A stretch of 64,000 nt of DNA from NCBI RefSeq assembly GCF_016125575.1, contig NZ_WGLM01000005.1, positions 744,001 through 808,000 on the forward strand, read 5' to 3'. Shown one piece after another: positions 1 through 64,000 of this stretch. This stretch comes from Limimaricola sp. Lineage in GTDB: Bacteria > Pseudomonadota > Alphaproteobacteria > Rhodobacterales > Rhodobacteraceae. Below the pieces are notes generated by a model that saw nothing but the letters and a program-made list of their open reading frames with translations, searched no databases and was not told the DNA's origin. The translations under genes were made by a program, and so were the position numbers. Every line of letters starts with the position of its first letter. Position 1 is the first letter of the stretch.

Positions 1-19
1 TCGGTGCACCGATCTTCAA
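1..19 (-). CDS. pntA: Possible first codons of NAD(P) transhydrogenase subunit alpha (partial)
   Basis: Read leftward from 19, a TTG codon is followed by codons for K-I-G-A-P before the window ends. A strong purine-rich site, GAGGGGGG (29-36), lies nine bases upstream. Transhydrogenase alpha subunits of Rhodobacter-like bacteria begin with M-K-I-G-A-P-K-E as I remember them. PntA binds NAD(H) in the proton-translocating transhydrogenase. Only six codons are visible, so the call rests on this short match plus the ribosome site; an unrelated gene remains possible. Confidence 0.4.
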
Positions 20-56
20 GGCCCTGGTCCCCCCTCGTCCGCAGATCATCGCTCTT

Positions 57-84
57 GTTATAGAGCGCGCCCGCATTCGACAAG
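57..84 (-). promoter_or_regulatory. Candidate promoter for the gene leaving the left edge
   Basis: On the minus strand TATAAC (62-57) has five of six -10 bases, and TTGTC lies about 16 bases upstream (around 83-79). It sits about 40 bases before the TTG codon at 19, between two minus-strand genes. The -35 spacing is slightly short, so this is a weak call. Confidence 0.3.
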
Positions 85-101
85 GCGCGTGCGCGCCCGG
101 C

Positions 102-554
102 TCAAAGCCAGCGGCGCGTCTTGGTGCAATACCTTGCGAACTCAGCCTTGAACTGGCCGCGCAGGCGGCGTTCCTCGGCGATGATGAAATGCCGTTCGAT
201 CCACCAGACGAAGACCGGCACCAGCGGCAGGGCAAGCGGCGCGTCGAAGCGCAGGATCGCCCCCAAGAGCACCAGCGCATCGCCAAGGTAGATCGGGTTG
301 CGCGTGCGCTTGAAGATGCCCGAGGTCACCAGGTGCGCCGCCTCGCGATGAGGGATGACCGTGGTGCGCCACTTGCGCATCTCGATCACGGCCAGCAGCA
401 TCAGGATCAGCCCGCCGCCGATGCACAGCCCCGCCGCGAAATCGGCCCAGGCCCCGCCGAAGGACAGCCCCCACGGATCGGCCCGCCCGATGCCCCAGGC
501 AAGGGCAAGCGCGGCAATCAGCCAGGCAGGCGGGATGTCGATCCAGGTCCTCAT
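102..554 (-). CDS. Isoprenylcysteine carboxyl methyltransferase (ICMT)-family membrane protein
   Basis: A 150-aa membrane protein with three to four hydrophobic segments. The C-terminal half has R-N-P-I-Y-L-G-D (like the R-H-P-x-Y-x-G motif of ICMT/PEMT-type methyltransferases), then an E-E-R-x-L ... F ... Y stretch typical of the family's SAM-binding end. Bacterial members probably methylate small molecules or lipids; the substrate cannot be told from sequence. The start at 554 (M-R-T-W-I-D) is chosen because an AGGAGA site precedes it; an upstream ATG in frame would add 22 non-hydrophobic residues that overlap the repeat at 606-667. It stands alone between a possible pntA and the kynurenine operon. 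Confidence 0.75.
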   Translation of the reverse strand: MRTWIDIPPAWLIAALALAWGIGRADPWGLSFGGAWADFAAGLCIGGGLILMLLAVIEMRKWRTTVIPHREAAHLVTSGIFKRTRNPIYLGDALVLLGAILRFDAPLALPLVPVFVWWIERHFIIAEERRLRGQFKAEFARYCTKTRRWL

Positions 555-605
555 TGCCTTCTCCTGCCCTGCCGCCCGGCCCCGGTCAAGCGCCGCCGTG
601 CCGGT

Positions 606-667
606 GCCTTTGCCTTGCAAATATCCCGGGGGGTGAATGCCGCAGGCAGAGGGGGGCAGCGCCCCCC
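606..667 (-). repeat. Hairpin-plus-tail intergenic repeat, copy A
   Basis: On the minus strand the hairpin GGGGGGCGCTGCCCCCC (667-651) is followed by 17 variable bases and then a 28-bp tail (633-606) containing GGGATATTTGCAAGG. Hairpin and tail are base-for-base identical to copy D (54971-55032), with the same 17-base gap. It lies in the 202-bp gap between the methyltransferase and the SDR gene. It may act as a transcription terminator or REP-like element. Confidence 0.7.
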
Positions 668-756
668 TTTCCGCCGCCGCCGCACCGCGCGCGGCGCCCC
701 CTCTCGACCCCGCCCGCGCCCCGGTCTAGGCTGGCGCGGCGCAGGGGAGGACAGCG

Positions 757-1518
757 ATGGAACATCAGGGACGTCACGCGCTGGTCACCGGTGGCGGGAC
801 CGGCATCGGGCGGGCCATCGCGCTGGCGCTGGCCAAGGCCGGAGCCGAGGTGACGATCACCGGCCGCAACGGCGCGGCGCTGGCCGCCGTGGCCGCCGAA
901 GGGCCGCGCCTGCATCCCCTGGAAATGGACGTGACCGACGAGGCCGCCGTGCGCAGGGGCATCGCCGCCGCCGCCGCCGCGCGCGGACCCATCGCCATCT
1001 GCATCGCCAATGCCGGCATCGCCGAGGGCAAGCCTTTCGCCAAGCTCACGCTGGCCGACTGGCGCCGCACGATGGAGACGAATCTTGATGGCGTGTTCCT
1101 GACGCTGCAGGCCGCGCTCGCGACCCTGCCCAAGGACGGCTGGGGCCGGATGATTGCCGTCTCCTCCATCGCGGGCGTGCGGGGCCTGCAGGGCGCGGTG
1201 CAGTATTCCGCGTCCAAGCACGGCGTAATAGGCCTGATCCGCGCGCTGTCGGAGGAATACATGGGCGGCCCCGTCACCTTCAACGCGCTTTGCCCCGGCT
1301 ATGTCGATACGCCCATCGTCACCCGCAACGCCGCCGCCATCGCCGCCCATACCGGCCGCACCCCCGAGGAGGCGACGCAGCTTCTGGCCAAGGCCAACCG
1401 TCACCGCCGCCTGCTCGAAGTGGACGAGATCGCCGGTGCCGCGCTATGGCTTTGCTCCGAGGCGGCTCGCAGTGTGAACGGCCAGACCATCCAGATCGCC
1501 GGGGGTCAGGTCTCCTGA
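757..1518 (+). CDS. Short-chain dehydrogenase/reductase (SDR family)
   Basis: A classical SDR of 253 aa, the usual length. The N-terminal T-G-G-G-T-G-I-G (about residues 11-18) is the Rossmann dinucleotide site; N-A-G follows near residue 86, and the catalytic Y-S-A-S-K is near residue 150 with a Ser about 13 residues before it. It ends with a typical V-N-G-Q x I-Q-I-A-G-G tail. The family reduces or oxidises hydroxyl/keto groups with NAD(P)H; the closest general resemblance is to 3-hydroxyacyl/3-hydroxybutyrate dehydrogenases. A good site, GGGGAGG, precedes ATG 757. It is the first gene of the run with kynU, a GNAT gene and kynA, so a role in tryptophan or anthranilate catabolism is an inference from position. 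Confidence 0.9.
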   Translation: MEHQGRHALVTGGGTGIGRAIALALAKAGAEVTITGRNGAALAAVAAEGPRLHPLEMDVTDEAAVRRGIAAAAAARGPIAICIANAGIAEGKPFAKLTLADWRRTMETNLDGVFLTLQAALATLPKDGWGRMIAVSSIAGVRGLQGAVQYSASKHGVIGLIRALSEEYMGGPVTFNALCPGYVDTPIVTRNAAAIAAHTGRTPEEATQLLAKANRHRRLLEVDEIAGAALWLCSEAARSVNGQTIQIAGGQVS

Positions 1519-1555
1519 TCCCGCCCGCAGCCCCCAGACGAAGGACCAAGACCAT

Positions 1556-2764
1556 ATGACCGATTTTGCCCGGACCAAGGCACTCTTCCATATGCCCGAA
1601 GGGGTGATCTACCTTGACGGCAACAGCCTTGGCCCGCTGCCCAAGGCGGCCCCCGCGCGCATGACACAGGCGATGCAGGACGAATGGGGCGAGATGCTGA
1701 TCACCGGCTGGAACCGGGGCGGGCGCGACGGGGCGGGCTGGATGGCCCAGCCCGTCAGCATGGCCGACCGCATCGGTCGTCTGATCGGGGCGGAACCCGG
1801 CCACGTGGTGCTGGGCGACACGCTGTCGATCAAGGTCTACCAGGCCCTTGCCGCTGCGCTGAAGATGGTGCCCGAGCGGCGAGTGATCCTGTCGGACAAC
1901 GGCAACTTCCCCTCCGACCTCTACATGGCCGAAGGGCTGATCGGGTTTCTCGACAAGGGCTACGAGTTGCGCGTCGTCGCCCCCGAAGAGGTGGAAGAGG
2001 CACTGACGGAAGAGGTCGCGGTGATGATGATCACCGAGGTCGATTACCGCACCGGGCGGATGCACGACATGCCGCACTTGATCTCCAAGGCGCATCAGGT
2101 GGGCGCGCTGACAGTCTGGGACCTCGCCCATTCGGCGGGCGCGGTCCCGGTCGACCTGTCGGGCAGCAATGCCGATTTCGCGGTGGGCTGCACCTACAAG
2201 TATCTCAACGGCGGCCCCGGCTCGCCAGCTTTCATCTACGTGGCCCCCCGCCATGCCGAAACCGCCGCGCCCGCCCTCTCGGGCTGGCTGGGGCACGAGG
2301 CGCCCTTTGCCTTCGATCCGTCCTATCGCCCCGGCGCGGGGATCGAGCGGATGCGCGTGGGCACGCCCCCGGTTCTGGCGCTGGCGGCGCTGGAATGCGC
2401 GCTCGACATCTGGGACATGACGACGATGGCCGAGATCCGGGCGGCCTCCATCGCCCTCACCGACCGCTTCATCGCGGGCATCGAGGCCGCCTGCCCGATG
2501 CTGACGCTGGCCAGCCCGCGCGACGCGGGCCAACGCGGCAGCCAGGTCTCGTTCCGCTTCGCCGACGGCTACGCGGCGATGCAGGCGCTGATCGCGCGCG
2601 GCGTCATCGGCGATTTCCGCGCGCCCGACATCATGCGCTTCGGTTTCACGCCGCTTTACATCGACGAGGGCGACGTGGACGCCGCGGTAGCCATCATCGC
2701 CGAGGTGATGGCGCAAAAGCTGTGGGACCGGCCCGAATACCGCCGCCGGTCGCGCGTGACATGA
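1556..2764 (+). CDS. kynU: Kynureninase
   Basis: PLP-dependent fold-type I enzyme of 402 aa that cleaves L-kynurenine to anthranilate and alanine. Hallmarks are Y-L-D-G-N-S-L-G-P near residue 19, W-D-L-A-H-S-A-G-A near 188, and the Schiff-base lysine K215 in C-T-Y-K-Y-L-N-G-G-P-G. Length fits bacterial KynU. It follows the SDR gene by 37 bases, and its TGA overlaps the next gene's ATG (ATGA), suggesting translational coupling. With kynA downstream it forms the first steps of tryptophan breakdown; the formamidase between them (kynB) is not in this operon. Confidence 0.96.
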   Translation: MTDFARTKALFHMPEGVIYLDGNSLGPLPKAAPARMTQAMQDEWGEMLITGWNRGGRDGAGWMAQPVSMADRIGRLIGAEPGHVVLGDTLSIKVYQALAAALKMVPERRVILSDNGNFPSDLYMAEGLIGFLDKGYELRVVAPEEVEEALTEEVAVMMITEVDYRTGRMHDMPHLISKAHQVGALTVWDLAHSAGAVPVDLSGSNADFAVGCTYKYLNGGPGSPAFIYVAPRHAETAAPALSGWLGHEAPFAFDPSYRPGAGIERMRVGTPPVLALAALECALDIWDMTTMAEIRAASIALTDRFIAGIEAACPMLTLASPRDAGQRGSQVSFRFADGYAAMQALIARGVIGDFRAPDIMRFGFTPLYIDEGDVDAAVAIIAEVMAQKLWDRPEYRRRSRVT

Positions 2765-3252
2765 CCGCTGCCACCATCCGGCCGGTGCGGGCCGACGATG
2801 CCCCCGCCGTATGGCAGGTTTTCCAGCGCGCGGTCCACGAAGGCGCGGCAGGGCATTATACTGCCGAGCAGCTGCATGACTGGGCCCCTTCAGCAGAGAT
2901 TCCAGAGGGTTACGCGCCATGGCTCCTGCGCCATCATACGCTGGTGGCAGACGAGGACGGCCAGATCACCGGGTTCTTCATGCTCGAGGAGTCGGGCTAT
3001 CTCAACATGGCTTTCGTCCTCCCAGAGCGGCGAGGTAGCGGCCTTGCCGCCCGGCTTTACGAGATGACGCTCGCCCATGCGCGGGCCGAGGGCATGACAC
3101 ACCTCACCGTCTGGGCCAGCCGCATGTTCCACCGCTTCCTGCGCCGCCGCGGTTGGGTTGATGACCCTGCCCCACCACCGCTGGAGGGCCACCCGATCCC
3201 CACGACCGATGCAGAACCGATAGACTATCCGCTTAAACTGGACCTGCCATGA
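2761..3252 (+). CDS. GNAT-family N-acetyltransferase
   Basis: A 163-aa GNAT protein. It begins I-R-P-V-R-A-D-D-A, typical of strand 1, and has the acetyl-CoA loop [11 protein letters not shown] (about residues 93-103) and a C-terminal F-L-R-R-R-G-W motif. Family members move acetyl from acetyl-CoA to amines. The gene overlaps kynU at its start and kynA at its stop by four bases each, so it is made with the kynurenine enzymes. Its substrate is unknown; a kynurenine-pathway amine, for example kynurenine or an aminobenzoate, is speculation from position. Confidence 0.88.
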
Positions 3253-4082
3253 CAGACCTGCCCGATCCCGAGAAACACGGCGCCCAGATGTCGTTCGACG
3301 GGCGCATGTCCTATACCGATTACCTGCGACTGGACGCGATCCTGACGGCACAGCACCCGCTGTCGGACGCGCATGACGAGATGCTGTTCATCGTCCAGCA
3401 CCAGACCTCGGAGTTGTGGATGCGGCTGGCCATTCACGAGATGGCTGCGGCACGGCGCCTGCTGCTGGCGGGCGACCTGCGCCCCGCTTTCAAGATGTTG
3501 GCGCGGGTGGCGCGGATCTTCGAGCAACTCAACAATGCCTGGGACGTGCTGCGCACGATGACACCCAGCGATTACACCACGTTTCGCGCGGCGCTGGGGC
3601 AATCCTCGGGCTTTCAGTCGCACCAGTACCGGATGTGCGAATACATGCTGGGCAACCGCAATGCGGCGATGCTGAAGCCACACGCCCACCGCGCGGACCT
3701 GACGGCCGCCCTGCGCGCCGAACTTGCGCAACCTTCGCTTTACGACGCGGCGCTGCGGCTGCTGGCGCGCGCCGTGCCCGTGCCGCAGGCGGTGCTGGAC
3801 CGTGACGTGTCCCAGCCCTATGCCGCTGATCACGGCGTGATGGCGGCGTGGAGCGTGGTCTACAAGGACCCGACCACGCATTGGGAGCTTTACGAACTGG
3901 CCGAAAAACTCGTTGATTTCGAAGACTATTTCCGCCGTTGGCGCTTCAACCACGTCACCACGGTAGAGCGCGTGATCGGGTTCAAGCGCGGCACCGGCGG
4001 CACTGGCGGCGTCAGCTATTTGCGCCGGATGCTCGAGGTCGAACTTTTCCCTGAACTCTGGCACCTGCGCACCACGCTCTGA
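3249..4082 (+). CDS. kynA: Tryptophan 2,3-dioxygenase
   Basis: Heme enzyme of 277 aa that opens the indole ring of L-tryptophan to N-formylkynurenine. It has the family's [11 protein letters not shown] near residue 44, the probable proximal heme ligand H235 in R-F-N-H-V-T-T-V, and the substrate loop G-T-G-G-T-G-G-V near residue 255. All are standard for bacterial TDO, and the length fits. It is the last gene of the operon, overlapping the GNAT gene by ATGA. A GC-rich palindrome 19 bases downstream may end transcription. Confidence 0.97.
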
Positions 4083-4100
4083 GCGCGGCCAATTGTGTCG

Positions 4101-4112
4101 CCGCCGCGGCGG
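4101..4112 (+). terminator. Possible terminator hairpin after the kynurenine operon
   Basis: CCGCCGCGGCGG is a perfect 12-base palindrome 19 bases after the kynA stop, followed after TGGCTGCAG by TTT. The weak T-run keeps confidence low. The rest of the 227-bp gap to 4310 shows no other clear element apart from the AGGCAGGGG ribosome site before the next ATG. Confidence 0.35.
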
Positions 4113-4309
4113 TGGCTGCAGTTTCGCCACAAACCACGGCGCCCTGCCGCATTTGGCCGGGAAATGCCCCAATCCATCCAACTTGCATCAAATTGCCGCC
4201 CCTCCTGAGGACTATCCCCATGCGCAGGTGGAATGTGCACGGCGATATTTGAAGGCCCTGCACGGTGTAACGCGGCCCACGGGTCCGCAAGACAGTCGAG
4301 GCAGGGGCA

Positions 4310-7291
4310 ATGGCGAAGGGGCCGTCAGTCACCATCACAGGTGGAGCGAAGGACGACACGCTCTTCGGCAACTACCTCGACAACTACATCTATGGCGGCA
4401 ACAACACCGACCCCGCGCGGGGCACGGGCAACGACACGCTTTACGGCTTTGCCGGCAACGACGTGCTGTTCGGCGGCATGGACAACGACGTCCTTTACGG
4501 CGGCGACGACAACGACACGCTCTATGGCGGCGTCGGCAACGACTGGCTGTCGGGCGATGCCGGCAACGATACCCTCTACGGCGAGGACGGCAACGACACG
4601 CTTTTCGGAGGCACCGGCAACGATATCCTCGATGGCGGCACCGGCGATGACACGCTCGATGGCGGCGCTGGAACCGATACGCTGCTAGGCGGCGCGGGAA
4701 GCGACATCCTCTATGGCGGCGATGGCGCCGACAGCCTGTCGGGCGGCGACGGGGCCGACCTGCTTTACGGCGGCGCCGGCGACGACACGCTCGACGGCGG
4801 TGCGGGCAGTGACACGCTTTATGGCGATGCAGGCAATGACACGCTTTACGGTGGCGGTGGTGCTGACACGCTGATCGGTGGCGGCGGCAACGACGTGATC
4901 GACGGGGGTGCCGGCGACGACGTGATCCACGGCGACAACGCTACCGCACCGACGACAGGAACGGAAACCCTCCAGTGGAGCCTTGAGGGCAACTGGACCA
5001 ACGTGACCAGCGGTTTCACCCAGAACACCGGCGGAATGAACGTCACCTACAGCTATCAGGACGATGGCAACGGGACGGCCGCCTATATCACGAACACCAC
5101 CGAATATGTCGGCCCGGGCGAGCCGACCGCGACCAATTCGGGCCTGTGGATTCAGGGCTATGGCGGTGGCAATACCTCGACCAGCACGCTGACCTTCGAT
5201 CCAACTGCCGATTCCGGCCTTGCCAGTACCGTCTCGGGCGTGTCGTTCCGCCTCAACGATATCGACACCGGCACTTTTCAGGACATCGTCACCGTCCGCG
5301 CCTACGACGCCGCGGGCAACCTGATTCCCAACGCGGTCACCATGGTGGCCTCGGGCAACGACAGCGTCAGCGGCGGCACCGTGACCGCCGGGCCCGGCGG
5401 CGACAACCCCAACGATGCCAACGGGTCCGTTCTGGTCAATGTCGACGGCCCGGTTCACTCGATCCAGATCGATTACGACAACGGCGGTTCCGGCAACCAG
5501 TATCTTTACGTTACCGACGTCAGCTTCAACACGCAGGCGGCCGTCGACGGCAATGACAGCATTGACGGCGGCGCTGGCAACGACCTGATCTACGGCGACG
5601 GCGGCAACGACACGATTGACGGCGGCGCTGACAACGACACGCTCTACGGCGGCGACGGCAATGACAGCCTGTCGGGCGGCACAGGCAACGACACGCTTTT
5701 CGGCGGTGCTGGCGCGGACACGATCGCCGGCAATGCCGGCGACAACATGCTTTATGGTGGGGCCGACAACGATACTTTCGTCGTCGATGCCTCGGCCGAG
5801 AACGACACCATCGTCGGCGGTGAGACCGGCATCGACAACGACGTCATCGACTTTTCGACAACCGCGACCGGCGGCGTCAACGTATCCCTGACGGGGAACG
5901 AAGCCGGCACCTATGGTTCGACCACCGCCGCAACCAGCGGCAGCTTTTCCCAGATCGAAGGCTTCAACCTCACCAATCAGGCCGATACCTTTGACGGTTC
6001 GGCTGCGACGGCCGGCGTTTCGGTCGATGGCGGCGCGGGCGACGACAGCCTGATCGGCGGGTCTGGCGACGACACGCTGCTTGGCGGCACCGGCAATGAC
6101 ACGCTGCAAGGCGGCGCCGGGGCTGACGTGCTCAACGGCGGCCAAGGCATGGACTATGCCGATTACAGCACCTCGGGCGCCGCTGTGAATATCGACCTTG
6201 GCGCGGGCACCGCCTCGGGCGGCGACGCGCAGGGCGACACGCTGAACGGCATCGACGGTCTGATCGGCTCGAACTACGACGACACGCTGACCGGTTATGA
6301 CGGCCAGGGCACCACGGGCGACATCTATACCAACATCTTCTACGGCGGTGGCGGCAACGACACGCTGATGGGCATGGGTGGCAGTGACACCTTGTACGGT
6401 GGCACCGGCAACGATGTCATCGACGGCGGCGCAGGCGGCGACCTGTTGTCGGGCGACGCGGGCAACGACAGCATCACCGTGGGCACCGGCGATCAGGCGT
6501 TCGGCGGCAGCGGCGACGATACTTTCCTCTGGCAGGGCCCCGATGCCGTCAGCAACACCACGATCGAAGTCTGGGGTGGAGAGACGACGGAAACCGGGGG
6601 CGACACGCTGAAACTCGGCGCGCTCGACGGATTCGCTTCGCACATCACCTACACCTCTCCCGACCACGAATCCGGCATCGTCGATCTGGGCAACGGCAAT
6701 ACGCTCGTCTTCCACGAGATCGAGAACATCATCTGCTTCACGCCCGGCACACGGATCGCGACGCCGCAAGGCGCGCGCCCGGTCGAGACGCTGAAGGTGG
6801 GCGACCTTGTGGTCACGCGCGATCACGGGCTGCGCCCGGTGCGCTGGGTCGGCGCGCGGACCGTGCCCGCGCTGGACCGTTTCGCGCCGATCCGCCTGCG
6901 TCCCGGTGTAGTGTCGGGGCTGGAGACGGACCTGCTGGTCTCGCCCCAGCACCGGATGCTGTTCACCGGCTATCGCGCGGAACTGCTTTTTGGCACGTCC
7001 GAGGTGCTGGTCGCGGCCAAGCACCTCGTCGACGGCACCTCCGTCACCGTCGAGGCCGGCGGCAGCGTGACCTATATCCACGTCATGTTCGACGAGCACG
7101 AGATCATCTATGCCGAGGGCGCCCCGAGCGAGAGCTTTCATCCCGGCCATATCGGCCTGTCGGCAGTCGGTGACGCCGCGCGCGAGGAATTGTTCACGCT
7201 GTTCCCGGCCCTGCGCAGCGCGCCCGAAAGCTATGGCGCCACGGCACGGCGCGCGCTCAAGGCGCGCGAGGCGGGGCTGATCCGCGGCTGA
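4310..7291 (+). CDS. RTX calcium-binding repeat protein with C-terminal Hint domain
   Basis: A 993-aa, very Gly/Asp/Asn-rich protein with no N-terminal signal peptide. RTX nonapeptides (G-G-x-G-x-D-x-L-x) fill residues about 10-212, 413-500, 573-612 and 675-740. A non-repeat, beta-rich stretch lies at about 215-410. A Hint-type domain starts at C809 (C-F-T-P-G-T) and runs to about 950, with V-G-D-L-V and S-P-Q-H-R-M-L motifs. RTX repeats fold on Ca2+ outside the cell, and such proteins normally leave by type I secretion; no exporter is nearby. Hint domains in Rhodobacterales RTX proteins may be autoprocessing or degenerate. Function is unknown: adhesin, surface-layer or enzyme carrier are all possible. 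Its 3' end overlaps the opposite CPBP gene by 35 bases. Confidence 0.92.
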   Translation: MAKGPSVTITGGAKDDTLFGNYLDNYIYGGNNTDPARGTGNDTLYGFAGNDVLFGGMDNDVLYGGDDNDTLYGGVGNDWLSGDAGNDTLYGEDGNDTLFGGTGNDILDGGTGDDTLDGGAGTDTLLGGAGSDILYGGDGADSLSGGDGADLLYGGAGDDTLDGGAGSDTLYGDAGNDTLYGGGGADTLIGGGGNDVIDGGAGDDVIHGDNATAPTTGTETLQWSLEGNWTNVTSGFTQNTGGMNVTYSYQDDGNGTAAYITNTTEYVGPGEPTATNSGLWIQGYGGGNTSTSTLTFDPTADSGLASTVSGVSFRLNDIDTGTFQDIVTVRAYDAAGNLIPNAVTMVASGNDSVSGGTVTAGPGGDNPNDANGSVLVNVDGPVHSIQIDYDNGGSGNQYLYVTDVSFNTQAAVDGNDSIDGGAGNDLIYGDGGNDTIDGGADNDTLYGGDGNDSLSGGTGNDTLFGGAGADTIAGNAGDNMLYGGADNDTFVVDASAENDTIVGGETGIDNDVIDFSTTATGGVNVSLTGNEAGTYGSTTAATSGSFSQIEGFNLTNQADTFDGSAATAGVSVDGGAGDDSLIGGSGDDTLLGGTGNDTLQGGAGADVLNGGQGMDYADYSTSGAAVNIDLGAGTASGGDAQGDTLNGIDGLIGSNYDDTLTGYDGQGTTGDIYTNIFYGGGGNDTLMGMGGSDTLYGGTGNDVIDGGAGGDLLSGDAGNDSITVGTGDQAFGGSGDDTFLWQGPDAVSNTTIEVWGGETTETGGDTLKLGALDGFASHITYTSPDHESGIVDLGNGNTLVFHEIENIICFTPGTRIATPQGARPVETLKVGDLVVTRDHGLRPVRWVGARTVPALDRFAPIRLRPGVVSGLETDLLVSPQHRMLFTGYRAELLFGTSEVLVAAKHLVDGTSVTVEAGGSVTYIHVMFDEHEIIYAEGAPSESFHPGHIGLSAVGDAAREELFTLFPALRSAPESYGATARRALKAREAGLIRG

Positions 7292-7979
7292 CCCCGGCCC
7301 GCATCAGCCACAGGCCAAGGATCAGCAGCAGCGTGTCCTGCACCACCGCCACCGGGATCACCGGCCAGCGGCCAAGGTGCAGGCAGAGATCGGTCAGCAT
7401 GTGCAGCACGATCAGCGGCCAGATCGTGCCGATCCGCAGCCGCAGCGCGCCGTAGCCGATGCCGAAACAAGCCACGCCCACCATCTGCGCAAGGATCGGC
7501 GCGACCTGCCCGCGAAACGCGATGTTGACGAGGTGCAGCAGGCCGAAAAGCACCGCCGACACCACCACGGCAAAGCGCGCGCCCCGTGGCCTCAACCGCT
7601 CGATCAGCAGGCCGCGGAACAGCGCCTCTTCGACAAAGCCCGTCAGCGCGTAGCCCACGATCATCACGGCAAGGTCGGCCGCGCCGGGCCATCTCACTCC
7701 CGCGGCCAGCGGCGCCAGCGCGATCAGCGCGGCCAACCCGACCAGCCCCGCATCGCTCGCGCGCAGGCCATCGGCAAAGCCGCAACGCCGCCAGCCGTCG
7801 TCGCGGCCCAGCCAGACCACCAGCACCAGCGCCAGCACGACAAGCGTGACGGTGGAGACACGGGCGTAATCCCAGCCCGGCATGATCGCCGCCACGGCGT
7901 AGTAGACCGCCAGCGTCAACCCCGCCCAGCCCGCGACGATCGCCGCCGCCCCAGCTGCGGCCTGCCCCCGCGCGCTCAT
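7257..7979 (-). CDS. CPBP-family intramembrane metalloprotease (CAAX protease-like)
   Basis: A 240-aa protein with six to eight membrane segments and the Abi/CPBP motifs: F-V-E-E-A-L-F-R-G (E-E-x-x-x-R), then G-L-L-H-L-V-N, then H-M-L-T-D-L. These supply the catalytic glutamates and histidines of glutamic intramembrane proteases related to Rce1. The bacterial target is unknown. The start at 979 of this coordinate block (ATG 7979-7977) overlaps the upstream gene's TGA, whereas a longer reading frame would run into that gene. The stop lies within the last codons of the RTX gene on the other strand. Confidence 0.88.
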   Translation of the reverse strand: MSARGQAAAGAAAIVAGWAGLTLAVYYAVAAIMPGWDYARVSTVTLVVLALVLVVWLGRDDGWRRCGFADGLRASDAGLVGLAALIALAPLAAGVRWPGAADLAVMIVGYALTGFVEEALFRGLLIERLRPRGARFAVVVSAVLFGLLHLVNIAFRGQVAPILAQMVGVACFGIGYGALRLRIGTIWPLIVLHMLTDLCLHLGRWPVIPVAVVQDTLLLILGLWLMRAGVSRGSAPPRAP

Positions 7980-8599
7980 CCCGGCTCGCCCGAAACCGGT
8001 CCACCGCCGAGGCGCGACAGCAGCGCCGGCGGCATGGCAAGGATCCACATCAGCTTGGCCGGGTCGGGCCAGATCAGCGCCACCGGCACCGACAGCGCGA
8101 ACACTGCCGCCACCGCCAGCGAGGCGAAAAGGCTGGCCCGCCAGCGCCGCGGCGGCAGGTCCGCCCGGGTCAGCCCGGCGGCGCGGGCATAGACCCAGAT
8201 CGCGGCGATCATCAGCGCCCCCGCGGTCAGCGCCCCGGCGTATAGCGCGGTGGCCAGCGGGCCGGGATTTTCCGCGATCAGCGATGTCGCGAAGGGCATC
8301 GCGCCGATCATCAGCAGGAACAACAGGTTCAGCACGATCAGCCGGCCATCGGCGGCAGCGATGGCGGCGAACTTGCGGTGATGGCTGATCCAGAACGACC
8401 CGATCACGGCAAAGCTGATCAGGTAGGCGCGAAAGGCCGGGCCAAGGTCCAACAACGCGGCCCAGAGCTGCGTATCAGTCATGTCACCCACGCCCTCGGG
8501 CAGCCGGATGTCCAGCACCAGAAGCGTGATCGTAATGGCGACGACGGCGTCGCTGAAATAAACCAGACGTTCGGTCGAAAACCGGTAATCTCCGGTCAT
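7976..8599 (-). CDS. TMEM175/DUF1211-family potassium channel-like membrane protein
   Basis: A 207-aa, six-helix membrane protein. Near the N-terminus it has R-L-V-Y-F-S-D-A-V-V-A-I-T-I-T-L-L-V-L-D, matching the F-S-D-A/G-V-x-A-I signature of TMEM175-family (DUF1211) potassium channels in which bacterial members are homotetramers. Helices follow at about residues 62-78, 84-104, 115-135 and 155-180. GGGGACAG precedes the ATG. It overlaps the CPBP protease gene by four bases (ATGA), so the two are probably co-expressed; why is unclear. Confidence 0.87.
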   Translation of the reverse strand: MTGDYRFSTERLVYFSDAVVAITITLLVLDIRLPEGVGDMTDTQLWAALLDLGPAFRAYLISFAVIGSFWISHHRKFAAIAAADGRLIVLNLLFLLMIGAMPFATSLIAENPGPLATALYAGALTAGALMIAAIWVYARAAGLTRADLPPRRWRASLFASLAVAAVFALSVPVALIWPDPAKLMWILAMPPALLSRLGGGPVSGEPG

Positions 8600-8668
8600 G
8601 CCCTGTCCCCAGATCGCAGATGCTGACGCCTCTTGCCGATCAGAAGTAGCCCGGCGGAATTGGCCGCG

Positions 8669-9211
8669 TCAATCGACCCGGCGCGGCGGATCGCGCCAGT
8701 CCTGCATCAGCCGGGCCAGCGCCGCCCAGTCGGTATATTCGCGGTCGGCATGGGGGTCTATCGCCTGCCCCTTTTGCGCCGCGATCCAGCGCATCGCCCA
8801 GCCGCGCAGCACATCGTAGCGGGTAAAGCGGAATGCGCCGGCGACATGCTCGGTCCGGTCGGGATGCCAGCCGGTCTTTTCCTCGAAGGCCGCGACGCAG
8901 GCCCGCAAGCCCGCCCAATCTTCCGGATCGTCACCCGCCGCGCTGAGCGACACCGACAGGAACAGCGTGCGCAGCCGTGCCAGCCCCGGTGCCAGCCTGT
9001 GCGCGACCTGCTCCAGCACCGACTGGAACCCCTGCACATGAACCGACCCGGCAAGGATCGCCGCGTCGAATCGGGTCAGGTCGAGGTCGTCCGTCTCCGC
9101 CGCGGGCAACAGCTCGACCGTGTCGCCGAGGTCGGCCAGCCTATCGGCGCAGAACCGGGCGATCTTGCGGGTCTGCCCGTCGGTTGTGGCATAGATGACA
9201 ATGTTCTTCAT
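8669..9211 (-). CDS. Flavodoxin-domain protein, HemG-like protoporphyrinogen IX dehydrogenase
   Basis: A 180-aa flavodoxin-fold protein. The FMN phosphate loop is Y-A-T-T-D-G-Q-T (residues 6-13). It also has A-A-I-L-A-G-S-V-H and a C-terminal A-F-R-F-T-R-Y-D stretch followed by a region rich in W, as in E. coli HemG, the quinone-dependent protoporphyrinogen oxidase. The enzyme would make protoporphyrin IX for heme and passes electrons to the quinone pool. HemG is less common than HemJ in alphaproteobacteria, so the exact substrate is uncertain. ATG 9211 is preferred because translation before it is Arg/Pro-rich and lacks the fold. Confidence 0.8.
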   Translation of the reverse strand: MKNIVIYATTDGQTRKIARFCADRLADLGDTVELLPAAETDDLDLTRFDAAILAGSVHVQGFQSVLEQVAHRLAPGLARLRTLFLSVSLSAAGDDPEDWAGLRACVAAFEEKTGWHPDRTEHVAGAFRFTRYDVLRGWAMRWIAAQKGQAIDPHADREYTDWAALARLMQDWRDPPRRVD

Positions 9212-9292
9212 GGCGCGCCCCCGCTTGGGTTTCGGCGCAAACCGTCTCACGCCGCCGCGTGGCGCGCTTTGACGGCGATCAAGCCGGGGGGG

Positions 9293-10066
9293 TCAGGCGC
9301 TTTTGCGCAGGCCGCGCATGCCGGCTGCCCAGGCCCGCGCGGCCTCGACGAAGGCCTGAAACAGCGGGCGCGAGACGGGATCGTTCGCTGCGTTCCATTC
9401 GGGATGCCATTGCACCGACAGCGCAAATCCGGGTGCATCGCGGACATAGATCGCCTCGGGCGTACCGTCAGGCGCATGGCCGTCGATGACGATGCGCGCG
9501 CCCGGCTCCTTGATGCCCTGCCCGTGCAAGGTGTTCGTCATCACCTCGCGCGCGCCCAGAAGCCGGTGAAAAACGCCGCCGTCAGTGAAACTGACCATGT
9601 GGCGCAGCGCGAATTGCTCTTCCAGCGTGCCATCGGGCGGCATCCGATGATTGTCGCGCCCCGGCAGGTCGCGGATCTCGGGGTAAAGCGAGCCACCCAT
9701 GGCAACGTTGACCTCCTGAAACCCGCGGCAGATGCCGAAGAAGGGCTGGCCACGCTCCACGCAGGCCCGCACGAGGCCCAGCGCCACCGCATCGCGCGCG
9801 CGGTCGAAAGCGCCGTGCGCCTCGGTCTCGGGCTCGCCGTATTCCTCGGGGTGAACGTTCGGCCGCCCGCCGGTCAGCAGGAACCCGTCGCAGGCCTCCA
9901 GCAGGTCGCCCAGCCGCACCATCGCTGGATCTGCCGGAATGATCAGCGGCAGACCCTCGGCCACCTCGGCGATGGCCGCGCAATTGATCTGCCCGGCCGC
10001 ATGGACGGGATAACGTTCATTGAGGATATTACTGTTGCCGACAATGCCAATGACGGGTCGGGACAT
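9293..10066 (-). CDS. Gamma-glutamyl-gamma-aminobutyrate hydrolase-type class I glutamine amidotransferase
   Basis: A 257-aa protein with the class I glutamine amidotransferase triad: nucleophile C113 in F-F-G-I-C-R-G-F-Q, H221 and E223 in V-Q-W-H-P-E-W. The start P-V-I-G-I-V-G-N and the L-L-T-G-G-R-P-N-V-H-P loop match the PuuD/peptidase C26 group, which hydrolyses gamma-glutamyl amides such as gamma-glutamyl-GABA in putrescine breakdown. No other putrescine gene is next to it, so the real substrate may be another gamma-glutamyl compound. The 82-base gap to the HemG-like gene is unremarkable. Confidence 0.88.
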   Translation of the reverse strand: MSRPVIGIVGNSNILNERYPVHAAGQINCAAIAEVAEGLPLIIPADPAMVRLGDLLEACDGFLLTGGRPNVHPEEYGEPETEAHGAFDRARDAVALGLVRACVERGQPFFGICRGFQEVNVAMGGSLYPEIRDLPGRDNHRMPPDGTLEEQFALRHMVSFTDGGVFHRLLGAREVMTNTLHGQGIKEPGARIVIDGHAPDGTPEAIYVRDAPGFALSVQWHPEWNAANDPVSRPLFQAFVEAARAWAAGMRGLRKSA

Positions 10067-10249
10067 GCCGCTCTCCCAGCCGATTTTCGCTAAACCTAGA
10101 GCGGTTTGACGGCCAAGGAAAGGTGCGGCACCGCACAGGGTGCCTTCACGCGCATCGAATGCCGGATTCTTGGGCGCGTGGCCCGAGGCACCGGCACTTG
10201 TGCTGCAAATGCCGGTCGCCTCGTCGCAGTCTTGGTCGCTCTGGCCCCT

Positions 10250-12400
10250 TCAGTGCAGCTGTAGCCGCGCCTTCAGCTCCAGCCGCCGGCGGTGCAGCAC
10301 CGGCTCGGTATAGCCCGAGGGCTGTTCGCGCCCCTTGAACACAAGGTCGCAAGCCGCCTGAAAGGCGATCCCGTCAAAATCGGGGGCCATCGGCACATAG
10401 GCCGGGTCGCCCGCGTTCTGCCGGTCCACGACCGCGGCCATCTTGCGCATCGCCTCCATCACCTGCGCCTCGCTGACGACGCCGTGGTGCAGCCAGTTGG
10501 CCAGCGCCTGGCTGGAGATGCGGCAGGTCGCGCGGTCTTCCATCAGCGCCACGTCGTGGATGTCGGGCACCTTGGAACAGCCCACCCCCTGCTCGATCCA
10601 GCGCACGACATAGCCAAGGATGCCTTGAGCGTTGTTCTCGACCTCGGCGATCTTCTGCGCGTCGGTCCAGCGGCGATAGGCGGCCAGCGGAATGTCGAGC
10701 AGCGCCGTGACATAGGCGCGCCGCCCGCCGGCCTTCAGCCGCGCCTGCACGGCAAAGACATCTACCTTGTGGTAATGCAGCGCGTGCAGCGTGGCGGCCG
10801 TGGGGCTGGGCACCCAGGCGCAGTTGGCGCCGGCGCGCGGGTGGTCGATCTTCTGTTCCAGCATCGCGGCCATCATGTCGGGCATCGCCCACATGCCCTT
10901 GCCGATCTGCGCGCGGCCCGAGAACCCGCATTCCAGCCCGATATCGACGTTCTGGTTCTCATAGGCGGTGATCCAGCCCTTGCGCTTGATGAACTCCTTG
11001 CGGCTGAACGGGCCGGCCTCCATCGAGGTGTGAATCTCGTCGCCCGTCCGGTCGAGAAAGCCCGTGTTGATGAAGCAGACCCGGTCCCTGGCGGCGCGGA
11101 TGCATTCCTTGAGGTTGACGGAGGTGCGCCGCTCTTCGTCCATCACGCCCAGCTTCACGGTGTTGCGCGGCAGGCCAAGGAAATCCTCGACGCGGTCGAA
11201 GGTTTCAACGGCAAAGGCCACTTCCTCGGGGCCGTGCATCTTGGGCTTGACGACGTAGACAGATCCCTTGCGGCTGTTGCCGTCGCCGCGGGCCAGGTCG
11301 TGCATGGCGATCAGCGTGGTGATGGCGGCGTCCATCAGCCCCTCGAACGCCTCGTTGCCGTCCCGGTCGAGGATCGCGGGATTGGTCATCAGGTGGCCAA
11401 CGTTGCGCACCAGCATCAGCGCGCGGCCCTTCAGCGTGAAGGGCGAACCGTCCGGCGCTGTATAGGTCCGGTCGGGCGACAGCCGGCGCGTCATCGTCCG
11501 GCCGCCCTTCTCGAAGGTTTCCTCGAGGTCGCCCCGCATCAGGCCCAGCCAGTTGCCATAGGCCAGCACCTTGTCGGGCGCGTCCACGCAGGCGACCGAA
11601 TCCTCGCAATCCATGATTGCCGAAATGGCGCTTTCCAGCCGCACGTCGGCCAGCAGCGCGCGATCGCGGCTGCCGATCGGGTGGGCGCGGTCGAAGACCA
11701 GTTCGACATGCAGGCCGTTATTGACCAGCAGCACCGCGTCGGGCGCCTTGGGATTGCCCCGGTAGCCCGCGAATTTTTCTGGTTGCATCAGCGGCAGGTC
11801 ATCGGCCAGCAGCGCGCCGTTCTGCACGTGGTAGCGGCTGACATCGGCATGGCTGGTACCCGCGATGGGGAAGGTCTCGTCGAGGAACACGCGCGAGCGG
11901 GCCACCACGCGCGCGCCGCGGCCGCGGTCATAGCCGCCGGCGGGCGGCAGGCTGCCCATCGCATCAGTGCCGTAGAACGAATCGTAAAGGCTGCCCCAGC
12001 GGGCATTGGCGGCGTTGAGCGCAAAGCGTGCATTGGTGATCGGCACCACCAGTTGCGGCCCCGGCACGGTTGCGATCTCGGGATCGCAATTCTCGGTCCC
12101 GATCTGGAAATCCGGCCCCTCGGGCACGATGTAGCCGATCTCCTGCAGGAAGGCGGCATAGGCGTCGGGATCATGCGGCTGGCCGCGCCGCGCGATGTGC
12201 CAGGCGTCGATCTGCGCCTGAATCGCGTCGCGTTTTTCCAGCAGGGCGCGGTTCTTCGGGCCAAGGTCATGAACCAGCGCCGACAGGCCCGTCCAGAACG
12301 CCTCGGGCGCCACACCCGTGCCCGGCAGCGCCCGTCCCTCGATGAAATCCGCAAGCTCTGCCGCTACCTGAAGCCCCTGCCGCTCGACCCGTTCGCGCAT
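10250..12400 (-). CDS. glcB: Malate synthase G
   Basis: A 716-aa enzyme, the normal size of the G isoform, condensing glyoxylate with acetyl-CoA to malate. Visible landmarks are [13 protein letters not shown] near residue 123, the M-D-C-E-D-S-V-A motif near 260, and a long TIM-barrel body containing K-M-H-G-P-E-E and [13 protein letters not shown]. The start at 12400 follows GGGGAGGGGA; an upstream frame extension lacks the fold and would cross the ArsR gene. It serves the glyoxylate shunt and glycolate use. It is divergent from an ArsR-type gene with a palindromic operator in the 133-bp gap, so that regulator may also influence glcB. Confidence 0.97.
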
Positions 12401-12469
12401 CGCGTCCCCTCCCCGGAATACCATTGCACACGGTCGATTAGTGCAGAAGTTTCCGATCGGCAACACGCC

Positions 12470-12495
12470 AAAACTTAGGCCTGCACCTAAGTTTT
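12470..12495. promoter_or_regulatory. Palindromic operator, likely site for the adjacent ArsR-type regulator
   Basis: AAAACTTAGG - six bases - CCTAAGTTTT is a perfect inverted repeat with 10-bp arms in a GC-rich intergenic region. It lies 39 bases before the ArsR start codon and 70 bases before glcB. A third ACTTAGG copy is at 12524-12530. The symmetry and size fit a dimeric winged-helix repressor of the ArsR family. Confidence 0.75.
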
Positions 12496-12523
12496 TGCTT
12501 GCGGGACCGGCCGACTCGCTGTT

Positions 12524-12530
12524 ACTTAGG
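12524..12530 (+). promoter_or_regulatory. Operator half-site overlapping the ArsR ribosome site
   Basis: ACTTAGG repeats the arm of the palindrome at 12470-12495 exactly and ends three bases before the ATG at 12534, so the only purines available for ribosome binding lie inside it. If bound, it would block initiation near the gene start. Confidence 0.5.
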
Positions 12531-12533
12531 CAC

Positions 12534-12875
12534 ATGGCTAACCAAAGCGGAGACCTCGATACCCTGTTCCAGTCGCTGGCCGATCCGACGCGCCGGGCGA
12601 TCCTTGCCCGGCTGGCGCACGGGCCCGCCACCGTCACCGACCTTGCCCGCCCCTTCGACATGGCGCTGCCCTCGTTCCTGCAGCATCTGCGCAAGCTTGA
12701 GGATGGCGGCCTGATCGAGACGACCAAGACCGGCCGCGTCCGCACCTGCACGCTGATCACCGGCGCGCTGGCCCCCGCACGGGACTGGATGACCGAGCAG
12801 CGCCTGCTGTGGGAAGGGCGCCATGACCGCCTCGAAGCCTACCTTGCCACCCTGACCAAAGGAGACGACCGATGA
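12534..12875 (+). CDS. ArsR/SmtB-family winged-helix transcriptional regulator
   Basis: A 113-aa protein with the ArsR fold: [17 protein letters not shown] (residues 11-27), then a recognition helix in [14 protein letters not shown] (about 47-60) and a wing [11 protein letters not shown]. No metal-binding cysteine motif is visible, so it belongs with the non-metal ArsR group often paired with SRPBCC proteins. The start at 12534 is chosen because the fold begins just after it. TGA overlaps the next ATG. It probably represses its own operon through the palindrome upstream. Confidence 0.93.
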
Positions 12876-13339
12876 CCGACGACACCACCCTTGTCCTGCA
12901 CCGCATCCTGAAGGCGCCGCGCGCACTGGTCTGGGCGTGCTGGACCGATCCCGACCATATCAAACAATTCTTCGTCCCCCGGCCGCACGAGGTGACCGAG
13001 GCCATCATCGAGCCGCGCGCCGGCGGGCGGTTCTTCACGATGATGCGGGTGGACGGCACCGATTACCCCAATGACGGCGCGGTTCTTGAGGCGGTCGAAG
13101 GCGAACGGCTTGTCTTTACCGACATGATGGTCGCCGACTGGCAGCCGGTGGAAAACCCCGGCCTCGGCTTTACCGCGACGCTGCTCCTGAAGGATCACCC
13201 CGAGGGCACCGACTATACCGCGATTGCCCGCCACCGCACCCGAGAAAGCGCCGAAACCCATGAGAAGATGGGCTTTTCCCAGGGCTGGGGCACCGTCGCC
13301 CAACAGCTTGAGGACTATATCCGCGGGAGCCTGATGTGA
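12872..13339 (+). CDS. SRPBCC/AHSA1-domain protein (first of pair)
   Basis: A 155-aa START-like protein (activator of Hsp90 ATPase homology 1 type). It opens with I-L-K-A-P-R-A-L-V-W-A-C-W-T-D-P-D, the usual strand-helix start, then G-G-R-F-F-T-M and ends with an amphipathic helix containing H-E-K-M-G-F-S-Q-G-W. The fold makes a hydrophobic pocket for small ligands; the ligand is unknown. It overlaps the ArsR gene by ATGA, and its TGA shares a base with the next ATG, so the three genes form one unit. The ArsR may sense a substrate of these proteins. Confidence 0.9.
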   Translation: MTDDTTLVLHRILKAPRALVWACWTDPDHIKQFFVPRPHEVTEAIIEPRAGGRFFTMMRVDGTDYPNDGAVLEAVEGERLVFTDMMVADWQPVENPGLGFTATLLLKDHPEGTDYTAIARHRTRESAETHEKMGFSQGWGTVAQQLEDYIRGSLM

Positions 13340-13800
13340 TGGGCCGCACCGCCGCAGCCGCGCCCGATGACCGCACGCTGGTCCTGTCGCGCCACTTCGC
13401 CGCCCCGCCCGAACGGGTCTGGGCGGCCTGGACCGATCCCGCGGTGCTGCCGCGGTGGTTCGGCCCCGAGGGGTTTCACTGCGTCACCCACGAGATCGAC
13501 ATTCGCGTGGGCGGCCAGTGGATCTTCGATATGATCGGCCACGGCATGACCTTTCCCAACCGGCACCGCTACCTTGAACTGACCCCGCACAGCCGCATCC
13601 ATTTCCTGATGGACGGCAATGGCGACTCGGGCGAGCCCAAGGACGTGACGGTCACTCTGACCCCGCGCGACGGCGGCACGGACCTGCGGCAGGTCATGGT
13701 GTTCCCCTCCGTCGCGGAAAAGGAAGAGGCCGAAAGCTACCACGCGGTCGAACTGGGCCAGACCACGCTGGCCAAGCTCGCCGCCGCACTGGGCGAATGA
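13339..13800 (+). CDS. SRPBCC/AHSA1-domain protein (second of pair)
   Basis: A 153-aa paralogue-like partner of the preceding gene, with F-A-A-P-P-E-R-V-W-A-A-W-T-D-P near residue 20, W-F-G-P-E-G-F, and V-G-G-Q-W. The final helix E-E-A-E-S-Y-H-A-V-E-L-G is typical of AHSA1 domains. ATG 13339 overlaps the previous TGA by one base (TGATG); GTG 13336 in frame is an alternative. The pair may act together or on different ligands. It ends one base before the stop of the opposite DUF2256 gene. Confidence 0.9.
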   Translation: MGRTAAAAPDDRTLVLSRHFAAPPERVWAAWTDPAVLPRWFGPEGFHCVTHEIDIRVGGQWIFDMIGHGMTFPNRHRYLELTPHSRIHFLMDGNGDSGEPKDVTVTLTPRDGGTDLRQVMVFPSVAEKEEAESYHAVELGQTTLAKLAAALGE

Positions 13801-13944
13801 TCAGCTCTTCTGCCGGCGGCAGCGGTCCGAGCAGTAGCGCACCTTGTCCCAGTCCTTCGCCCAGGCCTTGCGCCAGGCGAAGGGCCTGCCGCATCTTGGG
13901 CAGACCTTGGTGGGAAGCTCGGACTTCTTGCGCATCTTCGGCAT
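13801..13944 (-). CDS. DUF2256 zinc-ribbon mini-protein
   Basis: A 47-aa basic protein, [13 protein letters not shown] then C-P-R-C (residues 15-18) and C-S-D-R-C (38-42), with W-R-K-A-W-A-K-D-W between. This C-x2-C / C-x3-C arrangement with the central tryptophans is the DUF2256 pattern. Zinc binding is likely. Homologues are often found near photolyase or cryptochrome genes; none is here. It is convergent with the AHSA1 gene, stop against stop. No strong ribosome site is visible. Confidence 0.85.
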
Positions 13945-14044
13945 GGGCCGTCAGGTAGGCGCGCGCGCCGCGCCGTCCAGCCCGCTTGCGGCCCTGCCGC
14001 GGGCGGCCTAGGTCTTGCGGGCAGACAGCCAGCGAGGGCCCCCA

Positions 14045-16591
14045 ATGAAAGACGCCACCCCTGAAACCGTCTACCTCAAGGACTACACCCCGCCCGCATG
14101 GCTGGTGGACAAGGTCGAGCTGACCTTCAGGCTGGCCCCGCAGGCCACGCGGGTGATCTCGCGCATCGCCTTCCGCCCCAACCCCGCGACCGCCGACCGG
14201 GCCTTTGCGCTGGACGGCGAGAATGTGAAACTGCTCTGGGCCAGGATCGACGGCGCGCCGGTAAAGCCGGTTGTCACCGAAACCGGGCTGAGCTGCGCCG
14301 TGCCCGATGCGCCCTTCCAGTGGGAAGCCGAGGTCGAGATTGCCCCCGCCGCCAATACCGCGCTGGAGGGGCTTTACATGTCGCGCGGCATGTATTGCAC
14401 CCAGTGCGAGGCGCAGGGCTTTCGCAAGATCACCTATTACCCCGACCGGCCCGACGTGATGGCGCCCTTCAGCGTCCGCATCGAAAGCGACCTGCCGGTG
14501 CTGCTGTCGAACGGCAACCGGCGCGAGGCCGGGCCCGGCTTTGCCGAATGGCACGATCCCTGGCCGAAACCCAGCTACCTGTTCGCGCTGGTGGCGGGCG
14601 AGCTAGTGGCGCATCCGGGCAGCTTCCGCACCCGTTCGGGCCGCGAGGTCGAGCTGAACATCTGGGTGCGCCCCGGCGACGAGGACAAGTGCGCCTTCGG
14701 CATGGAGGCGCTGAAACGGTCGATGGCGTGGGACGAAAAGGTCTTTGGCTGCGAGTACGACTTAGACATTTTCAACATTGTTGCCGTTGATGACTTCAAT
14801 ATGGGCGCAATGGAGAACAAGGGATTGAACATTTTCAACTCCGCCGCCGTTCTCGCCAATCCCGGTACCGCGACCGACCAGAGCTTTGAGCGCATCGAGG
14901 CGATCATCGCGCACGAGTATTTCCACAACTGGACCGGCAACCGCATCACCTGCCGCGACTGGTTCCAGCTGTGCCTGAAAGAGGGCCTGACGGTCTATCG
15001 CGACCAGCAATTCACCGGCGACATGCGCAGCCACGCCGTCAAGCGCATCGACGACGTGACGACCCTGCGCGCCCGCCAGTTCCGCGAGGATGCGGGGCCG
15101 CTGGCCCACCCGGTGCGCCCCGAAAGCTTTGTCGAGATCAACAATTTTTATACCGCCACCGTCTATGAAAAGGGCGCCGAGATCATCGGCATGCTGCGCC
15201 TTCTGGTGGGCGAAGAAGCCTGGCGGCGCGGCATGGACCTCTACTTCGACCGCCATGACGGACAGGCCGTGACGATCGAGGACTGGCTGGCCGTCTTTGC
15301 CGAGGTCAGCGGGCGCGATCTGTCGCAGTTCCGCCGCTGGTATTCCGACGCCGGCACGCCGCATCTGCATGTCGCCGAAGACTGGGCGGATGGCACCTAC
15401 AGCCTGACCCTGCGCCAGCAGACCGCGCCCACCCCCGGCCAGCCCGAAAAGGCGCCCCGCGTCATCCCCGTGGCGGTGGGCCTGCTTGGCCCCAACGGCG
15501 ACGAGGTGCAACCCACCACCGTGTTGGAACTGACCGAAACCGAACAGACCTTCCGCTTCGAGGGGCTGGGCGCGCGCCCGGTCATGTCGCTCCTGCGCAA
15601 CTTCTCGGCCCCCGTGATCGTGGAGCGCGCGCAAACGCCGGGCGAACTGGCCTTCCTGCTGGCCCATGACACCGATCCCTTCGCGCGGTGGGAGGCGGGG
15701 CGGATGCTGGCGCGCGGCGTGATCCGCGCGATGCTGGAGGGCGCCGCGCCCGATCCGGCCTTCCTGTCGGGCCTTGGCGCGGTGCTGCGCGACGATACGC
15801 TGGACCCCGCCTTCCGCGCCCGCGTCCTGGCCCTGCCTTCCGAGGATGACACCGCCCAGGCCCTTTTCACCGCCGGCACCACGCCCGACCCCGACGCGAT
15901 CCACGCCGCGCACGAGGGCCTGCGCGAGGCGATGGCGCGCCATCTGGCCGCCGATCTGGCCCGCATCCATGCCGCCATGGCGGTGCCCGGCCCCTACCGC
16001 CCCGAGGCCGAGGACGCGGGCAAGCGCGCCCTTGGCAATGCCGCGCTGGCGCTCATCACCCGGACCGATGGCGGAAAGGCGGCGCGCGCGGCCTTTGCCG
16101 CGGCCGACAACCTGACCCAGCAATCGGCCGCGCTGGCCAGCCTGCTGAGCATCGGCGCGGGCGAGGCGGAACTGACCGCCCTGCACGACCAGTGGCAGCA
16201 CGAACGCCTGGTGATGGACCGCTGGTTCGGGCTGCAGGTGTCTTGCGCCGCGCCGGACCGGGCCGTTGCCACCGCCCGGAGGCTGACGGAACACCCGCTG
16301 TTCGACTGGAAGAACCCCAACCGCTTCCGTGCGGTGATGGGCGCGCTGGCGGGCCACCCGGCCGGCTTTCACGCCAGGGACGGCGCGGGCTACGCCCTGC
16401 TTGCCGACTGGCTGATCCGGCTTGACCCCGTCAACCCGCAGACCGCCGCGCGGATGACCACCGCCTTCGAGACGTGGCGCCGCTATGACGCGGGGCGACA
16501 GGCGCTGATGCGCGCGGCGCTGGAACGCATCGCCGCCGCGCCCGGCCTGTCACGCGACACCGCCGAGATAGTGGCGCGCATGCTGGGCTGA
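14045..16591 (+). CDS. pepN: Aminopeptidase N (M1 family)
   Basis: An 848-aa zinc aminopeptidase close to E. coli PepN (870 aa). The exopeptidase motif G-A-M-E-N is present just before the zinc site H290-E-Y-F-H294 with the third ligand E313 (H-E-x-x-H-x18-E). It trims N-terminal residues of peptides in the cytoplasm. N-terminal beta domain, catalytic thermolysin-like domain and the alanine-rich helical C-terminal half follow in the normal order. ATG 14045 is used since an in-frame upstream start would add ten residues outside the conserved fold; GAGGG lies just upstream. Confidence 0.96.
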   Translation: MKDATPETVYLKDYTPPAWLVDKVELTFRLAPQATRVISRIAFRPNPATADRAFALDGENVKLLWARIDGAPVKPVVTETGLSCAVPDAPFQWEAEVEIAPAANTALEGLYMSRGMYCTQCEAQGFRKITYYPDRPDVMAPFSVRIESDLPVLLSNGNRREAGPGFAEWHDPWPKPSYLFALVAGELVAHPGSFRTRSGREVELNIWVRPGDEDKCAFGMEALKRSMAWDEKVFGCEYDLDIFNIVAVDDFNMGAMENKGLNIFNSAAVLANPGTATDQSFERIEAIIAHEYFHNWTGNRITCRDWFQLCLKEGLTVYRDQQFTGDMRSHAVKRIDDVTTLRARQFREDAGPLAHPVRPESFVEINNFYTATVYEKGAEIIGMLRLLVGEEAWRRGMDLYFDRHDGQAVTIEDWLAVFAEVSGRDLSQFRRWYSDAGTPHLHVAEDWADGTYSLTLRQQTAPTPGQPEKAPRVIPVAVGLLGPNGDEVQPTTVLELTETEQTFRFEGLGARPVMSLLRNFSAPVIVERAQTPGELAFLLAHDTDPFARWEAGRMLARGVIRAMLEGAAPDPAFLSGLGAVLRDDTLDPAFRARVLALPSEDDTAQALFTAGTTPDPDAIHAAHEGLREAMARHLAADLARIHAAMAVPGPYRPEAEDAGKRALGNAALALITRTDGGKAARAAFAAADNLTQQSAALASLLSIGAGEAELTALHDQWQHERLVMDRWFGLQVSCAAPDRAVATARRLTEHPLFDWKNPNRFRAVMGALAGHPAGFHARDGAGYALLADWLIRLDPVNPQTAARMTTAFETWRRYDAGRQALMRAALERIAAAPGLSRDTAEIVARMLG

Positions 16592-16627
16592 CATCGCGCT
16601 GTCATTTTGGCGCGGCAGAATCGGGGA

Positions 16628-17485
16628 ATGAAGGACAGAATCGACCCCCTGATCGCCGAACGCGCGCCGTGGCTTTTCCGCCCGACGCCGATGGCCCGCG
16701 CCGCGCGCCCGCTGCTGGACCGGGTGCTGCATTATGACCGCACGGTCGCGCTGGCCGCGCGCGTGGCCGACCTGCCCGCGCCGGGCATCATGGCCGAGGT
16801 GCATCGGCTGATCGCGCGGCGCGTCACCGTCAGCGGGTTGCACCACCTGCCCGGCGACGGGCCGGCGCTGGTCGTCGCCAACCATCCGACCGGCATCGCC
16901 GACGGGGTGATCCTGCACGGCGCGCTGGCAGAGCGGCGCCCCGATCTCTACTTCCTCGCCAACCGCGACATCCTGCGCGTCCTGCCGCAGATGGCCGAGA
17001 TGATTGCCCCGGTCGAATGGCGCCCGGCCCTGCGCAGCCCCGCCAAGACGCGGCAAACGCTGCACTTCGTACAAGGTGCGGTGGCGCAGGGGCGGCTTGG
17101 GGTCATCTTCCCCTCGGGCCGGCTGGCGCAGCGCCGCGGTCTGCGCCTCTACGAGCGGCCGTGGATGGCCTCGGCGGCGACGCTGGCACGCAGGTTCGAC
17201 CTGCCGGTCATCCCGGTCCATATCCGTGCGCGCAACTCGGCGCTGTTCTATCTCTTCGACCGCATCCACCCGACGCTGCGCGACATCACCCTCTTCCACG
17301 AGACGCTGAACAAGGCCGCTCAGCCCTTTGCCGTGACGGTGGGCGCGCCTATCGCCGCCGCGTCGCTGCCGCAGGGGCCGGACGCCGCCATCGCCATGCT
17401 GCGCCGCGCGGTGCTGGATCTGGCCGAGGATCCGACGGGCACGGTGCGGCTGATCCCGGCCGCTCGCCGCCCGCAACTGGCCTGA
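16628..17485 (+). CDS. 1-acyl-glycerol-3-phosphate acyltransferase-like (PlsC family) protein
   Basis: A 285-aa acyltransferase. The catalytic motif N-H-P-T-G-I-A-D-G (H-x4-D) is near residue 80, followed by F-L-A-N-R-D-I and the phosphate-binding-like motif I-F-P-S-G-R near residue 160. These are PlsC/lyso-ornithine acyltransferase family motifs; the substrate could be lysophosphatidate, a lyso-ornithine lipid or a related lipid. The ATG at 16628 is preferred to a TTG seven codons upstream. It converges with the lytic transglycosylase gene (stops three bases apart). Confidence 0.8.
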   Translation: MKDRIDPLIAERAPWLFRPTPMARAARPLLDRVLHYDRTVALAARVADLPAPGIMAEVHRLIARRVTVSGLHHLPGDGPALVVANHPTGIADGVILHGALAERRPDLYFLANRDILRVLPQMAEMIAPVEWRPALRSPAKTRQTLHFVQGAVAQGRLGVIFPSGRLAQRRGLRLYERPWMASAATLARRFDLPVIPVHIRARNSALFYLFDRIHPTLRDITLFHETLNKAAQPFAVTVGAPIAAASLPQGPDAAIAMLRRAVLDLAEDPTGTVRLIPAARRPQLA

Positions 17486-17488
17486 GCC

Positions 17489-18556
17489 TCAGCCCGGCAT
17501 CGCCCCGGCCGCCTGCGCCAGGACGCCTTGCGTGGGCCGCGGCACCGGCCGGATCGAGCTGGGCAGGCCCGGCTCGGGCTTGCAGAAGGGCTGCGCGCGG
17601 GTCCAGGCGGCCATTTGCGATGTCATCTGGGGGTTCTGCATCGGGCCCCAGTCGGCGGCGACGCCCCGCCAGCGCCCGTCATTGATCGCGATGGCACGGT
17701 CGCGGCGCACCGTCACCGCCATGATCCGCGCCGCACAGCTGAGGTTTTCCCAAGGCGTCAGCAGCGCGCTTCCGCTGCGCGCCCGGCAGCCATAGCGCCG
17801 CGCGGTGTCGGGCAGGATCTGCAACAGGCCGTACCACAGGCCGCCGCCACCCACCGCCGTCGGCCGCCACGTGCTTTCATACCGCGCCAAAGCAGACATG
17901 AAGCCTACCCAGAAGGCCGCGCGCCGTTCCGGCCCGTTCTGGCTGTAGGCGGGGCACCAATGGGCAATGTCGCGCGGCTCCAGCCGGGTCAGGTCACGCC
18001 CCTGCGCGCTAACCGCAGACATCGCCGCGCGGGTCCAGAGAACGCCCCCCGGGTGCAAGGAAAACTGGGTGCGCGGCAGGTAGGCAGGCCGCGCCATCGG
18101 ATGAGGCTCACCCGGCGGCGGGGGCGGTGCAGGCATCTGCGGGCGCAAGGTCGGGGGCATTTGCGGGCGCAGCACCCCGCGCAACGGGCCCGGCACCGCC
18201 TGCATCTGCGCCATCGCGCGGCCGGACGCACCGGCGTCAGCCACGCTGCCCGTTGCGCCCGAGGCGGTGCTGACGGCGCGGGCAATGGCGGCGGGCCGGG
18301 GCTCGGGGTGCAGCAGGCCTTGTGGGCCTTGTGCGGAGGCGACCCCGCTCAACGCCAGAACCACGACACCGGCCAACACGCCCCTACGGCCTGCGCCGCG
18401 GCGCCCAAAATACGGCCCGAACCTTTGGCCCAAGCGGCGGAAAAGCCTGAAAACTCCGGGATATCGTGGCGCGATGGCTGGCGCCGACAAACAAGACTCC
18501 GCACGCCCGAAAGCGCGCGCCGCGGGCCTTCGCCCCGACTTGCCGGTCGCCGTCAT
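17489..18556 (-). CDS. Lytic transglycosylase (SLT domain) with N-terminal membrane anchor or signal
   Basis: A protein of up to 355 aa. A hydrophobic stretch G-V-L-A-G-V-V-V-L-A-L-S-G-V-A-S-A (about residues 59-75) looks like a signal peptide or anchor, followed by a Pro-rich region and an SLT domain from about 210. The likely catalytic Glu is in A-R-Y-E-S-T-W, then G-L-L-Q-I-L-P-D-T-A. It would cleave peptidoglycan glycan strands in the periplasm. The start is uncertain: ATG 18556 leaves about 58 residues before the hydrophobic segment, and a downstream TTG or GTG could be real. Confidence 0.8.
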   Translation of the reverse strand: MTATGKSGRRPAARAFGRAESCLSAPAIAPRYPGVFRLFRRLGQRFGPYFGRRGAGRRGVLAGVVVLALSGVASAQGPQGLLHPEPRPAAIARAVSTASGATGSVADAGASGRAMAQMQAVPGPLRGVLRPQMPPTLRPQMPAPPPPPGEPHPMARPAYLPRTQFSLHPGGVLWTRAAMSAVSAQGRDLTRLEPRDIAHWCPAYSQNGPERRAAFWVGFMSALARYESTWRPTAVGGGGLWYGLLQILPDTARRYGCRARSGSALLTPWENLSCAARIMAVTVRRDRAIAINDGRWRGVAADWGPMQNPQMTSQMAAWTRAQPFCKPEPGLPSSIRPVPRPTQGVLAQAAGAMPG

Positions 18557-18761
18557 CTCCTTGTTTCCCCCCAGAGGAATTGGGCGGAAGTGTGGCGGGC
18601 GCGTGGCCCGTCCGTCCAGCCTTGGCCGCCTCGCCTGACGGCGTCGGCGGATTTCCGCCGATTTCGGCCCGCGGTCCTAGCGCCGTGCCGCCCTTGCCCG
18701 GCCTGCGCCAAGCGCCTAGAGAAGGATCAATCCGCTCATCGAGACCAACAGGAACATTGCC

Positions 18762-20273
18762 ATGCTCGATCTGACCTTTGCGCCCCCGACACCGAAGGTG
18801 ATCGCCGGGGCCACCGGCGACTGGGAACTTGTGATCGGCCTCGAGGTGCACGCGCAAGTCGCCACGGCCGCCAAGCTGTTTTCCGGTGCCTCGACCCGTT
18901 TCGGGGCCGAGCCCAATTCCAACGTCGCCTTCGTCGATGCCGGGATGCCCGGGATGCTGCCGGTGATCAACGAGGGCTGCGTCGCGCAGGCGGTGCGCAC
19001 CGGCCTTGGCCTGAAGGCGCAGATCAACCTCTGGTCGGCCTTCGACCGCAAGAATTATTTCTACCCCGACCTGCCGCAGGGCTACCAGATTTCGCAGCTT
19101 TACCACCCCATCGTGGGCGAGGGCGAAGTGATCGTCGAAATGGGCCCCGGCATTGCCCGCCGGGTGCGGATCGAACGCATCCACCTTGAACAGGACGCCG
19201 GCAAGAGCATTCACGACATGGACCCGGCGATGTCCTTCGTCGATCTCAACCGCACCGGCGTCGCGCTGATGGAAATCGTCAGCCGCCCCGACATCCGCGG
19301 ACCGGAAGAGGCCGCGGCCTATGTCGGCAAGCTGCGCCAGATCCTGCGCTACCTCGGCACCTGCGACGGCAACATGCAGAACGGCAACCTGCGCGCCGAC
19401 GTCAACGTCAGCGTCTGCCGCCCCGGCGATTACGAGAAATACCAGGAAACGCAGGATTTCAGCCACCTCGGCACCCGCTGCGAGATCAAGAACATGAACT
19501 CGATGCGCTTCATCCAGATGGCCATCGATTTCGAGGCGCGTCGCCAGATCGCGCTGCTGGAGGACGGCAAGGAGGTGGTTCAGGAAACCCGCCTTTACGA
19601 TCCCGACCGCAACGAGACGCGCAGCATGCGCTCCAAGGAAGAGGCGCATGATTACCGCTACTTCCCCGACCCCGACCTGCTGCCGCTGGAAATCGACGCG
19701 GCATGGGTCGATGGCATCGCCGCCAACCTGCCCGAACTGCCCGACGCCAAGAAGGCCCGCTTCATGGACAGCTTCGGCCTGTCGGACTACGACGCCAGCG
19801 TGCTGACCGCCGAACTGGCCAATGCCGAGTATTTCGAGCAGGTAGCAGAGGGCCGCGATGGCAAGCTGGCTGCGAACTGGGTCATCAACGAACTGTTCGG
19901 GCGCCTGAAAAAGGATGATCGGAGCATCGAGGACAGCCCCGTCTCGCCCGAGCAGCTGGGCAAGATCGTGGGCCTGATCAGCTCGGGTGCGATCAGCGGC
20001 AAGATCGCCAAGGACCTGTTCGAAATCGTCTATACCGAGGGCGGCGACCCGGAAGAGATCGTCGATGCCCGCGGCATGACGCAGGTCACCGATACCGGCG
20101 CAATCGAGGCCGCGGTGGACGAGATCATCGCCGCCAACCCCGCGCAGGTGGAAAAGGCCCAGCAGAACCCCAAGCTTGCCGGCTGGTTCGTGGGCCAGGT
20201 GATGAAGGCCACCGGCGGCAAGGCCAATCCGGCGATGGTCAACGAACTGGTCACGAAGAAGCTGGGGCTTTAG
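18762..20273 (+). CDS. gatB: Aspartyl/glutamyl-tRNA amidotransferase subunit B
   Basis: A 503-aa GatB, the subunit of GatCAB that binds tRNA and ATP and converts Glu-tRNA(Gln) and Asp-tRNA(Asn) to the amide forms. It starts after a short leader with [12 protein letters not shown] and contains [16 protein letters not shown] and R-C-E-I-K-N-M-N-S, then the YqeY-like tail domain. Full length. gatA and gatC are not adjacent, which is common. AGGA lies before the start. Confidence 0.97.
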
Positions 20274-20360
20274 GCCGTCCCACTCTGGCGAAAACCCAAG
20301 CCGTGGCTTGGAGTTGTGCCGCGCCCTTGCTATAAGGCGAGGGTTAAAACGGGGGCTGCC

Positions 20361-20783
20361 ATGCCGTCATATGAATACAAGGTTGTCCCGGCGCCGCGGC
20401 GTGGGGTCAAGGCCAAGGGCGCCCGCACTGTCGAGGAGCGCTTTGCGCAGGCCCTGCAAGCAACGATGAACACGCTGGGCGCAGAGGGCTGGGAATACCA
20501 GCGCTCCGACACCCTGCCCGCCGACGAAAGAAGCGGACTGACCGGGCGAACAACCGTGTTTCACAACATGCTGGTCTTCCGCCGCGCCCTGCCCGCTCAA
20601 CCCGTGACCGCGCCAGATGACGCGGCCCAGCTTGCGCCGCCCGCCATCGAGTTGACACCGCCATCGCCGCCACCGCTGATCGCGCAATTCCGCGCGGCCG
20701 AGACTGATGACGACGAGAGCGATACCGCGTCCGACGACGAAGATGACGACGCGCGCAACAACGACCGCTACGTCGCCCAGTAA
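20361..20783 (+). CDS. DUF4177-domain protein
   Basis: A 140-aa protein. Residues 1-80 match the small DUF4177 pattern: Y-E-Y-K-V-V-P-A-P then a helix ending L-N-T-L-G-A-E-G-W-E-Y and a strand with V-F-R-R. The C-terminal 60 residues are Pro/Ala-rich then strongly acidic (D/E run), probably disordered. No enzyme motif is visible; function unknown. ATG 20361 is preceded by GGGGG and fits the domain start. It converges with bolA, four bases apart. Confidence 0.8.
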   Translation: MPSYEYKVVPAPRRGVKAKGARTVEERFAQALQATMNTLGAEGWEYQRSDTLPADERSGLTGRTTVFHNMLVFRRALPAQPVTAPDDAAQLAPPAIELTPPSPPPLIAQFRAAETDDDESDTASDDEDDDARNNDRYVAQ

Positions 20784-20787
20784 CGCC

Positions 20788-21042
20788 TCAACTCGCCTCG
20801 ATCGCCAGCGCATGGATCCGCCCGATAATCTCGGGGCCCAGCGCGGCATGGACGGCGCGGTGCCGCTCCAGCCTGCTCATCGGGGCCAACGCGGGTGCGG
20901 CGATCACAACGCGCCAGTGGCTTTCGCCCGTTCCGTCATCGCCGGAATGGCCTGCATGATGCGCACTTTCATTGATCACCTGCAGCCGAGTCGGCCGGAA
21001 GGCGGCGGAAAGCCGCGCCTCGATCTGCCCTGCAAGCCCCAT
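20788..21042 (-). CDS. bolA: BolA-family protein
   Basis: An 84-aa protein with the BolA fold: L-Q-V-I-N-E-S-A-H-H-A-G-H (residues 20-32), then E-S-H-W-R-V-V-I and M-S-R-L-E-R-H-R-A-V-H-A-A-L. BolA proteins bind [2Fe-2S] clusters together with monothiol glutaredoxins through the conserved histidines and influence iron and envelope regulation. It is divergent from the J-domain gene, sharing a 77-bp promoter region; a BolA/DnaJ/CobS neighbourhood is familiar in Rhodobacterales. Confidence 0.95.
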   Translation of the reverse strand: MGLAGQIEARLSAAFRPTRLQVINESAHHAGHSGDDGTGESHWRVVIAAPALAPMSRLERHRAVHAALGPEIIGRIHALAIEAS

Positions 21043-21119
21043 TATTTTCCTCCGGCCCCTTCAAACCTGCGCCGCAACGTCTAAACTCACGCGTCCGAGT
21101 CGGAAAGGCGAGACGGCGC

Positions 21120-21755
21120 ATGGCCAAGAACGATCCCTTCGGTTTCGACATTTCAGTGTCGGCCTCGAAAAAGAAGAACCCGCGCGGACGGCGGGGCATG
21201 TCGGGCGCGTCGGAAACCTCGACGCGGGTCTGCGACCATCCCGGTTGTCAGGAAGACGGCAAGTACCGTGCGCCCAAGTCGCCCGACGTGCTGGACGACT
21301 ACTTCTGGTTCTGCCGCGAGCATGTGCGCGAGTATAACCTGAAGTGGAACTTCTTCGACGGCGCCAGCGATCAGGAATACCTTGACCAGGTCGACAAGGA
21401 CCGCGTCTGGGAACGCCCGACCAAACCATTTGGCAAGCGGTCCGAGGAACAGCGGGCCTGGGCACGGCTGGGGGTGGACGATCCCCATCAGGTGCTGGGC
21501 GACAATGCAACCCGCAACCCCGGCAAGGCCGCCTCCGGCAGCCGCCGCCTGCCGCCGACAGAGCGGCGGGCGATCGATATCCTTGACGCGCAGGATAGCT
21601 GGAGCAAGACCGAAATCCGCAAGGCCTACAAGGCGTTGATCAAGGTGCTGCACCCTGACATGAACGGCGGCGACCGCAGCCAGGAAGAACAGCTGGCCGA
21701 GGTTGTCTGGGCTTGGGACCAGATCAAGATCAGTCGGAACTTTCGCGATAATTGA
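21120..21755 (+). CDS. J-domain (DnaJ-like) protein with N-terminal Cys/His region
   Basis: A 211-aa protein. The C-terminal 65 residues are a J domain: R-R-A-I-D-I-L-D then I-R-K-A-Y-K-A-L-I-K-V-L-H-P-D-M-N with the essential H-P-D motif, so it should stimulate an Hsp70 ATPase. The N-terminal part has C-D-H-P-G-C, then F-C-R-E-H-V-R-E-Y-N, spaced like a zinc-binding site. There is no G/F region or DnaJ zinc finger, so it is not canonical DnaJ. Its last 26 bases overlap the opposite membrane-protein gene. A dedicated client, possibly the CobS/CobT chelatase, is speculation. Confidence 0.9.
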   Translation: MAKNDPFGFDISVSASKKKNPRGRRGMSGASETSTRVCDHPGCQEDGKYRAPKSPDVLDDYFWFCREHVREYNLKWNFFDGASDQEYLDQVDKDRVWERPTKPFGKRSEEQRAWARLGVDDPHQVLGDNATRNPGKAASGSRRLPPTERRAIDILDAQDSWSKTEIRKAYKALIKVLHPDMNGGDRSQEEQLAEVVWAWDQIKISRNFRDN

Positions 21756-22257
21756 TCAGCGCGCTGCGCCGTCTGGTACGCCAGCCGGGCGCAAGCGCAC
21801 GAGCACGGTGAACGCTTTCCTGCTCGTGGCGCCAAGTGGCGATCAGCTTGTGCGACAGCCACAGTCCCAAAAGCCAAAGCACCGCCACGATCGGCGAGCC
21901 GATCAGCGTCATGGCCAGAGAAAACGGTCCGAACATGGTGCCGTAGCCCGGCAGGATCATCGTGCCGGCGATCAGCGCTGCGATGAAACTGATCGTGATG
22001 ATTCCGCCCAGCGCCCTCAGCGTTCCGGGCAGCCCGGGATGGCCCAGCCGGTGGGCCGATAGCCGCAAGGCAACCCAGCCCCCGACGGCACCACTTGCGG
22101 CACCCCAAAGGGAAAACAGCCCCTCACCGCCCGGTGCAAGGCGGGTGCGGACCAAAACCGCGACCGAAGCGGACGAGATTGCGACCACCGCGCAAGCCAA
22201 AGCTGCACGGCGTTCGCCCGCGGTCCGGTCGGCCTGCCAGAGCCAGCGCAGTTTCAT
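21730..22257 (-). CDS. Four-helix membrane protein of unknown function
   Basis: A 175-aa protein with hydrophobic segments at about residues 20-36, 45-62, 80-100 and 108-130, and a basic, Arg-rich C-terminal tail. I do not recognise the family. ATG 22257 (M-K-L-R-W-L-W) is chosen as the start before the first helix. It is the last gene in a same-strand run behind sigma, anti-sigma, fasciclin and msrB, about 104 bases after msrB, so it may belong to that group. Its stop region overlaps the J-domain gene by 26 bases. Confidence 0.7.
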   Translation of the reverse strand: MKLRWLWQADRTAGERRAALACAVVAISSASVAVLVRTRLAPGGEGLFSLWGAASGAVGGWVALRLSAHRLGHPGLPGTLRALGGIITISFIAALIAGTMILPGYGTMFGPFSLAMTLIGSPIVAVLWLLGLWLSHKLIATWRHEQESVHRARALAPGWRTRRRSALINYRESSD

Positions 22258-22361
22258 AGGGTTATCGGTGCAAGATGTGTCATTATGGATGTGCCTTAGC
22301 ACGTCCTTGGCCGGGCCGTCGGCCTGCGCGCGGGAAAAACACTGTTTCCCGCGCAGCCGCA

Positions 22362-22820
22362 TCAGGCCGGCTTAAACACCAGCGCGATACCGTTCATGCA
22401 GTAGCGCTTGCCGGTGGGCTGCGGCCCGTCATCAAAAACATGGCCCAGATGGCCGCCACAGCGGCGGCAATGCACCTCTGTCCGGCGGGTAAACCATGTA
22501 TCGTCCGGCATCGTTCCCACGGCATCGGGCAACGGACGGGTGAAGCTGGGCCATCCCGTGCCGCTGTCGAACTTGGCCGCCGAAGAGTAAAGGGGCAGCT
22601 CGCAACCGCGGCAAAGATAGACGCCGGGCGCATAGTTCTTGTCGAGCGGGCTGGAATGGGCGGCTTCGGTCTTGTGCTGACGCATCACGGCGAAGGCATC
22701 GGGGCCGAGGATGCTGCGCCATTCAGCCTCGGTATGGGTGACCTCGAAGGTCTCGGCCCGCAGCGTGGCGGGCATCAGGGCCGCAATGGCCCCGGTCATG
22801 ATGAAGTTTCTGCGGTTCAT
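22362..22820 (-). CDS. msrB: Peptide-methionine (R)-S-oxide reductase, exported by a Tat-like signal
   Basis: A 152-aa MsrB reducing methionine-R-sulfoxide in proteins. Zinc cysteines C70/C73 (C-R-G-C) and C118/C121 (C-R-R-C), the F-D-S-G-T-G-W-P-S-F motif and the catalytic C141 in R-Y-C-M-N are all present. The first 22 residues, M-N-R-R-N-F-I-M-T-G then a hydrophobic stretch ending R-A-E-T, look like a twin-arginine signal, so the enzyme probably works in the periplasm. It follows the fasciclin gene after a long GC hairpin and lies in the ECF-sigma cluster, which suggests an envelope oxidative-stress role. Confidence 0.93.
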   Translation of the reverse strand: MNRRNFIMTGAIAALMPATLRAETFEVTHTEAEWRSILGPDAFAVMRQHKTEAAHSSPLDKNYAPGVYLCRGCELPLYSSAAKFDSGTGWPSFTRPLPDAVGTMPDDTWFTRRTEVHCRRCGGHLGHVFDDGPQPTGKRYCMNGIALVFKPA

Positions 22821-22855
22821 GGCGGTTCTCCTTTCATGGGTAACAGCCGGGGGGT

Positions 22856-22892
22856 GCGCCGCGCCCCGGGTCGACTGACGGGGGCGCGGCGC
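22856..22892. other. Strong GC hairpin between the fasciclin gene and msrB
   Basis: GCGCCGCGCCCC (22856-22867) and its exact reverse complement (22881-22892) form a 12-bp stem with a 13-base loop. No T-run follows on the minus strand, so it is more likely a processing or attenuation element that separates fasciclin and msrB expression than a simple terminator. A smaller GCGCGC dyad lies nearer the fasciclin stop. Confidence 0.55.
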
Positions 22893-22926
22893 GTCTTGGA
22901 ATGCGCGCGTCAGGCGCGCGGGGAGG

Positions 22927-23487
22927 TTACATCTTCGGCAGAAGCACCTTGTCGATGACATGGATGACGCCGTTCGATTGCTTGACGTCGGCGATCGTCA
23001 CGTGGGCCACGTTACCATTTTCGTCGGTCACGGTCAGCGTGTCGCCGTCCATCGCGAGCGTCAGCTTGCAGCCGCCAAGCGTGGTCACTTCATGGCTGCC
23101 GCCATCGGCTTTGATCATCGCGGCAACGTCCGAGGACATCGCATCGGCGCCCAGCACGTGGCAGGTCAGCACCTTGACCAGCATGTCCTTGTTTTCCGGC
23201 TTCAGCAGGTTGTCGACAGTACCGGCCGGCAAGGCGGCGAAGGCGTCGTCGGTCGGCGCGAAGACGGTGAAGGGGCCCGGGCCCTGCAGCGTGTCCACCA
23301 GGCCCGCGGCCTTCACGGCGGCAACAAGCGTGGTGTTGATGGGCGAGTTGACCGCGTTCTCGATGATGTTCTTGTTGGCATACATCGGCGCGCCGCCGAC
23401 GGCCGGGTTGCTCATGTCATCGGCGAAGGACGCGGTGGCGGTGGCGGCGACAAGCGCGGTCGCGGCAAGAAGACGATTGAGTTTCAT
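22927..23487 (-). CDS. Secreted fasciclin (FAS1)-domain protein
   Basis: A 186-aa protein with a clear signal peptide (M-K-L-N-R-L-L-A-A-T-A-L-V-A-A ... S-F-A-D) and one FAS1 domain covering about residues 45-185. H1 and H2 motifs are visible as F-T-V-F-A-P-T-D-D-A-F and V-I-H-V-I-D-K-V-L-L-P. An inserted Cys pair (C-H-V-L and G-G-C-K) may form a disulfide. FAS1 proteins mediate adhesion or bind small ligands outside the cell. It lies directly behind the ECF sigma/anti-sigma pair. In mycobacteria SigK-RskA controls FAS1 proteins MPT70/MPT83, so it is a natural regulon candidate here. Confidence 0.92.
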   Translation of the reverse strand: MKLNRLLAATALVAATATASFADDMSNPAVGGAPMYANKNIIENAVNSPINTTLVAAVKAAGLVDTLQGPGPFTVFAPTDDAFAALPAGTVDNLLKPENKDMLVKVLTCHVLGADAMSSDVAAMIKADGGSHEVTTLGGCKLTLAMDGDTLTVTDENGNVAHVTIADVKQSNGVIHVIDKVLLPKM

Positions 23488-23589
23488 GGGTCTCTCCTGG
23501 TTTGTTTTCGAACCGGTGCTGATTGCCCCGATCACTTGAACCCACGAGAGGAAGCGGGGGCGAGTTTCACCGCCCCCGAAAAAATCACA

Positions 23590-24300
23590 TCACAGAGCCG
23601 TGACCTTGCCCGTGGCCAGCACGGCGCCGGTGGGCAGCCCGGTAGGAGAGCCGCCCGGCGGCTCTTCGCTGATGGCCAGCGTGCCGTCCTTGACGGCGGC
23701 CTGCAGGGCCTGCGGCACGGTGATATCGGTCTTGGCAGTGTCGGGCAGCACGCCCAGCGATTGCGGCGGCTGATCGCCCGCAATGACCCAAAGCTGCAGC
23801 ACCCGACCGCTCGGCGCGGCACCGGCCTGCCGATCAATGCGCAAGGCACCGCTGGCAGGGTCAAAGGCCGCAGCGACAATCAGGCTTCGGTCGGCGGCAG
23901 CCACTTCGGCCCGGTATCCGGGAACAAAGGATGGCGCCTGCGGCCCAAGGATATTGAGGTTCAGCACGACGAGGACCGCAACCGCCGCAGCCAATCCCGC
24001 TGCCATCGCAGGCAGCAGACCCAGCCGTTGCAGCCAGCCCTGCCGCGCCGGTGCGGCCGCAGGGAACAGATCGGCCTCGATCCGGGCCTGCAGGTCGCGC
24101 GGTGGCGCCACCTCCGGCACGGTTTCGGCAAGGCTCGCGAAATCCTCGGTCCAGCGGGCATAGGCCTCGCGAAAGGACGGGTCGACGGCAAGCAGGTCCT
24201 CAAAGGCCCTCGCCTCGGGCGGGGTCAACAGCCCCAGCGCGTATTCCGCGGCCAGCGCCTCGGCCTCTTCCGGGCCTGTAAGATCAGTGGGGTCCGTCAT
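23590..24300 (-). CDS. Anti-sigma factor, RskA-like (single-pass membrane protein)
   Basis: A 236-aa protein in three parts. A cytoplasmic N-terminal helical domain contains A-E-Y-A-L-G-L-L-T-P-P-E-A-R-A-F-E (residues 18-34), the anti-sigma-binding pattern of RskA-type proteins without the zinc H-x3-C-x2-C motif. One membrane helix is at about 95-117. A periplasmic C-terminal domain carries the V-L-Q-L-W-V-I ... G-V-L-P pattern of the RskA domain. It should hold the sigma factor at the membrane until proteolysis or another signal. It overlaps the sigma gene by four bases (ATGA), the usual coupling of such pairs. Confidence 0.9.
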   Translation of the reverse strand: MTDPTDLTGPEEAEALAAEYALGLLTPPEARAFEDLLAVDPSFREAYARWTEDFASLAETVPEVAPPRDLQARIEADLFPAAAPARQGWLQRLGLLPAMAAGLAAAVAVLVVLNLNILGPQAPSFVPGYRAEVAAADRSLIVAAAFDPASGALRIDRQAGAAPSGRVLQLWVIAGDQPPQSLGVLPDTAKTDITVPQALQAAVKDGTLAISEEPPGGSPTGLPTGAVLATGKVTAL

Positions 24301-24839
24301 GACGACAAACACTCTCTCAGTTTGATCAGACTGCGGCGAAGCCAAGTCCGAATGGTGTTGAGCGGCACCCGGTAACGGGTGGCCAACTCGTCATATGTAT
24401 CCCCCTCCAGATAGGCGCGGCGCACGGCATCGGCCCTGTCGGGCTCCAGCTGCGACAGGCAATCGTCGATCCGCCCTTTTTCAGAGGCGGCGATGGCCTG
24501 GGCTTCGGGGCCCGGCGCGGCATCCGCTAGATCGGCGGCTTCCTCCATATCGCCCGTTGCGGCCTTTCGGGCACGCACCCGGTCGATACAGTGATTCCGC
24601 GTCACCGTGATCAACCACGTCATCGGGCTGAGACCGTTAACCTGATAGCGGGAAGCATTGCGCCATATCTTGACGAAAACTTCCTGCAAGGCGTCCTCGG
24701 CTTCGGCCCGATTGTTCAAGACACGCAGGCAGAGTCCAAAAAGTTTCGCCGAAGTGGCGGCATAAAGCGAAGAAAACGCAGCGCGGTCTCCCAGCGCCAT
24801 GCGTGCAATCATCGCTTCGATATCGGCCGTTGTCGTCAT
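24297..24839 (-). CDS. ECF-type RNA polymerase sigma factor
   Basis: A 180-aa sigma-70 family protein. Region 2 has [17 protein letters not shown] and the -10 recognition segment [17 protein letters not shown]; region 4 has [21 protein letters not shown]. This resembles the SigK-type ECF group that pairs with RskA-like anti-sigma factors. ATG 24839 is used ([10 protein letters not shown]); an ATG six codons upstream is possible. It heads a minus-strand run with the anti-sigma gene overlapping it. It is divergent from cobS. Confidence 0.93.
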
Positions 24840-25031
24840 TTGCCCGGATTCACCCATCCTGTTTGCACTTACGATGGACGATTCCCGGCCAAACGCAACA
24901 CCCAAGCCGGCAAGCGTGACCGGTTCGCAAGCCCTTCCCCTTGCAGCGCCACGCGATATGTTGCATCCCCAAGCGCGCGCGCCCGACGGCATCCGCGCGT
25001 CAAGTCACATGCGAAGACAAAGGCAGATCCG

Positions 25032-26018
25032 ATGGCCGACGGCACCCCCTCCACGAACGCGAAACCGACCGAAGAGATTTCGGTCCGCGATGTCTTCGGC
25101 ATCGACAGCGACATGAAGATCAAGGGCTTTGCCGAGCGGACGGACCGGGTCCCCGACATCGACCCGACCTACAAGTTCGACCCGGACACGACCTTGGCCA
25201 TCCTCGCGGGCTTTGGCTATAACCGCCGGGTGATGATCCAGGGCTATCACGGCACCGGGAAATCCACCCATATCGAACAGGTCGGCGCGCGGCTGAACTG
25301 GCCCACCGTTCGGGTCAACCTCGACAGTCACATCAGCCGGATCGACCTGATCGGCAAGGACGCGATCAAGCTGCGCGACGGCAAGCAGGTGACCGAGTTC
25401 CATGAAGGCATCCTGCCCTGGGCGCTGCGCAACCCCGTCGCCATCGTGTTCGACGAATACGACGCCGGCCGCGCCGACGTTATGTTCGTGATCCAGCGCG
25501 TGCTGGAGCATGACGGCAAGCTGACGCTGATGGATCAGAACGAGATCATCACGCCCAACCCCTATTTCCGCCTGTTTGCCACTGCCAACACCGTGGGCCT
25601 TGGCGACACGACGGGCCTTTACCACGGCACCCAGCAGATCAACCAGGCGCAGATGGACCGCTGGTCCCTCGTCGCCACGCTGAACTATCTCAGCCATGAC
25701 GCGGAAAGCGCGATCGTGCTGGCAAAGGTGCCGCATTACAACACCGACAAGGGCCGCAAGACGATTTCCCAGATGGTGACCGTCGCCGACCTGACGCGCA
25801 CCGCCTTCATGAACGGCGACCTGTCCACCGTCATGAGCCCGCGCACCGTCATCACCTGGGCGCAGAACGCCGAGATCTTCCGCTCGGTCGGCTATGCGTT
25901 CCGCCTGTCGTTCCTCAACAAGTGCGACGAGCTGGAGCGGCAGACGGTGGCCGAGTTCTACCAGCGCTGCTTTGACGAGGAACTGCCCGAAAGCGCCGCC
26001 AGCATGGCGATGAAGTGA
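25032..26018 (+). CDS. cobS: Cobaltochelatase subunit CobS
   Basis: A 328-aa AAA+ ATPase of the aerobic vitamin B12 pathway. With CobT it drives CobN to insert Co2+ into hydrogenobyrinic acid a,c-diamide. Walker A is G-Y-H-G-T-G-K-S-T (residues 71-79) and Walker B V-F-D-E-Y-D (D141, E142); the N-terminal [11 protein letters not shown] stretch is typical. The start 25032 is chosen since the conserved N-terminus begins there and the long upstream frame reads through the divergent sigma gene promoter. Its TGA overlaps the GTG of the dehydratase gene. Confidence 0.97.
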
Positions 26019-26947
26019 TCGGCCGGGTCGAGATCGCCACCGCCCAGGCGCGCATCGCGCCGCATATCCGCCGCACGCCCGTCCTGCGGCTGGAAACCGG
26101 CGCGCTAGGGGTGGATGGCGGCCTGACCCTGAAACTTGAACATCTGCAGGTCACCGGCAGTTTCAAGGTGCGTGGCGCCTTCACCAGCCTCACCGGCGTC
26201 ACCCTGCCCGCCGCGGGGGTCGTCGCCATTTCGGGCGGCAATCACGGTGCGGCGGTCGCCTATGCGGCCACGCAGCTGGGCGCGAAGGCCACCGTCTTTG
26301 TCCCCGGCCAGATTGCCGACAAGGTCAAGATCGCCCGGATGGAAGGCTTCGGCGCGACCGTCATCATCGCGCCGGGCACCGTGGATGACGCGGTGCGCGC
26401 CTATGCCGCCTTCGCCGAGGAGACCGGCGCGCTGGCGGTTCACCCCTATGACGCGCCCGGCACCATCACCGGGCAGGGCACCGCGGCGATGGAATTCGAA
26501 GAGGACGCGCCCGACCTCGATACCGTGCTTGTCGCGGTGGGCGGCGGCGGCCTGATCGGCGGCGTCGCGGCATGGTATGGCGGGCGCACCAAGGTTGTCG
26601 CGGTCGAGACCGAGGGCACGGCCTGCCTCGACCTGACGCTGAAGGGCACGCTGCCGGCCAATTTCCGCGCCACCGGCCTGTCGGCCAGCGGGCTGGGCGC
26701 CTCGTCCATCGGCGTGCTGCCGATGGAAATCATCCGTGCGCATGTCGCAGAAAACGTAGTTGTCAGCGATGCCGACGTGATCGAGGCGCAGCGGCGCCTC
26801 TGGGCGGCGGCGCGTGTCGTTGCCGAACCCGGCGGCGTTACGGCGCTGGCCGCGCTCACCTCTGGTGCCTACACCCCCGCGCCGGACGAGAAGGTGGGCG
26901 TCGTGGTCTGTGGTGGCAACGCTGCGCCGGATTGGTTCCTCGCATAG
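26015..26947 (+). CDS. Threonine/serine dehydratase (PLP fold-type II)
   Basis: A 310-aa PLP enzyme. The Schiff-base lysine K51 is in [15 protein letters not shown] and the phosphate loop G-G-G-G-L-I-G-G are also present. It lacks a C-terminal ACT regulatory domain, so it is the short catabolic/serine racemase-like type, deaminating Thr or Ser to a 2-oxo acid. GTG 26015 overlaps the cobS stop (GTGA), indicating coupled translation. A link to cobalamin is possible, since threonine-derived aminopropanol is part of the nucleotide loop, but the enzyme does not make that compound and the link is not shown. Confidence 0.92.
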
Positions 26948-26981
26948 AAAAAGGGCAGCGGGCGCATGGCCCCCTGCCCTT
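26948..26981 (-). terminator. Intrinsic terminator of the FMN reductase gene (may work both ways)
   Basis: On the minus strand AAGGGCAG (26981-26974) pairs with CTGCCCTT (26958-26951), with a GC-rich inner stem. A T-run follows directly, so it is a classical intrinsic terminator. On the plus strand the same stem follows the dehydratase stop, without a T-run. Confidence 0.85.
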
Positions 26982-27003
26982 CGTGTCAGCCTGTCGGCCG
27001 AAA

Positions 27004-27615
27004 TCAGGCGGCTTCGGATTGCGCGTCCGCGTCGCGGGCGGCCATCGTGGCGCGGGCCCACCATGCCACGTCATCCAGCAGCGACTTGGCCGGACCGGTC
27101 AGATTGGCCTCGATCTGCGTGATGTCGCCGTTGCCACCGCCCATCGGGTGAACCTTGAACATGTCGACGCCGCCGATATGGACCGCGCTGCGCACCGGGA
27201 CCATCTGCAGTTCAACAGCGATGGCGCGCAGGTGTTCCAGCGCCCGGGCACCGCCCATCGAGCCATAGGCGATCGCGCCCATCGGCTTGCGCACCCATTC
27301 CTTGTAAGCTTGGTCGAGCGCGTTCTTCAGCGCGCCGGTGATCGAGTGGTTATACTCGGCCACGACAAAGATGTAGCCGTCGAACTCGGCCATCTTGTTC
27401 TGCCAGGCCACCGCGCGGGGGTCGGCGCTGGGCACCCAGGCGTTCGAGGCCATCTCGTCAAAAAGCGGCAGGTCGAAATCGCGAAGGTCGACCAGTTCGA
27501 CCTCGATATCGGTGCGGGCCTGGGCCTGCTTGAGCATCCATTGCGCGGGCTGATCAGCGAATCGGGTCTTGCGGGTCGAGCCGATGATGAGGGCGATTTT
27601 CGGTGTCTTGGTCAT
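27004..27615 (-). CDS. NADPH-dependent FMN reductase / NAD(P)H-dependent oxidoreductase
   Basis: A 203-aa flavodoxin-like reductase. It starts I-A-L-I-I-G-S-T-R (residues 7-15), the FMN phosphate loop, and has the family's V-A-E-Y-N-H-S-I-T-G-A-L-K-N-A-L-D motif near residue 86 and G-S-M-G-G near 118. Members transfer electrons from NAD(P)H to FMN, quinones or azo dyes. It interrupts the plus-strand cob group between the dehydratase and VOC genes and has its own terminator. Divergent from the VOC gene with a 155-bp shared upstream region. Confidence 0.92.
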   Translation of the reverse strand: MTKTPKIALIIGSTRKTRFADQPAQWMLKQAQARTDIEVELVDLRDFDLPLFDEMASNAWVPSADPRAVAWQNKMAEFDGYIFVVAEYNHSITGALKNALDQAYKEWVRKPMGAIAYGSMGGARALEHLRAIAVELQMVPVRSAVHIGGVDMFKVHPMGGGNGDITQIEANLTGPAKSLLDDVAWWARATMAARDADAQSEAA

Positions 27616-27770
27616 GGTAATCTCCGGTATTGGGGATGGCGGGTTCGTTGGTACTTAAAATGGAGTCTGTGCGCTCACGCGGCAATGGGCACCCGGGCGC
27701 AAGGGTTGTGCGCCTGTGCGCAGAGACAGGGGCCCTTGCCGGGGGGCGCTGGCGGTGCTTTATCTCGGGC

Positions 27771-28223
27771 ATGACGACGAGTGTCCAAACCCCTGCCACG
27801 CCAGCCGCCACCTCCCTGCCGCGGGCGGCCGCGCCGGCGCAGATGCGCTTTGCGCGCCCCACCGCGCGGCTTGGCGCGGTGGTCGCTTTTTACCGCGACG
27901 CGCTTGGCATGACTGTGCTGGGCGGCTTTGCCGACCATGACGGGTTCGACGGCGTGATGCTGGGCCATCCCGGCCTGCCGTGGCATCTTGAATTCACGGC
28001 GGCAGCGGCCCATCCCGCGCCTTCGGGGCCGCCGCATGACGATGCGCTGCTGGTCTTCTACCACCCGCGCCGGGCCGACTGGCAGGCCGCGGTCGACCGG
28101 ATCGAGGCATTGGGCCACCGCCCAGTTGCCTCGGCAAACCCCTACTGGGACCGCGCCGGGCGGACCTATCAAGATCCCGACGGCTATCGCGTCGTGGTGC
28201 AGAATGCGGAATGGCAGGCATGA
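27771..28223 (+). CDS. VOC (glyoxalase/bleomycin resistance)-fold protein
   Basis: A 150-aa protein with a vicinal oxygen chelate fold: [14 protein letters not shown] in the first beta-alpha unit and [18 protein letters not shown] in the last. The final motif carries the usual D-P-D-G. Metal ligands and substrate cannot be fixed from this reading. ATG 27771 is preferred, although an internal ATG (27843, M-R-F-A-R-P) starts nearer the fold. Its TGA overlaps the cobT start, so the two are likely translated together. Confidence 0.85.
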
Positions 28224-30094
28224 GCAAACCCTCCGACAACCCCGCCGATCCGTTCAAGAAGGCGTTGGCCGAAGCCACCAAGGTGATGGCCGACGATCCC
28301 GAACTGACGGTCAGCTACTCGGTCGACCCACCGGGCCAGACCGCCGATTCCGTGCGCCTGCCCCAGGTCAGCCGCCGGATGAGCCGCGACGAGGTGCTGC
28401 TGGCGCGCGGCACGGCGGATGCCTTCGCACTGCGCCACCGCTTCCACGACGCGGCCATCGAGGCGCGCTATATGCCGCAGGGGCAGATGGCGCGCGACCT
28501 GTACGACGCGATGGAGACGGCCCGGATCGAGGCGGTCGGCGCGCGCTACATGCCCGGCACCGCGGGCAATATCGACGCCAAGATCGGCGGCGAGGCGCGG
28601 CGCAAGGGCTATGACCAGATCACCAAGGCTTCGGACGCACCACTGGCGGTCGCCGCGGGCTATCTGATCCGTCACCTCGCCACCGGGCGGCCCTTGCCGC
28701 AGGGGGCCGATAACGTGATGGAGCTTTGGCGCGGTTTCATCGAGGCGCAGGCGGGTGGACGGCTGGAAGGGCTGGAAGCAGCCCTTGGCGATCAGAAATC
28801 CTTCGCCCGCTTTGCCCGTGGCATCATTTCCGACCTCGGCTATGGCGACCAGCTGGGCGACGATCCGGATTCGGACGAGGATGAAGAGGACGCCGCCGAC
28901 GACGGCAGCGAAGAGCCCGACGAGCAGGAAAGCGAGGGCGAAGAGGACAGCGAAAGCGACGAGGCCGAAGCGAGCCCCGAGCAAAGCCAGGATGCCCAAC
29001 AGGACGAAAGCCAGGCCCAGGTCTCGATGGACGAGCAGACCGATGCCGAGCTTTCGGAAGAAACCGAGATGCCCGAGGGCGAGGCGCCGATGGAGATGCC
29101 GCCGCCGGCCCCCTTCTCGGATGCCGATCCGAATTACACCGCCTTTCGCACCGATTTCGACGAAGAGATCGGTGCCGAGGATCTGGCCGAGCCGGCAGAA
29201 CTGGAGCGGTTGCGCGCTTATCTCGACCAGCAACTTGAGCCACTCAAAGGTGCGGTCGGGCGGCTTGCCAACAAGCTGCAGCGACGGCTGCAGGCGCAAC
29301 AGAACCGCAGCTGGGAGTTTGACCGCGAGGAAGGCATCCTTGACGCGGGCCGGCTGGCGCGCGTCGTGGCCAACCCCACCACGCCGCTGTCGTTCAAGGT
29401 GGAAAAGGATACCGAGTTTCGCGATACCTGCGTGACGCTGCTGCTGGACAACTCGGGCTCGATGCGCGGACGGCCAATTTCCATCGCCGCGATCTGTGCC
29501 GACGTGCTGGCCCGTACGCTGGAGCGTTGCGCGGTCAAGGTCGAGATCCTCGGCTTTACCACGCGCGCATGGAAAGGCGGGATGAGCCGCGAAAAATGGC
29601 TGGCCGAGGGCCGCCCGCAGCAGCCCGGCCGCCTCAATGACCTGCGCCACATCATCTACAAGAGTGGCGACGCCCCTTGGCGGCGCACCCGCACCAACCT
29701 TGGCCTGATGATGAAGGAAGGGTTGCTGAAGGAAAACATCGACGGCGAGGCGCTGGAATGGGCGCACCGGCGCATGCTGGCGCGGCGCGAGCAACGCAAG
29801 ATCCTGATGGTGATCTCCGATGGCGCGCCGGTCGATGACAGCACGCTGTCGGTCAATCCGGCCAACTACCTTGAAAAGCACCTGCGCGACGTGATCGCGA
29901 TGGTCGAGCGGCGGCGCGCGGTGGAGCTTCTGGCCATCGGCATCGGCCATGACGTGACCCGCTACTATGACAGGGCGGTCACGATCACCGATGTCGACCA
30001 ACTGGCAGGCGCCATGACCGAGCAACTGGCGGGCCTCTTCGAGGCCGATCCGCGAAAGCGGGCCCGGGTGCTGGGGATGCGCAAGGCAGGCTAG
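28220..30094 (+). CDS. cobT: Cobaltochelatase subunit CobT
   Basis: A 624-aa protein, near the 631 aa of the Pseudomonas denitrificans enzyme. The N-terminal half is globular. A central stretch (about residues 215-300) is very rich in Asp, Glu, Ser and Gln. The C-terminal part is a von Willebrand A domain with the metal-binding D410-N-S-G-S. CobT forms a large ring with CobS for CobN-dependent cobalt insertion. ATG 28220 overlaps the VOC stop; an ATG nine bases upstream is also in frame. cobN is not in the window. A 24-bp palindrome begins three bases after its stop. Confidence 0.97.
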
Positions 30095-30096
30095 AT

Positions 30097-30157
30097 TTCG
30101 GATTTCCGCGGAAATCCGAAGGCCTCCGGCGGGAGTATTTCAGGCAAGATGAAGGGG
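30097..30157 (+). repeat. Hairpin-plus-tail intergenic repeat, copy B
   Basis: TTCGGATTTCCG (30097-30108) is followed at once by its exact reverse complement (30109-30120). A tail follows that includes GGGAGTATTTCAGGCAAGAT and ends GAAGGGG. The tail resembles those of copies A, C, D and E (core G-A/G-TATTT-x-x-x-GGC-A-A). Here the tail's GAAGGGG doubles as the ribosome site of the next gene. The hairpin is 3 bases after the cobT stop and may terminate or stabilise that transcript. Confidence 0.65.
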
Positions 30158-30163
30158 CCGGCA

Positions 30164-31957
30164 ATGTTCCAGACATTCGAGGTGACGTCCGATCCGGGAC
30201 AGGGCCCGGCGCGGCTGGCGGCGCTGCGGGCGGCGATGGCGGCGGAAGGGCTTGATGCCTTCATCGTGCCGCGCGCCGATGCCTACCAGGGCGAATACGT
30301 TGCGCCTTGCGATGCGCGGCTGGCCTGGCTCACGGGCTTTACCGGTTCTGCCGGGTTCTGCGCGGTCACCGCGTCGGAAGCGGGTGTTTTCGTTGATGGG
30401 CGCTACCGGTTGCAAGTGAAGGATCAGGTCGCGCCCGGTGTCTTCACCCCGGTCGATTGGCCCGAGGTAAAGCTGGCTGACTGGCTGGCAGCGCGGCTGC
30501 AAAAGGGCGCGGTGGTGGGGATCGACCCGTGGCTGCACACGCTGGACGAGGTAGCGGCGCTGGCGAAAGTGCTGACGCCGGCAGGCATCAACCTGCGCGA
30601 GGTCGGGAACCTTGTCGACCCGCTTTGGACCGACAGGCCGACATCCGGCACCGCGCCTTTCACCGCCTATCCGCTGGAACTGGCGGGCGAGACGGCCACC
30701 GCAAAGCGCGCGCGACTGGCAGAGGATCTGAAGGCGGCCGGACATCGCGCCGCAGTGTTGACCCTGCCCGATTCCATCGCATGGCTCTTGAACATCCGTG
30801 GCCATGACCTGCCGCACAACCCTGTGCCGCAGAGCTTTGCCATCCTGCACGATGACGGGCGCTGCGCCCTTTTCGCGCCGCCGGAAAAGGCCGCGGGGCT
30901 GGCCGCTCACCTCGGCCCCGAGGTGACGCTGCACGGTCAAGACGGGTTTCTAAAGGCCGTGGCAGCGCTGGAGGGCCCGGTCCGAGTTGACCCCAAGAGC
31001 GCGCCGCAGATCCTGTCCGGTATTCTGGGCGATAGGCTGGTGAAGGGCGAAGATCCCTGCGTTATGCCCAAAGCGCTGAAGAACCCCACCGAGATCGCCG
31101 GCGCCCGCGCGGCGCATCTGCGCGACGGCGCAGCGATGGTCCGCTTCCTCGCCTGGCTTGATGCCGAGGCGCCGAAAGGCGGGCTGACAGAGATCGCGGT
31201 CGTGACCGAACTGGAACGGTTTCGCAGGGCCACCAATGCGCTGCAGGACATCAGCTTTGAAACCATTTGCGGCGCGGGTCCGCATGGCGCCATCGTGCAT
31301 TACCGCGTCAGCACCGCCACCGACCGGCCGGTGAAGCCCGGTGAGCTGCTGCTTGTCGATTCCGGCGGCCAGTACCTTGACGGGACGACCGACATCACCC
31401 GCACCGTCATCGTCGGCGATGCCGCGCCCGACCACATCGCCTGCTATACCCGCGTTTTGCAGGGGATGATCGCGGTCAGCCGGGCAAGGTTTCCGCGCGG
31501 CGTGGGTGGCCAGCATCTTGACGCGCTGGCGCGGTTCCCGCTCTGGACGGCAGGATTGGATTACGATCACGGCACCGGCCACGGCATCGGCGCATATCTT
31601 TCGGTTCACGAAGGCCCGCAGCGGATCAGCCGGACTTCGGATGTGGCGCTGCAGGCGGGCATGATGTTGTCGAACGAGCCGGGCTATTACCGCGCCGGGG
31701 CCTTCGGCATCCGCATCGAGAACCTGCTGGTCGTGCGCGACGCCCCGGCCCTGCCCGGCGGCGACGATCGCAAGATGCTGGATTTCGAGACGCTGACATT
31801 CGTGCCGCTGGACCGGCGCCTGATCGACAAGGCCGTGCTGGCGCGTGCCGAACGGGACTGGATAGACGCCTATCACGCGGCTACACTGGCTGCGATCGGC
31901 CCGCTGGTTGACGGTGCCGCGAAGGATTGGCTGATCGCCGCCTGCGCGCCGCTGTAG
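30164..31957 (+). CDS. Xaa-Pro aminopeptidase (aminopeptidase P, M24B)
   Basis: A 597-aa metallopeptidase that removes an N-terminal residue before proline. The C-terminal pita-bread domain carries the five metal ligands: D399 in L-V-D-S-G-G, the Asp in G-T-T-D-I-T-R, the His in G-T-G-H-G-I-G, the Glu in N-E-P-G-Y-Y and the Glu in R-I-E-N-L. Two creatinase-like N-terminal domains precede it. That makes the three-domain layout of the longer APP1-type enzymes rather than E. coli PepP (441 aa). ATG 30164 follows GAAGGGG in the repeat copy B. Confidence 0.94.
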   Translation: MFQTFEVTSDPGQGPARLAALRAAMAAEGLDAFIVPRADAYQGEYVAPCDARLAWLTGFTGSAGFCAVTASEAGVFVDGRYRLQVKDQVAPGVFTPVDWPEVKLADWLAARLQKGAVVGIDPWLHTLDEVAALAKVLTPAGINLREVGNLVDPLWTDRPTSGTAPFTAYPLELAGETATAKRARLAEDLKAAGHRAAVLTLPDSIAWLLNIRGHDLPHNPVPQSFAILHDDGRCALFAPPEKAAGLAAHLGPEVTLHGQDGFLKAVAALEGPVRVDPKSAPQILSGILGDRLVKGEDPCVMPKALKNPTEIAGARAAHLRDGAAMVRFLAWLDAEAPKGGLTEIAVVTELERFRRATNALQDISFETICGAGPHGAIVHYRVSTATDRPVKPGELLLVDSGGQYLDGTTDITRTVIVGDAAPDHIACYTRVLQGMIAVSRARFPRGVGGQHLDALARFPLWTAGLDYDHGTGHGIGAYLSVHEGPQRISRTSDVALQAGMMLSNEPGYYRAGAFGIRIENLLVVRDAPALPGGDDRKMLDFETLTFVPLDRRLIDKAVLARAERDWIDAYHAATLAAIGPLVDGAAKDWLIAACAPL

Positions 31958-32062
31958 ACTTCCTGGCGGGACCGTCGACCGTCACCACGTTGTCGCAGAC
32001 CGCGATCAAGGCTTGTGCGCCCGATGCTGCACAAGTGTCACCCGATGCCGAAAGGACCTGTC

Positions 32063-32404
32063 ATGACCGACCATATCAAGATCGCCCCCGCGACTGGCAC
32101 CTGGGTGGTGCGGGCCGGCGGCGCGGTAATTGGCGAAAGCTCCGGCGCACTGGAACTGACCGAAGGCGATTACCCGCCGGTCATCTATTTCCCGCGCGAC
32201 GACATCGCGATGGCGTTCCTCGATTTGTCCGATACCACCTCGACCTGCCCCTACAAGGGCCAGGCGAGCTATTACACGATCGTCGCGAAAAGCGGGCCGA
32301 TCCGCGACGCGGCGTGGAGCTATGAGACGCCCAAGGCCGGGATGGAGGCGATCGCCGGCCACCTTGCCTTCTATACCAGCAAGGTCACGGTCGAGCAGGT
32401 CTGA
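32063..32404 (+). CDS. DUF427-domain protein
   Basis: A 113-aa protein with the DUF427 pattern: W-V-V-R-A-G-G near residue 17, Y-P-P-V-I-Y-F-P-R-D-D-I, then S-T-C-P-Y-K-G-Q-A-S-Y-Y and the closing A-W-S-Y-E-T-P. The family is widespread and its function is not known to me. AAAGGACC lies before ATG 32063. It converges with the ClC gene (stops four bases apart). Confidence 0.9.
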   Translation: MTDHIKIAPATGTWVVRAGGAVIGESSGALELTEGDYPPVIYFPRDDIAMAFLDLSDTTSTCPYKGQASYYTIVAKSGPIRDAAWSYETPKAGMEAIAGHLAFYTSKVTVEQV

Positions 32405-32407
32405 GGC

Positions 32408-34165
32408 CTATTCGCTGAAATCTTTCAGGACGGTTGCGGCCAGCGCATCCTCGGTCAGAACGCCGATGATGTGATCGGGACGGAGCGACTTGCCCTCGGG
32501 CAGGACGACGGCGACGGAGCGGTGGCGGTTGGACATGTGGGTCATCGCGGTCTGCAAAAGACTGCGTTCGCGCACCACCGCGAAGGGTCCGGGAATCAAC
32601 CGGCCAATGCTGCGGGCGGTATCCTCGGGATCAACCTCGACAACGCCGTGCAGGCGACCGGACTTGACGACGACGGCAAAGCGCCGCGGCCCGGCATGGC
32701 GGATTTGCACGGGTTCCGGCGCGGCCAACGCGTCGGCCTCCAGCCGGGCGGCGACGGGGTGCATCACCTCGGCCACCGCGCGGATCGGGAACATGTGAGA
32801 CCGACGATCACGCGGAATCGGGTGACCACGGCGGATCAGCTTGGACGTATAGATGTCCCCGGGCGACAGCACCGTGCGTACGCCCACCGCCACGACCACG
32901 GTGACGATGGCGGCCACGGTGATGGAGTAATCGCCCGTCATCTCGAAGATCATCATGATCGAGGTCATCGTCGCGCCGGTGGAGCCGCCGACCATCGCCG
33001 CCATGCCGACAAGTGCAAAGGTGATCGGGCTGAACCCGAGATAGGGGAAAGCCAGATTCAACACCGCGCCGAAGGCCGCGCCAAGCGTCGCACCCAGAAA
33101 GAGCGAGGGCGAGAACACCCCGCCAGAGGCCCCACCTGCAAGGCTGAGCGTGGTCGCGGCCAGCTTCAGCACGAAAAGCAGAAGCAGAAAGCCCGGCGCG
33201 GTGATCTGCCCGGTCAGCACCGCCTGGATCGTGTCATATCCCACGCCCGCCGTATGGTAGGACCCGGTCGTCAGCATCAGCAGGTACATCATTACGCCGA
33301 GCGAGGTCATCGCGGCGATGTTCTTGAGGTAGGGATTGAGCTTCCAGTTGTCGAAGACGTCCTCAAGCCCGTAGAGCGCGCGCACGAAAACCGCCGCCCC
33401 GACGCCCGCCAGCAACCCGAAGATGATGTAGAGCGGCAGCATGTCGAGCGAGAGCGGCACAAAGGTTTCCGGCCGCTCGTAGGCGCCGACGAGGAACGCA
33501 GGCTCGATCCCGAAGGCAAGGCGGCCCACGTAGGTCGCCGTGCCGGTCGCCAGCACAACGGGCAGCAGCGTGCGCGCCGAGAACTCGGGCAACATCAACT
33601 CGATCGCGAAAAGCACCGCGCCCAGCGGCGTGTTGAACGTGGCGGCGATCCCCGCCCCCGCGCCCGCGCCCACCAGCGTAATGACCTGCCAGCGGCGCAG
33701 GTGGAACATCTGGCCCAGCACCGATCCCATGCCACTGCCGATCTGGATGATCGGTCCCTCGCGCCCCACCGAAGCGCCCGAACCGATCGACAGCGCGGAG
33801 GCCAGCGACTTGATGATCACCACGGCGGGGCGAATGCGCCCGCCACCATAATAGATTGCGTCCATCACTTCGGGCACACCGTGGCCCTTGGCCTCGGGCG
33901 CAAAGCGGCGCACGAGGTAGAGCACGACCAGACCACCGATCACCGGTGCCAGAATGACCAAAGGACCAAACGGGCTGGGCGCAGTCGGCTGGTTGGCGTC
34001 GTAGAAGATCGAGACCTGCCCGAGGAAAAGCGCGTTGTGCACCAGACCGATCAGGAAGCGCAGGATGATCGCACCAAGGCCAGCGACGACACCAATCGCA
34101 ACGGACAGCACCGACAGATAGACAAGAGACACCTGTCGGTTCTCGGTGCGGCTGATCGCTTTCAT
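32408..34165 (-). CDS. ClC-family chloride channel/transporter with C-terminal CBS domains
   Basis: A 585-aa membrane protein. ClC motifs are visible: G-H-G-V-P-E-V (94-100) at the anion site, where the E. coli protein has G-S-G-I-P; G-R-E-G-P (134-138) with the gating glutamate E136; then a conserved G-G-x-S-G-G-V-F-x-P-type motif seen here as G-G-A-S-G-G-V-F-S-P. The C-terminal 140 residues form a CBS-domain pair. It moves Cl- or other anions, by exchange with H+ or as a channel; the His in the selectivity loop leaves the substrate open. Divergent from the next gene with an ATGCAA/TTGCAT dyad between. Confidence 0.94.
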   Translation of the reverse strand: MKAISRTENRQVSLVYLSVLSVAIGVVAGLGAIILRFLIGLVHNALFLGQVSIFYDANQPTAPSPFGPLVILAPVIGGLVVLYLVRRFAPEAKGHGVPEVMDAIYYGGGRIRPAVVIIKSLASALSIGSGASVGREGPIIQIGSGMGSVLGQMFHLRRWQVITLVGAGAGAGIAATFNTPLGAVLFAIELMLPEFSARTLLPVVLATGTATYVGRLAFGIEPAFLVGAYERPETFVPLSLDMLPLYIIFGLLAGVGAAVFVRALYGLEDVFDNWKLNPYLKNIAAMTSLGVMMYLLMLTTGSYHTAGVGYDTIQAVLTGQITAPGFLLLLFVLKLAATTLSLAGGASGGVFSPSLFLGATLGAAFGAVLNLAFPYLGFSPITFALVGMAAMVGGSTGATMTSIMMIFEMTGDYSITVAAIVTVVVAVGVRTVLSPGDIYTSKLIRRGHPIPRDRRSHMFPIRAVAEVMHPVAARLEADALAAPEPVQIRHAGPRRFAVVVKSGRLHGVVEVDPEDTARSIGRLIPGPFAVVRERSLLQTAMTHMSNRHRSVAVVLPEGKSLRPDHIIGVLTEDALAATVLKDFSE

Positions 34166-34264
34166 CGCTCGTCCGGTCGGTCAGGGCCGCGCCGCGTTTC
34201 AATCGTCTTCCGTCGAAATACGCAACGCGACGGTTGCCTTGGGCGTAACCTTTTGCAAAGCACG

Positions 34265-34283
34265 ATGCAAACACCTATTGCAT
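34265..34283. promoter_or_regulatory. Candidate operator dyad ATGCAA-N7-TTGCAT
   Basis: A perfect 6-bp inverted repeat with a 7-base spacer, in the 153-bp gap between the divergent ClC gene and the membrane-anchored unknown. A further TTGCAA lies just upstream (about 34251-34259 region). It could bind a dimeric regulator of either gene. No regulator gene is adjacent, so the partner is unknown. Confidence 0.35.
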
Positions 34284-34318
34284 TGATGTAATTGATCGCT
34301 TCGCGAAAAGGACCGCTG

Positions 34319-34897
34319 ATGCCGTTCCTGCCCTCAGCCCGTCACCACGCCGCGCGCCGTCGCATCGCGCTGAAGCGGCTGATGCGCGGGGCGGCCATCG
34401 CCGTGGCATTGACGGTGGTCTATCTGGGGTTTCTCGCGGCGCAGAACCACGAGGCGCGGCTTTATTTCGAGAAGCTGCGCCAGGATGACCCGGCCCGCTA
34501 CCTTGACGACGTGCGCAAGCGCGAGGGGTTTGCAAGCTACCTCGACAAACTGCGCCTGCTGGAAGGCTACGAACATTTCCAGACCAAGGCGCCGGCGTTT
34601 CTTCTGGGGCGCTGGACGCTGCGCAAGCAACCGGAACGGATCACGCCTGGCTATGTGTTTCCCGACTGCGCCAATCCCATCGCGTTTCAGGACGGACAGG
34701 TCGATATCGGCTCTGGCGACAAGCGGCAGGAGATCACCACGCTCTACTCGATCTCAGGCCATGACATCTGGCTGAGCACGGTGGGTTATGGTCTCGTCAA
34801 GGTGGGTATCGTCGCCTATGCCGCCGGCATCGACCATCTTGAACTGGTGCCGCCAGGACAGGGCACGCGGGCCTACGCCTATCTTTGCGGGAACTGA
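34319..34897 (+). CDS. Membrane-anchored protein of unknown function
   Basis: A 192-aa protein with a basic N-terminus, one hydrophobic segment (about residues 24-41, A-A-I-A-V-A-L-T-V-V-Y-L-G-F-L-A-A) and a C-terminal 150-residue soluble part, probably periplasmic. Two cysteines (in F-P-D-C-A-N-P and near the end, Y-L-C-G-N) could form a disulfide. I do not recognise the family. AAAAGGA precedes ATG 34319. It ends four bases before the D-lactate dehydrogenase-type gene and is probably co-transcribed with it. Confidence 0.75.
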   Translation: MPFLPSARHHAARRRIALKRLMRGAAIAVALTVVYLGFLAAQNHEARLYFEKLRQDDPARYLDDVRKREGFASYLDKLRLLEGYEHFQTKAPAFLLGRWTLRKQPERITPGYVFPDCANPIAFQDGQVDIGSGDKRQEITTLYSISGHDIWLSTVGYGLVKVGIVAYAAGIDHLELVPPGQGTRAYAYLCGN

Positions 34898-34901
34898 CAC
34901 C

Positions 34902-36281
34902 ATGGGCAGCCTGACACCCGAGCTTGCCGCGGAACTTTCGGCCATGTTCGGCCCCCGATTTTCGGCCGCGGCGGCCCCGCGAGAGGCGCATGGCCGGTCC
35001 GAGACGCATTTCCCGCTGACCCCGCCCGAGGCGGTGATCTGGCCAGAGACGACCGCCGAGGTCGCTGCACTGGTGCGGGCCTGCGCCGCGGCGCGCTGCC
35101 CCGTGGTGGGCTGGGGCGCCGGCACCTCGCTGGAAGGGCACGCGCTGGCCGTGCGGGGCGGTGTCTGCGTCGACTTCACCCGGATGGACCGGGTTCTGGC
35201 GGTCAACGCCGAGGACATGGACGCGCAGGTGCAGCCGGGCATCACGCGCGAGGCGCTCAATACCGAGTTGCGGGCGACGGGCCTGTTTTTCCCGGTCGAT
35301 CCCGGCGCCAATGCCAGCATCGGCGGCATGGCCGCGACGCGGGCCAGCGGCACCACGGCGGTGCGCTACGGCACGATGCGCGACGCGGTGATGGGACTGG
35401 AGGTGGTGCTGGCCGACGGGCGCGTCATCCGCACCGGCAGCCGCGCGCGTAAATCATCGGCGGGCTACGACCTGACCGGGCTCTTCGTCGGCTCGGAAGG
35501 CACGCTGGGGCTGATCACGGAGCTGACGCTGCGCCTGCGCGGCCAGCCGCCCGCGGTCTCGGCCGCGGTCTGCGCCTTCGAAAGTATCGACGGCGCGGTG
35601 GCCGCGGTGATCGAGACGATCCAGATGGGCGTGCCGATGGCGCGGATCGAGTTCGTCGACGCCGCGACCGCGATGGCCGTCAATGCCCGTTCCGGCGCGG
35701 ATTTCCCGCCCCTGCCCCACCTCCTGCTGGAGTTTCACGGGACCGAGGCGGGCGTGGCTGAACAGGCCGAGATGGCCGGCGCGATCATGGCCGAGCATGG
35801 CGCGCAGGGCTTTCGCTGGTCGGCGCGGGCCGAAGACCGGGCGAAGCTGTGGAAGATGCGGCACGAAGCCTACTGGGCGATCGTCGGCTCGCGCCCCGGC
35901 GCGCAGGCCATCGTCACCGATGTCTGCGTGCCCCTGTCGCGGCTGGCCGAGGCGGTGGCCGAAACCCAGGCCGACATCGCCGCGGGACCGATCCCCGGCC
36001 CGATCCTGGGCCATGTCGGCGACGGCAATTTCCACGCGGTGCTGCTGATCGACCCGGAGAGCTCGGCCGAGCGCGAGGCGGCCAAGGCGCTGGCAGGCCG
36101 GATGGCCGAGCGTGCGCTGCGGCTGGGCGGCACGGTGACGGGGGAACACGGCGTGGGGATGGGCAAGCTGGACCACATGGCCGCCGAGCATGGCGCGGGC
36201 TGGGACGTGATGGGGCAGATCAAGGCCGCACTTGACCCCGACAACCTCTTCAACCCCGGCAAGGTGGTCCGGCAGGGCTGA
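34902..36281 (+). CDS. FAD-linked D-lactate dehydrogenase (cytochrome)-type oxidoreductase
   Basis: A 459-aa flavoprotein of the FAD_binding_4 / GlcD-C family. The FAD site is V-V-G-W-G-A-G-T-S-L-E-G-H (about 67-79) with P-G-A-N-A-S-I-G-G-M-A-A-T-R-A-S-G-T. The substrate/metal side has G-H-V-G-D-G-N-F-H and G-E-H-G-V-G-M-G-K. It oxidises a 2-hydroxy acid, most likely D-lactate, passing electrons to a cytochrome or quinone; glycolate is an alternative. It is probably cytoplasmic or membrane-peripheral. The start at 34902 is two codons before the first helix; the previous gene's stop is just upstream. Confidence 0.9.
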   Translation: MGSLTPELAAELSAMFGPRFSAAAAPREAHGRSETHFPLTPPEAVIWPETTAEVAALVRACAAARCPVVGWGAGTSLEGHALAVRGGVCVDFTRMDRVLAVNAEDMDAQVQPGITREALNTELRATGLFFPVDPGANASIGGMAATRASGTTAVRYGTMRDAVMGLEVVLADGRVIRTGSRARKSSAGYDLTGLFVGSEGTLGLITELTLRLRGQPPAVSAAVCAFESIDGAVAAVIETIQMGVPMARIEFVDAATAMAVNARSGADFPPLPHLLLEFHGTEAGVAEQAEMAGAIMAEHGAQGFRWSARAEDRAKLWKMRHEAYWAIVGSRPGAQAIVTDVCVPLSRLAEAVAETQADIAAGPIPGPILGHVGDGNFHAVLLIDPESSAEREAAKALAGRMAERALRLGGTVTGEHGVGMGKLDHMAAEHGAGWDVMGQIKAALDPDNLFNPGKVVRQG

Positions 36282-36309
36282 GCGCCCGGCCCACGCGGCG
36301 GCGGTGGCT

Positions 36310-36383
36310 GGGGGCTGTCTGCCCCCCGGGCGGCCCGTGCCGGGCCACCTCCCCCCGAGAGTATTTTGGGCCAGAAGAAGGGG
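36310..36383 (+). repeat. Hairpin-plus-tail intergenic repeat, copy C
   Basis: Hairpin GGGGGCTGTCTGCCCCC (36310-36326) is identical to that of copy E. A 24-base spacer follows, then a tail with CCCCCCGAGAGTATTTTGGG and AGAAGAAGGGG. It lies between the convergent D-lactate dehydrogenase-type gene and recN, where it may terminate transcription from either side. Confidence 0.65.
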
Positions 36384-38036
36384 TCAGGCGCGCATCAGCG
36401 CACGGGCGGCTTCGCGGGCGGCGTCGGTGATGGTGTCGCCCGAGAGCATCCGCGCGATCTCGTCCACCCGCGCGGGCGGATCGAGCGGGACGACTGTGGA
36501 GGTAGTGACCGTGTGGTCCTGGCGTTTCTCGACCCGCCAGTGATGCCCGCCCCGCGCCGCGACCTGCGGCGAATGGGTGACGACAAGGACCTGCCCCGAC
36601 GCGGCCAGTGCGGCGAGCCTGCGGCCCACGGCATCGGCGGTGGCCCCGCCCACGCCGCGGTCGATCTCGTCGAAGATCAGCGTCAGCCCTTCGGCGCCCT
36701 GCGTCAGGCAGACCTTGAGCGCGAGCAGGAACCGGCTGAGTTCGCCGCCTGAAGCGATCTTGTCGAGCGGGCCGGGCGGCGCGCCGGGATTGGTGGCGAC
36801 AGTGAAGGTGACGGCATCGGCCCCTTCGGGCCCGGCATCGCCCGGCGCGACTTGGGTGGTAAAGACCGCGCGCTCCATCTTCAGTGGCGCCAGCTCTGCG
36901 GCCATCGCGGTATCCAGCGCTCGGGCCGCCTTGGCGCGGGCCGCCGAGAGGGCCTTGGCCGCTGCATCAAAGGCAGTTTCAGCGGCAACGACCGCGTCAC
37001 GCAGCGCCTTGATATCGCGGGCGCCGCCATCCAGCGCCGCAAGACGCGCACGCAACTCGTCGGCAAAGCCGCCCAAATCGTCCGGGGCGATGCCGTGCTT
37101 TCGTGCCAGTGCACGAATGGCGAAAAGCCGCTCTTCAGTCTCTTCCAATGCGGCAGGATCAAAGCGCAGGGCGTCGAGGCAGTCCGCGACGCCCGTCTGG
37201 GCCTCGGCCAGTTCGATCAGCGCCCGCTCGATCGCAGAAAGCGGCGCGTCAAGCCGCCCTTCGGCCTGCGCGGCCGCGCCTTCCAGCCAGCGACTGGCAT
37301 CCAGCAACATCCGCTCGGCCCCGGCGCCTTCGCCCAGTGCCTCGGCGGCGCGGGCGATGTCAGTGCCGATCTTCTCAGCCGCCTGCATCAGCCGGCGCTC
37401 GGAATCGAGGCGCGCCTCCTCGCCCGGTTCGGGGGCCAGTCGGTCCAGCTCGGCCACGGCATGGCGCAGGTAGTCTTCCTCGCTGCGCAGCGCATCGAGC
37501 GCGGCCTCGGCTGCTGTCAGATCCTTGCGTGCCGCGGCCAGTGCCCGCCACGCCGCGCGCGTCGCCTCGATCAACGGAGCGGTCCCGGCAAAGGCATCAA
37601 GCAACTGGCGGTGCCCGCGCGGGTTCAAGAGACCGCGGTCGTCATTCTGGCCATGCAATTCCACCAGCGTATCGGACAGCGCGCGCACCACTTCGCCCGA
37701 GACGCGGCGATCGTTGACAAAGCTGGTCTTGCGCCCGTCGGCAGTGTTGACGCGGCGCAGGATCAACTCGTCCTCGGCCACCAGCCCGGCCTCGTCGAGC
37801 ACGGCACGCGCCGGGTGGCCGGAGGGCAGATCGAAGACCGCTGTGACCTCACCCTGCGCGGCGCCCGCGCGCACCAGATCGGCCCGACCGCGCCAGCCAA
37901 GGACAAAACCAAGCGCATCAAGCAGGATCGACTTGCCCGCGCCGGTCTCGCCCGTCAGCACGTTCAGGCCCGGCTGGAAGGTCAGCGTCAGCCGGTCGAT
38001 GATCAGCATGTCGGAAATGTCGAGGCCGCGCAGCAT
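36384..38036 (-). CDS. recN: DNA repair protein RecN (SMC-like)
   Basis: A 550-aa SMC-family ATPase. Walker A is G-E-T-G-A-G-K-S (29-36), the coiled-coil middle is rich in Ala, Glu and Arg, and the signature S-G-G-E-L-S-R-F and Walker B L-I-F-D-E-I-D-R-G-V-G-G come near the C-terminus. RecN acts at double-strand breaks, bringing ends or sisters together. It is the last gene of the lpxC-bamD-recN run after ftsZ. I see no LexA box (GTTC-N7-GTTC) in the 146 bases before it, so SOS control is not supported here. Confidence 0.96.
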   Translation of the reverse strand: MLRGLDISDMLIIDRLTLTFQPGLNVLTGETGAGKSILLDALGFVLGWRGRADLVRAGAAQGEVTAVFDLPSGHPARAVLDEAGLVAEDELILRRVNTADGRKTSFVNDRRVSGEVVRALSDTLVELHGQNDDRGLLNPRGHRQLLDAFAGTAPLIEATRAAWRALAAARKDLTAAEAALDALRSEEDYLRHAVAELDRLAPEPGEEARLDSERRLMQAAEKIGTDIARAAEALGEGAGAERMLLDASRWLEGAAAQAEGRLDAPLSAIERALIELAEAQTGVADCLDALRFDPAALEETEERLFAIRALARKHGIAPDDLGGFADELRARLAALDGGARDIKALRDAVVAAETAFDAAAKALSAARAKAARALDTAMAAELAPLKMERAVFTTQVAPGDAGPEGADAVTFTVATNPGAPPGPLDKIASGGELSRFLLALKVCLTQGAEGLTLIFDEIDRGVGGATADAVGRRLAALAASGQVLVVTHSPQVAARGGHHWRVEKRQDHTVTTSTVVPLDPPARVDEIARMLSGDTITDAAREAARALMRA

Positions 38037-38182
38037 CGGTCCGTTGCACCCTGTCCTTGCCCGCTGGAGGAGCGCGCCGGTTATCGCATTCCCGAGGCGG
38101 GCAATCCAGCATCAATTACGGCAAGAGGTGACGCCAGACACGAGCCTTGGTGGCCCGCACGCCCCCCATCACAATATCTGCG

Positions 38183-39037
38183 CTAGAGCCAGGCCCCACG
38201 CACGGTTTGACGGTAGATTGCCGAAAGCCAGTTATTGCCAAGCGACCGCGCCTGCAACCCGTGGCCAGTCAGCAGCGCATAGGCATCGTCATACCAAGAG
38301 GTCGATTGGAAATTGTGGCCCAGAATCGCGCCCGCGGTCTGTGCCTCGTCGGTCAAGCCAAGCGCCATATACGCCTCGACCAACCGGTAAAGCGCCTCGG
38401 GCGTCTGGCTCGTGGTCGGGAACTGTTCCACCACAATGCGGAACCGCGCGGCGGCAGCGCCATAGATGCTGCGCTTGAGGTAATAGCGGCCCACCTCCAT
38501 CTCCTTGGCGGCGAGATGGTCCATCGCAAGATCGAACTTCAATGTGGCAGCGCGGGCATATTCGCTGTCGGGGTAAGTCTCGATCAGTTTGGTGAAGGCC
38601 TTGAGTGCGTCCCTCGTCAACGCCTGGTCACGACCAACCTCGTCAATCTGGTCGTAATAGCTCAGCGCCAGCAGATACTGCGCATAGGCCGCGTCCTTGC
38701 CGGTGGGATAGTTGTCGAGATAGCGCTGCGCGGCGGCGCGCGTGTTATCGTAATCGGCCGCCTTGTGATAGGCGAACGCCTCCATGATCAGACCGCGCTC
38801 GGCCCAAGAGGAATAAGGATAAAGCCGTTCGATTTCAGAGAAGTAGAACGCCGCATCCTTGGCCTTGCCGTGCTGAAGCTCGTATTCGCCGCGGGTGTAG
38901 ATATCGGAGGCCGAATAATTGTCGAGCGCACCGGGCGCCTTGGGGTCGAAGTTGCTGCAACCACCCAGCACGGTTGCCGCAAGAAACGCCGCGGCCAATG
39001 CCTGTCGCGTTGCCAAACCCGATTTCCACCCTGCCAT
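38183..39037 (-). CDS. bamD: Outer membrane protein assembly factor BamD
   Basis: A 284-aa lipoprotein. The signal is M-A-G-W-K-S-G ... A-A-F-L-A-A-T-V-L-G-G-C with a lipobox (L-G-G-C), so the mature protein starts at Cys about 26. TPR-like repeats follow (Y-x-R-G-E-Y-E-L-Q-H, A-Y-x-x-Y-D-x-T-R-A-A). BamD is an essential part of the Bam complex that inserts beta-barrel proteins in the outer membrane. ATG 39037 is the start before the signal peptide; a longer frame upstream lacks signal-like sequence. Confidence 0.96.
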   Translation of the reverse strand: MAGWKSGLATRQALAAAFLAATVLGGCSNFDPKAPGALDNYSASDIYTRGEYELQHGKAKDAAFYFSEIERLYPYSSWAERGLIMEAFAYHKAADYDNTRAAAQRYLDNYPTGKDAAYAQYLLALSYYDQIDEVGRDQALTRDALKAFTKLIETYPDSEYARAATLKFDLAMDHLAAKEMEVGRYYLKRSIYGAAAARFRIVVEQFPTTSQTPEALYRLVEAYMALGLTDEAQTAGAILGHNFQSTSWYDDAYALLTGHGLQARSLGNNWLSAIYRQTVRGAWL

Positions 39038-39169
39038 AACTCGCGTCCCCGCCTCGTGCCGATCGTCCGACAGGGCACGCGCGGCCCCGGTTGCCTGCCG
39101 GTCTAGCATAGAAAAACGAGGGGCAAAATGTTCTTTTCCCACCCGGTGAAGGTGGCCGCGACGCGGCCC

Positions 39170-40090
39170 TCAGGCCACCGCGGCAAGGTCTGCGGCATGC
39201 AGGCTCGCCCCGGGCAGAAGCCGCTCCATGTCCGGCGTGCAGGTATCCCAGGTCCAGGTCTCGGGACGCTCCATCACCGCGCGCAGAAGTGCGTTGGTCA
39301 GGGCATGGCCGGCACGGTGGCCCGTGTAGCGGCCAATGATCGGCGCGCCGGCAGTTGCCAGATCGCCCATCGCGTCCAGCATCTTGTGGCGCACGGCCTC
39401 GTCCTTCTGACGCAGGCCACCCGGGCTGAGCACCTGGTCACCGTCGACCACCACCGCGTTTTCCAACGTGCCACCCAGCGCCAGCCCCTTCGCGCGCATC
39501 GCGTCGACATCGGCCTGCCGGCAGAACGTCCGGCTGGAGCAAAGTTCGCGCACGAAGGCACCGTTTGCCATGTCGAGCGCCAGTTCCTGCTGCCCGATCG
39601 CGGCATCGGCAAAGTCGATTCGGAAATCGATGCGCAGGCGGTCGGCCGGCTCCAGACGCGCGACGGCGGCACCGCGGCGGACTTCGACCGCCTGCAGCAT
39701 CCGCATGACGCGCAGCGGCGCTGCCAGCCTTTGCACGCCAGCAGCAAGGATCGCGCGGACGAACGGCGCTGCACTGCCGTCAAGGATCGGCACTTCGGGG
39801 CCATCGATCTCGACAAGGACGTTGTGCAGACCGCAGCCCGCAAGCGCCGCCATCAGGTGTTCGACCGTCGCAACGCTGACGCCATCGGCGTTACGCAGCC
39901 GGGTGTTGAGCGGCGTCTGCTCGACCATGTCCCAGCGCGCGGGCAGCAACGCGCCACGCGCGGCGGCGTCAACCCGGCAAAAGACGATCCCGTGATCGGC
40001 AGGTGCGGGGCGCAGCACAAGGCGCGCAGGGCGGCCACGATGAAGGCCCACCCCGGCAAAGCGCACTACCTGTCTGATCGTCGTCTGCAA
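39170..40090 (-). CDS. lpxC: UDP-3-O-acyl-N-acetylglucosamine deacetylase
   Basis: A 306-aa zinc deacetylase (E. coli 305 aa), the committed step of lipid A synthesis. Zinc ligands are in T-V-E-H-L-M-A-A and H-K-M-L-D-A-M-G-D (His and Asp), with the catalytic H in G-H-R-A-G-H-A-L. The N-terminal conserved segment is Q-T-T-I-R-Q-V-V-R-F-A-G-V-G-L-H, so I start at TTG 40090, preceded by GCAGGGGGCAGG. An ATG at 40150 would add 20 residues not found in homologues. It is separated from ftsZ by a terminator, so part of its expression is probably from its own promoter. Confidence 0.93.
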   Translation of the reverse strand: MQTTIRQVVRFAGVGLHRGRPARLVLRPAPADHGIVFCRVDAAARGALLPARWDMVEQTPLNTRLRNADGVSVATVEHLMAALAGCGLHNVLVEIDGPEVPILDGSAAPFVRAILAAGVQRLAAPLRVMRMLQAVEVRRGAAVARLEPADRLRIDFRIDFADAAIGQQELALDMANGAFVRELCSSRTFCRQADVDAMRAKGLALGGTLENAVVVDGDQVLSPGGLRQKDEAVRHKMLDAMGDLATAGAPIIGRYTGHRAGHALTNALLRAVMERPETWTWDTCTPDMERLLPGASLHAADLAAVA

Positions 40091-40264
40091 ACCTGCCCCC
40101 TGCACCCCGGCGGAAACTCTTGTGGATATCGGGTAAACGGACGTTCTCACCGCCTCAACTCACAGATTGCAACAGACTGAAACAGGCCCCCGCACCAGCC
40201 CGCGTTCAACGGCGGCATCGGCGGAATCTCGCCATTTTGAGCTAAATCTGTTACCAAAGACGCG

Positions 40265-40288
40265 AAAGGCCGCCCGAAGGCGGCCTTT
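40265..40288 (-). terminator. Intrinsic terminator downstream of ftsZ
   Basis: On the minus strand AAAGGCCGCC-TTCG-GGCGGCCTTT is a 10-bp perfect stem with a stable UUCG tetraloop, 23 bases after the ftsZ stop. The Ts in the descending arm and a T-rich stretch after it support termination. It could partly uncouple lpxC-bamD-recN from ftsQAZ. Confidence 0.75.
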
Positions 40289-40310
40289 GCGATAAGTCCG
40301 ATCGACAAGG

Positions 40311-41933
40311 TCAGTTGGCCTGACGACGCAGGAATGCAGGTATCTCGATCCGCTCCTGCTCGGGGTCGGGCTCGGCCGTTTCGCGCTGCGCACTGACCTG
40401 CGGCTGCTGCCGCGCGGGCTGGGCCGCCTCGGCATGGTGGCCCGTCATGCGCCCGATCAACGAGTTGATGCCAAAGCCCTTTTTCTCGCCCTCGGGCGCG
40501 CGGGCCGGGGCAGCTGCCGCAGGGCGCGGTGCGGCCGGCTGTGCCGCGGCAGGCTGCTGGGCGGGGCGCTGCGCCGCGGCGCCGGGGCCACGGTTGATCG
40601 CTGCCTGCAGCCGGGCCAACGCCTCGGGCGTCGGCGTGCCGGGCGCGGGCGCACGCGGGGCAACAAAGGCCTCGGGCTCGGGCGTGCTTACCGGCTGGGC
40701 GCGCGGCGCGTAGGCCGGCGGCGGAAGCTCGTCGTCATCGTCGGTCTCGAAGTCGTCAAAGATGTCCTCTGCCTGCTCGAAGGCCGTCTCGCGCTCCTCG
40801 TCAAAGAGCGTGGGCTCGGGTTCGGCCGCGGGTGCTTCGGTGCGCGCAGCAGCGGCAACGGGCGCGGAGGCCGCCGCGGGTTTCTCACGCGGGGTTTCTG
40901 CACTGACGCTTTGTTTCAACGGCTGCGCCATCGAACGGCGCGGGCCCGGAACCGCCTCGCTGCGGCTGACCGCGTCGATGCCAGTCGCCACGACCGAAAC
41001 GCGCATCCGGCCTTCCATCGAGGAATCGAGCGTCGAACCAACGATGATGTTGGCGTCGGCATCGACCTTTTCACGGATCTTGTTGGCAGCCTCGTCCAGT
41101 TCGAACAGGGTCAGGTCATGCCCGCCGGTGATGTTGATCAGCACGCCACGCGCGCCTTCAAGGCTGATCTCGTCGAGCAGCGGGTTGGCGATGGCCTTTT
41201 CGGCGGCCTCGATGGCGCGGTTTTCGCCCTCGGCCTCGCCCGTGCCCATCATCGCCTTGCCCATCTCGTCCATCACCGCACGCACGTCGGCAAAGTCGAG
41301 GTTGATCAGGCCGGGCCGCACCATCAGGTCGGTCACACCCTTGACGCCCTGGTAGAGCACGTCGTCGGCCATCGCGAAGGCTTCGGTGAAGGTCGTGCGC
41401 TCGTTGGCAAGGCGGAAAAGGTTCTGGTTGGGAATGATGATGAGGGTATCGACAACCTTCTGAAGCGCCTCGACCCCCTCCTCGGCCTGACGCATCCGCT
41501 TGGCGCCCTCAAACTGAAATGGCTTGGTCACAACGCCAACGGTCAGTACGCCCAGCTCGCGCGCCGCCTGCGCGATGATCGGGGCCGCGCCGGTACCAGT
41601 GCCGCCGCCCATGCCCGCAGTGATGAAGCACATGTGCGCGCCGGCCAGATGGTCGACGATCTGTTCGATCGATTCTTCGGCGGCAGCCGATCCAACACTG
41701 GGACGGGCGCCCGCGCCGAGGCCCTCGGTTACCTTCACACCCATCTGGATGCGCGCCTGCGAGCGCGACTGCTGAAGCGCCTGCGCGTCGGTATTGGCGA
41801 CGACAAACTCGACTCCATCGAGTTGCTTGTCGATCATGTTGTTAACCGCGTTGCCACCAGCGCCGCCCACGCCGAAGACGGTGATCCGGGGCTTGAGCTC
41901 GTCCTGCCCGGGCAAGGAGAGATTGAGTGTCAT
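40311..41933 (-). CDS. ftsZ: Cell division protein FtsZ
   Basis: A 540-aa tubulin-like GTPase that assembles the Z ring. The nucleotide signature G-G-G-T-G-T-G is at 109-115 and the T7 loop N-L-D-F-A-D near 212. After the core (about residue 320) comes a long Pro/Ala/Glu-rich linker of about 200 residues, typical for this group, and the conserved C-terminal peptide I-P-A-F-L-R-R-Q for FtsA. The 175-bp gap to ftsA probably holds its own promoters. A terminator follows. Confidence 0.98.
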
Positions 41934-42108
41934 GCTCTGTCCGCCTGTCTGTTACGGGCCCGTCCCACCGGGGCCTCTTCCCTAAATTGATCGAATGCTA
42001 CCGGTATCTACAGCCGAGGTCACGGAAAAAACGTCCTTTGACCACAAAATCTGGCTGGATTCCGCTGATTTCCCGCTCGATTTCGACGGAAGCGCCAAAT
42101 CTTGCGGA

Positions 42109-43443
42109 TCACCAGTTGTCCTTGAACCATTTGACGGCCCTCCTCAGCGACCGGCCCCCGTTCCTTTCGGCCGGAATATCGAAATCCCAGCATTCGTCCT
42201 GCGGGTGCGCCGCGAAGAGGGCAAGGCCCACCGCGGCGGAAAAGGCCGGGCCGGTCGCCGCCTGCGGCAGGCCCTGCACCCGCAACGGACGGCCCATGCG
42301 CACCTGCTGGCCAAGGATACGCGAGGCCAGGCCATCAAGGCCGGGTATCTGGCTGCCGCCGCCGGTCAGCACGATCTGCCGACTGGGCAAATGGTCGAAC
42401 CCGGCCGCATCAAGGCGCGCGCGCACCTCTTCGAGGATCTCCTCGACCCGCGGACGCATGATGCCGATCAGTTCGGCCCGGCTGACGGTCCTGCGGTCGC
42501 GCTCCCAGTCGCCGGAATTGCCGCCGGTCTCGATCATCTCGCGGTCGTCCATGCCGGTGGCGACCACACCGCCATGGACGGTCTTGATCCGCTCGGCATT
42601 GTTCATCGGCACCTGCAGGCCCATCGAGATGTCGGCGGTTACGTGATCGCCGCCCATCCGCACGGTGTCGGCATAGATCATGTGTTTCTTGATGAAGACC
42701 GACAGGCTGGTTGCGCCGCCGCCCATGTCGATGCAGGCGGCACCCAGTTCCTGCTCGTCCTCGACTAGGCTGGAAATGCCCGCGACATAGGCCGACGAGG
42801 CCAGCCCCGCGACCTCCAGATCGCAGCGCCCGATACAGTGCAGCATGTTGCGGATCGCGGTCTGGTCGACGGTCAGGACGTGCAGGTCGGTGGTCAGCAT
42901 GTTGCCGATCTGGCCACGCGGATCGGCCAGCCCGCTGCGGTGATCAAGCGCGAAGTTCACCGGCTGGGCGTGCAGCACCTCGCGGCCCGCGCCGAAATCG
43001 GGGGCGTCGCAGGCAGCCAGCACGCGGCCGATATCGGCATCGCCCACCGTCTGCCCCTCGACCTCGACCTGCCCTTCCAGCCCGTAGGACCGCGGATTGG
43101 CCCCCGAGAGACAGGCGATGACGTGATCGACGCGCAGGTTGGCCATCTTCTGCGCGGCCTTCACCGCGGTGCGGATCGCCAGTTCGGTTTCCTGCATCGC
43201 GTCGATCTCGCCAAACCGCACGCCGCGTGAACGGGTGGTGGCTGCCCCGATCACCCGAAAGGCCGATTGCCCGGCCATCGCGCCTACGCCGTCCTGCGGT
43301 CGGAACCTGTCGGGCCCGTCGAACCGCAGCACGAGGCAGGCGATCTTGGAGGTGCCAATGTCGAGGATCGCGACAACGCCGCGCTGCATCGCCGCCTTGC
43401 GCATGTTCCGCATCGCGCGCTGGCTCTGGTAGAGGTTCTGCAT
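42109..43443 (-). CDS. ftsA: Cell division protein FtsA
   Basis: A 444-aa actin-like protein that anchors FtsZ to the membrane. The phosphate-1 motif I-L-D-I-G-T-S-K-I-A-C is near residue 26, followed by the 1C domain, the adenosine motif L-T-G-G-G-S-Q-I-P-G, and a C-terminal amphipathic end (R-R-A-V-K-W-F-K-D-N-W). ATG 43443 shares a base with the ftsQ stop (TGATG); GTG 43446 is also in frame. The downstream gap to ftsZ is 175 bp with no other gene. Confidence 0.97.
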   Translation of the reverse strand: MQNLYQSQRAMRNMRKAAMQRGVVAILDIGTSKIACLVLRFDGPDRFRPQDGVGAMAGQSAFRVIGAATTRSRGVRFGEIDAMQETELAIRTAVKAAQKMANLRVDHVIACLSGANPRSYGLEGQVEVEGQTVGDADIGRVLAACDAPDFGAGREVLHAQPVNFALDHRSGLADPRGQIGNMLTTDLHVLTVDQTAIRNMLHCIGRCDLEVAGLASSAYVAGISSLVEDEQELGAACIDMGGGATSLSVFIKKHMIYADTVRMGGDHVTADISMGLQVPMNNAERIKTVHGGVVATGMDDREMIETGGNSGDWERDRRTVSRAELIGIMRPRVEEILEEVRARLDAAGFDHLPSRQIVLTGGGSQIPGLDGLASRILGQQVRMGRPLRVQGLPQAATGPAFSAAVGLALFAAHPQDECWDFDIPAERNGGRSLRRAVKWFKDNW

Positions 43444-44330
43444 CACTGTCCCGTCCCTGTTATACTTGCCTTGATCTCTGGCGCCGCATCGGGGGCCGCC
43501 TTGCTCAACCGGATTGTCGGCCGGTCCTCGTTACGCAGATCGAGCGCCACGATGGCCCGGTCGAAAACGCCTTGTGCCTGCTGCATTGCGACTGCCCGCT
43601 CGAACGCGCGCGGGGCTCCGTCGGCAGGCAGCAGGATGCGCTGGTCATGGTCGAGCACGACGTCCCAGCGGCGCTCGCCCATCCGCACCAGACCGCGAAT
43701 GCGCGGGCCCAGCGGACCGGCAGCGGCATAGATCTGAAGCGCCTCGGCCATCGCGTCGCTTGCGCCGTCGCCCGCGATCAGCGGCAGATCGAGCCGGTCT
43801 GTCCGCGCGGCCAGCGGCGCCACAAGCTCGCCCTCGGCATCGATCAGTTGCAGTCCGTCATCACCGCGCCAGATCGCCACAGGCACCCGCGGTACGATGG
43901 CCACCTGTAGCGTGCCACCCGGCCCGATCCCCAGCGTCGCATCGCGCACGGCCGGGATCGCCTCGACGGCATGGCGCATCGCGGTCAGGTCCAGATCAAA
44001 AGACGAGACAGGCAGCGACAGGTGCAGCACCGCCCTGACCGCCGCGGTGGTTTCGGGAGAGGCGCCGGTGATGTCGAGCGTGGCCACACGGAATTCGGGG
44101 CGGTTATGCAGGTTCTGGATCGCCTGAGCGTAAGAATGCATGACCAGCGCACGGTTCTCTGGCCGATCAAGCCAGACCGAGACGATGATGGCGATCAATG
44201 CCATCGGCACACCCACCCGCAAAAGCGCGCGGAATGACGGTGTCAGCATCATGCGCTGCATCCGGTAATCCAGCCGCGAAGGGGCGGGATCGCGCCGGGT
44301 CGCGCCGCGGAAGAAACTCAACGATTGCAT
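43443..44330 (-). CDS. ftsQ: Cell division protein FtsQ
   Basis: A 295-aa bitopic divisome protein. A cytoplasmic N-terminus of about 40 residues is followed by a membrane helix ([19 protein letters not shown]), a POTRA domain starting [12 protein letters not shown], and the beta domain. It overlaps ddl by 13 bases and ftsA by one. ATG 44330 (M-Q-S-L-S-F-F) gives the usual short N-terminus. Confidence 0.94.
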
Positions 44331-45232
44331 GAGGCATCCTCCACCAGCCAACGACAGAGATCCGGGAAGGGCACACCTGCCAGTGCCGCCTGCTCGGGGG
44401 CCAGCGATGTGGGGGTCATTCCCGGCTGGGTGTTGGTTTCCAGCAGGATCAGGCCGTCAAGGCCACGGCTTTCGTCCCAGCGGAAATCAGTCCGGCTGAG
44501 GCCGCGGCAGCCCAGCGCCCGATGGGCGCGCAGCGCGTAATCAAGGCAAGCATCGGCGATCTCGGCCGGCACCTCGGCAGGCACGATGTGGCGCGACCCG
44601 CCGGGGGCGTATTTCGCGTGGTAGTCGTACCAGCCGTCAGTCACGATATCGGTGACGCCGAGCGGCCGGTCGCCCATCACCGCAACGGTCAGATCGCGAC
44701 CCGGCGCGAAGGCTTCGACCAGCACTGTGTCGGGCATCGTGTCGTCCAGCTGCGGCGGGCTGTTGGCGGCCTCGCGCACGATGTAGACGCCCACGCTGGA
44801 GCCTTCGTTATTGGGCTTCGCCACGTAGGGCGGCGGCATCACGTGGCGCGCGCGCACCTCGTCGCGTGGGGCCAGCAGGCTGTCCATCGCGGGCAGGCCA
44901 GCCGCGCGGTAAACCTCCTTGGTGCGGGTCTTGTTCATGGCCAGCGCCGAGGCCAGCACGCCGGAATGCGTGTAGGGGATGCGCAACCATTCCAGCAGGC
45001 CCTGAACGCAGCCATCCTCGCCCCAGCGGCCATGAAGTGCGTTGAAGACGACATCGGGGGCGGTCTCGGCCAGCCGCGCGGGCAGGTCGGGGCCGGCATC
45101 GACCTCGATCACCTCGCATCCTGCAACCCGCAACGCGGCAGCGCATTCGCGGCCCGAACTGAGCGACACGTCACGCTCGGCCGAAGGGCCACCCATCAAC
45201 ACCACGACGCGGGGGTTTGTCCTGCTCGACAT
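44318..45232 (-). CDS. ddl: D-alanine--D-alanine ligase
   Basis: A 304-aa ATP-grasp ligase making the D-Ala-D-Ala end of the peptidoglycan stem. It has [19 protein letters not shown] near the N-terminus, the [11 protein letters not shown] phosphate loop, and E-T-N-T-Q-P-G-M-T at the C-terminus. DdlB type by position in the dcw cluster. It overlaps ftsQ by 13 bases. Confidence 0.97.
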
Positions 45233-45322
45233 TCCCGCTGCCTCTGAACGCGGACCTTGGCTGGCCCGTCGTATTCGTCATTCGGCCCTTGCCCTGGACC
45301 TGCCCCGTTTCGGGGTCAATTC

Positions 45323-46240
45323 TCAGGCGGGATCGCCGACCCGCATGATTTCCCACTCTAGCGTGATCGCACTGTTTTCGTAAACCTTTTTTCGGACCTC
45401 TTCGCCCAGCATTTCAAGGTCAGCCGCGGTTGCGCCGCCCGCATTGGTCAGGAAATTGGCGTGCATCGGGTTCATCTGTGCGCCGCCCAGCCGGGCACCG
45501 CGCAGCCCGGCCGCGTCGATCAGGCTCCACGCTTTCATTTCGTGGGTATCGGAGGCGAGCCCGGTCGAGGAAAACCCCGCCGGATTGCGGAAGGTCGAGC
45601 CCGCGGTGCGGTCCTTGGTGGGCTGGCTGGCATCGCGGCGGGCGATCTGGTCATCCATCCGCGCGGCAAGGGCTGCGGGATCGCCCGGGGGTGCGGCGAA
45701 GGTCGCGGCGGTGATGACGGCGCCGTCGGGCAGGCTGCTCTGCCGGTAGGCCAGTTGCAGGCGGGCGGCGGGCCAGTCCGCGACGGTGCCATCGCGCAGG
45801 ACAAGGCGGACCGATTGCAGCAGCTCGGCCACGTAGCTGCCGTAGCAGCCCGCGTTCATCCGCACGGCGCCGCCGATCGTGCCCGGGATGGTGCGCAGGA
45901 AGGTCAGGTCGCGCCCCGCCTCCGCCGCGCGGCGCGCGACATGGGCATCCAGCGCGGCAGCCCCTGCGGTGACGGTCTCGGCCGCCGCGATGGCGTTGAA
46001 GCCACGCCCGAGGCGGATGACGACGCCCCGAATGCCGCCATCCCGCACGATCAGGTTGGACCCCACCCCCATCGGAAAGACCGGCACGGCAGGGTCGAGC
46101 GCGGCAAGGAAAGCCGCCAGATCCTCCTCGTCGGCGGGCTGGAACAACCAGTCCGCCGGCCCGCCGACGCGCAGCCATGTCAGGTCCGCCAGCGGGCGGT
46201 GGGGCGTGAGGGTGCCACGGGGGGTAGGAAGCTCTGTCAT
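45323..46240 (-). CDS. murB: UDP-N-acetylenolpyruvoylglucosamine reductase
   Basis: A 305-aa FAD enzyme reducing UDP-GlcNAc-enolpyruvate to UDP-MurNAc. FAD contacts are seen in [16 protein letters not shown] and [17 protein letters not shown]; the catalytic Ser is in [10 protein letters not shown] 46240 fits the usual length; a longer frame upstream starts with non-conserved residues. It is separated from the upstream small membrane protein by 204 bases containing a strong dyad and an AT-rich patch. Confidence 0.96.
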
Positions 46241-46283
46241 GCCGGCTGGTTTCGCCGAGCGTGGGCCGCTTGGCAAGGGCCCG

Positions 46284-46324
46284 AAAAGCGGGGATTTCGG
46301 GGCGTCCCCATGGGGACAGCTTTT
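46284..46324. terminator. Composite inverted repeat with palindrome (likely bidirectional terminator)
   Basis: AAAAGC (46284-46289) and GCTTTT (46319-46324) enclose GTCCCCATGGGGAC (46304-46317), a perfect palindrome. Read either way the outer stem ends in TTTT. It lies between the small membrane protein and murB on the minus strand; if it terminates, murB needs a promoter of its own, perhaps the AT-rich patch at 46325-46354 if its position permits. Confidence 0.5.
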
Positions 46325-46444
46325 AGTGATTTGATTTTATGATATAATTTTTTGGACGGGTTCTGCCGCCCGGAATCTCATAGGGCACCTGCCCGCCGTG
46401 CGGACGGGCGGAAGGCCTGTCGGGCCGCTCACCGGGCTACGCCC

Positions 46445-46750
46445 TCAGGGCGCGTTCGGCGGCTTGGCGTTTGCGCGGGTTTTGGCATGATGGCGGCCGA
46501 TCAGGCCGCCGATTGCCAGTCCGACGGCGGCGGGAAGGACGATGAAGAGGGCGGCGATGAAGTAGCCCAGCCCGTCCCAGCCATGTGTCGCGCGGGCCAG
46601 AAACCAAAGCCAACCGACGCATGCCAGCATCAACCCGACGGGCCCCCAGACCGCCCATGCCCGTCCGGTCCTGCCAAGGCCATACCCGAGGGCTGCGCCA
46701 ACCACCCCACTGCCAACTGGCAGGACGGTCAGGATGACGGGTTCGCCCAT
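46445..46750 (-). CDS. Small membrane protein of unknown function
   Basis: A 101-aa protein with three hydrophobic stretches (about residues 7-27, 33-53 and 62-85, the last Gly/Ala-rich) and a basic C-terminal tail. No family recognised. It lies between murB and the two DUF2484 genes on the same strand, 36 bases after the second of them, so it is probably in the same transcript. Confidence 0.65.
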   Translation of the reverse strand: MGEPVILTVLPVGSGVVGAALGYGLGRTGRAWAVWGPVGLMLACVGWLWFLARATHGWDGLGYFIAALFIVLPAAVGLAIGGLIGRHHAKTRANAKPPNAP

Positions 46751-46786
46751 GGCGCTCTCCTCGGTCTGGCGGCAGTGGTGCGGCCC

Positions 46787-47035
46787 TTAGCGGGCAGCCT
46801 GCCGCCGCGCCCAGCGCCAGAGAAAGATCAGCGGCCAGCGCAGGATGCTTGCTCCGGCGGCAAAAAGCAGCAGGCCCACAAGCGGGCCATTCTGCCATGT
46901 TGCATACCCCAGAAGCGGGATACCGGTGGCGATCAGGCCGTAGGCGCGCGTCCAGTGGTTGTCGCGACTGGGGATCAGGGCCAGCACGTTGGCGACCAGC
47001 ATCCAGACCAGGCAGAGTGTGAGCGAGAAGGTCAT
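46787..47035 (-). CDS. DUF2484-family membrane protein (second of tandem pair)
   Basis: An 82-aa protein with helices at about residues 4-21, 33-45 and 51-72 and a basic end (W-R-W-A-R-R-Q). The L-V-W-M-L-V-A-N-V-L-A-L-I-P-S-R start and the L-I-F-L-W-R-W-A-R end align with its neighbour upstream. DUF2484 proteins are small membrane proteins of Rhodobacterales found within mur gene clusters; function unknown. It overlaps the first DUF2484 gene by four bases (ATGA). Confidence 0.78.
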   Translation of the reverse strand: MTFSLTLCLVWMLVANVLALIPSRDNHWTRAYGLIATGIPLLGYATWQNGPLVGLLLFAAGASILRWPLIFLWRWARRQAAR

Positions 47036-47301
47036 CGGCGCAACTCCGCAGGAAGTTCGGGCGTCTGGCCACGCGCGCGCGCCCACAGGTAACGCAGCGG
47101 GTTGCGGAACATCGAGGCGAAGGCCGCCAGACCCAGCGCCGCCAGCCACCAGCCATAGATGATCCCCAGCCAGACAATCAGCAGAGGTGCCGCGATCAAC
47201 AGTGCCAGCCCCGGCACCATCTGCCGGCGCATCGGCAGGAAGGCGGTGACGGTCGCGGCGACCACCCAAAGAAACGCGAAAGGCAGGGGTCCGTGCATCA
47301 T
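47032..47301 (-). CDS. DUF2484-family membrane protein (first of tandem pair)
   Basis: An 89-aa protein, [17 protein letters not shown] then two more helices and [12 protein letters not shown]. Same topology and end motifs as the next gene, so they look like an old tandem duplication. Its ATG (47301) overlaps the murC stop (ATGA) and its stop overlaps the next ATG, so murC and both genes are coupled. A role in cell wall synthesis is an inference from position only. Confidence 0.78.
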
Positions 47302-48713
47302 GCCTTGCCCTCCAGCCGCGCGGGCAGCGCATTGGCCCATGTGCTGATCGTGCCGGCGCCAAGGCAGACCACCATGTCCCCGGGCCGCGCCTGTTCGCGC
47401 ACCAGACGCTCCAGATCGGCCTCGTCGATGACGGCACGGGCGTGGCGGTGGCCATGCCGGATCAGGCCCGCGACAAGGTCATCGCGGCTGGCGCCGGGGA
47501 TCGGGTCTTCGCCAGCGGCGTAAACCTCGGCGATGCCCACGACGTCGGCATTGTTGAAACAACTGCAGAACTCGTCAAAGAGGCTGTGCAGCCGTGTGTA
47601 GCGATGCGGCTGGTGCACGGCGATGACCCGCGCGCCGGGAGTATCGGCCACGGCCTGCCGCGCGGCCTTGAGAACCGCGGCAATCTCGACGGGGTGATGA
47701 CCGTAATCGTCGATGATGGTGATGCCGCCGACCTCGCCGACCTTGGTAAAGCGGCGGTTGACGCCGCCGAACGCCGCCAGCGCGGCGCGGATCGCATCCG
47801 GCGCCATGCCAAGGTGACGGGCGACCGCGACTGCGGCCAGTGCGTTCGACACGTTATGGTCACCCGGCATCGGCAGGGTGCAACCCTCTATCACGTCATC
47901 CTCGGGCTGCAATGCGATGTCGAAATGTGCAACGCCTGCCTTGTAGGTCAGGTTCGTGGCGCGCACGTCGGCCTGCGCATTGAAGCCGAAGGTGGTGACG
48001 CGGCGGTCGGTGATCTTGCCAACCAGCGCCTGCACCTCGGGGTGGTCGGTGCAGCAGACGGCAAGGCCGTAGAACGGGATGTTCGAGACGAAATCGGTAA
48101 ATCCCTGCCGCAGGTTCTCGATCGTGCCCCAATGCTCCATGTGCTCGGGGTCGATATTGGTGACGATGGCGATGGTGGCAGGCAGCCGGTTGAAGGTGCC
48201 GTCGCTCTCATCCGCCTCGACCACCATCCACTCGCCCTGCCCCATCCGGGCGTTCGAGCCATAGGCATGGATGATGCCGCCATTGACCACCGTGGGGTCG
48301 AACCCGCCCGCGTCCAGCAAGGTGGCGACGAGCGTCGTCGTCGTGGTCTTGCCATGGGTGCCGGCCACGGCAACGTTGGATTTCAGCCGCATCAGCTCGG
48401 CGAGCATTTCGGCCCGGCGCACGACGGGCAAGCCACGCCGCCGCGCCTCGTCCAGTTCAGGATTGCCACGCTTGATGGCCGAGGAAATCACCACCACGTC
48501 GGCGCCTTCAAGGTTCTCGGCGCGCTGGCCTTCGAAGATGGTGGCGCCCATGGCCTTGAGCCGCTCTGTGATCTTCGAGCCCTTCAGGTCCGAGCCCTGC
48601 ACGCTGTAGCCGAGGTTCACCAGCACCTCGGCAATGCCGGACATGCCGATGCCGCCGATGCCGACGAAATGGATCGGGCCGACGTCGAGGGGGAGCTTGG
48701 TGACTGCGGTCAT
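47298..48713 (-). CDS. murC: UDP-N-acetylmuramate--L-alanine ligase
   Basis: A 471-aa Mur ligase adding L-Ala to UDP-MurNAc. N-terminal Rossmann motif [15 protein letters not shown] loop [10 protein letters not shown] (about 119-128); central D-E-S-D-G-T-F and I-D-P-E-H-M-E. ATG 48713 starts just before the conserved P-I-H-F-V-G. An ATG at 48734 in frame overlaps the murG stop (ATGA) and would add seven residues; either may be real. Confidence 0.97.
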
Positions 48714-48730
48714 GAGCGGGCTTCCATCCA

Positions 48731-49825
48731 TCATTTCTCCCCTTGTGCCAGAGTTTCGACCTCGGCCGCCAGCCGTTCCGCCGCGTCTGGCAGACCGCAG
48801 GCAAGCGCCGCGGCGGCCATCGCAGCGGCTCCTTCGGGGTCGGACAGGATTTTCGTGACAACATCCGTCAGCGGCGCGACTTCAAGATCGGCCTCTGCAA
48901 TCACCACCGCGCCGCCGCTTTCGGCCAGTTGGCGGGCATTGGCGGTCTGGTGGTCGGCGGTGGCGGCGGCATAGGGGATCAGGATCGCCGGACGGCCGAT
49001 CACCGACAGGTCAGCAATGGACGAGGCCCCGGCGCGGCTGATGACAAGCTGTGCTTCGGCCATCCGCTCGGGCACGTCATCAAAGAAAGGGCGCACCTCG
49101 GCGGCAATCATCTGTTCGTCATAGAAGGCGGCGACGCGGTCCGCGTCCTCGGCCCTGGCCTGATGGCTGACGCGGATGTTGCGGCGCAGTGCCTCGGGAA
49201 GGGCCGCCAGCGCGGGCGGCACGATGTCAGACAATACCCGTGCGCCCTGGCTGCCGCCGATCACCAGCACGGCCATCGGGTAATCGCCGGGGGCAATGTA
49301 GGGCGCGGCGGCGCGGGCAAGGATCGCGCCGCGCACCGGGTTGCCGGTATGCACGGCGCTGGTGCCCTCGGGCAGTGCCGTGGGCCAGGTGCCGCAGGCG
49401 ACACGCCCGACATGGCGCGCGAAGACGCGATTGACGCGGCCCAGCACGCCGTTTTGTTCATGGATCAGACGCGGAATGCGCAGCGCCCAGGCCGCCGCCA
49501 TGGCCGGGATCGCCGGGTAGCCGCCAAAACCTGCCACCACCGATGGCCGGTCGCGCAGCATGGCCAGCGCCGCACCGATCACGCCACCGGCGATGCGAAA
49601 CGGCACCATCAGGCGGGCCAGCACGCCGCCACGGGCAAAGGTGGCGCTGGCCGTCTGGACCACCTCGACGGCCTGCGGAAAGCCCCCCGCGTAGCGCGCG
49701 CCGCGCGCGTCGGTCGACAGCTTCACCCGCCAGCCGCGGGCCAGCATCGTCTCGGCCAGTGCCTGCGCGGGAAACATGTGCCCGCCGGTGCCACCTGCCG
49801 CGATGACCAGAAGCGGGTCTGCCAT
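48731..49825 (-). CDS. murG: Lipid II synthase MurG (GlcNAc transferase)
   Basis: A 364-aa GT28 glycosyltransferase that adds GlcNAc to lipid I. Motifs: [16 protein letters not shown] near the start, [19 protein letters not shown] and [11 protein letters not shown] for UDP-GlcNAc. It acts on the cytoplasmic face of the inner membrane. ATG 49825 shares a base with the ftsW stop (TGATG); GTG 49828 is in frame. Confidence 0.97.
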
Positions 49826-50991
49826 CACTCGCCCCGGCTCGACAGGAAATCACCGATGGCATTTTGCGGCCGCTGGCGGGTCAGCGCCAGAAGCATGCCC
49901 ACCGCGATGCCGCCCGCGATCAGTGACGACCCGCCATAGGAAACGAAAGGCAGAGTCATGCCCTTGGCCGGCAGCAGCCGCACCGCGACGCCCATGTTGA
50001 TCATCGCCTGCACGCCAAAGGCGCAGGCGAGGCCCGTGCCGGCCAGCCGGATGAACGGATCACGCTCGCGCTTGAGGCGGCTGAGCGAGCGGACCACGAC
50101 GACGGTGTAAAGCGCGATGATCAGGATCACGAGGATCATGCCGTATTCCTCGGCCGCCACCGCGATGATGAAATCGGTATGCGCGTCGGGCAACGACCAT
50201 TTGACCTGCCCCTCGCCCAGACCGACGCCAAAGAACCCGCCCTCGCGGATCGCGTCGGTGGCATAGCCGATCTGGGTGCGCGGATCGACATCGGCCGACA
50301 GAAACCCGTCGATCCGGCGGGCGAAATGCTCGGAATGGCTGTAGGCGAAGGTGCCGGCCACCGCGACGCTGGCCGCGATCCCGCTGAGCAGCGTCATCGG
50401 CGCGCCCGAGACGAAATACATCACGCCCCAAGCGAAAAGGATCAGGCTGGCCTGACCGAAATCGGGCTGTAGCGCGAGGATCAGCACGATGACAATCATC
50501 AGCCCGAAGGAGAAAAGCCGCCCCGGCGGCCCGCCCGGCTCGTAACTGGCGGCCATGAACCACGCCGCGACGACCACAAAGGCGGGCTTGAGGAATTCGG
50601 AGGGTTGGAAACTGGCAAATCCCAGCGAATACCAGCGGATCGCGCCCTTGCCGAAATCTGTGCCGAGGACCGGCAGCATGGCCAGCGCGGCAAAGGCCAG
50701 TGCGAAGCCCAGCACGCCCAAGCGCCGCACCATCGTGGGCGACAGCATCGAGACCAGCATCATCACGCCCATCGCCATGAGCCCGAAAACGGCCTGACGC
50801 GAGACGTAGTAGAAGGGCGGCAGATGGTTGCGCGCGGCCAGCGGCGGCGACGAGGCAAGCCCCAGAAGCAGGCCGATCGCAAAAAGGATCAGCACGCAGG
50901 AGAGGGTGATCTTGTCGATCGTGCGCCACCAGCGCGGGATGATCGGATCGCCGGCGGGAACCGGGATCGACCCATGCACCATTTCCGTCAT
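49825..50991 (-). CDS. ftsW: Divisome SEDS glycosyltransferase FtsW
   Basis: A 388-aa, ten-helix SEDS protein, the septal peptidoglycan polymerase working with FtsI. The hallmark end [12 protein letters not shown] is present, and the internal [17 protein letters not shown] motif matches the family. ATG 50991 (M-T-E-M-V-H-G) is chosen; the frame upstream of it is not membrane-like and enters the divergent flavoenzyme gene's promoter. It begins the second block of the dcw cluster, so its own promoter should lie in the 139 bp shared with the flavoenzyme. Confidence 0.96.
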
Positions 50992-51130
50992 GGTCTGCTG
51001 TCTGCCTCTGCCTGCCCGGTTTTCCGGGTCTGTCCGACAGCCTACCCCGGAACCGGCGCGGTTTCCAGAAAAATTGGGGGATATCGCCTGCCTCTTGCAC
51101 AACGATGGCCCTTTGCCCCAAGTGGCGGCG

Positions 51131-52312
51131 ATGGACGTGAAGACCCTGATCCTTGGCGCCGGCGCGGCCGGCCTGTTCTGCGCCGCCCATGCCGGGGCGG
51201 GCACGCTGGTGATCGACCATGCAGCCAACCCCGGCGAGAAGATCCGCATCTCGGGCGGGGGGCGGTGCAACTTCACCAATCTCGGCGCGGGGCCCGGCAA
51301 CTTCCTGTCGGCCAACCGCCATTTCGCCAAGTCGGCGCTGAGCCGCTACACCCCGCGCGATTTCGTGACGCTGGTCGACCGGCACGGCATCGCCTGGCAC
51401 GAAAAGACGCTGGGCCAGCTTTTCTGTGACGGCTCGGCCAGGCAGATCGTGTCGATGCTGCTGGAAGAGGTGGCGCGCGCGGGGGCGGACCTGTGGCTGT
51501 CGACGACCCTGCGCGAGGTGGCCCATGATGGCAGCGTGTTCCGCGTTGTGCTGGAGCGCGAGGGCGCGCGGCGCGAGGTGCGCGCGCGGCACCTGGTGCT
51601 GGCGACGGGGGGCAAGTCGATCCCGAAGATGGGCGCGACGGGGCTGGCGCTGGAGATCGCCGCGCAATTCGGGCTGGGCCTGACCGAAACACGCCCCGGC
51701 CTTGTGCCCTTCACCTTTCCCGAGGGGCGCTTTGCCGCGCTGGCGGGCGTCGCAGTGCCGGCGCGGGTGGCGGCGGGCAAGGCCGCGTTCGACGAGGCGC
51801 TGCTTTTCACCCATCGCGGGCTGTCGGGGCCGGCGGTGCTGCAGGCCTCATCCTACTGGCGCGAAGGCGGCGAGGTGGCGGTGAACCTGCTGCCCGGGCA
51901 AGACGCGCTGGCCGGTCTGAAGGCGGCGCGCAGCACGGCGGGCAAGCGCAGCGTCAGCGCGGTGCTGGCGGGCCTTCTGCCCGCGCGGCTGGCCGAGGCG
52001 ATTGCCGCCGAAACCGGCCCGCAGGGCAACATCGCCGACCAGTCCGACCGGGCGCTGGCCAGCCTTGCCGCCCGTTTGACCGACTGGCGCCTGCGGCCCG
52101 GCGGAACCGAAGGCTACCGCACTGCCGAGGTGATGGTGGGCGGCGTCGATACCCGCGGCCTTGACGGCGCCAGCATGGAGGCGCGGGCGGTGCCGGGCCT
52201 GTTCGTGATCGGCGAGGCGGTGGACGTGACCGGCTGGCTGGGCGGCTACAACTTTCAATGGGCCTGGGCCTCGGCCCATGCCGCGGGACGGGCGATTGCC
52301 GCGCGGCCTTGA
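51131..52312 (+). CDS. BaiN-like NAD(P)/FAD-dependent oxidoreductase (HI0933 family)
   Basis: A 393-aa flavoprotein. The FAD Rossmann site is L-G-A-G-A-A-G-L-F-C-A-A-H near the start, followed by G-E-K-I-R-I-S-G-G-G-R-C-N-F-T-N, the HI0933/YhiN signature, and a C-terminal G-E-A-V-D-V-T-G-W-L-G-G-Y-N-F-Q-W-A. Reactions of this family are poorly known; a BaiN member acts in bile acid dehydroxylation. ATG 51131 is the conserved start. It lies on the plus strand inside the otherwise minus-strand dcw cluster. Confidence 0.9.
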   Translation: MDVKTLILGAGAAGLFCAAHAGAGTLVIDHAANPGEKIRISGGGRCNFTNLGAGPGNFLSANRHFAKSALSRYTPRDFVTLVDRHGIAWHEKTLGQLFCDGSARQIVSMLLEEVARAGADLWLSTTLREVAHDGSVFRVVLEREGARREVRARHLVLATGGKSIPKMGATGLALEIAAQFGLGLTETRPGLVPFTFPEGRFAALAGVAVPARVAAGKAAFDEALLFTHRGLSGPAVLQASSYWREGGEVAVNLLPGQDALAGLKAARSTAGKRSVSAVLAGLLPARLAEAIAAETGPQGNIADQSDRALASLAARLTDWRLRPGGTEGYRTAEVMVGGVDTRGLDGASMEARAVPGLFVIGEAVDVTGWLGGYNFQWAWASAHAAGRAIAARP

Positions 52313-52365
52313 TTCCCCGCCACGCTTGAGGTCAGGTGCGGGCGCCCCAGCCAACAGGAAGTGCC

Positions 52366-53493
52366 ATGTCCCTGCTTTTCTCGCCCTTTACCTTGCGTGA
52401 CCTGACCCTGCGCAACCGCGCCGTCGTTTCGCCGATGTGCCAGTATTCCTGCATCGACGGCATGGCGAACGACTGGCACCTCGTGCACCTTGGCCGCTTC
52501 GGCATCGGCGGTTTCGGCCTTGTCATTGCCGAGGCGACGGCGGTCAGCCCCGAGGGGCGGATCAGCTATGGCGACCTGGGCCTGTGGGAGGACGCGCAGA
52601 TCGCGCCACTGGCCCGCGCGGTGGATTTCCTGCACGGCCAGGGTGCGGCCGCCGGCATCCAGCTGGCCCATGCCGGGCGCAAGGCTTCGGCCCCGGTGCC
52701 CTACCGCCCCACCCTGCCCGACGACCCGGCGGCGCGCGCCGCCATCGGCTATGCCGACTGGCAGCCCGTCGCGCCCAGCGCCGCGGCCCATTCCACCGCC
52801 TACAAGACCCCCGCCGAACTGGACGCGGCCGGGATGGCGCGGATCCGCGAGGCCTTCGTCGCTGCCGCGCGCCGGGCCGATGCGGCGGGGTTCGACATGG
52901 TCGAGGTTCATGCCGCGCATGGCTATCTTCTGAACGAATTCCTCTCGCCCGTGGCCAACACGCGCAGTGATGCCTATGGCGGCAGCCGCGCCAACCGGAT
53001 GCGCTTTCCGCTGGAGGTGGTCGCGGCGGTGCGCGCGGCTTGGCCCGCGGGCAAGCCGCTGACGGTGCGGATCTCAGCCACCGACTGGATCGAGGGCGGC
53101 TGGACGCTCGAAGATTCGGTGGCCTTCGCTGCGGAACTGAAGGCGCTGGGCGTCGACATGGTCACCGCCTCGTCGGGCGGGTTCGACGGGGCGATGGTGG
53201 GCGCGGGCAAGCCCGGCTACCAGGTGCCCTTTGCCGCCGCGATCCGCGCCGCGGGAATGCCCAGCATGGCGGTCGGCCTGATCACCGACCCTGCCCAGGC
53301 CGAGGCGATATTGGCCGCGGGCGAGGCCGACCTTGTGGCGCTGGCAAGGCCCGCGCTGGACGATCCGAACTGGGCCACCCATGCCGCGCTGAGGCTTGAT
53401 GGCGAGGCAGGATACGCGGCGCTGGCCCCGCAGGCGGGCTATGCCGTCAAGGCGATGGACAGGGTGCTGGGGCGGCGCAGCTTCGGCGGGTAG
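52366..53493 (+). CDS. NADH:flavin oxidoreductase, Old Yellow Enzyme family
   Basis: A 375-aa OYE-type FMN enzyme (NamA/YqjM-like). It has L-R-N-R-A-V-V-S-P-M-C-Q-Y-S with the Cys and Tyr that tune FMN, H-L-G-R-F-G, Q-L-A-H-A-G-R-K-A, V-H-A-A-H-G-Y-L-L-N-E-F-L-S-P and R-S-D-A-Y-G-G-S. Such enzymes reduce activated C=C bonds with NAD(P)H. AGGAAG precedes ATG 52366. It follows the BaiN-like gene by 53 bases and ends six bases from the murD stop (convergent). Confidence 0.94.
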   Translation: MSLLFSPFTLRDLTLRNRAVVSPMCQYSCIDGMANDWHLVHLGRFGIGGFGLVIAEATAVSPEGRISYGDLGLWEDAQIAPLARAVDFLHGQGAAAGIQLAHAGRKASAPVPYRPTLPDDPAARAAIGYADWQPVAPSAAAHSTAYKTPAELDAAGMARIREAFVAAARRADAAGFDMVEVHAAHGYLLNEFLSPVANTRSDAYGGSRANRMRFPLEVVAAVRAAWPAGKPLTVRISATDWIEGGWTLEDSVAFAAELKALGVDMVTASSGGFDGAMVGAGKPGYQVPFAAAIRAAGMPSMAVGLITDPAQAEAILAAGEADLVALARPALDDPNWATHAALRLDGEAGYAALAPQAGYAVKAMDRVLGRRSFGG

Positions 53494-53499
53494 TCGCGG

Positions 53500-54897
53500 T
53501 CAGAGCCGGGCCCGGACCTGCGCCGCGAAATCCTCGCCGCGCTTTTCGAAATTGTCGTACTGGTCAAAGCTGGCCGCGGCGGGCGCGAGCAGCACCACCT
53601 CGCCCGGCTGCGCCTCGGCCATCGCGCGCTCGACCGCGCGGGACATGGTGGTGCAGACCTCAGCCTCGACACCCGTCAGCTGGCGGGCGAAGGCATCAGC
53701 CTCGCGCCCGATGACGTAGGCCTTGGCGACCGCGCCCAGGTAGGGCAGCAGGCCGCCCAGCCCCCCCTCCTTCTCCAGCCCGCCGCAGATCCAGCGGATG
53801 CGCGAAAATGCCTGCAAGGCCTGCGCGGCACTGTCGACATTGGTGGCCTTGCTGTCGTTGACGAAGATCACCCCGTCCTTCTCGGCAATGCGCTGGCTGC
53901 GATGCGGCAGGCCCGGATAGGTCGCCAGCGCCGCCTCGATCGTCTTGGGGCCAAGGCCAAGGCTGCGGACGGCGGCATAGGCCGAGCAGGCGTTCTGGTG
54001 GTTGTGCCGGCCCGGCAGGCCGGGCACGGCGCGCAGGTCGATGCTGGCCACCTGCTGGCCATGACGCCATTCGGCGAGAAAGCCCTTCGACGCAAAGACG
54101 GACCACGCCGCCTGGGCCAGTTTGCGCGTGACAGAGACCGCGATCACCCTGTCATCTCCCGGCCCTTCGGCCATCTGGTTGGCAAGGTATCGCCCCTCGG
54201 CCTCGTCCACCCCGATCACCGCGCGATCGGGGCCACCTTCCGCGAACAGCCGCCGCTTGGCCGCGAAATAGCCGCCTAACCCACCGTGCCGGTCCAGATG
54301 ATCGGGCGACAGGTTGGTGAAGACGGCGATGTCGGGGGTCAGCGCGCGGGCAAGATCGGTCTGGTAGGACGACAGCTCCAGTACCACGACCTCGCCATCA
54401 CGCGCGGGCTCGATGTCAAGCACGCCGCGGCCGATATTGCCGGCCAGCTGCGTGGGCCGCCCGGCTTCGACAAGGATGTGGTGGATCAGCGCCGCCGTGG
54501 TCGATTTGCCGTTCGAGCCGGTGACGGCGATCACCCGCGGGGTCTGGTCGAAGTTGTCCCAGGCATCAGTCGCGAAAGAACGGAAAAACAGGCCGATGTC
54601 GTTGTCGACCGGCACGCCAGCCGCCCAGGCCGCGGCGATGGCCGGATGGGCAGCAGGATAAAGGTGAGGGATCCCGGGGGAGGTGACCAGCGCCGCCACC
54701 CCCTTCAGCGCCCCCTCACGGGACAGATCACGCAACGACAGCCCATCGGCCTCGGCCGCATCGCGCGCAGGCGCGCTGTCGTCCCACGCGATCACCTGCG
54801 CCCCGCCCGCCTGCAAGGCGCGCGCCGTCGCCCGGCCCGAGCGGCCCAAGCCCAGGACCGCCACCGTCTCACCGTCGTAGCCGCGTACCGGAATCAT
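53500..54897 (-). CDS. murD: UDP-N-acetylmuramoylalanine--D-glutamate ligase
   Basis: A 465-aa Mur ligase adding D-Glu. It starts [10 protein letters not shown] and has the ATP loop T-G-S-N-G-K-S-T-T and H-L-D-R-H-G-G-L near residue 213, and a C-terminal [15 protein letters not shown] 54897 follows AGAGGTG. The frame remains open upstream into repeat copy D, but that stretch is not conserved protein. It is the last gene of the first dcw block. Confidence 0.97.
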
Positions 54898-54970
54898 CAA
54901 AGCACCTCTGCCATTACCGCGCGAGGTTGACCGCAACCGCACAGCTTGCGCAAGCGCCCGAGGCGAGCTT

Positions 54971-55032
54971 GGGGGGCGCTGCCCCCCGTCCGCTGGCGCG
55001 GCCTCCCCCCGGGATATTTGCAAGGCAAAGGC
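54971..55032 (+). repeat. Hairpin-plus-tail intergenic repeat, copy D
   Basis: Hairpin GGGGGGCGCTGCCCCCC (54971-54987), 17 variable bases, then a 28-bp tail (55005-55032) identical to copy A. It lies in the 272-bp mraY-murD gap and faces copy E in inverted orientation, with the CtrA-like box between them. Confidence 0.72.
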
Positions 55033-55054
55033 GGGCCGGGCCTGGCCCCCTTGG

Positions 55055-55070
55055 TTAACGAACGGTTAAC
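55055..55070. promoter_or_regulatory. CtrA-binding site candidate (TTAA-N7-TTAAC)
   Basis: TTAACGAACGGTTAAC fits the full CtrA consensus TTAA-N7-TTAAC without mismatch, and is nearly palindromic (GTTAAC at each end). It lies between repeats D and E, 158 bases before murD. In alphaproteobacteria CtrA ties division and other genes to the cell cycle. The motif should be rare by chance at this GC content, but binding is not shown. Confidence 0.55.
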
Positions 55071-55074
55071 GGCT

Positions 55075-55138
55075 GCCTTTGCCTGCCAAGTATCCTCGGG
55101 GGTGAGCGCCGCAAGGCGCGAGGGGGCAGACAGCCCCC
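55075..55138 (-). repeat. Hairpin-plus-tail intergenic repeat, copy E
   Basis: On the minus strand the hairpin GGGGGCTGTCTGCCCCC (55138-55122), the same as in copy C, is followed by a spacer and a tail (55102-55075) related to copy D: 18 of 21 bases match over the GGATA...AAAGGC part. D and E form an inverted pair about 168 bp across. Confidence 0.7.
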
Positions 55139-55169
55139 TGCCCCGGCGGCTGCCGAGCCCCGCCGTTCC

Positions 55170-56252
55170 TCAGCGGACCTTCAGCGTGGCCAGCCCGATC
55201 ATCGCGAGGATCAGCGAGATGATCCAGAAGCGGATCACGATCTGCGGCTCGGCCCAGCCCTTCTTTTCGTAATGATGATGGATCGGCGCCATCAGGAACA
55301 CCCGCCGCCCGGTCCGCTTGAAGTAGAGAACCTGAATGATCACGCTCAGCGCCTCGACAACGAAGAGGCCGCCAACGATGGCCAGCACGATCTCATGCTT
55401 GGTGGCAACAGCGATCGCCCCCAGCGCACCGCCCAGTGCGAGGCTGCCGGTATCGCCCATGAACACGGCGGCCGGCGGTGCGTTGTACCACAGGAACCCC
55501 AGCCCGCCGCCCACAAGGCCCGCGCAAAAGATCAGCAATTCACCGGTATCGGGCACGTAATGCAGATCGAGATAGTCGGAGAAGTCGACCCGCCCCACGA
55601 AATAGGCGATCACCCCGAACGTGCCGGCCGCGATCATCACCGGCATGATCGCCAGCCCGTCAAGCCCGTCGGTCAGGTTCACCGCATTGGCCGCGCCCAC
55701 GATTACGACCATGGCGAAAGGCACGTAAAAGAGGCCGAGATTGACCAGCAGCCGCTTGAAAACCGGGAAGGCCAGATCACCGGACAGGTCCGCGGGATGC
55801 AGCCGCATGACGGCATAGCCCGCCAGCCCGGCAATCACGAGGCCCAGCAGCATCCGCACCCGGCCTGATACACCGGCCGAGGTCTGCTTGCGCACTTTGG
55901 CATAGTCGTCGGCAAAACCCAACGCGGCAAAGCTCAGCGTCACCAGCAACACCAGCCAGACGAAGGCATTGTCGAGCCGCGCCCACAGCAGGGTCGAGGT
56001 GGTCAGCGCCCCCACGATCAGCAGCCCGCCCATCGTTGGCGTGCCGGCCTTTGACAAATGGCCCTCGGGACCGTCCAGCCGGATCGGCTGGCCCTTGCCC
56101 TGTTTGCGCCGCAGCACGTTGATCAGCGGCTTTCCGAAGATGAAGCCGAAGACCAGCGCCGTCAGGAACGCGCCACCAGCCCGAAAGGTGATGTAGCGGA
56201 AGAGGTTGAAGAGGTCGCCGCCGTCGGACAGATGTGTCAGCCAGTAAAGCAT
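55170..56252 (-). CDS. mraY: Phospho-N-acetylmuramoyl-pentapeptide transferase
   Basis: A 360-aa membrane enzyme with ten helices that makes lipid I from UDP-MurNAc-pentapeptide and undecaprenyl phosphate. Active-site motifs [19 protein letters not shown] and H-H-H-Y-E-K-K-G-W are intact. Full length. It follows murF by five bases. Repeats D and E and a CtrA-like site lie downstream, before murD. Confidence 0.98.
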
Positions 56253-56257
56253 GGGCG

Positions 56258-57700
56258 TCAGGCCTCCATGTCGGGAACGGGCCCGCGATGCCTCAGTTTG
56301 CGGATGGCGTCAACGACAAGGCTGACACGGCTGCCCTTGGAGCCCTTGACCAGCACAACATCGCCGGCGTCGAGCAGGCGCGCGACCCGCGGCGTCAGGT
56401 CCTCGGCCCGGTCGGCCAGGACCCCACGCTTGTCCCGGGGCAGCGCGGCGTGCAAGGCGCGCATGCGCGGGCCGACGCAGTGCACGGTGCTGATGTCGGC
56501 CATCGCGGGCAAGCGGGCCAGATCGGCGTGCATCTCGGCCTCGGTCGGGCCCAGTTCCAGCATGTCGCCGAGGATCGCCACGCGGCGGCCCTGCGAGATG
56601 CGTCCCACGCCGTTGCGCGGCTGGGCCGCGGCCAGCACCTCCAGCGCGGCGGCCATCGACGCGGGATTGGCGTTGAAGGCGTCGTCGATCAGGTCGATCG
56701 TCTCGTTCTCGCGCGCAACGTCGAGGAGCACCGTCTCGCGCGTGCCACGCCCTGCGGGCGGGCTCCATCCCGCAAGGCCGCAGAGGCTGCGCGCGCGGTC
56801 GGCGCCAAGGGATGTCGCCAGCGCGAGCACGCCCAAAGCATTCAGCGCGAAGTGCCGCCCCTCGCTGGCGACATTCAGCAGGATCGGCGTGCGCCATGCC
56901 CGCCCTTCGGCCACGGTATGACCGTCGCCGACGCGAATGCGGGTCAGGCGGTGATGATCATGCGGCTGCATCCCGAAGAGCACCACATGCGCGCCCGCCC
57001 GCCGGGCGGTATCGACGAGGATGTCGGTCTGGGGCAGGTCCCCGTGCAGGACCGCGGTCCCGTTCGGCTCCAGCCCCTCGCAAATGCTGGCCTTTTCCAT
57101 GGCAATACCTTCGAGGCTGCCGAACGCCTCGAAATGGGCGGCAGCGACGGTGGTGATCATCACCGCATGGGGGCGGGCCTGGCGGGCCAGCGGTGCGATC
57201 TCGCCGGGGTGGTTCATGCCGATCTCGATCACCGCGAAATCGGCATCGGGCGGCATCCGGGCCAGCGTCAGTGGCACGCCCCAGTGGTTGTTGTAGCTCG
57301 CCTCGGCGGCATGGACGCGCCCCTGCCCGTCGAGGGCGGCGCGCAGCATCTCCTTGGCCGAGGTCTTGCCAACTGATCCGGTGATGGCCGCAACGCGGGC
57401 ACGGCTGCGGGCGCGTCCGGCGCGGCCGAGGTCCTCGAGCGCCGCCTGCACGTCGGGCACGATCAGCAGGGGCGCATCGGCGGGCACGTCGGCGGGGTGG
57501 TGGGTGACAAGGGCAGCCGCAGCGCCGCCCGCCAGTGCCTGTGCCACGAAATCATGCCCGTCGCGCGTGGCCTTGAGCGCCACGAACAGGTCACCCGGCT
57601 CAAGTGTGCGGGTGTCGATGCTGACGCCGTTGGCGACGAAAGGCGCGGTGGCGGTACCGCCCGTTGCGGCGGCGGCCTCGGCTGCGGTCCAGAGCGTCAT
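56258..57700 (-). CDS. murF: UDP-N-acetylmuramoyl-tripeptide--D-alanyl-D-alanine ligase
   Basis: A 480-aa Mur ligase attaching D-Ala-D-Ala. ATP loop [14 protein letters not shown] near residue 108, then [12 protein letters not shown] and G-M-N-H-P-G-E-I. Its start overlaps the murE stop by four bases (ATGA), so the two are coupled. Confidence 0.97.
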
Positions 57701-59220
57701 CCGCCCCTCCCGTCCAGTGCGGCCACGGCAATGCTGGCCTGTTCGGCATCGTCGAAAGGCAGCACATCCTGACCGACGACCTGCCCCGTCTCGTGCCCTT
57801 TGCCGCAGATCAGCAGCGCGTCGCCCGGTCCCAAGGCATCAATGCCATGCAGGATGGCGGTGGCGCGGTCGCCCACCTCGGCCACGTCGGTGCCCGCCTC
57901 GATGCCGGCCAGCACCGCGGCGCGGATCGCGGCCGGATCTTCGCTGCGGGGGTTGTCGTCGGTCACGATGACATGATCGGCATGGCGCGCGGCGGCGGCC
58001 CCCATCAGCGGGCGCTTGCCCGCGTCGCGGTCGCCGCCGGCCCCGATGATGGCGACGATCCGGCCCATGACATGCGGGCGCAGCGCGGCCAGCGCGGTTT
58101 CGATCGCGTCGGGCGTATGGGCATAGTCGACAAAGACCACGGCCCCGTTGTCGCGGGTCGCGGCCAGCTGCATCCGCCCGCGCACGGTGGACAGCTGCGG
58201 CAGCGCGCGGAACACCTCGTCCGGATCACCGCCTGCGGCGATCACGAGGCCCGCGGCAACCAGCGCGTTCTCGGCCTGAAACCCGCCGATCAGCCGCAGC
58301 CGGACAAGGTGCGGGCGGCCCTGCCATTCAAAGCGCAGCTCTTGCCCTGTCGCGTCAAAGCGTTCGGTGACGAGCCGCAGGCGCGCATCCTTGCTTCGCC
58401 CGACGCCGATCACCTCTTGCCCGCGGTCACGGGCAATCTCTGCCACTTCCGGTCCCTTGGGATCGTCGAGGTTGACGACCGCAACGCCCTCTTCAGGCAA
58501 GATGCGGGTGAAAAGGCCCATCTTGGCGGCGAAATATGCCTCGAACGTCTTATGGTAGTCGAGGTGGTCCTGGCTGAAATTGGTGAAGCCCGCAGCGGCC
58601 AGCAGCACGCCATCAAGCCGCCTTTGGTCAAGCCCGTGGCTGGACGCCTCCATCGCGCAATGGCTGATGCCCGCGCCCGCGGCCTCGGCCAGAACGCGGT
58701 GCAGCATGACGGGGTCGGGCGTGGTGTGGCGCAGCGGGTGGGTCCATGCGCCTTCGACGCCGGTCGTGCCCAGGTTGATCGCGGCCAGCCCCATCTCGGC
58801 CCAGATCTGGCGGCAGAAGGTGGCGACGGAGGTCTTGCCGTTCGTGCCCGTCACCGCGACCATCGTCGCCGGCTGCGGCCCGAACCACAGTGCTGCAGCA
58901 CGGGCCAGCGTGGCGCGCGCATCCTCGGCCACGACAAGGGCCGCGCCGGTGCCCGGCAGCGCGGGGCGGGCGATTTCGGCCCCGGCGGCATCGGTCAGTA
59001 TCGCGACCGCGCCTTGCCGCAAGGCGGTATCAATGAAGGTGGCACCGTGGGCCCGGCTGCCCGGAAGTGCGGCAAAAAGCATGCCGGGGCGCACCTCTCG
59101 GCTGTCAGAGGTCAATCCGGCCACGCGCGCCTCTCGCCCGCCCGCGGCATGCAGCCCCAGATCGGCAAGCGACATCGTGCGTCCGCCCGTTTCCGCCCCG
59201 CTGCCTTGCCCTGCGGTCAT
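57697..59220 (-). CDS. murE: UDP-N-acetylmuramoyl-tripeptide synthetase (meso-DAP adding)
   Basis: A 507-aa Mur ligase. ATP loop T-G-T-N-G-K-T-S, then E-A-S-S-H-G-L-D-Q-R-R. The amino-acid motif D-N-P-R-S-E-D-P marks the meso-diaminopimelate type rather than the lysine type. GGAG precedes ATG 59220; an ATG 15 codons later (M-S-L-A-D-L-G-L) is an alternative. It lies 24 bases after ftsI. Confidence 0.97.
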   Translation of the reverse strand: MTAGQGSGAETGGRTMSLADLGLHAAGGREARVAGLTSDSREVRPGMLFAALPGSRAHGATFIDTALRQGAVAILTDAAGAEIARPALPGTGAALVVAEDARATLARAAALWFGPQPATMVAVTGTNGKTSVATFCRQIWAEMGLAAINLGTTGVEGAWTHPLRHTTPDPVMLHRVLAEAAGAGISHCAMEASSHGLDQRRLDGVLLAAAGFTNFSQDHLDYHKTFEAYFAAKMGLFTRILPEEGVAVVNLDDPKGPEVAEIARDRGQEVIGVGRSKDARLRLVTERFDATGQELRFEWQGRPHLVRLRLIGGFQAENALVAAGLVIAAGGDPDEVFRALPQLSTVRGRMQLAATRDNGAVVFVDYAHTPDAIETALAALRPHVMGRIVAIIGAGGDRDAGKRPLMGAAAARHADHVIVTDDNPRSEDPAAIRAAVLAGIEAGTDVAEVGDRATAILHGIDALGPGDALLICGKGHETGQVVGQDVLPFDDAEQASIAVAALDGRGG

Positions 59221-59244
59221 ATTTCTCCGTCGCTTTCGCCTGCC

Positions 59245-61026
59245 TCAGTTGGAGGACAGTTGTATACCCGCCGCGTCGGGGGTTTCAATCTGCGGCCGCA
59301 GGCCCAAGAGCGGCCCGACCCGGCGGATCATCTCGGCAGCGACCGGCACGGCCGTCCAGCCCGCGGTACGCTTGGGGGCGCCGCCGGTTGTCTCGGAAGG
59401 TTCGTCCAGCGTTACCACGAGGACATATCGCGGATCGTTGGCCGGAAAGGCCGAGGCGAAGGTGGCCACCACCTTGTCGTTGTAATAGCCGCCCTGCGGG
59501 TCGGGCTTGTCGGCGGTGCCGGTCTTGCCCGCAACCTGATAGCCCGGCACATCGCCGAACGAGGCCGTGCCGCGGGTGACGACGGCGCGCAACATCTGGC
59601 GCATCTGTTCGGACACGGCCTCGCTGACGATCCGGGGGCCGGCCTGCGGATGGTCCTGTTTCAGAAGCGTCGGGCGCACCAGCGTGCCGCCGTTGAGGAT
59701 CGAGGCATAGGCCGCGGCGAGGTGCAGCGGGGAATCGGCGATGCCGTGGCCATAGGCGATGGTCATCGTCGACAGTTCCGACCAGTGCGGCGGCACCAGC
59801 GGCCTGCCCCCCGGCGCCTCGGCCAGTTCGACCGGGGTCGCGTCAAGCAGGCCCAGCGAGCCGAGGAAGGCACGCTGCCGGTCAGTGCCGATCTGCTGGG
59901 CGATCCGTGCCGCGCCGATGTTGGAGCTTTCGACGATCACGTCGGTGACGCTCAGGTGCGATCCGTAGTCGTGAAAGTCATTGATACGGAACTTGCCCCA
60001 GACCAGCGGGCCGCGGGTATCGATCATGGTATCGGGCGTGATCAGGCCAAGTTGCAGCGCTTGCGCGACGGCAAAGACCTTGAACGTCGAGCCCAGTTCA
60101 TAAACCCCCTGGACCGCACGGTTGAAGAGCGGGCTGTCGGACGCATCGCCCGTAGTCAACGGGCGCGGCCGGTTGTTGGGGTCAAAGTCGGGCAGCGAGG
60201 CAAGGGCCAGAATCTCGCCCGTATGCACATCCATCAAGACAGCTGCCGCGCCCTTGGCGTTCATCAGGCTCATGCCGCCGGCCAGCACCTGTTCGGTCGC
60301 GGCCTGCACCGAAAGGTCGATCGACAGCTTGAGCGGTGCGCCGTTGTTGGCCGGGTCACGCAGGAAGCTGTCGAACTGGCGCGCCACGCCTGCCACGCCC
60401 ACGATTTCCGCAGCATTGACCCCCTCGCGGCCATAGGTGGCACCGCCAAGGATGTGACTGGCCACCGGGCCATTGGGATAAATGCGCATCTCGCGCGGGC
60501 CGAAAAGGATGCCCGGATCGCCGATGTCATGAACCTGCTGCATCTGCTCGGGGCTGATCTGGCGGCGGATCCAGACAAACTTGCGGCTGCCGGTAAAGTC
60601 GCGGATCAACTGATCAGCGTTCAACTCGGGGAAGATCGCGGCGAGTTTGCGCGCGGTGCCAACAGGATCAATCATCTGCGGCGGCTGGGCATAGACCGAG
60701 TTGGTTTCGAGGTTCGTGGCAAGGATGTTGCCATTGCGGTCGAGGATGTCGGCGCGCAGCCCGATGATGGGGTTGTTGCTGACCGAGGCGCGCGGCTCTT
60801 CCGGGGCGGAGCCGGCCAGCGTGGCCATGCGATAGCCGATCGAGGCGAAGGCAAAGACGAACAAGAGGCCCATCACCGTCAGCCGGGTTTCGGCGCGGGC
60901 GCGGGCGCGATCTTGGACTTGCGCCGCGCGTTTCAGCCGGGCCTCGCGCTCGATCCGGGCGGGGTTCTCGCCATTCTCGCGGGCGCGCAGGATGCGGGCG
61001 AGTGGTCTGAGGGGCGCACGGATCAC
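59245..61026 (-). CDS. ftsI: Septal peptidoglycan transpeptidase FtsI (PBP3)
   Basis: A 593-aa class B PBP. A cytoplasmic N-terminus of about 50 residues, one membrane helix (about 50-70), a PBP dimer domain, and a transpeptidase domain with S313 in G-S-T-F-K, S-S-N (367-369) and K-T-G-T (501-504). It cross-links septal peptidoglycan with FtsW. It overlaps ftsL by four bases. Confidence 0.97.
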   Translation of the reverse strand: MIRAPLRPLARILRARENGENPARIEREARLKRAAQVQDRARARAETRLTVMGLLFVFAFASIGYRMATLAGSAPEEPRASVSNNPIIGLRADILDRNGNILATNLETNSVYAQPPQMIDPVGTARKLAAIFPELNADQLIRDFTGSRKFVWIRRQISPEQMQQVHDIGDPGILFGPREMRIYPNGPVASHILGGATYGREGVNAAEIVGVAGVARQFDSFLRDPANNGAPLKLSIDLSVQAATEQVLAGGMSLMNAKGAAAVLMDVHTGEILALASLPDFDPNNRPRPLTTGDASDSPLFNRAVQGVYELGSTFKVFAVAQALQLGLITPDTMIDTRGPLVWGKFRINDFHDYGSHLSVTDVIVESSNIGAARIAQQIGTDRQRAFLGSLGLLDATPVELAEAPGGRPLVPPHWSELSTMTIAYGHGIADSPLHLAAAYASILNGGTLVRPTLLKQDHPQAGPRIVSEAVSEQMRQMLRAVVTRGTASFGDVPGYQVAGKTGTADKPDPQGGYYNDKVVATFASAFPANDPRYVLVVTLDEPSETTGGAPKRTAGWTAVPVAAEMIRRVGPLLGLRPQIETPDAAGIQLSSN

Positions 61027-61412
61027 AGCGGTTCTCCCTTGCCCAGCGGCGCCGCGGTGGCGACCGGGTTGGTGATGGGGCCGGTCACGGCCCCGTTGGT
61101 GGGCGGTGTTTCGGGTGCGGCGGCCAGCGGAAGGCGCGGGACCGCGTCGACCGTGCCGAAGGATTCGGGCACCATCGGCAAGAGGCCCAGCCGGGCAAAG
61201 TTCATGTCGGCCAGTTCGCGCAGCCGGTCGGGACGGTTCTCATAGGCCCATTCAGCGCGCAGCATCGCCAGCCGCTCATGCGCATTGGCGATCTTGTCGT
61301 GCAGATCGCGCACCTCGTGCATCACCTGCTGGGTGCGGTAATTCTCGCGGTAGGCCCAGAAGCCCAGTCCCATGACGGCGATGGCCAGCAACACGTTCGT
61401 GAGCCCCCGCAT
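61023..61412 (-). CDS. ftsL: Cell division protein FtsL
   Basis: A 129-aa bitopic protein: a membrane helix (about residues 5-20, N-V-L-L-A-I-A-V-M-G-L-G-F-W-A-Y), a coiled coil (about 24-70, M-H-E-V-R-D-L-H-D-K-I-A ... L-R-A-E-W-A-Y-E-N-R-P) and a Pro/Ala-rich tail. Position between rsmH and ftsI and the R-P-x-R-L-x-x-L-A pattern support FtsL of the FtsQLB complex. ATGA overlap with ftsI. Confidence 0.9.
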   Translation of the reverse strand: MRGLTNVLLAIAVMGLGFWAYRENYRTQQVMHEVRDLHDKIANAHERLAMLRAEWAYENRPDRLRELADMNFARLGLLPMVPESFGTVDAVPRLPLAAAPETPPTNGAVTGPITNPVATAAPLGKGEPL

Positions 61413-61414
61413 CT

Positions 61415-62395
61415 TCAGCGTTCCCCTTTGCGCAGCGGCATGCCCAGCGCGGCACGGCTGACCGGCGCAGGCGGCGCAGCGGTGCGCCGGGCCACACGCA
61501 GCCGCGCCGAGCGGGCGCGCGGATTTGCGGCAAGCTCGGTGGCGTCAGGCTCCACGGCCTTGCGCGTGACGATTTCAAAGGCCGCCTCGGGCTGGGCCAT
61601 TTCGGGCTGGTAGCGGTTGGCGTTGGCGGCCTTGCCCGCGCGGATCTGGACGAAACGCTTGACCATCCTGTCCTCGACCGAATGGAAGGTGACCACGGCC
61701 AGCTTGCCGCCCGGTTTCAATGCGCGTTCGGCGGCCTGCAACCCCTCGGCCAGTTCGCCGTATTCGTCGTTGACCGCAATGCGCAGCGCCTGAAAGCTGC
61801 GGGTGGCGGGATGGCTTTGCCCCGGTTTGGGCCGCGGCAGGCAGGACTGCACGATGCTGGCCAGTTGCCCGGTCGTGGTGACCGGGCGAGCCGCCACGAT
61901 CGCCCGTGCGATCCGGCGCGACGCGCGTTCCTCGCCATAAAGATAAAGGATATCGGCCAGTTCGCCCTCGTCGAGGCTGTTGGCAAGATCCGAAGCTGTC
62001 GGCCCTTCATCGCTCATGCGCATGTCAAGCGGGCCGTCGCGCATGAAGGAAAAGCCGCGCTCGGGCTGGTCAAGCTGCATCGAGGAAACCCCGAGGTCGA
62101 GCACGACGCCGTCAAGGTCATGCCCATACTGGTCAAGCTGCGAAAATCGCCCCTCGACCAGCCGCAGACGGTCGCCATAGGCCGGAGCCCAACTTTCCGC
62201 CATCGCCAGAACGCTGGGGTCGCGATCAACACCGATCACCTGGTCGGCGCCGGCCTCCAGCAGGCCGCGCGCGTAGCCGCCCGCGCCAAATGTGCCGTCC
62301 AGCCAGATGCCCGAGACCGGGGCGACCGCCGCCAGAAGTGGGCGCAGCAGGACGGGAATGTGGGGTGTTTCGGGCATCGCGGCAGCGGGGGACAT
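61415..62395 (-). CDS. rsmH: 16S rRNA (cytosine(1402)-N(4))-methyltransferase
   Basis: A 326-aa SAM methyltransferase (formerly MraW) acting on the 16S rRNA decoding centre. It begins H-I-P-V-L-L, then the SAM motif [10 protein letters not shown] and [18 protein letters not shown] and [12 protein letters not shown] 62395 lies four bases after the mraZ stop; an ATG six codons later is also possible. Confidence 0.97.
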
Positions 62396-62399
62396 GATC

Positions 62400-62897
62400 T
62401 TACGTTCCGTCGATCAAGCCGAGCGGGTCGAAATCCTCGCCCTGCTCGTCCAACCAATCCTGCAGGCCGGCGCCGACGCTGTTCTCGAAGGTTTCGGCCT
62501 TCCAGATTTCGAAATGGTCGCCCACGCCGCGCACGTAAAGCTCGCCCTCGCCCATGCCGAGTTTCTGGCGCTGCTTGATGGGCAGCACGACGCGCCCGTC
62601 CTTGTCCACCTCCAGCCGGATCGACTGGCCGATGATGAGGTGCGACAGGCGCCGCTTGTTGGGGTTGGAGGCGGGCATCGCATAGATGCTGGCCACGATG
62701 CGGCCGAATTCCTCGACGGTATAGACGTGAAGGGTGTCGCGCAGGTGGTCGCCGTAAAGCAGCATCAGCTTGGGCGAGAGGCCTTCGGTCCAGTCCGGAT
62801 CGCCACGTTCAAGCACGCGACGAAAGTCGGCCGGGATCGACATGCGCCCCTTGCCGTCCACTTTCGGCTGATGCTCGCCTGTGAAGCTCAGAACCAC
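62400..62897 (-). CDS. mraZ: Transcriptional regulator / dcw regulator MraZ
   Basis: A 165-aa protein with two AbrB-like DNA-binding halves: [14 protein letters not shown] (about 15-28) and [14 protein letters not shown] (about 98-111). MraZ forms a ring, binds TGGGN repeats upstream of its own gene and represses the dcw operon. The start is taken as GTG 62897, since conserved sequence (S-F-T-G-E-H-Q) begins right there and no ATG is near; the ribosome site is weak. It heads the dcw cluster, and likely MraZ boxes are at 63343-63368. Confidence 0.9.
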
Positions 62898-63342
62898 TGC
62901 CCCGCGGCCCTTCCGTTGTTCCGCCCCAGGCCTGTCCTGAAACTGAAAACGGCGGATTGAGCTGCTGCCACTGCCCAATCCGCCGCCCTCGACCCGTCTC
63001 CGGGTTGTCCGACTGCGCGCGCCACCTGGGGGGATGTCTGCTCGCTCGCGCGCCGGATCTCGATGTCTGGAAGGGCGGGGCCTGTATGAAACCTGCTCAG
63101 GTTCGGTTGCCGTGTGGGGTTCTTTTGATGCCCCTTGATCGTCTGCCCGTCTTCCGTGGTCAGAAGGTGGCATGGGATTTCATGGTAATCAACAAGAAAG
63201 TTGTGCAGATGGGTACCACATCTGGGATTTGGTGGGCCCACCAGACAAGGTGTTGGGCCAAAATTGCAGAATGCACCCCACCAATTGTCTAATTTGTGCA
63301 ATCGAATACTATATATGGATAGCTCTAGGATAGCCTATGAAT

Positions 63343-63368
63343 TCCCAGAAAATCCCGGAAGTTTCCCA
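63343..63368 (-). promoter_or_regulatory. MraZ-box candidate: three TGGGA-type repeats
   Basis: On the minus strand TGGGA (63368-63364), CGGGA (63357-63353) and TGGGA (63347-63343) recur with 11- and 10-base periods, i.e. 5-6-base spacers. MraZ of E. coli binds TGGGN direct repeats with 5-base spacers upstream of mraZ. The AT-rich promoter-like stretch follows immediately. This fits autorepression of the dcw operon. Confidence 0.65.
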
Positions 63369-63389
63369 GAAGCATTCTCATACACCGGT

Positions 63390-63398
63390 TTATCCACA
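63390..63398 (+). promoter_or_regulatory. Perfect DnaA box (TTATCCACA)
   Basis: TTATCCACA equals the strongest DnaA box consensus. It lies 22 bases upstream of the MraZ-type repeats in the mraZ promoter region. Only one copy is seen here, so it is more likely a regulatory site than an origin. Confidence 0.55.
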
Positions 63399-63440
63399 GG
63401 AGAAACGGTGAAAGCGGCGGGGAATCCTGCCAAATACGGG

Positions 63441-63472
63441 CGAATCACGGCCCGTCGCGCCGCCGTGATTCG
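63441..63472. terminator. Dyad after the Mrp gene (possible terminator)
   Basis: CGAATCACGG (63441-63450) and its exact reverse complement (63463-63472) form a 10-bp stem with a 12-base loop, 64 bases after the mrp stop. There is no T-run, so termination is uncertain. Each arm also contains a GANTC site (CcrM methylation sequence), and a third is at 63422-63426. Confidence 0.4.
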
Positions 63473-63535
63473 ACGCGCGCGCCCTCAAACGGCGTCAAAG
63501 GCCGTCTTGTCCCGGAAAATCCCGTGCGTGGGCGC

Positions 63536-64000
63536 TCAGCCCATGCCGCCGTCGATCAGGCGACGCGCAAGGCGGCCAAAGGCTTCGGCCATCGGCCCCT
63601 CGCCCGCGGCGACAGGTGTGCCGGCGTCACCCGAAAGCCGGGTTGGCAGGTCAAGCGGCAACTCGCCCAGGAATGGCACACCGATGCGCTGCGCCTCTGC
63701 CGCCACGCCACCATGGCCAAAGATATGTTCCTCATGCCCGCAATTGGGACAGATGTAAGTCGACATGTTCTCGATGAGGCCGAGGATCGGCGTCTTGAGC
63801 GTATTGAACATGTCGATTGCCTTGCGCGCATCCAGCAGCGCCACGTCCTGTGGCGTGCTGACGACGATGGCGCCGGTCAGCTGCGTGCGCTGGCACAGTG
63901 TCAGCTGCACGTCGCCCGTGCCCGGCGGCAAGTCCACCAGCAGCACGTCAAGCTTGCCCCACGCCACCTGCCCCAGCATCTGCTGCAGCGCGCCCATCAG
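63536..64000 (-). CDS. mrp: Mrp/NBP35-type Fe-S carrier ATPase (ApbC), C-terminal part
   Basis: The last 154 codons of a P-loop ATPase; the gene continues beyond the right edge (the frame is open to 64000). It shows L-D-V-L-L-V-D-L-P-P-G-T-G-D-V-Q, the Walker B/switch segment of Mrp proteins, then I-E-N-M-S-T-Y-I-C-P-N-C-G with the Cys pair that holds a bridging Fe-S cluster between subunits. It loads Fe-S clusters onto apo-proteins. The visible ATG at 63997 is internal; homologues have a longer N-terminal part with the Walker A motif. Confidence 0.92.
   Translation of the reverse strand: MMGALQQMLGQVAWGKLDVLLVDLPPGTGDVQLTLCQRTQLTGAIVVSTPQDVALLDARKAIDMFNTLKTPILGLIENMSTYICPNCGHEEHIFGHGGVAAEAQRIGVPFLGELPLDLPTRLSGDAGTPVAAGEGPMAEAFGRLARRLIDGGMG

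Follow-up and report, generated by a model that had tools for sequence, protein, structure and literature searches.

A perfect CtrA-type box between facing repeats in the mraY–murD gap of a Limimaricola genome: probably an emptied copy of a candidate small-RNA cassette

The locus described here lies in a 64,000-nucleotide stretch of a Limimaricola sp. genome (hereafter the window) that carries part of the dcw cluster. Within it, murD starts at 54897 and mraY ends at 55170, both on the minus strand, so that the span singled out in a preliminary description of this DNA (54898–55169) is the whole 272-bp intergenic gap. The features of the gap and its flanking genes are as follows.

53500–54897, minus strand: murD, with the Pfam domains Mur_ligase_M and Mur_ligase_C
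54924–54929, minus strand: CAACCT, candidate -10 element of a murD promoter, 19 nt after the -35 element; the CANNNT layout appears to recur in many relatives
54949–54954, minus strand: CTTGCG, candidate -35 element of the same promoter, 57 bp upstream of the ATG and outside the repeat frame
54971–54987, plus strand: outer hairpin of repeat D, GGGGGGCGCTGCCCCCC; the C5 cassette described below is closed by the same type
55005–55032, plus strand: repeat D core CCCCCCGGGATATTT (55005–55019) and tail GCAAGGCAAAGGC; at least 41 BLAST matches in this genome
55054–55070, no strand assigned: double GTTAAC box GTTAACGAACGGTTAAC, of the CtrA type TTAAC-N5-GTTAAC, a direct repeat with an 11-bp period
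55075–55101, minus strand: repeat E core CCCCGAGGATACTT (55088–55101) and tail GGCAGGCAAAGGC; 35 BLAST matches to E in this genome
55122–55138, minus strand: outer hairpin of repeat E, GGGGGCTGTCTGCCCCC, a type shared with the 5' frame of the C5 cassette
55170–56252, minus strand: mraY, an open reading frame with the Pfam domain Glycos_transf_4 and MraY_sig1; its stop codon forms the right edge of the gap

Across the family the size of this gap is highly variable, from 4 bp to more than 1 kb, with several gaps carrying repeats of their own, which makes it a hotspot of variation. In some relatives it appears to contain whole extra genes, for example an SDR-like gene beginning MKTALITGGNRGIG.

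At the centre of the gap, TTAACGAACGGTTAAC (55055–55070) matches TTAA-N7-TTAAC exactly on both strands and, because GTTAAC is palindromic, also reads TTAACCGTTCGTTAAC on the minus strand. The chance expectation for such a match is 0.01 in the 64-kb window, where GTTAAC occurs only four times, two of these being the box halves, 11 bp apart. The preliminary description, which had placed the box midway between two facing repeats, is borne out by the sequence and by the complementarity of the repeat arms (54982–55032 and 55075–55125; 51 nt, 71% complementary). Both TTAAC-N5-GTTAAC (PMC7232146) and TTAA-N7-TTAAC (PMC4046655) have been reported for CtrA-controlled promoters of Rhodobacterales. Genome-wide, TTAA-N7-TTAAC is no commoner than a reversed control (11 versus 8 strand hits), and the motif by itself therefore proves nothing. 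The genome encodes ctrA (C3:232640–233311, 93% to the query), and TTAAC and GTTAAC boxes lie within about 70 bp upstream of the ctrA start, a placement which suggests autoregulation. With the regulator encoded and similar boxes before its own gene, the window box is predicted to be one that CtrA could still bind. We also considered a CenR site and rejected it, as the CenR motif TGA-N8-TGA (PMC9275681) does not fit the box.

Repeats D and E are copies of a large dispersed family which we found in this genome and across Rhodobacteraceae. Each copy combines a GC hairpin and another short stem with the core CCCCCGGGATATTT (variants CCCCCGAGGATATTT and CCCCCGGAGTATTT) and a tail of the type AAGGCAAAGG or AGAAGAAG; the tails of one genome resemble each other, and they differ from genome to genome. 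A strict pattern for facing pairs recovered head-to-head pairs in 29 of 198 family genomes and none with the reversed control. Judged with a crude codon-based gene caller, 28 of 30 copies are faced by the end of a neighbouring gene on one side or on both, and the 20 pair loci clearly classified with this caller comprise 14 between convergent genes, 6 between codirectional genes (the window among them) and none between divergent genes. Given this placement at gene ends, the repeats behave like 3'-end elements. GTTAA boxes are found 15–17 nt after the repeat core in the pair loci of this genome, and 36 of its 38 unpaired copies lack such a box within 60 nt. The repeat also matches 30 plasmid records, mostly of Rhodobacterales, at 80–95% in BLAST searches, and we found no relevant description of the family in the open-access literature, an earlier account of the repeat or of the RNA described below being possible. 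A further copy, inverted relative to D and 82% complementary to it over 62 nt, is present at 606–667 of the window. Elsewhere in the window, at 4373–6523, direct repeats of 27 nt and of the GGxGxD type form a long array that resembles an RTX-type calcium-binding repeat protein.

A search for the repeat core together with GTTAAS matched 87 of 395 family genomes, and about half of the 30 loci that we read carry the conserved stretch GCGGTACAGGCGGGGACGCCGATGACCGC some 30 nt beyond the box. This stretch belongs to a candidate structured RNA, GCGGTACAGGCG-NNNN-CGCCGATGACCGC, which folds as a double stem (for example at L240:944–968, at L270–L299 and, in this genome, at C5:725292–725316, C2:135944 and C4:160768). 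The RNA motif is present in 284 of the 395 genomes, usually in one to four copies, with no hit for the reversed control, and in about 7 of 380 genomes from other families of the class. At three pairs of positions left free by the search pattern, all 43 sequences are paired and the bases covary (GC27/TA13/AT3, CG41/GC1/TA1 and GC28/GT9/AT6). Of 30 loci retrieved with the RNA motif as the sole query, 18 were framed by facing repeats on both sides, against a background of 1.5%, and 21 had TTAA at -33 to -25. An upstream profile over 33 loci reads YAAC-N5-GTTAACC-N9-CANNNT, with a -10 element at fixed spacing in 27 of the 33 (background 8%). This arrangement, with a site of the TTAAC-N5-GTTAAC type over the -35 region, is what one would expect where CtrA activates a promoter. 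The order of the cassette is repeat, promoter, covarying RNA hairpin GCGGTACAGGCGNNNNCGCCGATGACCGC and inverted repeat. Permutation tests on tail words showed sharing between left and right frames far above expectation (10.3 versus 6.6), weak sharing between left frame and internal part (5.6 versus 4.6) and only slight sharing between internal part and right frame (6.0 versus 5.5). Rfam returned no gathering-level match in the window and none among seven cassette-type loci, save for cobalamin riboswitches located elsewhere in two of these loci, and a BLAST search with one cassette against plasmids gave no match. We also considered a short open reading frame (ATGACC...) in the cassette; its frames mostly stay open and share no peptide past the first residues, and we therefore prefer the RNA reading. 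The repeat-framed small-RNA cassette appears to be undescribed so far.

The genome under study holds three intact cassettes (C2:135944, C4:160768 and C5:725292) and one that has diverged (C1:68496). The window copy is closest to the one on C5, with which it shares the outer hairpin types on each side and the order relative to the flanking genes; the 5' frames (AGGGGGCTGTCTGCCCCC...CAAAGGC(A/G)GCCGTTAA) are nearly identical and the closing frame is the same. Like the intact members, the window has two facing repeats and a GTTAA box at a fixed distance from the upstream core, beginning 17 nt after the E core, which is the offset found in C5. The RNA core GGTACAGG..CGATGACC is absent from the window centre and the -10 element is missing too, so that the locus is most likely an emptied copy rather than an intact member of the group. 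The C5 copy (GTTAAGGAAATCTTCAT) lacks the second GTTAAC seen in the window, and the box may therefore have been re-formed or favoured by selection once the body had gone; selection for CtrA binding following loss of the RNA is possible. A second empty framed box, at C4:781932, shows an equal distance between the tails (56 bp); the genes on its two sides converge, and a promoter there would have no gene to drive. None of about 70 short-centre pairs listed from other genomes contains a TTAAC box, which indicates that empty frames with a box are rare.

It is probable, in our view, that the window feature represents a repeat-framed small-RNA cassette which has been emptied, and not a switch that serves murD. 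An intact cassette is framed by two facing repeats of the dispersed family. A putative CtrA-type promoter lies immediately inward of the upstream one, and between this promoter and the closing repeat come a short structured RNA, whose double stem covaries, and then a variable hairpin. Of this arrangement the window retains both frames and the beginning of the promoter box, in the same orientation as in C5; the -10 element and the RNA body are missing. We infer that the body was lost here, not that it was never gained. Intact cassettes are probably transcribed, with CtrA as the likely protein that reads the box, and the frames presumably act at transcript 3' ends.

The preliminary description had taken the box for a perfect CtrA box and, tentatively, for a cell-cycle-controlled promoter of murD. 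The perfect TTAAC-N5-GTTAAC sequence, the presence of ctrA with boxes just before its own start and the survival of both box halves despite the loss of the RNA speak for this reading, and the first part of it stands insofar as the sequence fits the site reported for Rhodobacterales and the regulator is encoded; the proposed role at murD is not supported. No NANNNT -10 element lies at the box–promoter spacing on either strand of the window box (none of four contexts). Among relatives sampled at roughly one per genus, the full box is found in none of more than 60 readable mraY–murD gaps (those above 450 bp being covered in part), with single GTTAAC sites in a few, and in sister genera (for example L045, L046 and L067) the box is absent where the repeats are kept, an outcome that the preliminary description itself had named as counting against its proposal. 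Moreover, murD seems to have a separate promoter motif that is conserved in many relatives: CTTG occurs within -58 to -38 in 28 of 81 murD upstream regions (shuffled sequences: mean 5.2, maximum 12), its commonest position is -57, and the window has CTTGCG at exactly this position. The CTTGCG/CAACCT pair lies between repeat D and murD, about 100 bp nearer the gene than the box, and repeat D thus stands between the two. A murD promoter at the box is, in our judgement, unlikely.

We regard it as similarly doubtful that the locus is a plain REP-like pair of 3'-end hairpins that marks the end of the mraY transcript, with the AT-rich box serving only as the tip. The pairs do sit at gene ends and, among the classified loci, never between divergent genes; the centre of the gap folds as one long hairpin (-57.8 versus -41.9 kcal/mol for shuffles, z -4.1), in which the two GTTAAC sequences can pair with each other. 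However, a search for a stem with a T-run after it found none here, the box keeps a constant register at several of this genome's pair loci, and the halves of the box at C4:781932 are direct repeats (GTTAAG-N5-GTTAAG), which do not pair. For the earlier suggestion of an mraY terminator the placement holds, in that repeat E adjoins the mraY stop and the repeats sit at gene ends, but the T-run expected of such a terminator is lacking. That the box is simply an AT-rich spot in an intergenic gap would agree with a genome-wide motif count no higher than the control. This coincidence was already unlikely from the expectation in the window, from the constant place that the box takes with respect to the repeat core at several loci and from the framing of loci fetched by the RNA motif, and we give it very little weight.

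The emptied-cassette reading can be set beside several known systems. The box has the same half-sites and spacing as the CtrA-controlled promoters of Rhodobacterales (PMC7232146, PMC4046655), and in intact cassettes the site overlaps the -35 region before a CANNNT -10 element, whereas the window copy, whose CtrA site is predicted, has no -10 element and is followed by no gene of its own. Like REP, BIME and REPIN sequences, the repeats are dispersed intergenic palindromes, single or in inverted pairs and mostly at gene ends, but they belong to another sequence family, with a common core and a genome-specific tail, and some pairs frame an RNA cassette. With intrinsic terminators they share GC-rich hairpins directly after stop codons, and differ in having no T-run after the stems. 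UpsM, from the dcw leader of R. sphaeroides, is likewise a small RNA with a link to this gene cluster in Rhodobacteraceae; it is found upstream of mraZ, has a Rho-independent terminator at its end (PMC5089854) and differs from the cassette RNA in place and in kind. CenR, another OmpR-type regulator linked to cell-wall genes, binds upstream of mraZ, ftsW and ddlA in the R. sphaeroides dcw cluster and recognizes a different motif (PMC9275681).

Finally, as a tentative and somewhat less secure extension, small RNAs driven by CtrA may form a family that is widespread in Rhodobacteraceae. Each would be enclosed by facing copies of the intergenic repeat of its own genome, and tails would be common to both frames and, less strongly, to the RNA. 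Such cassettes may have spread or been copied as units, and the mraY–murD gap would be an emptied site that still offers CtrA a landing place. The locus cautions against assigning the next gene as the target of a perfect transcription-factor box when that box lies inside a dispersed repeat. It also leads to a candidate small-RNA family that occurs in most of the sampled family genomes, matched no Rfam entry and carries a promoter architecture of the CtrA-activated type; if this is confirmed, the CtrA network of Rhodobacteraceae would gain a small-RNA arm.
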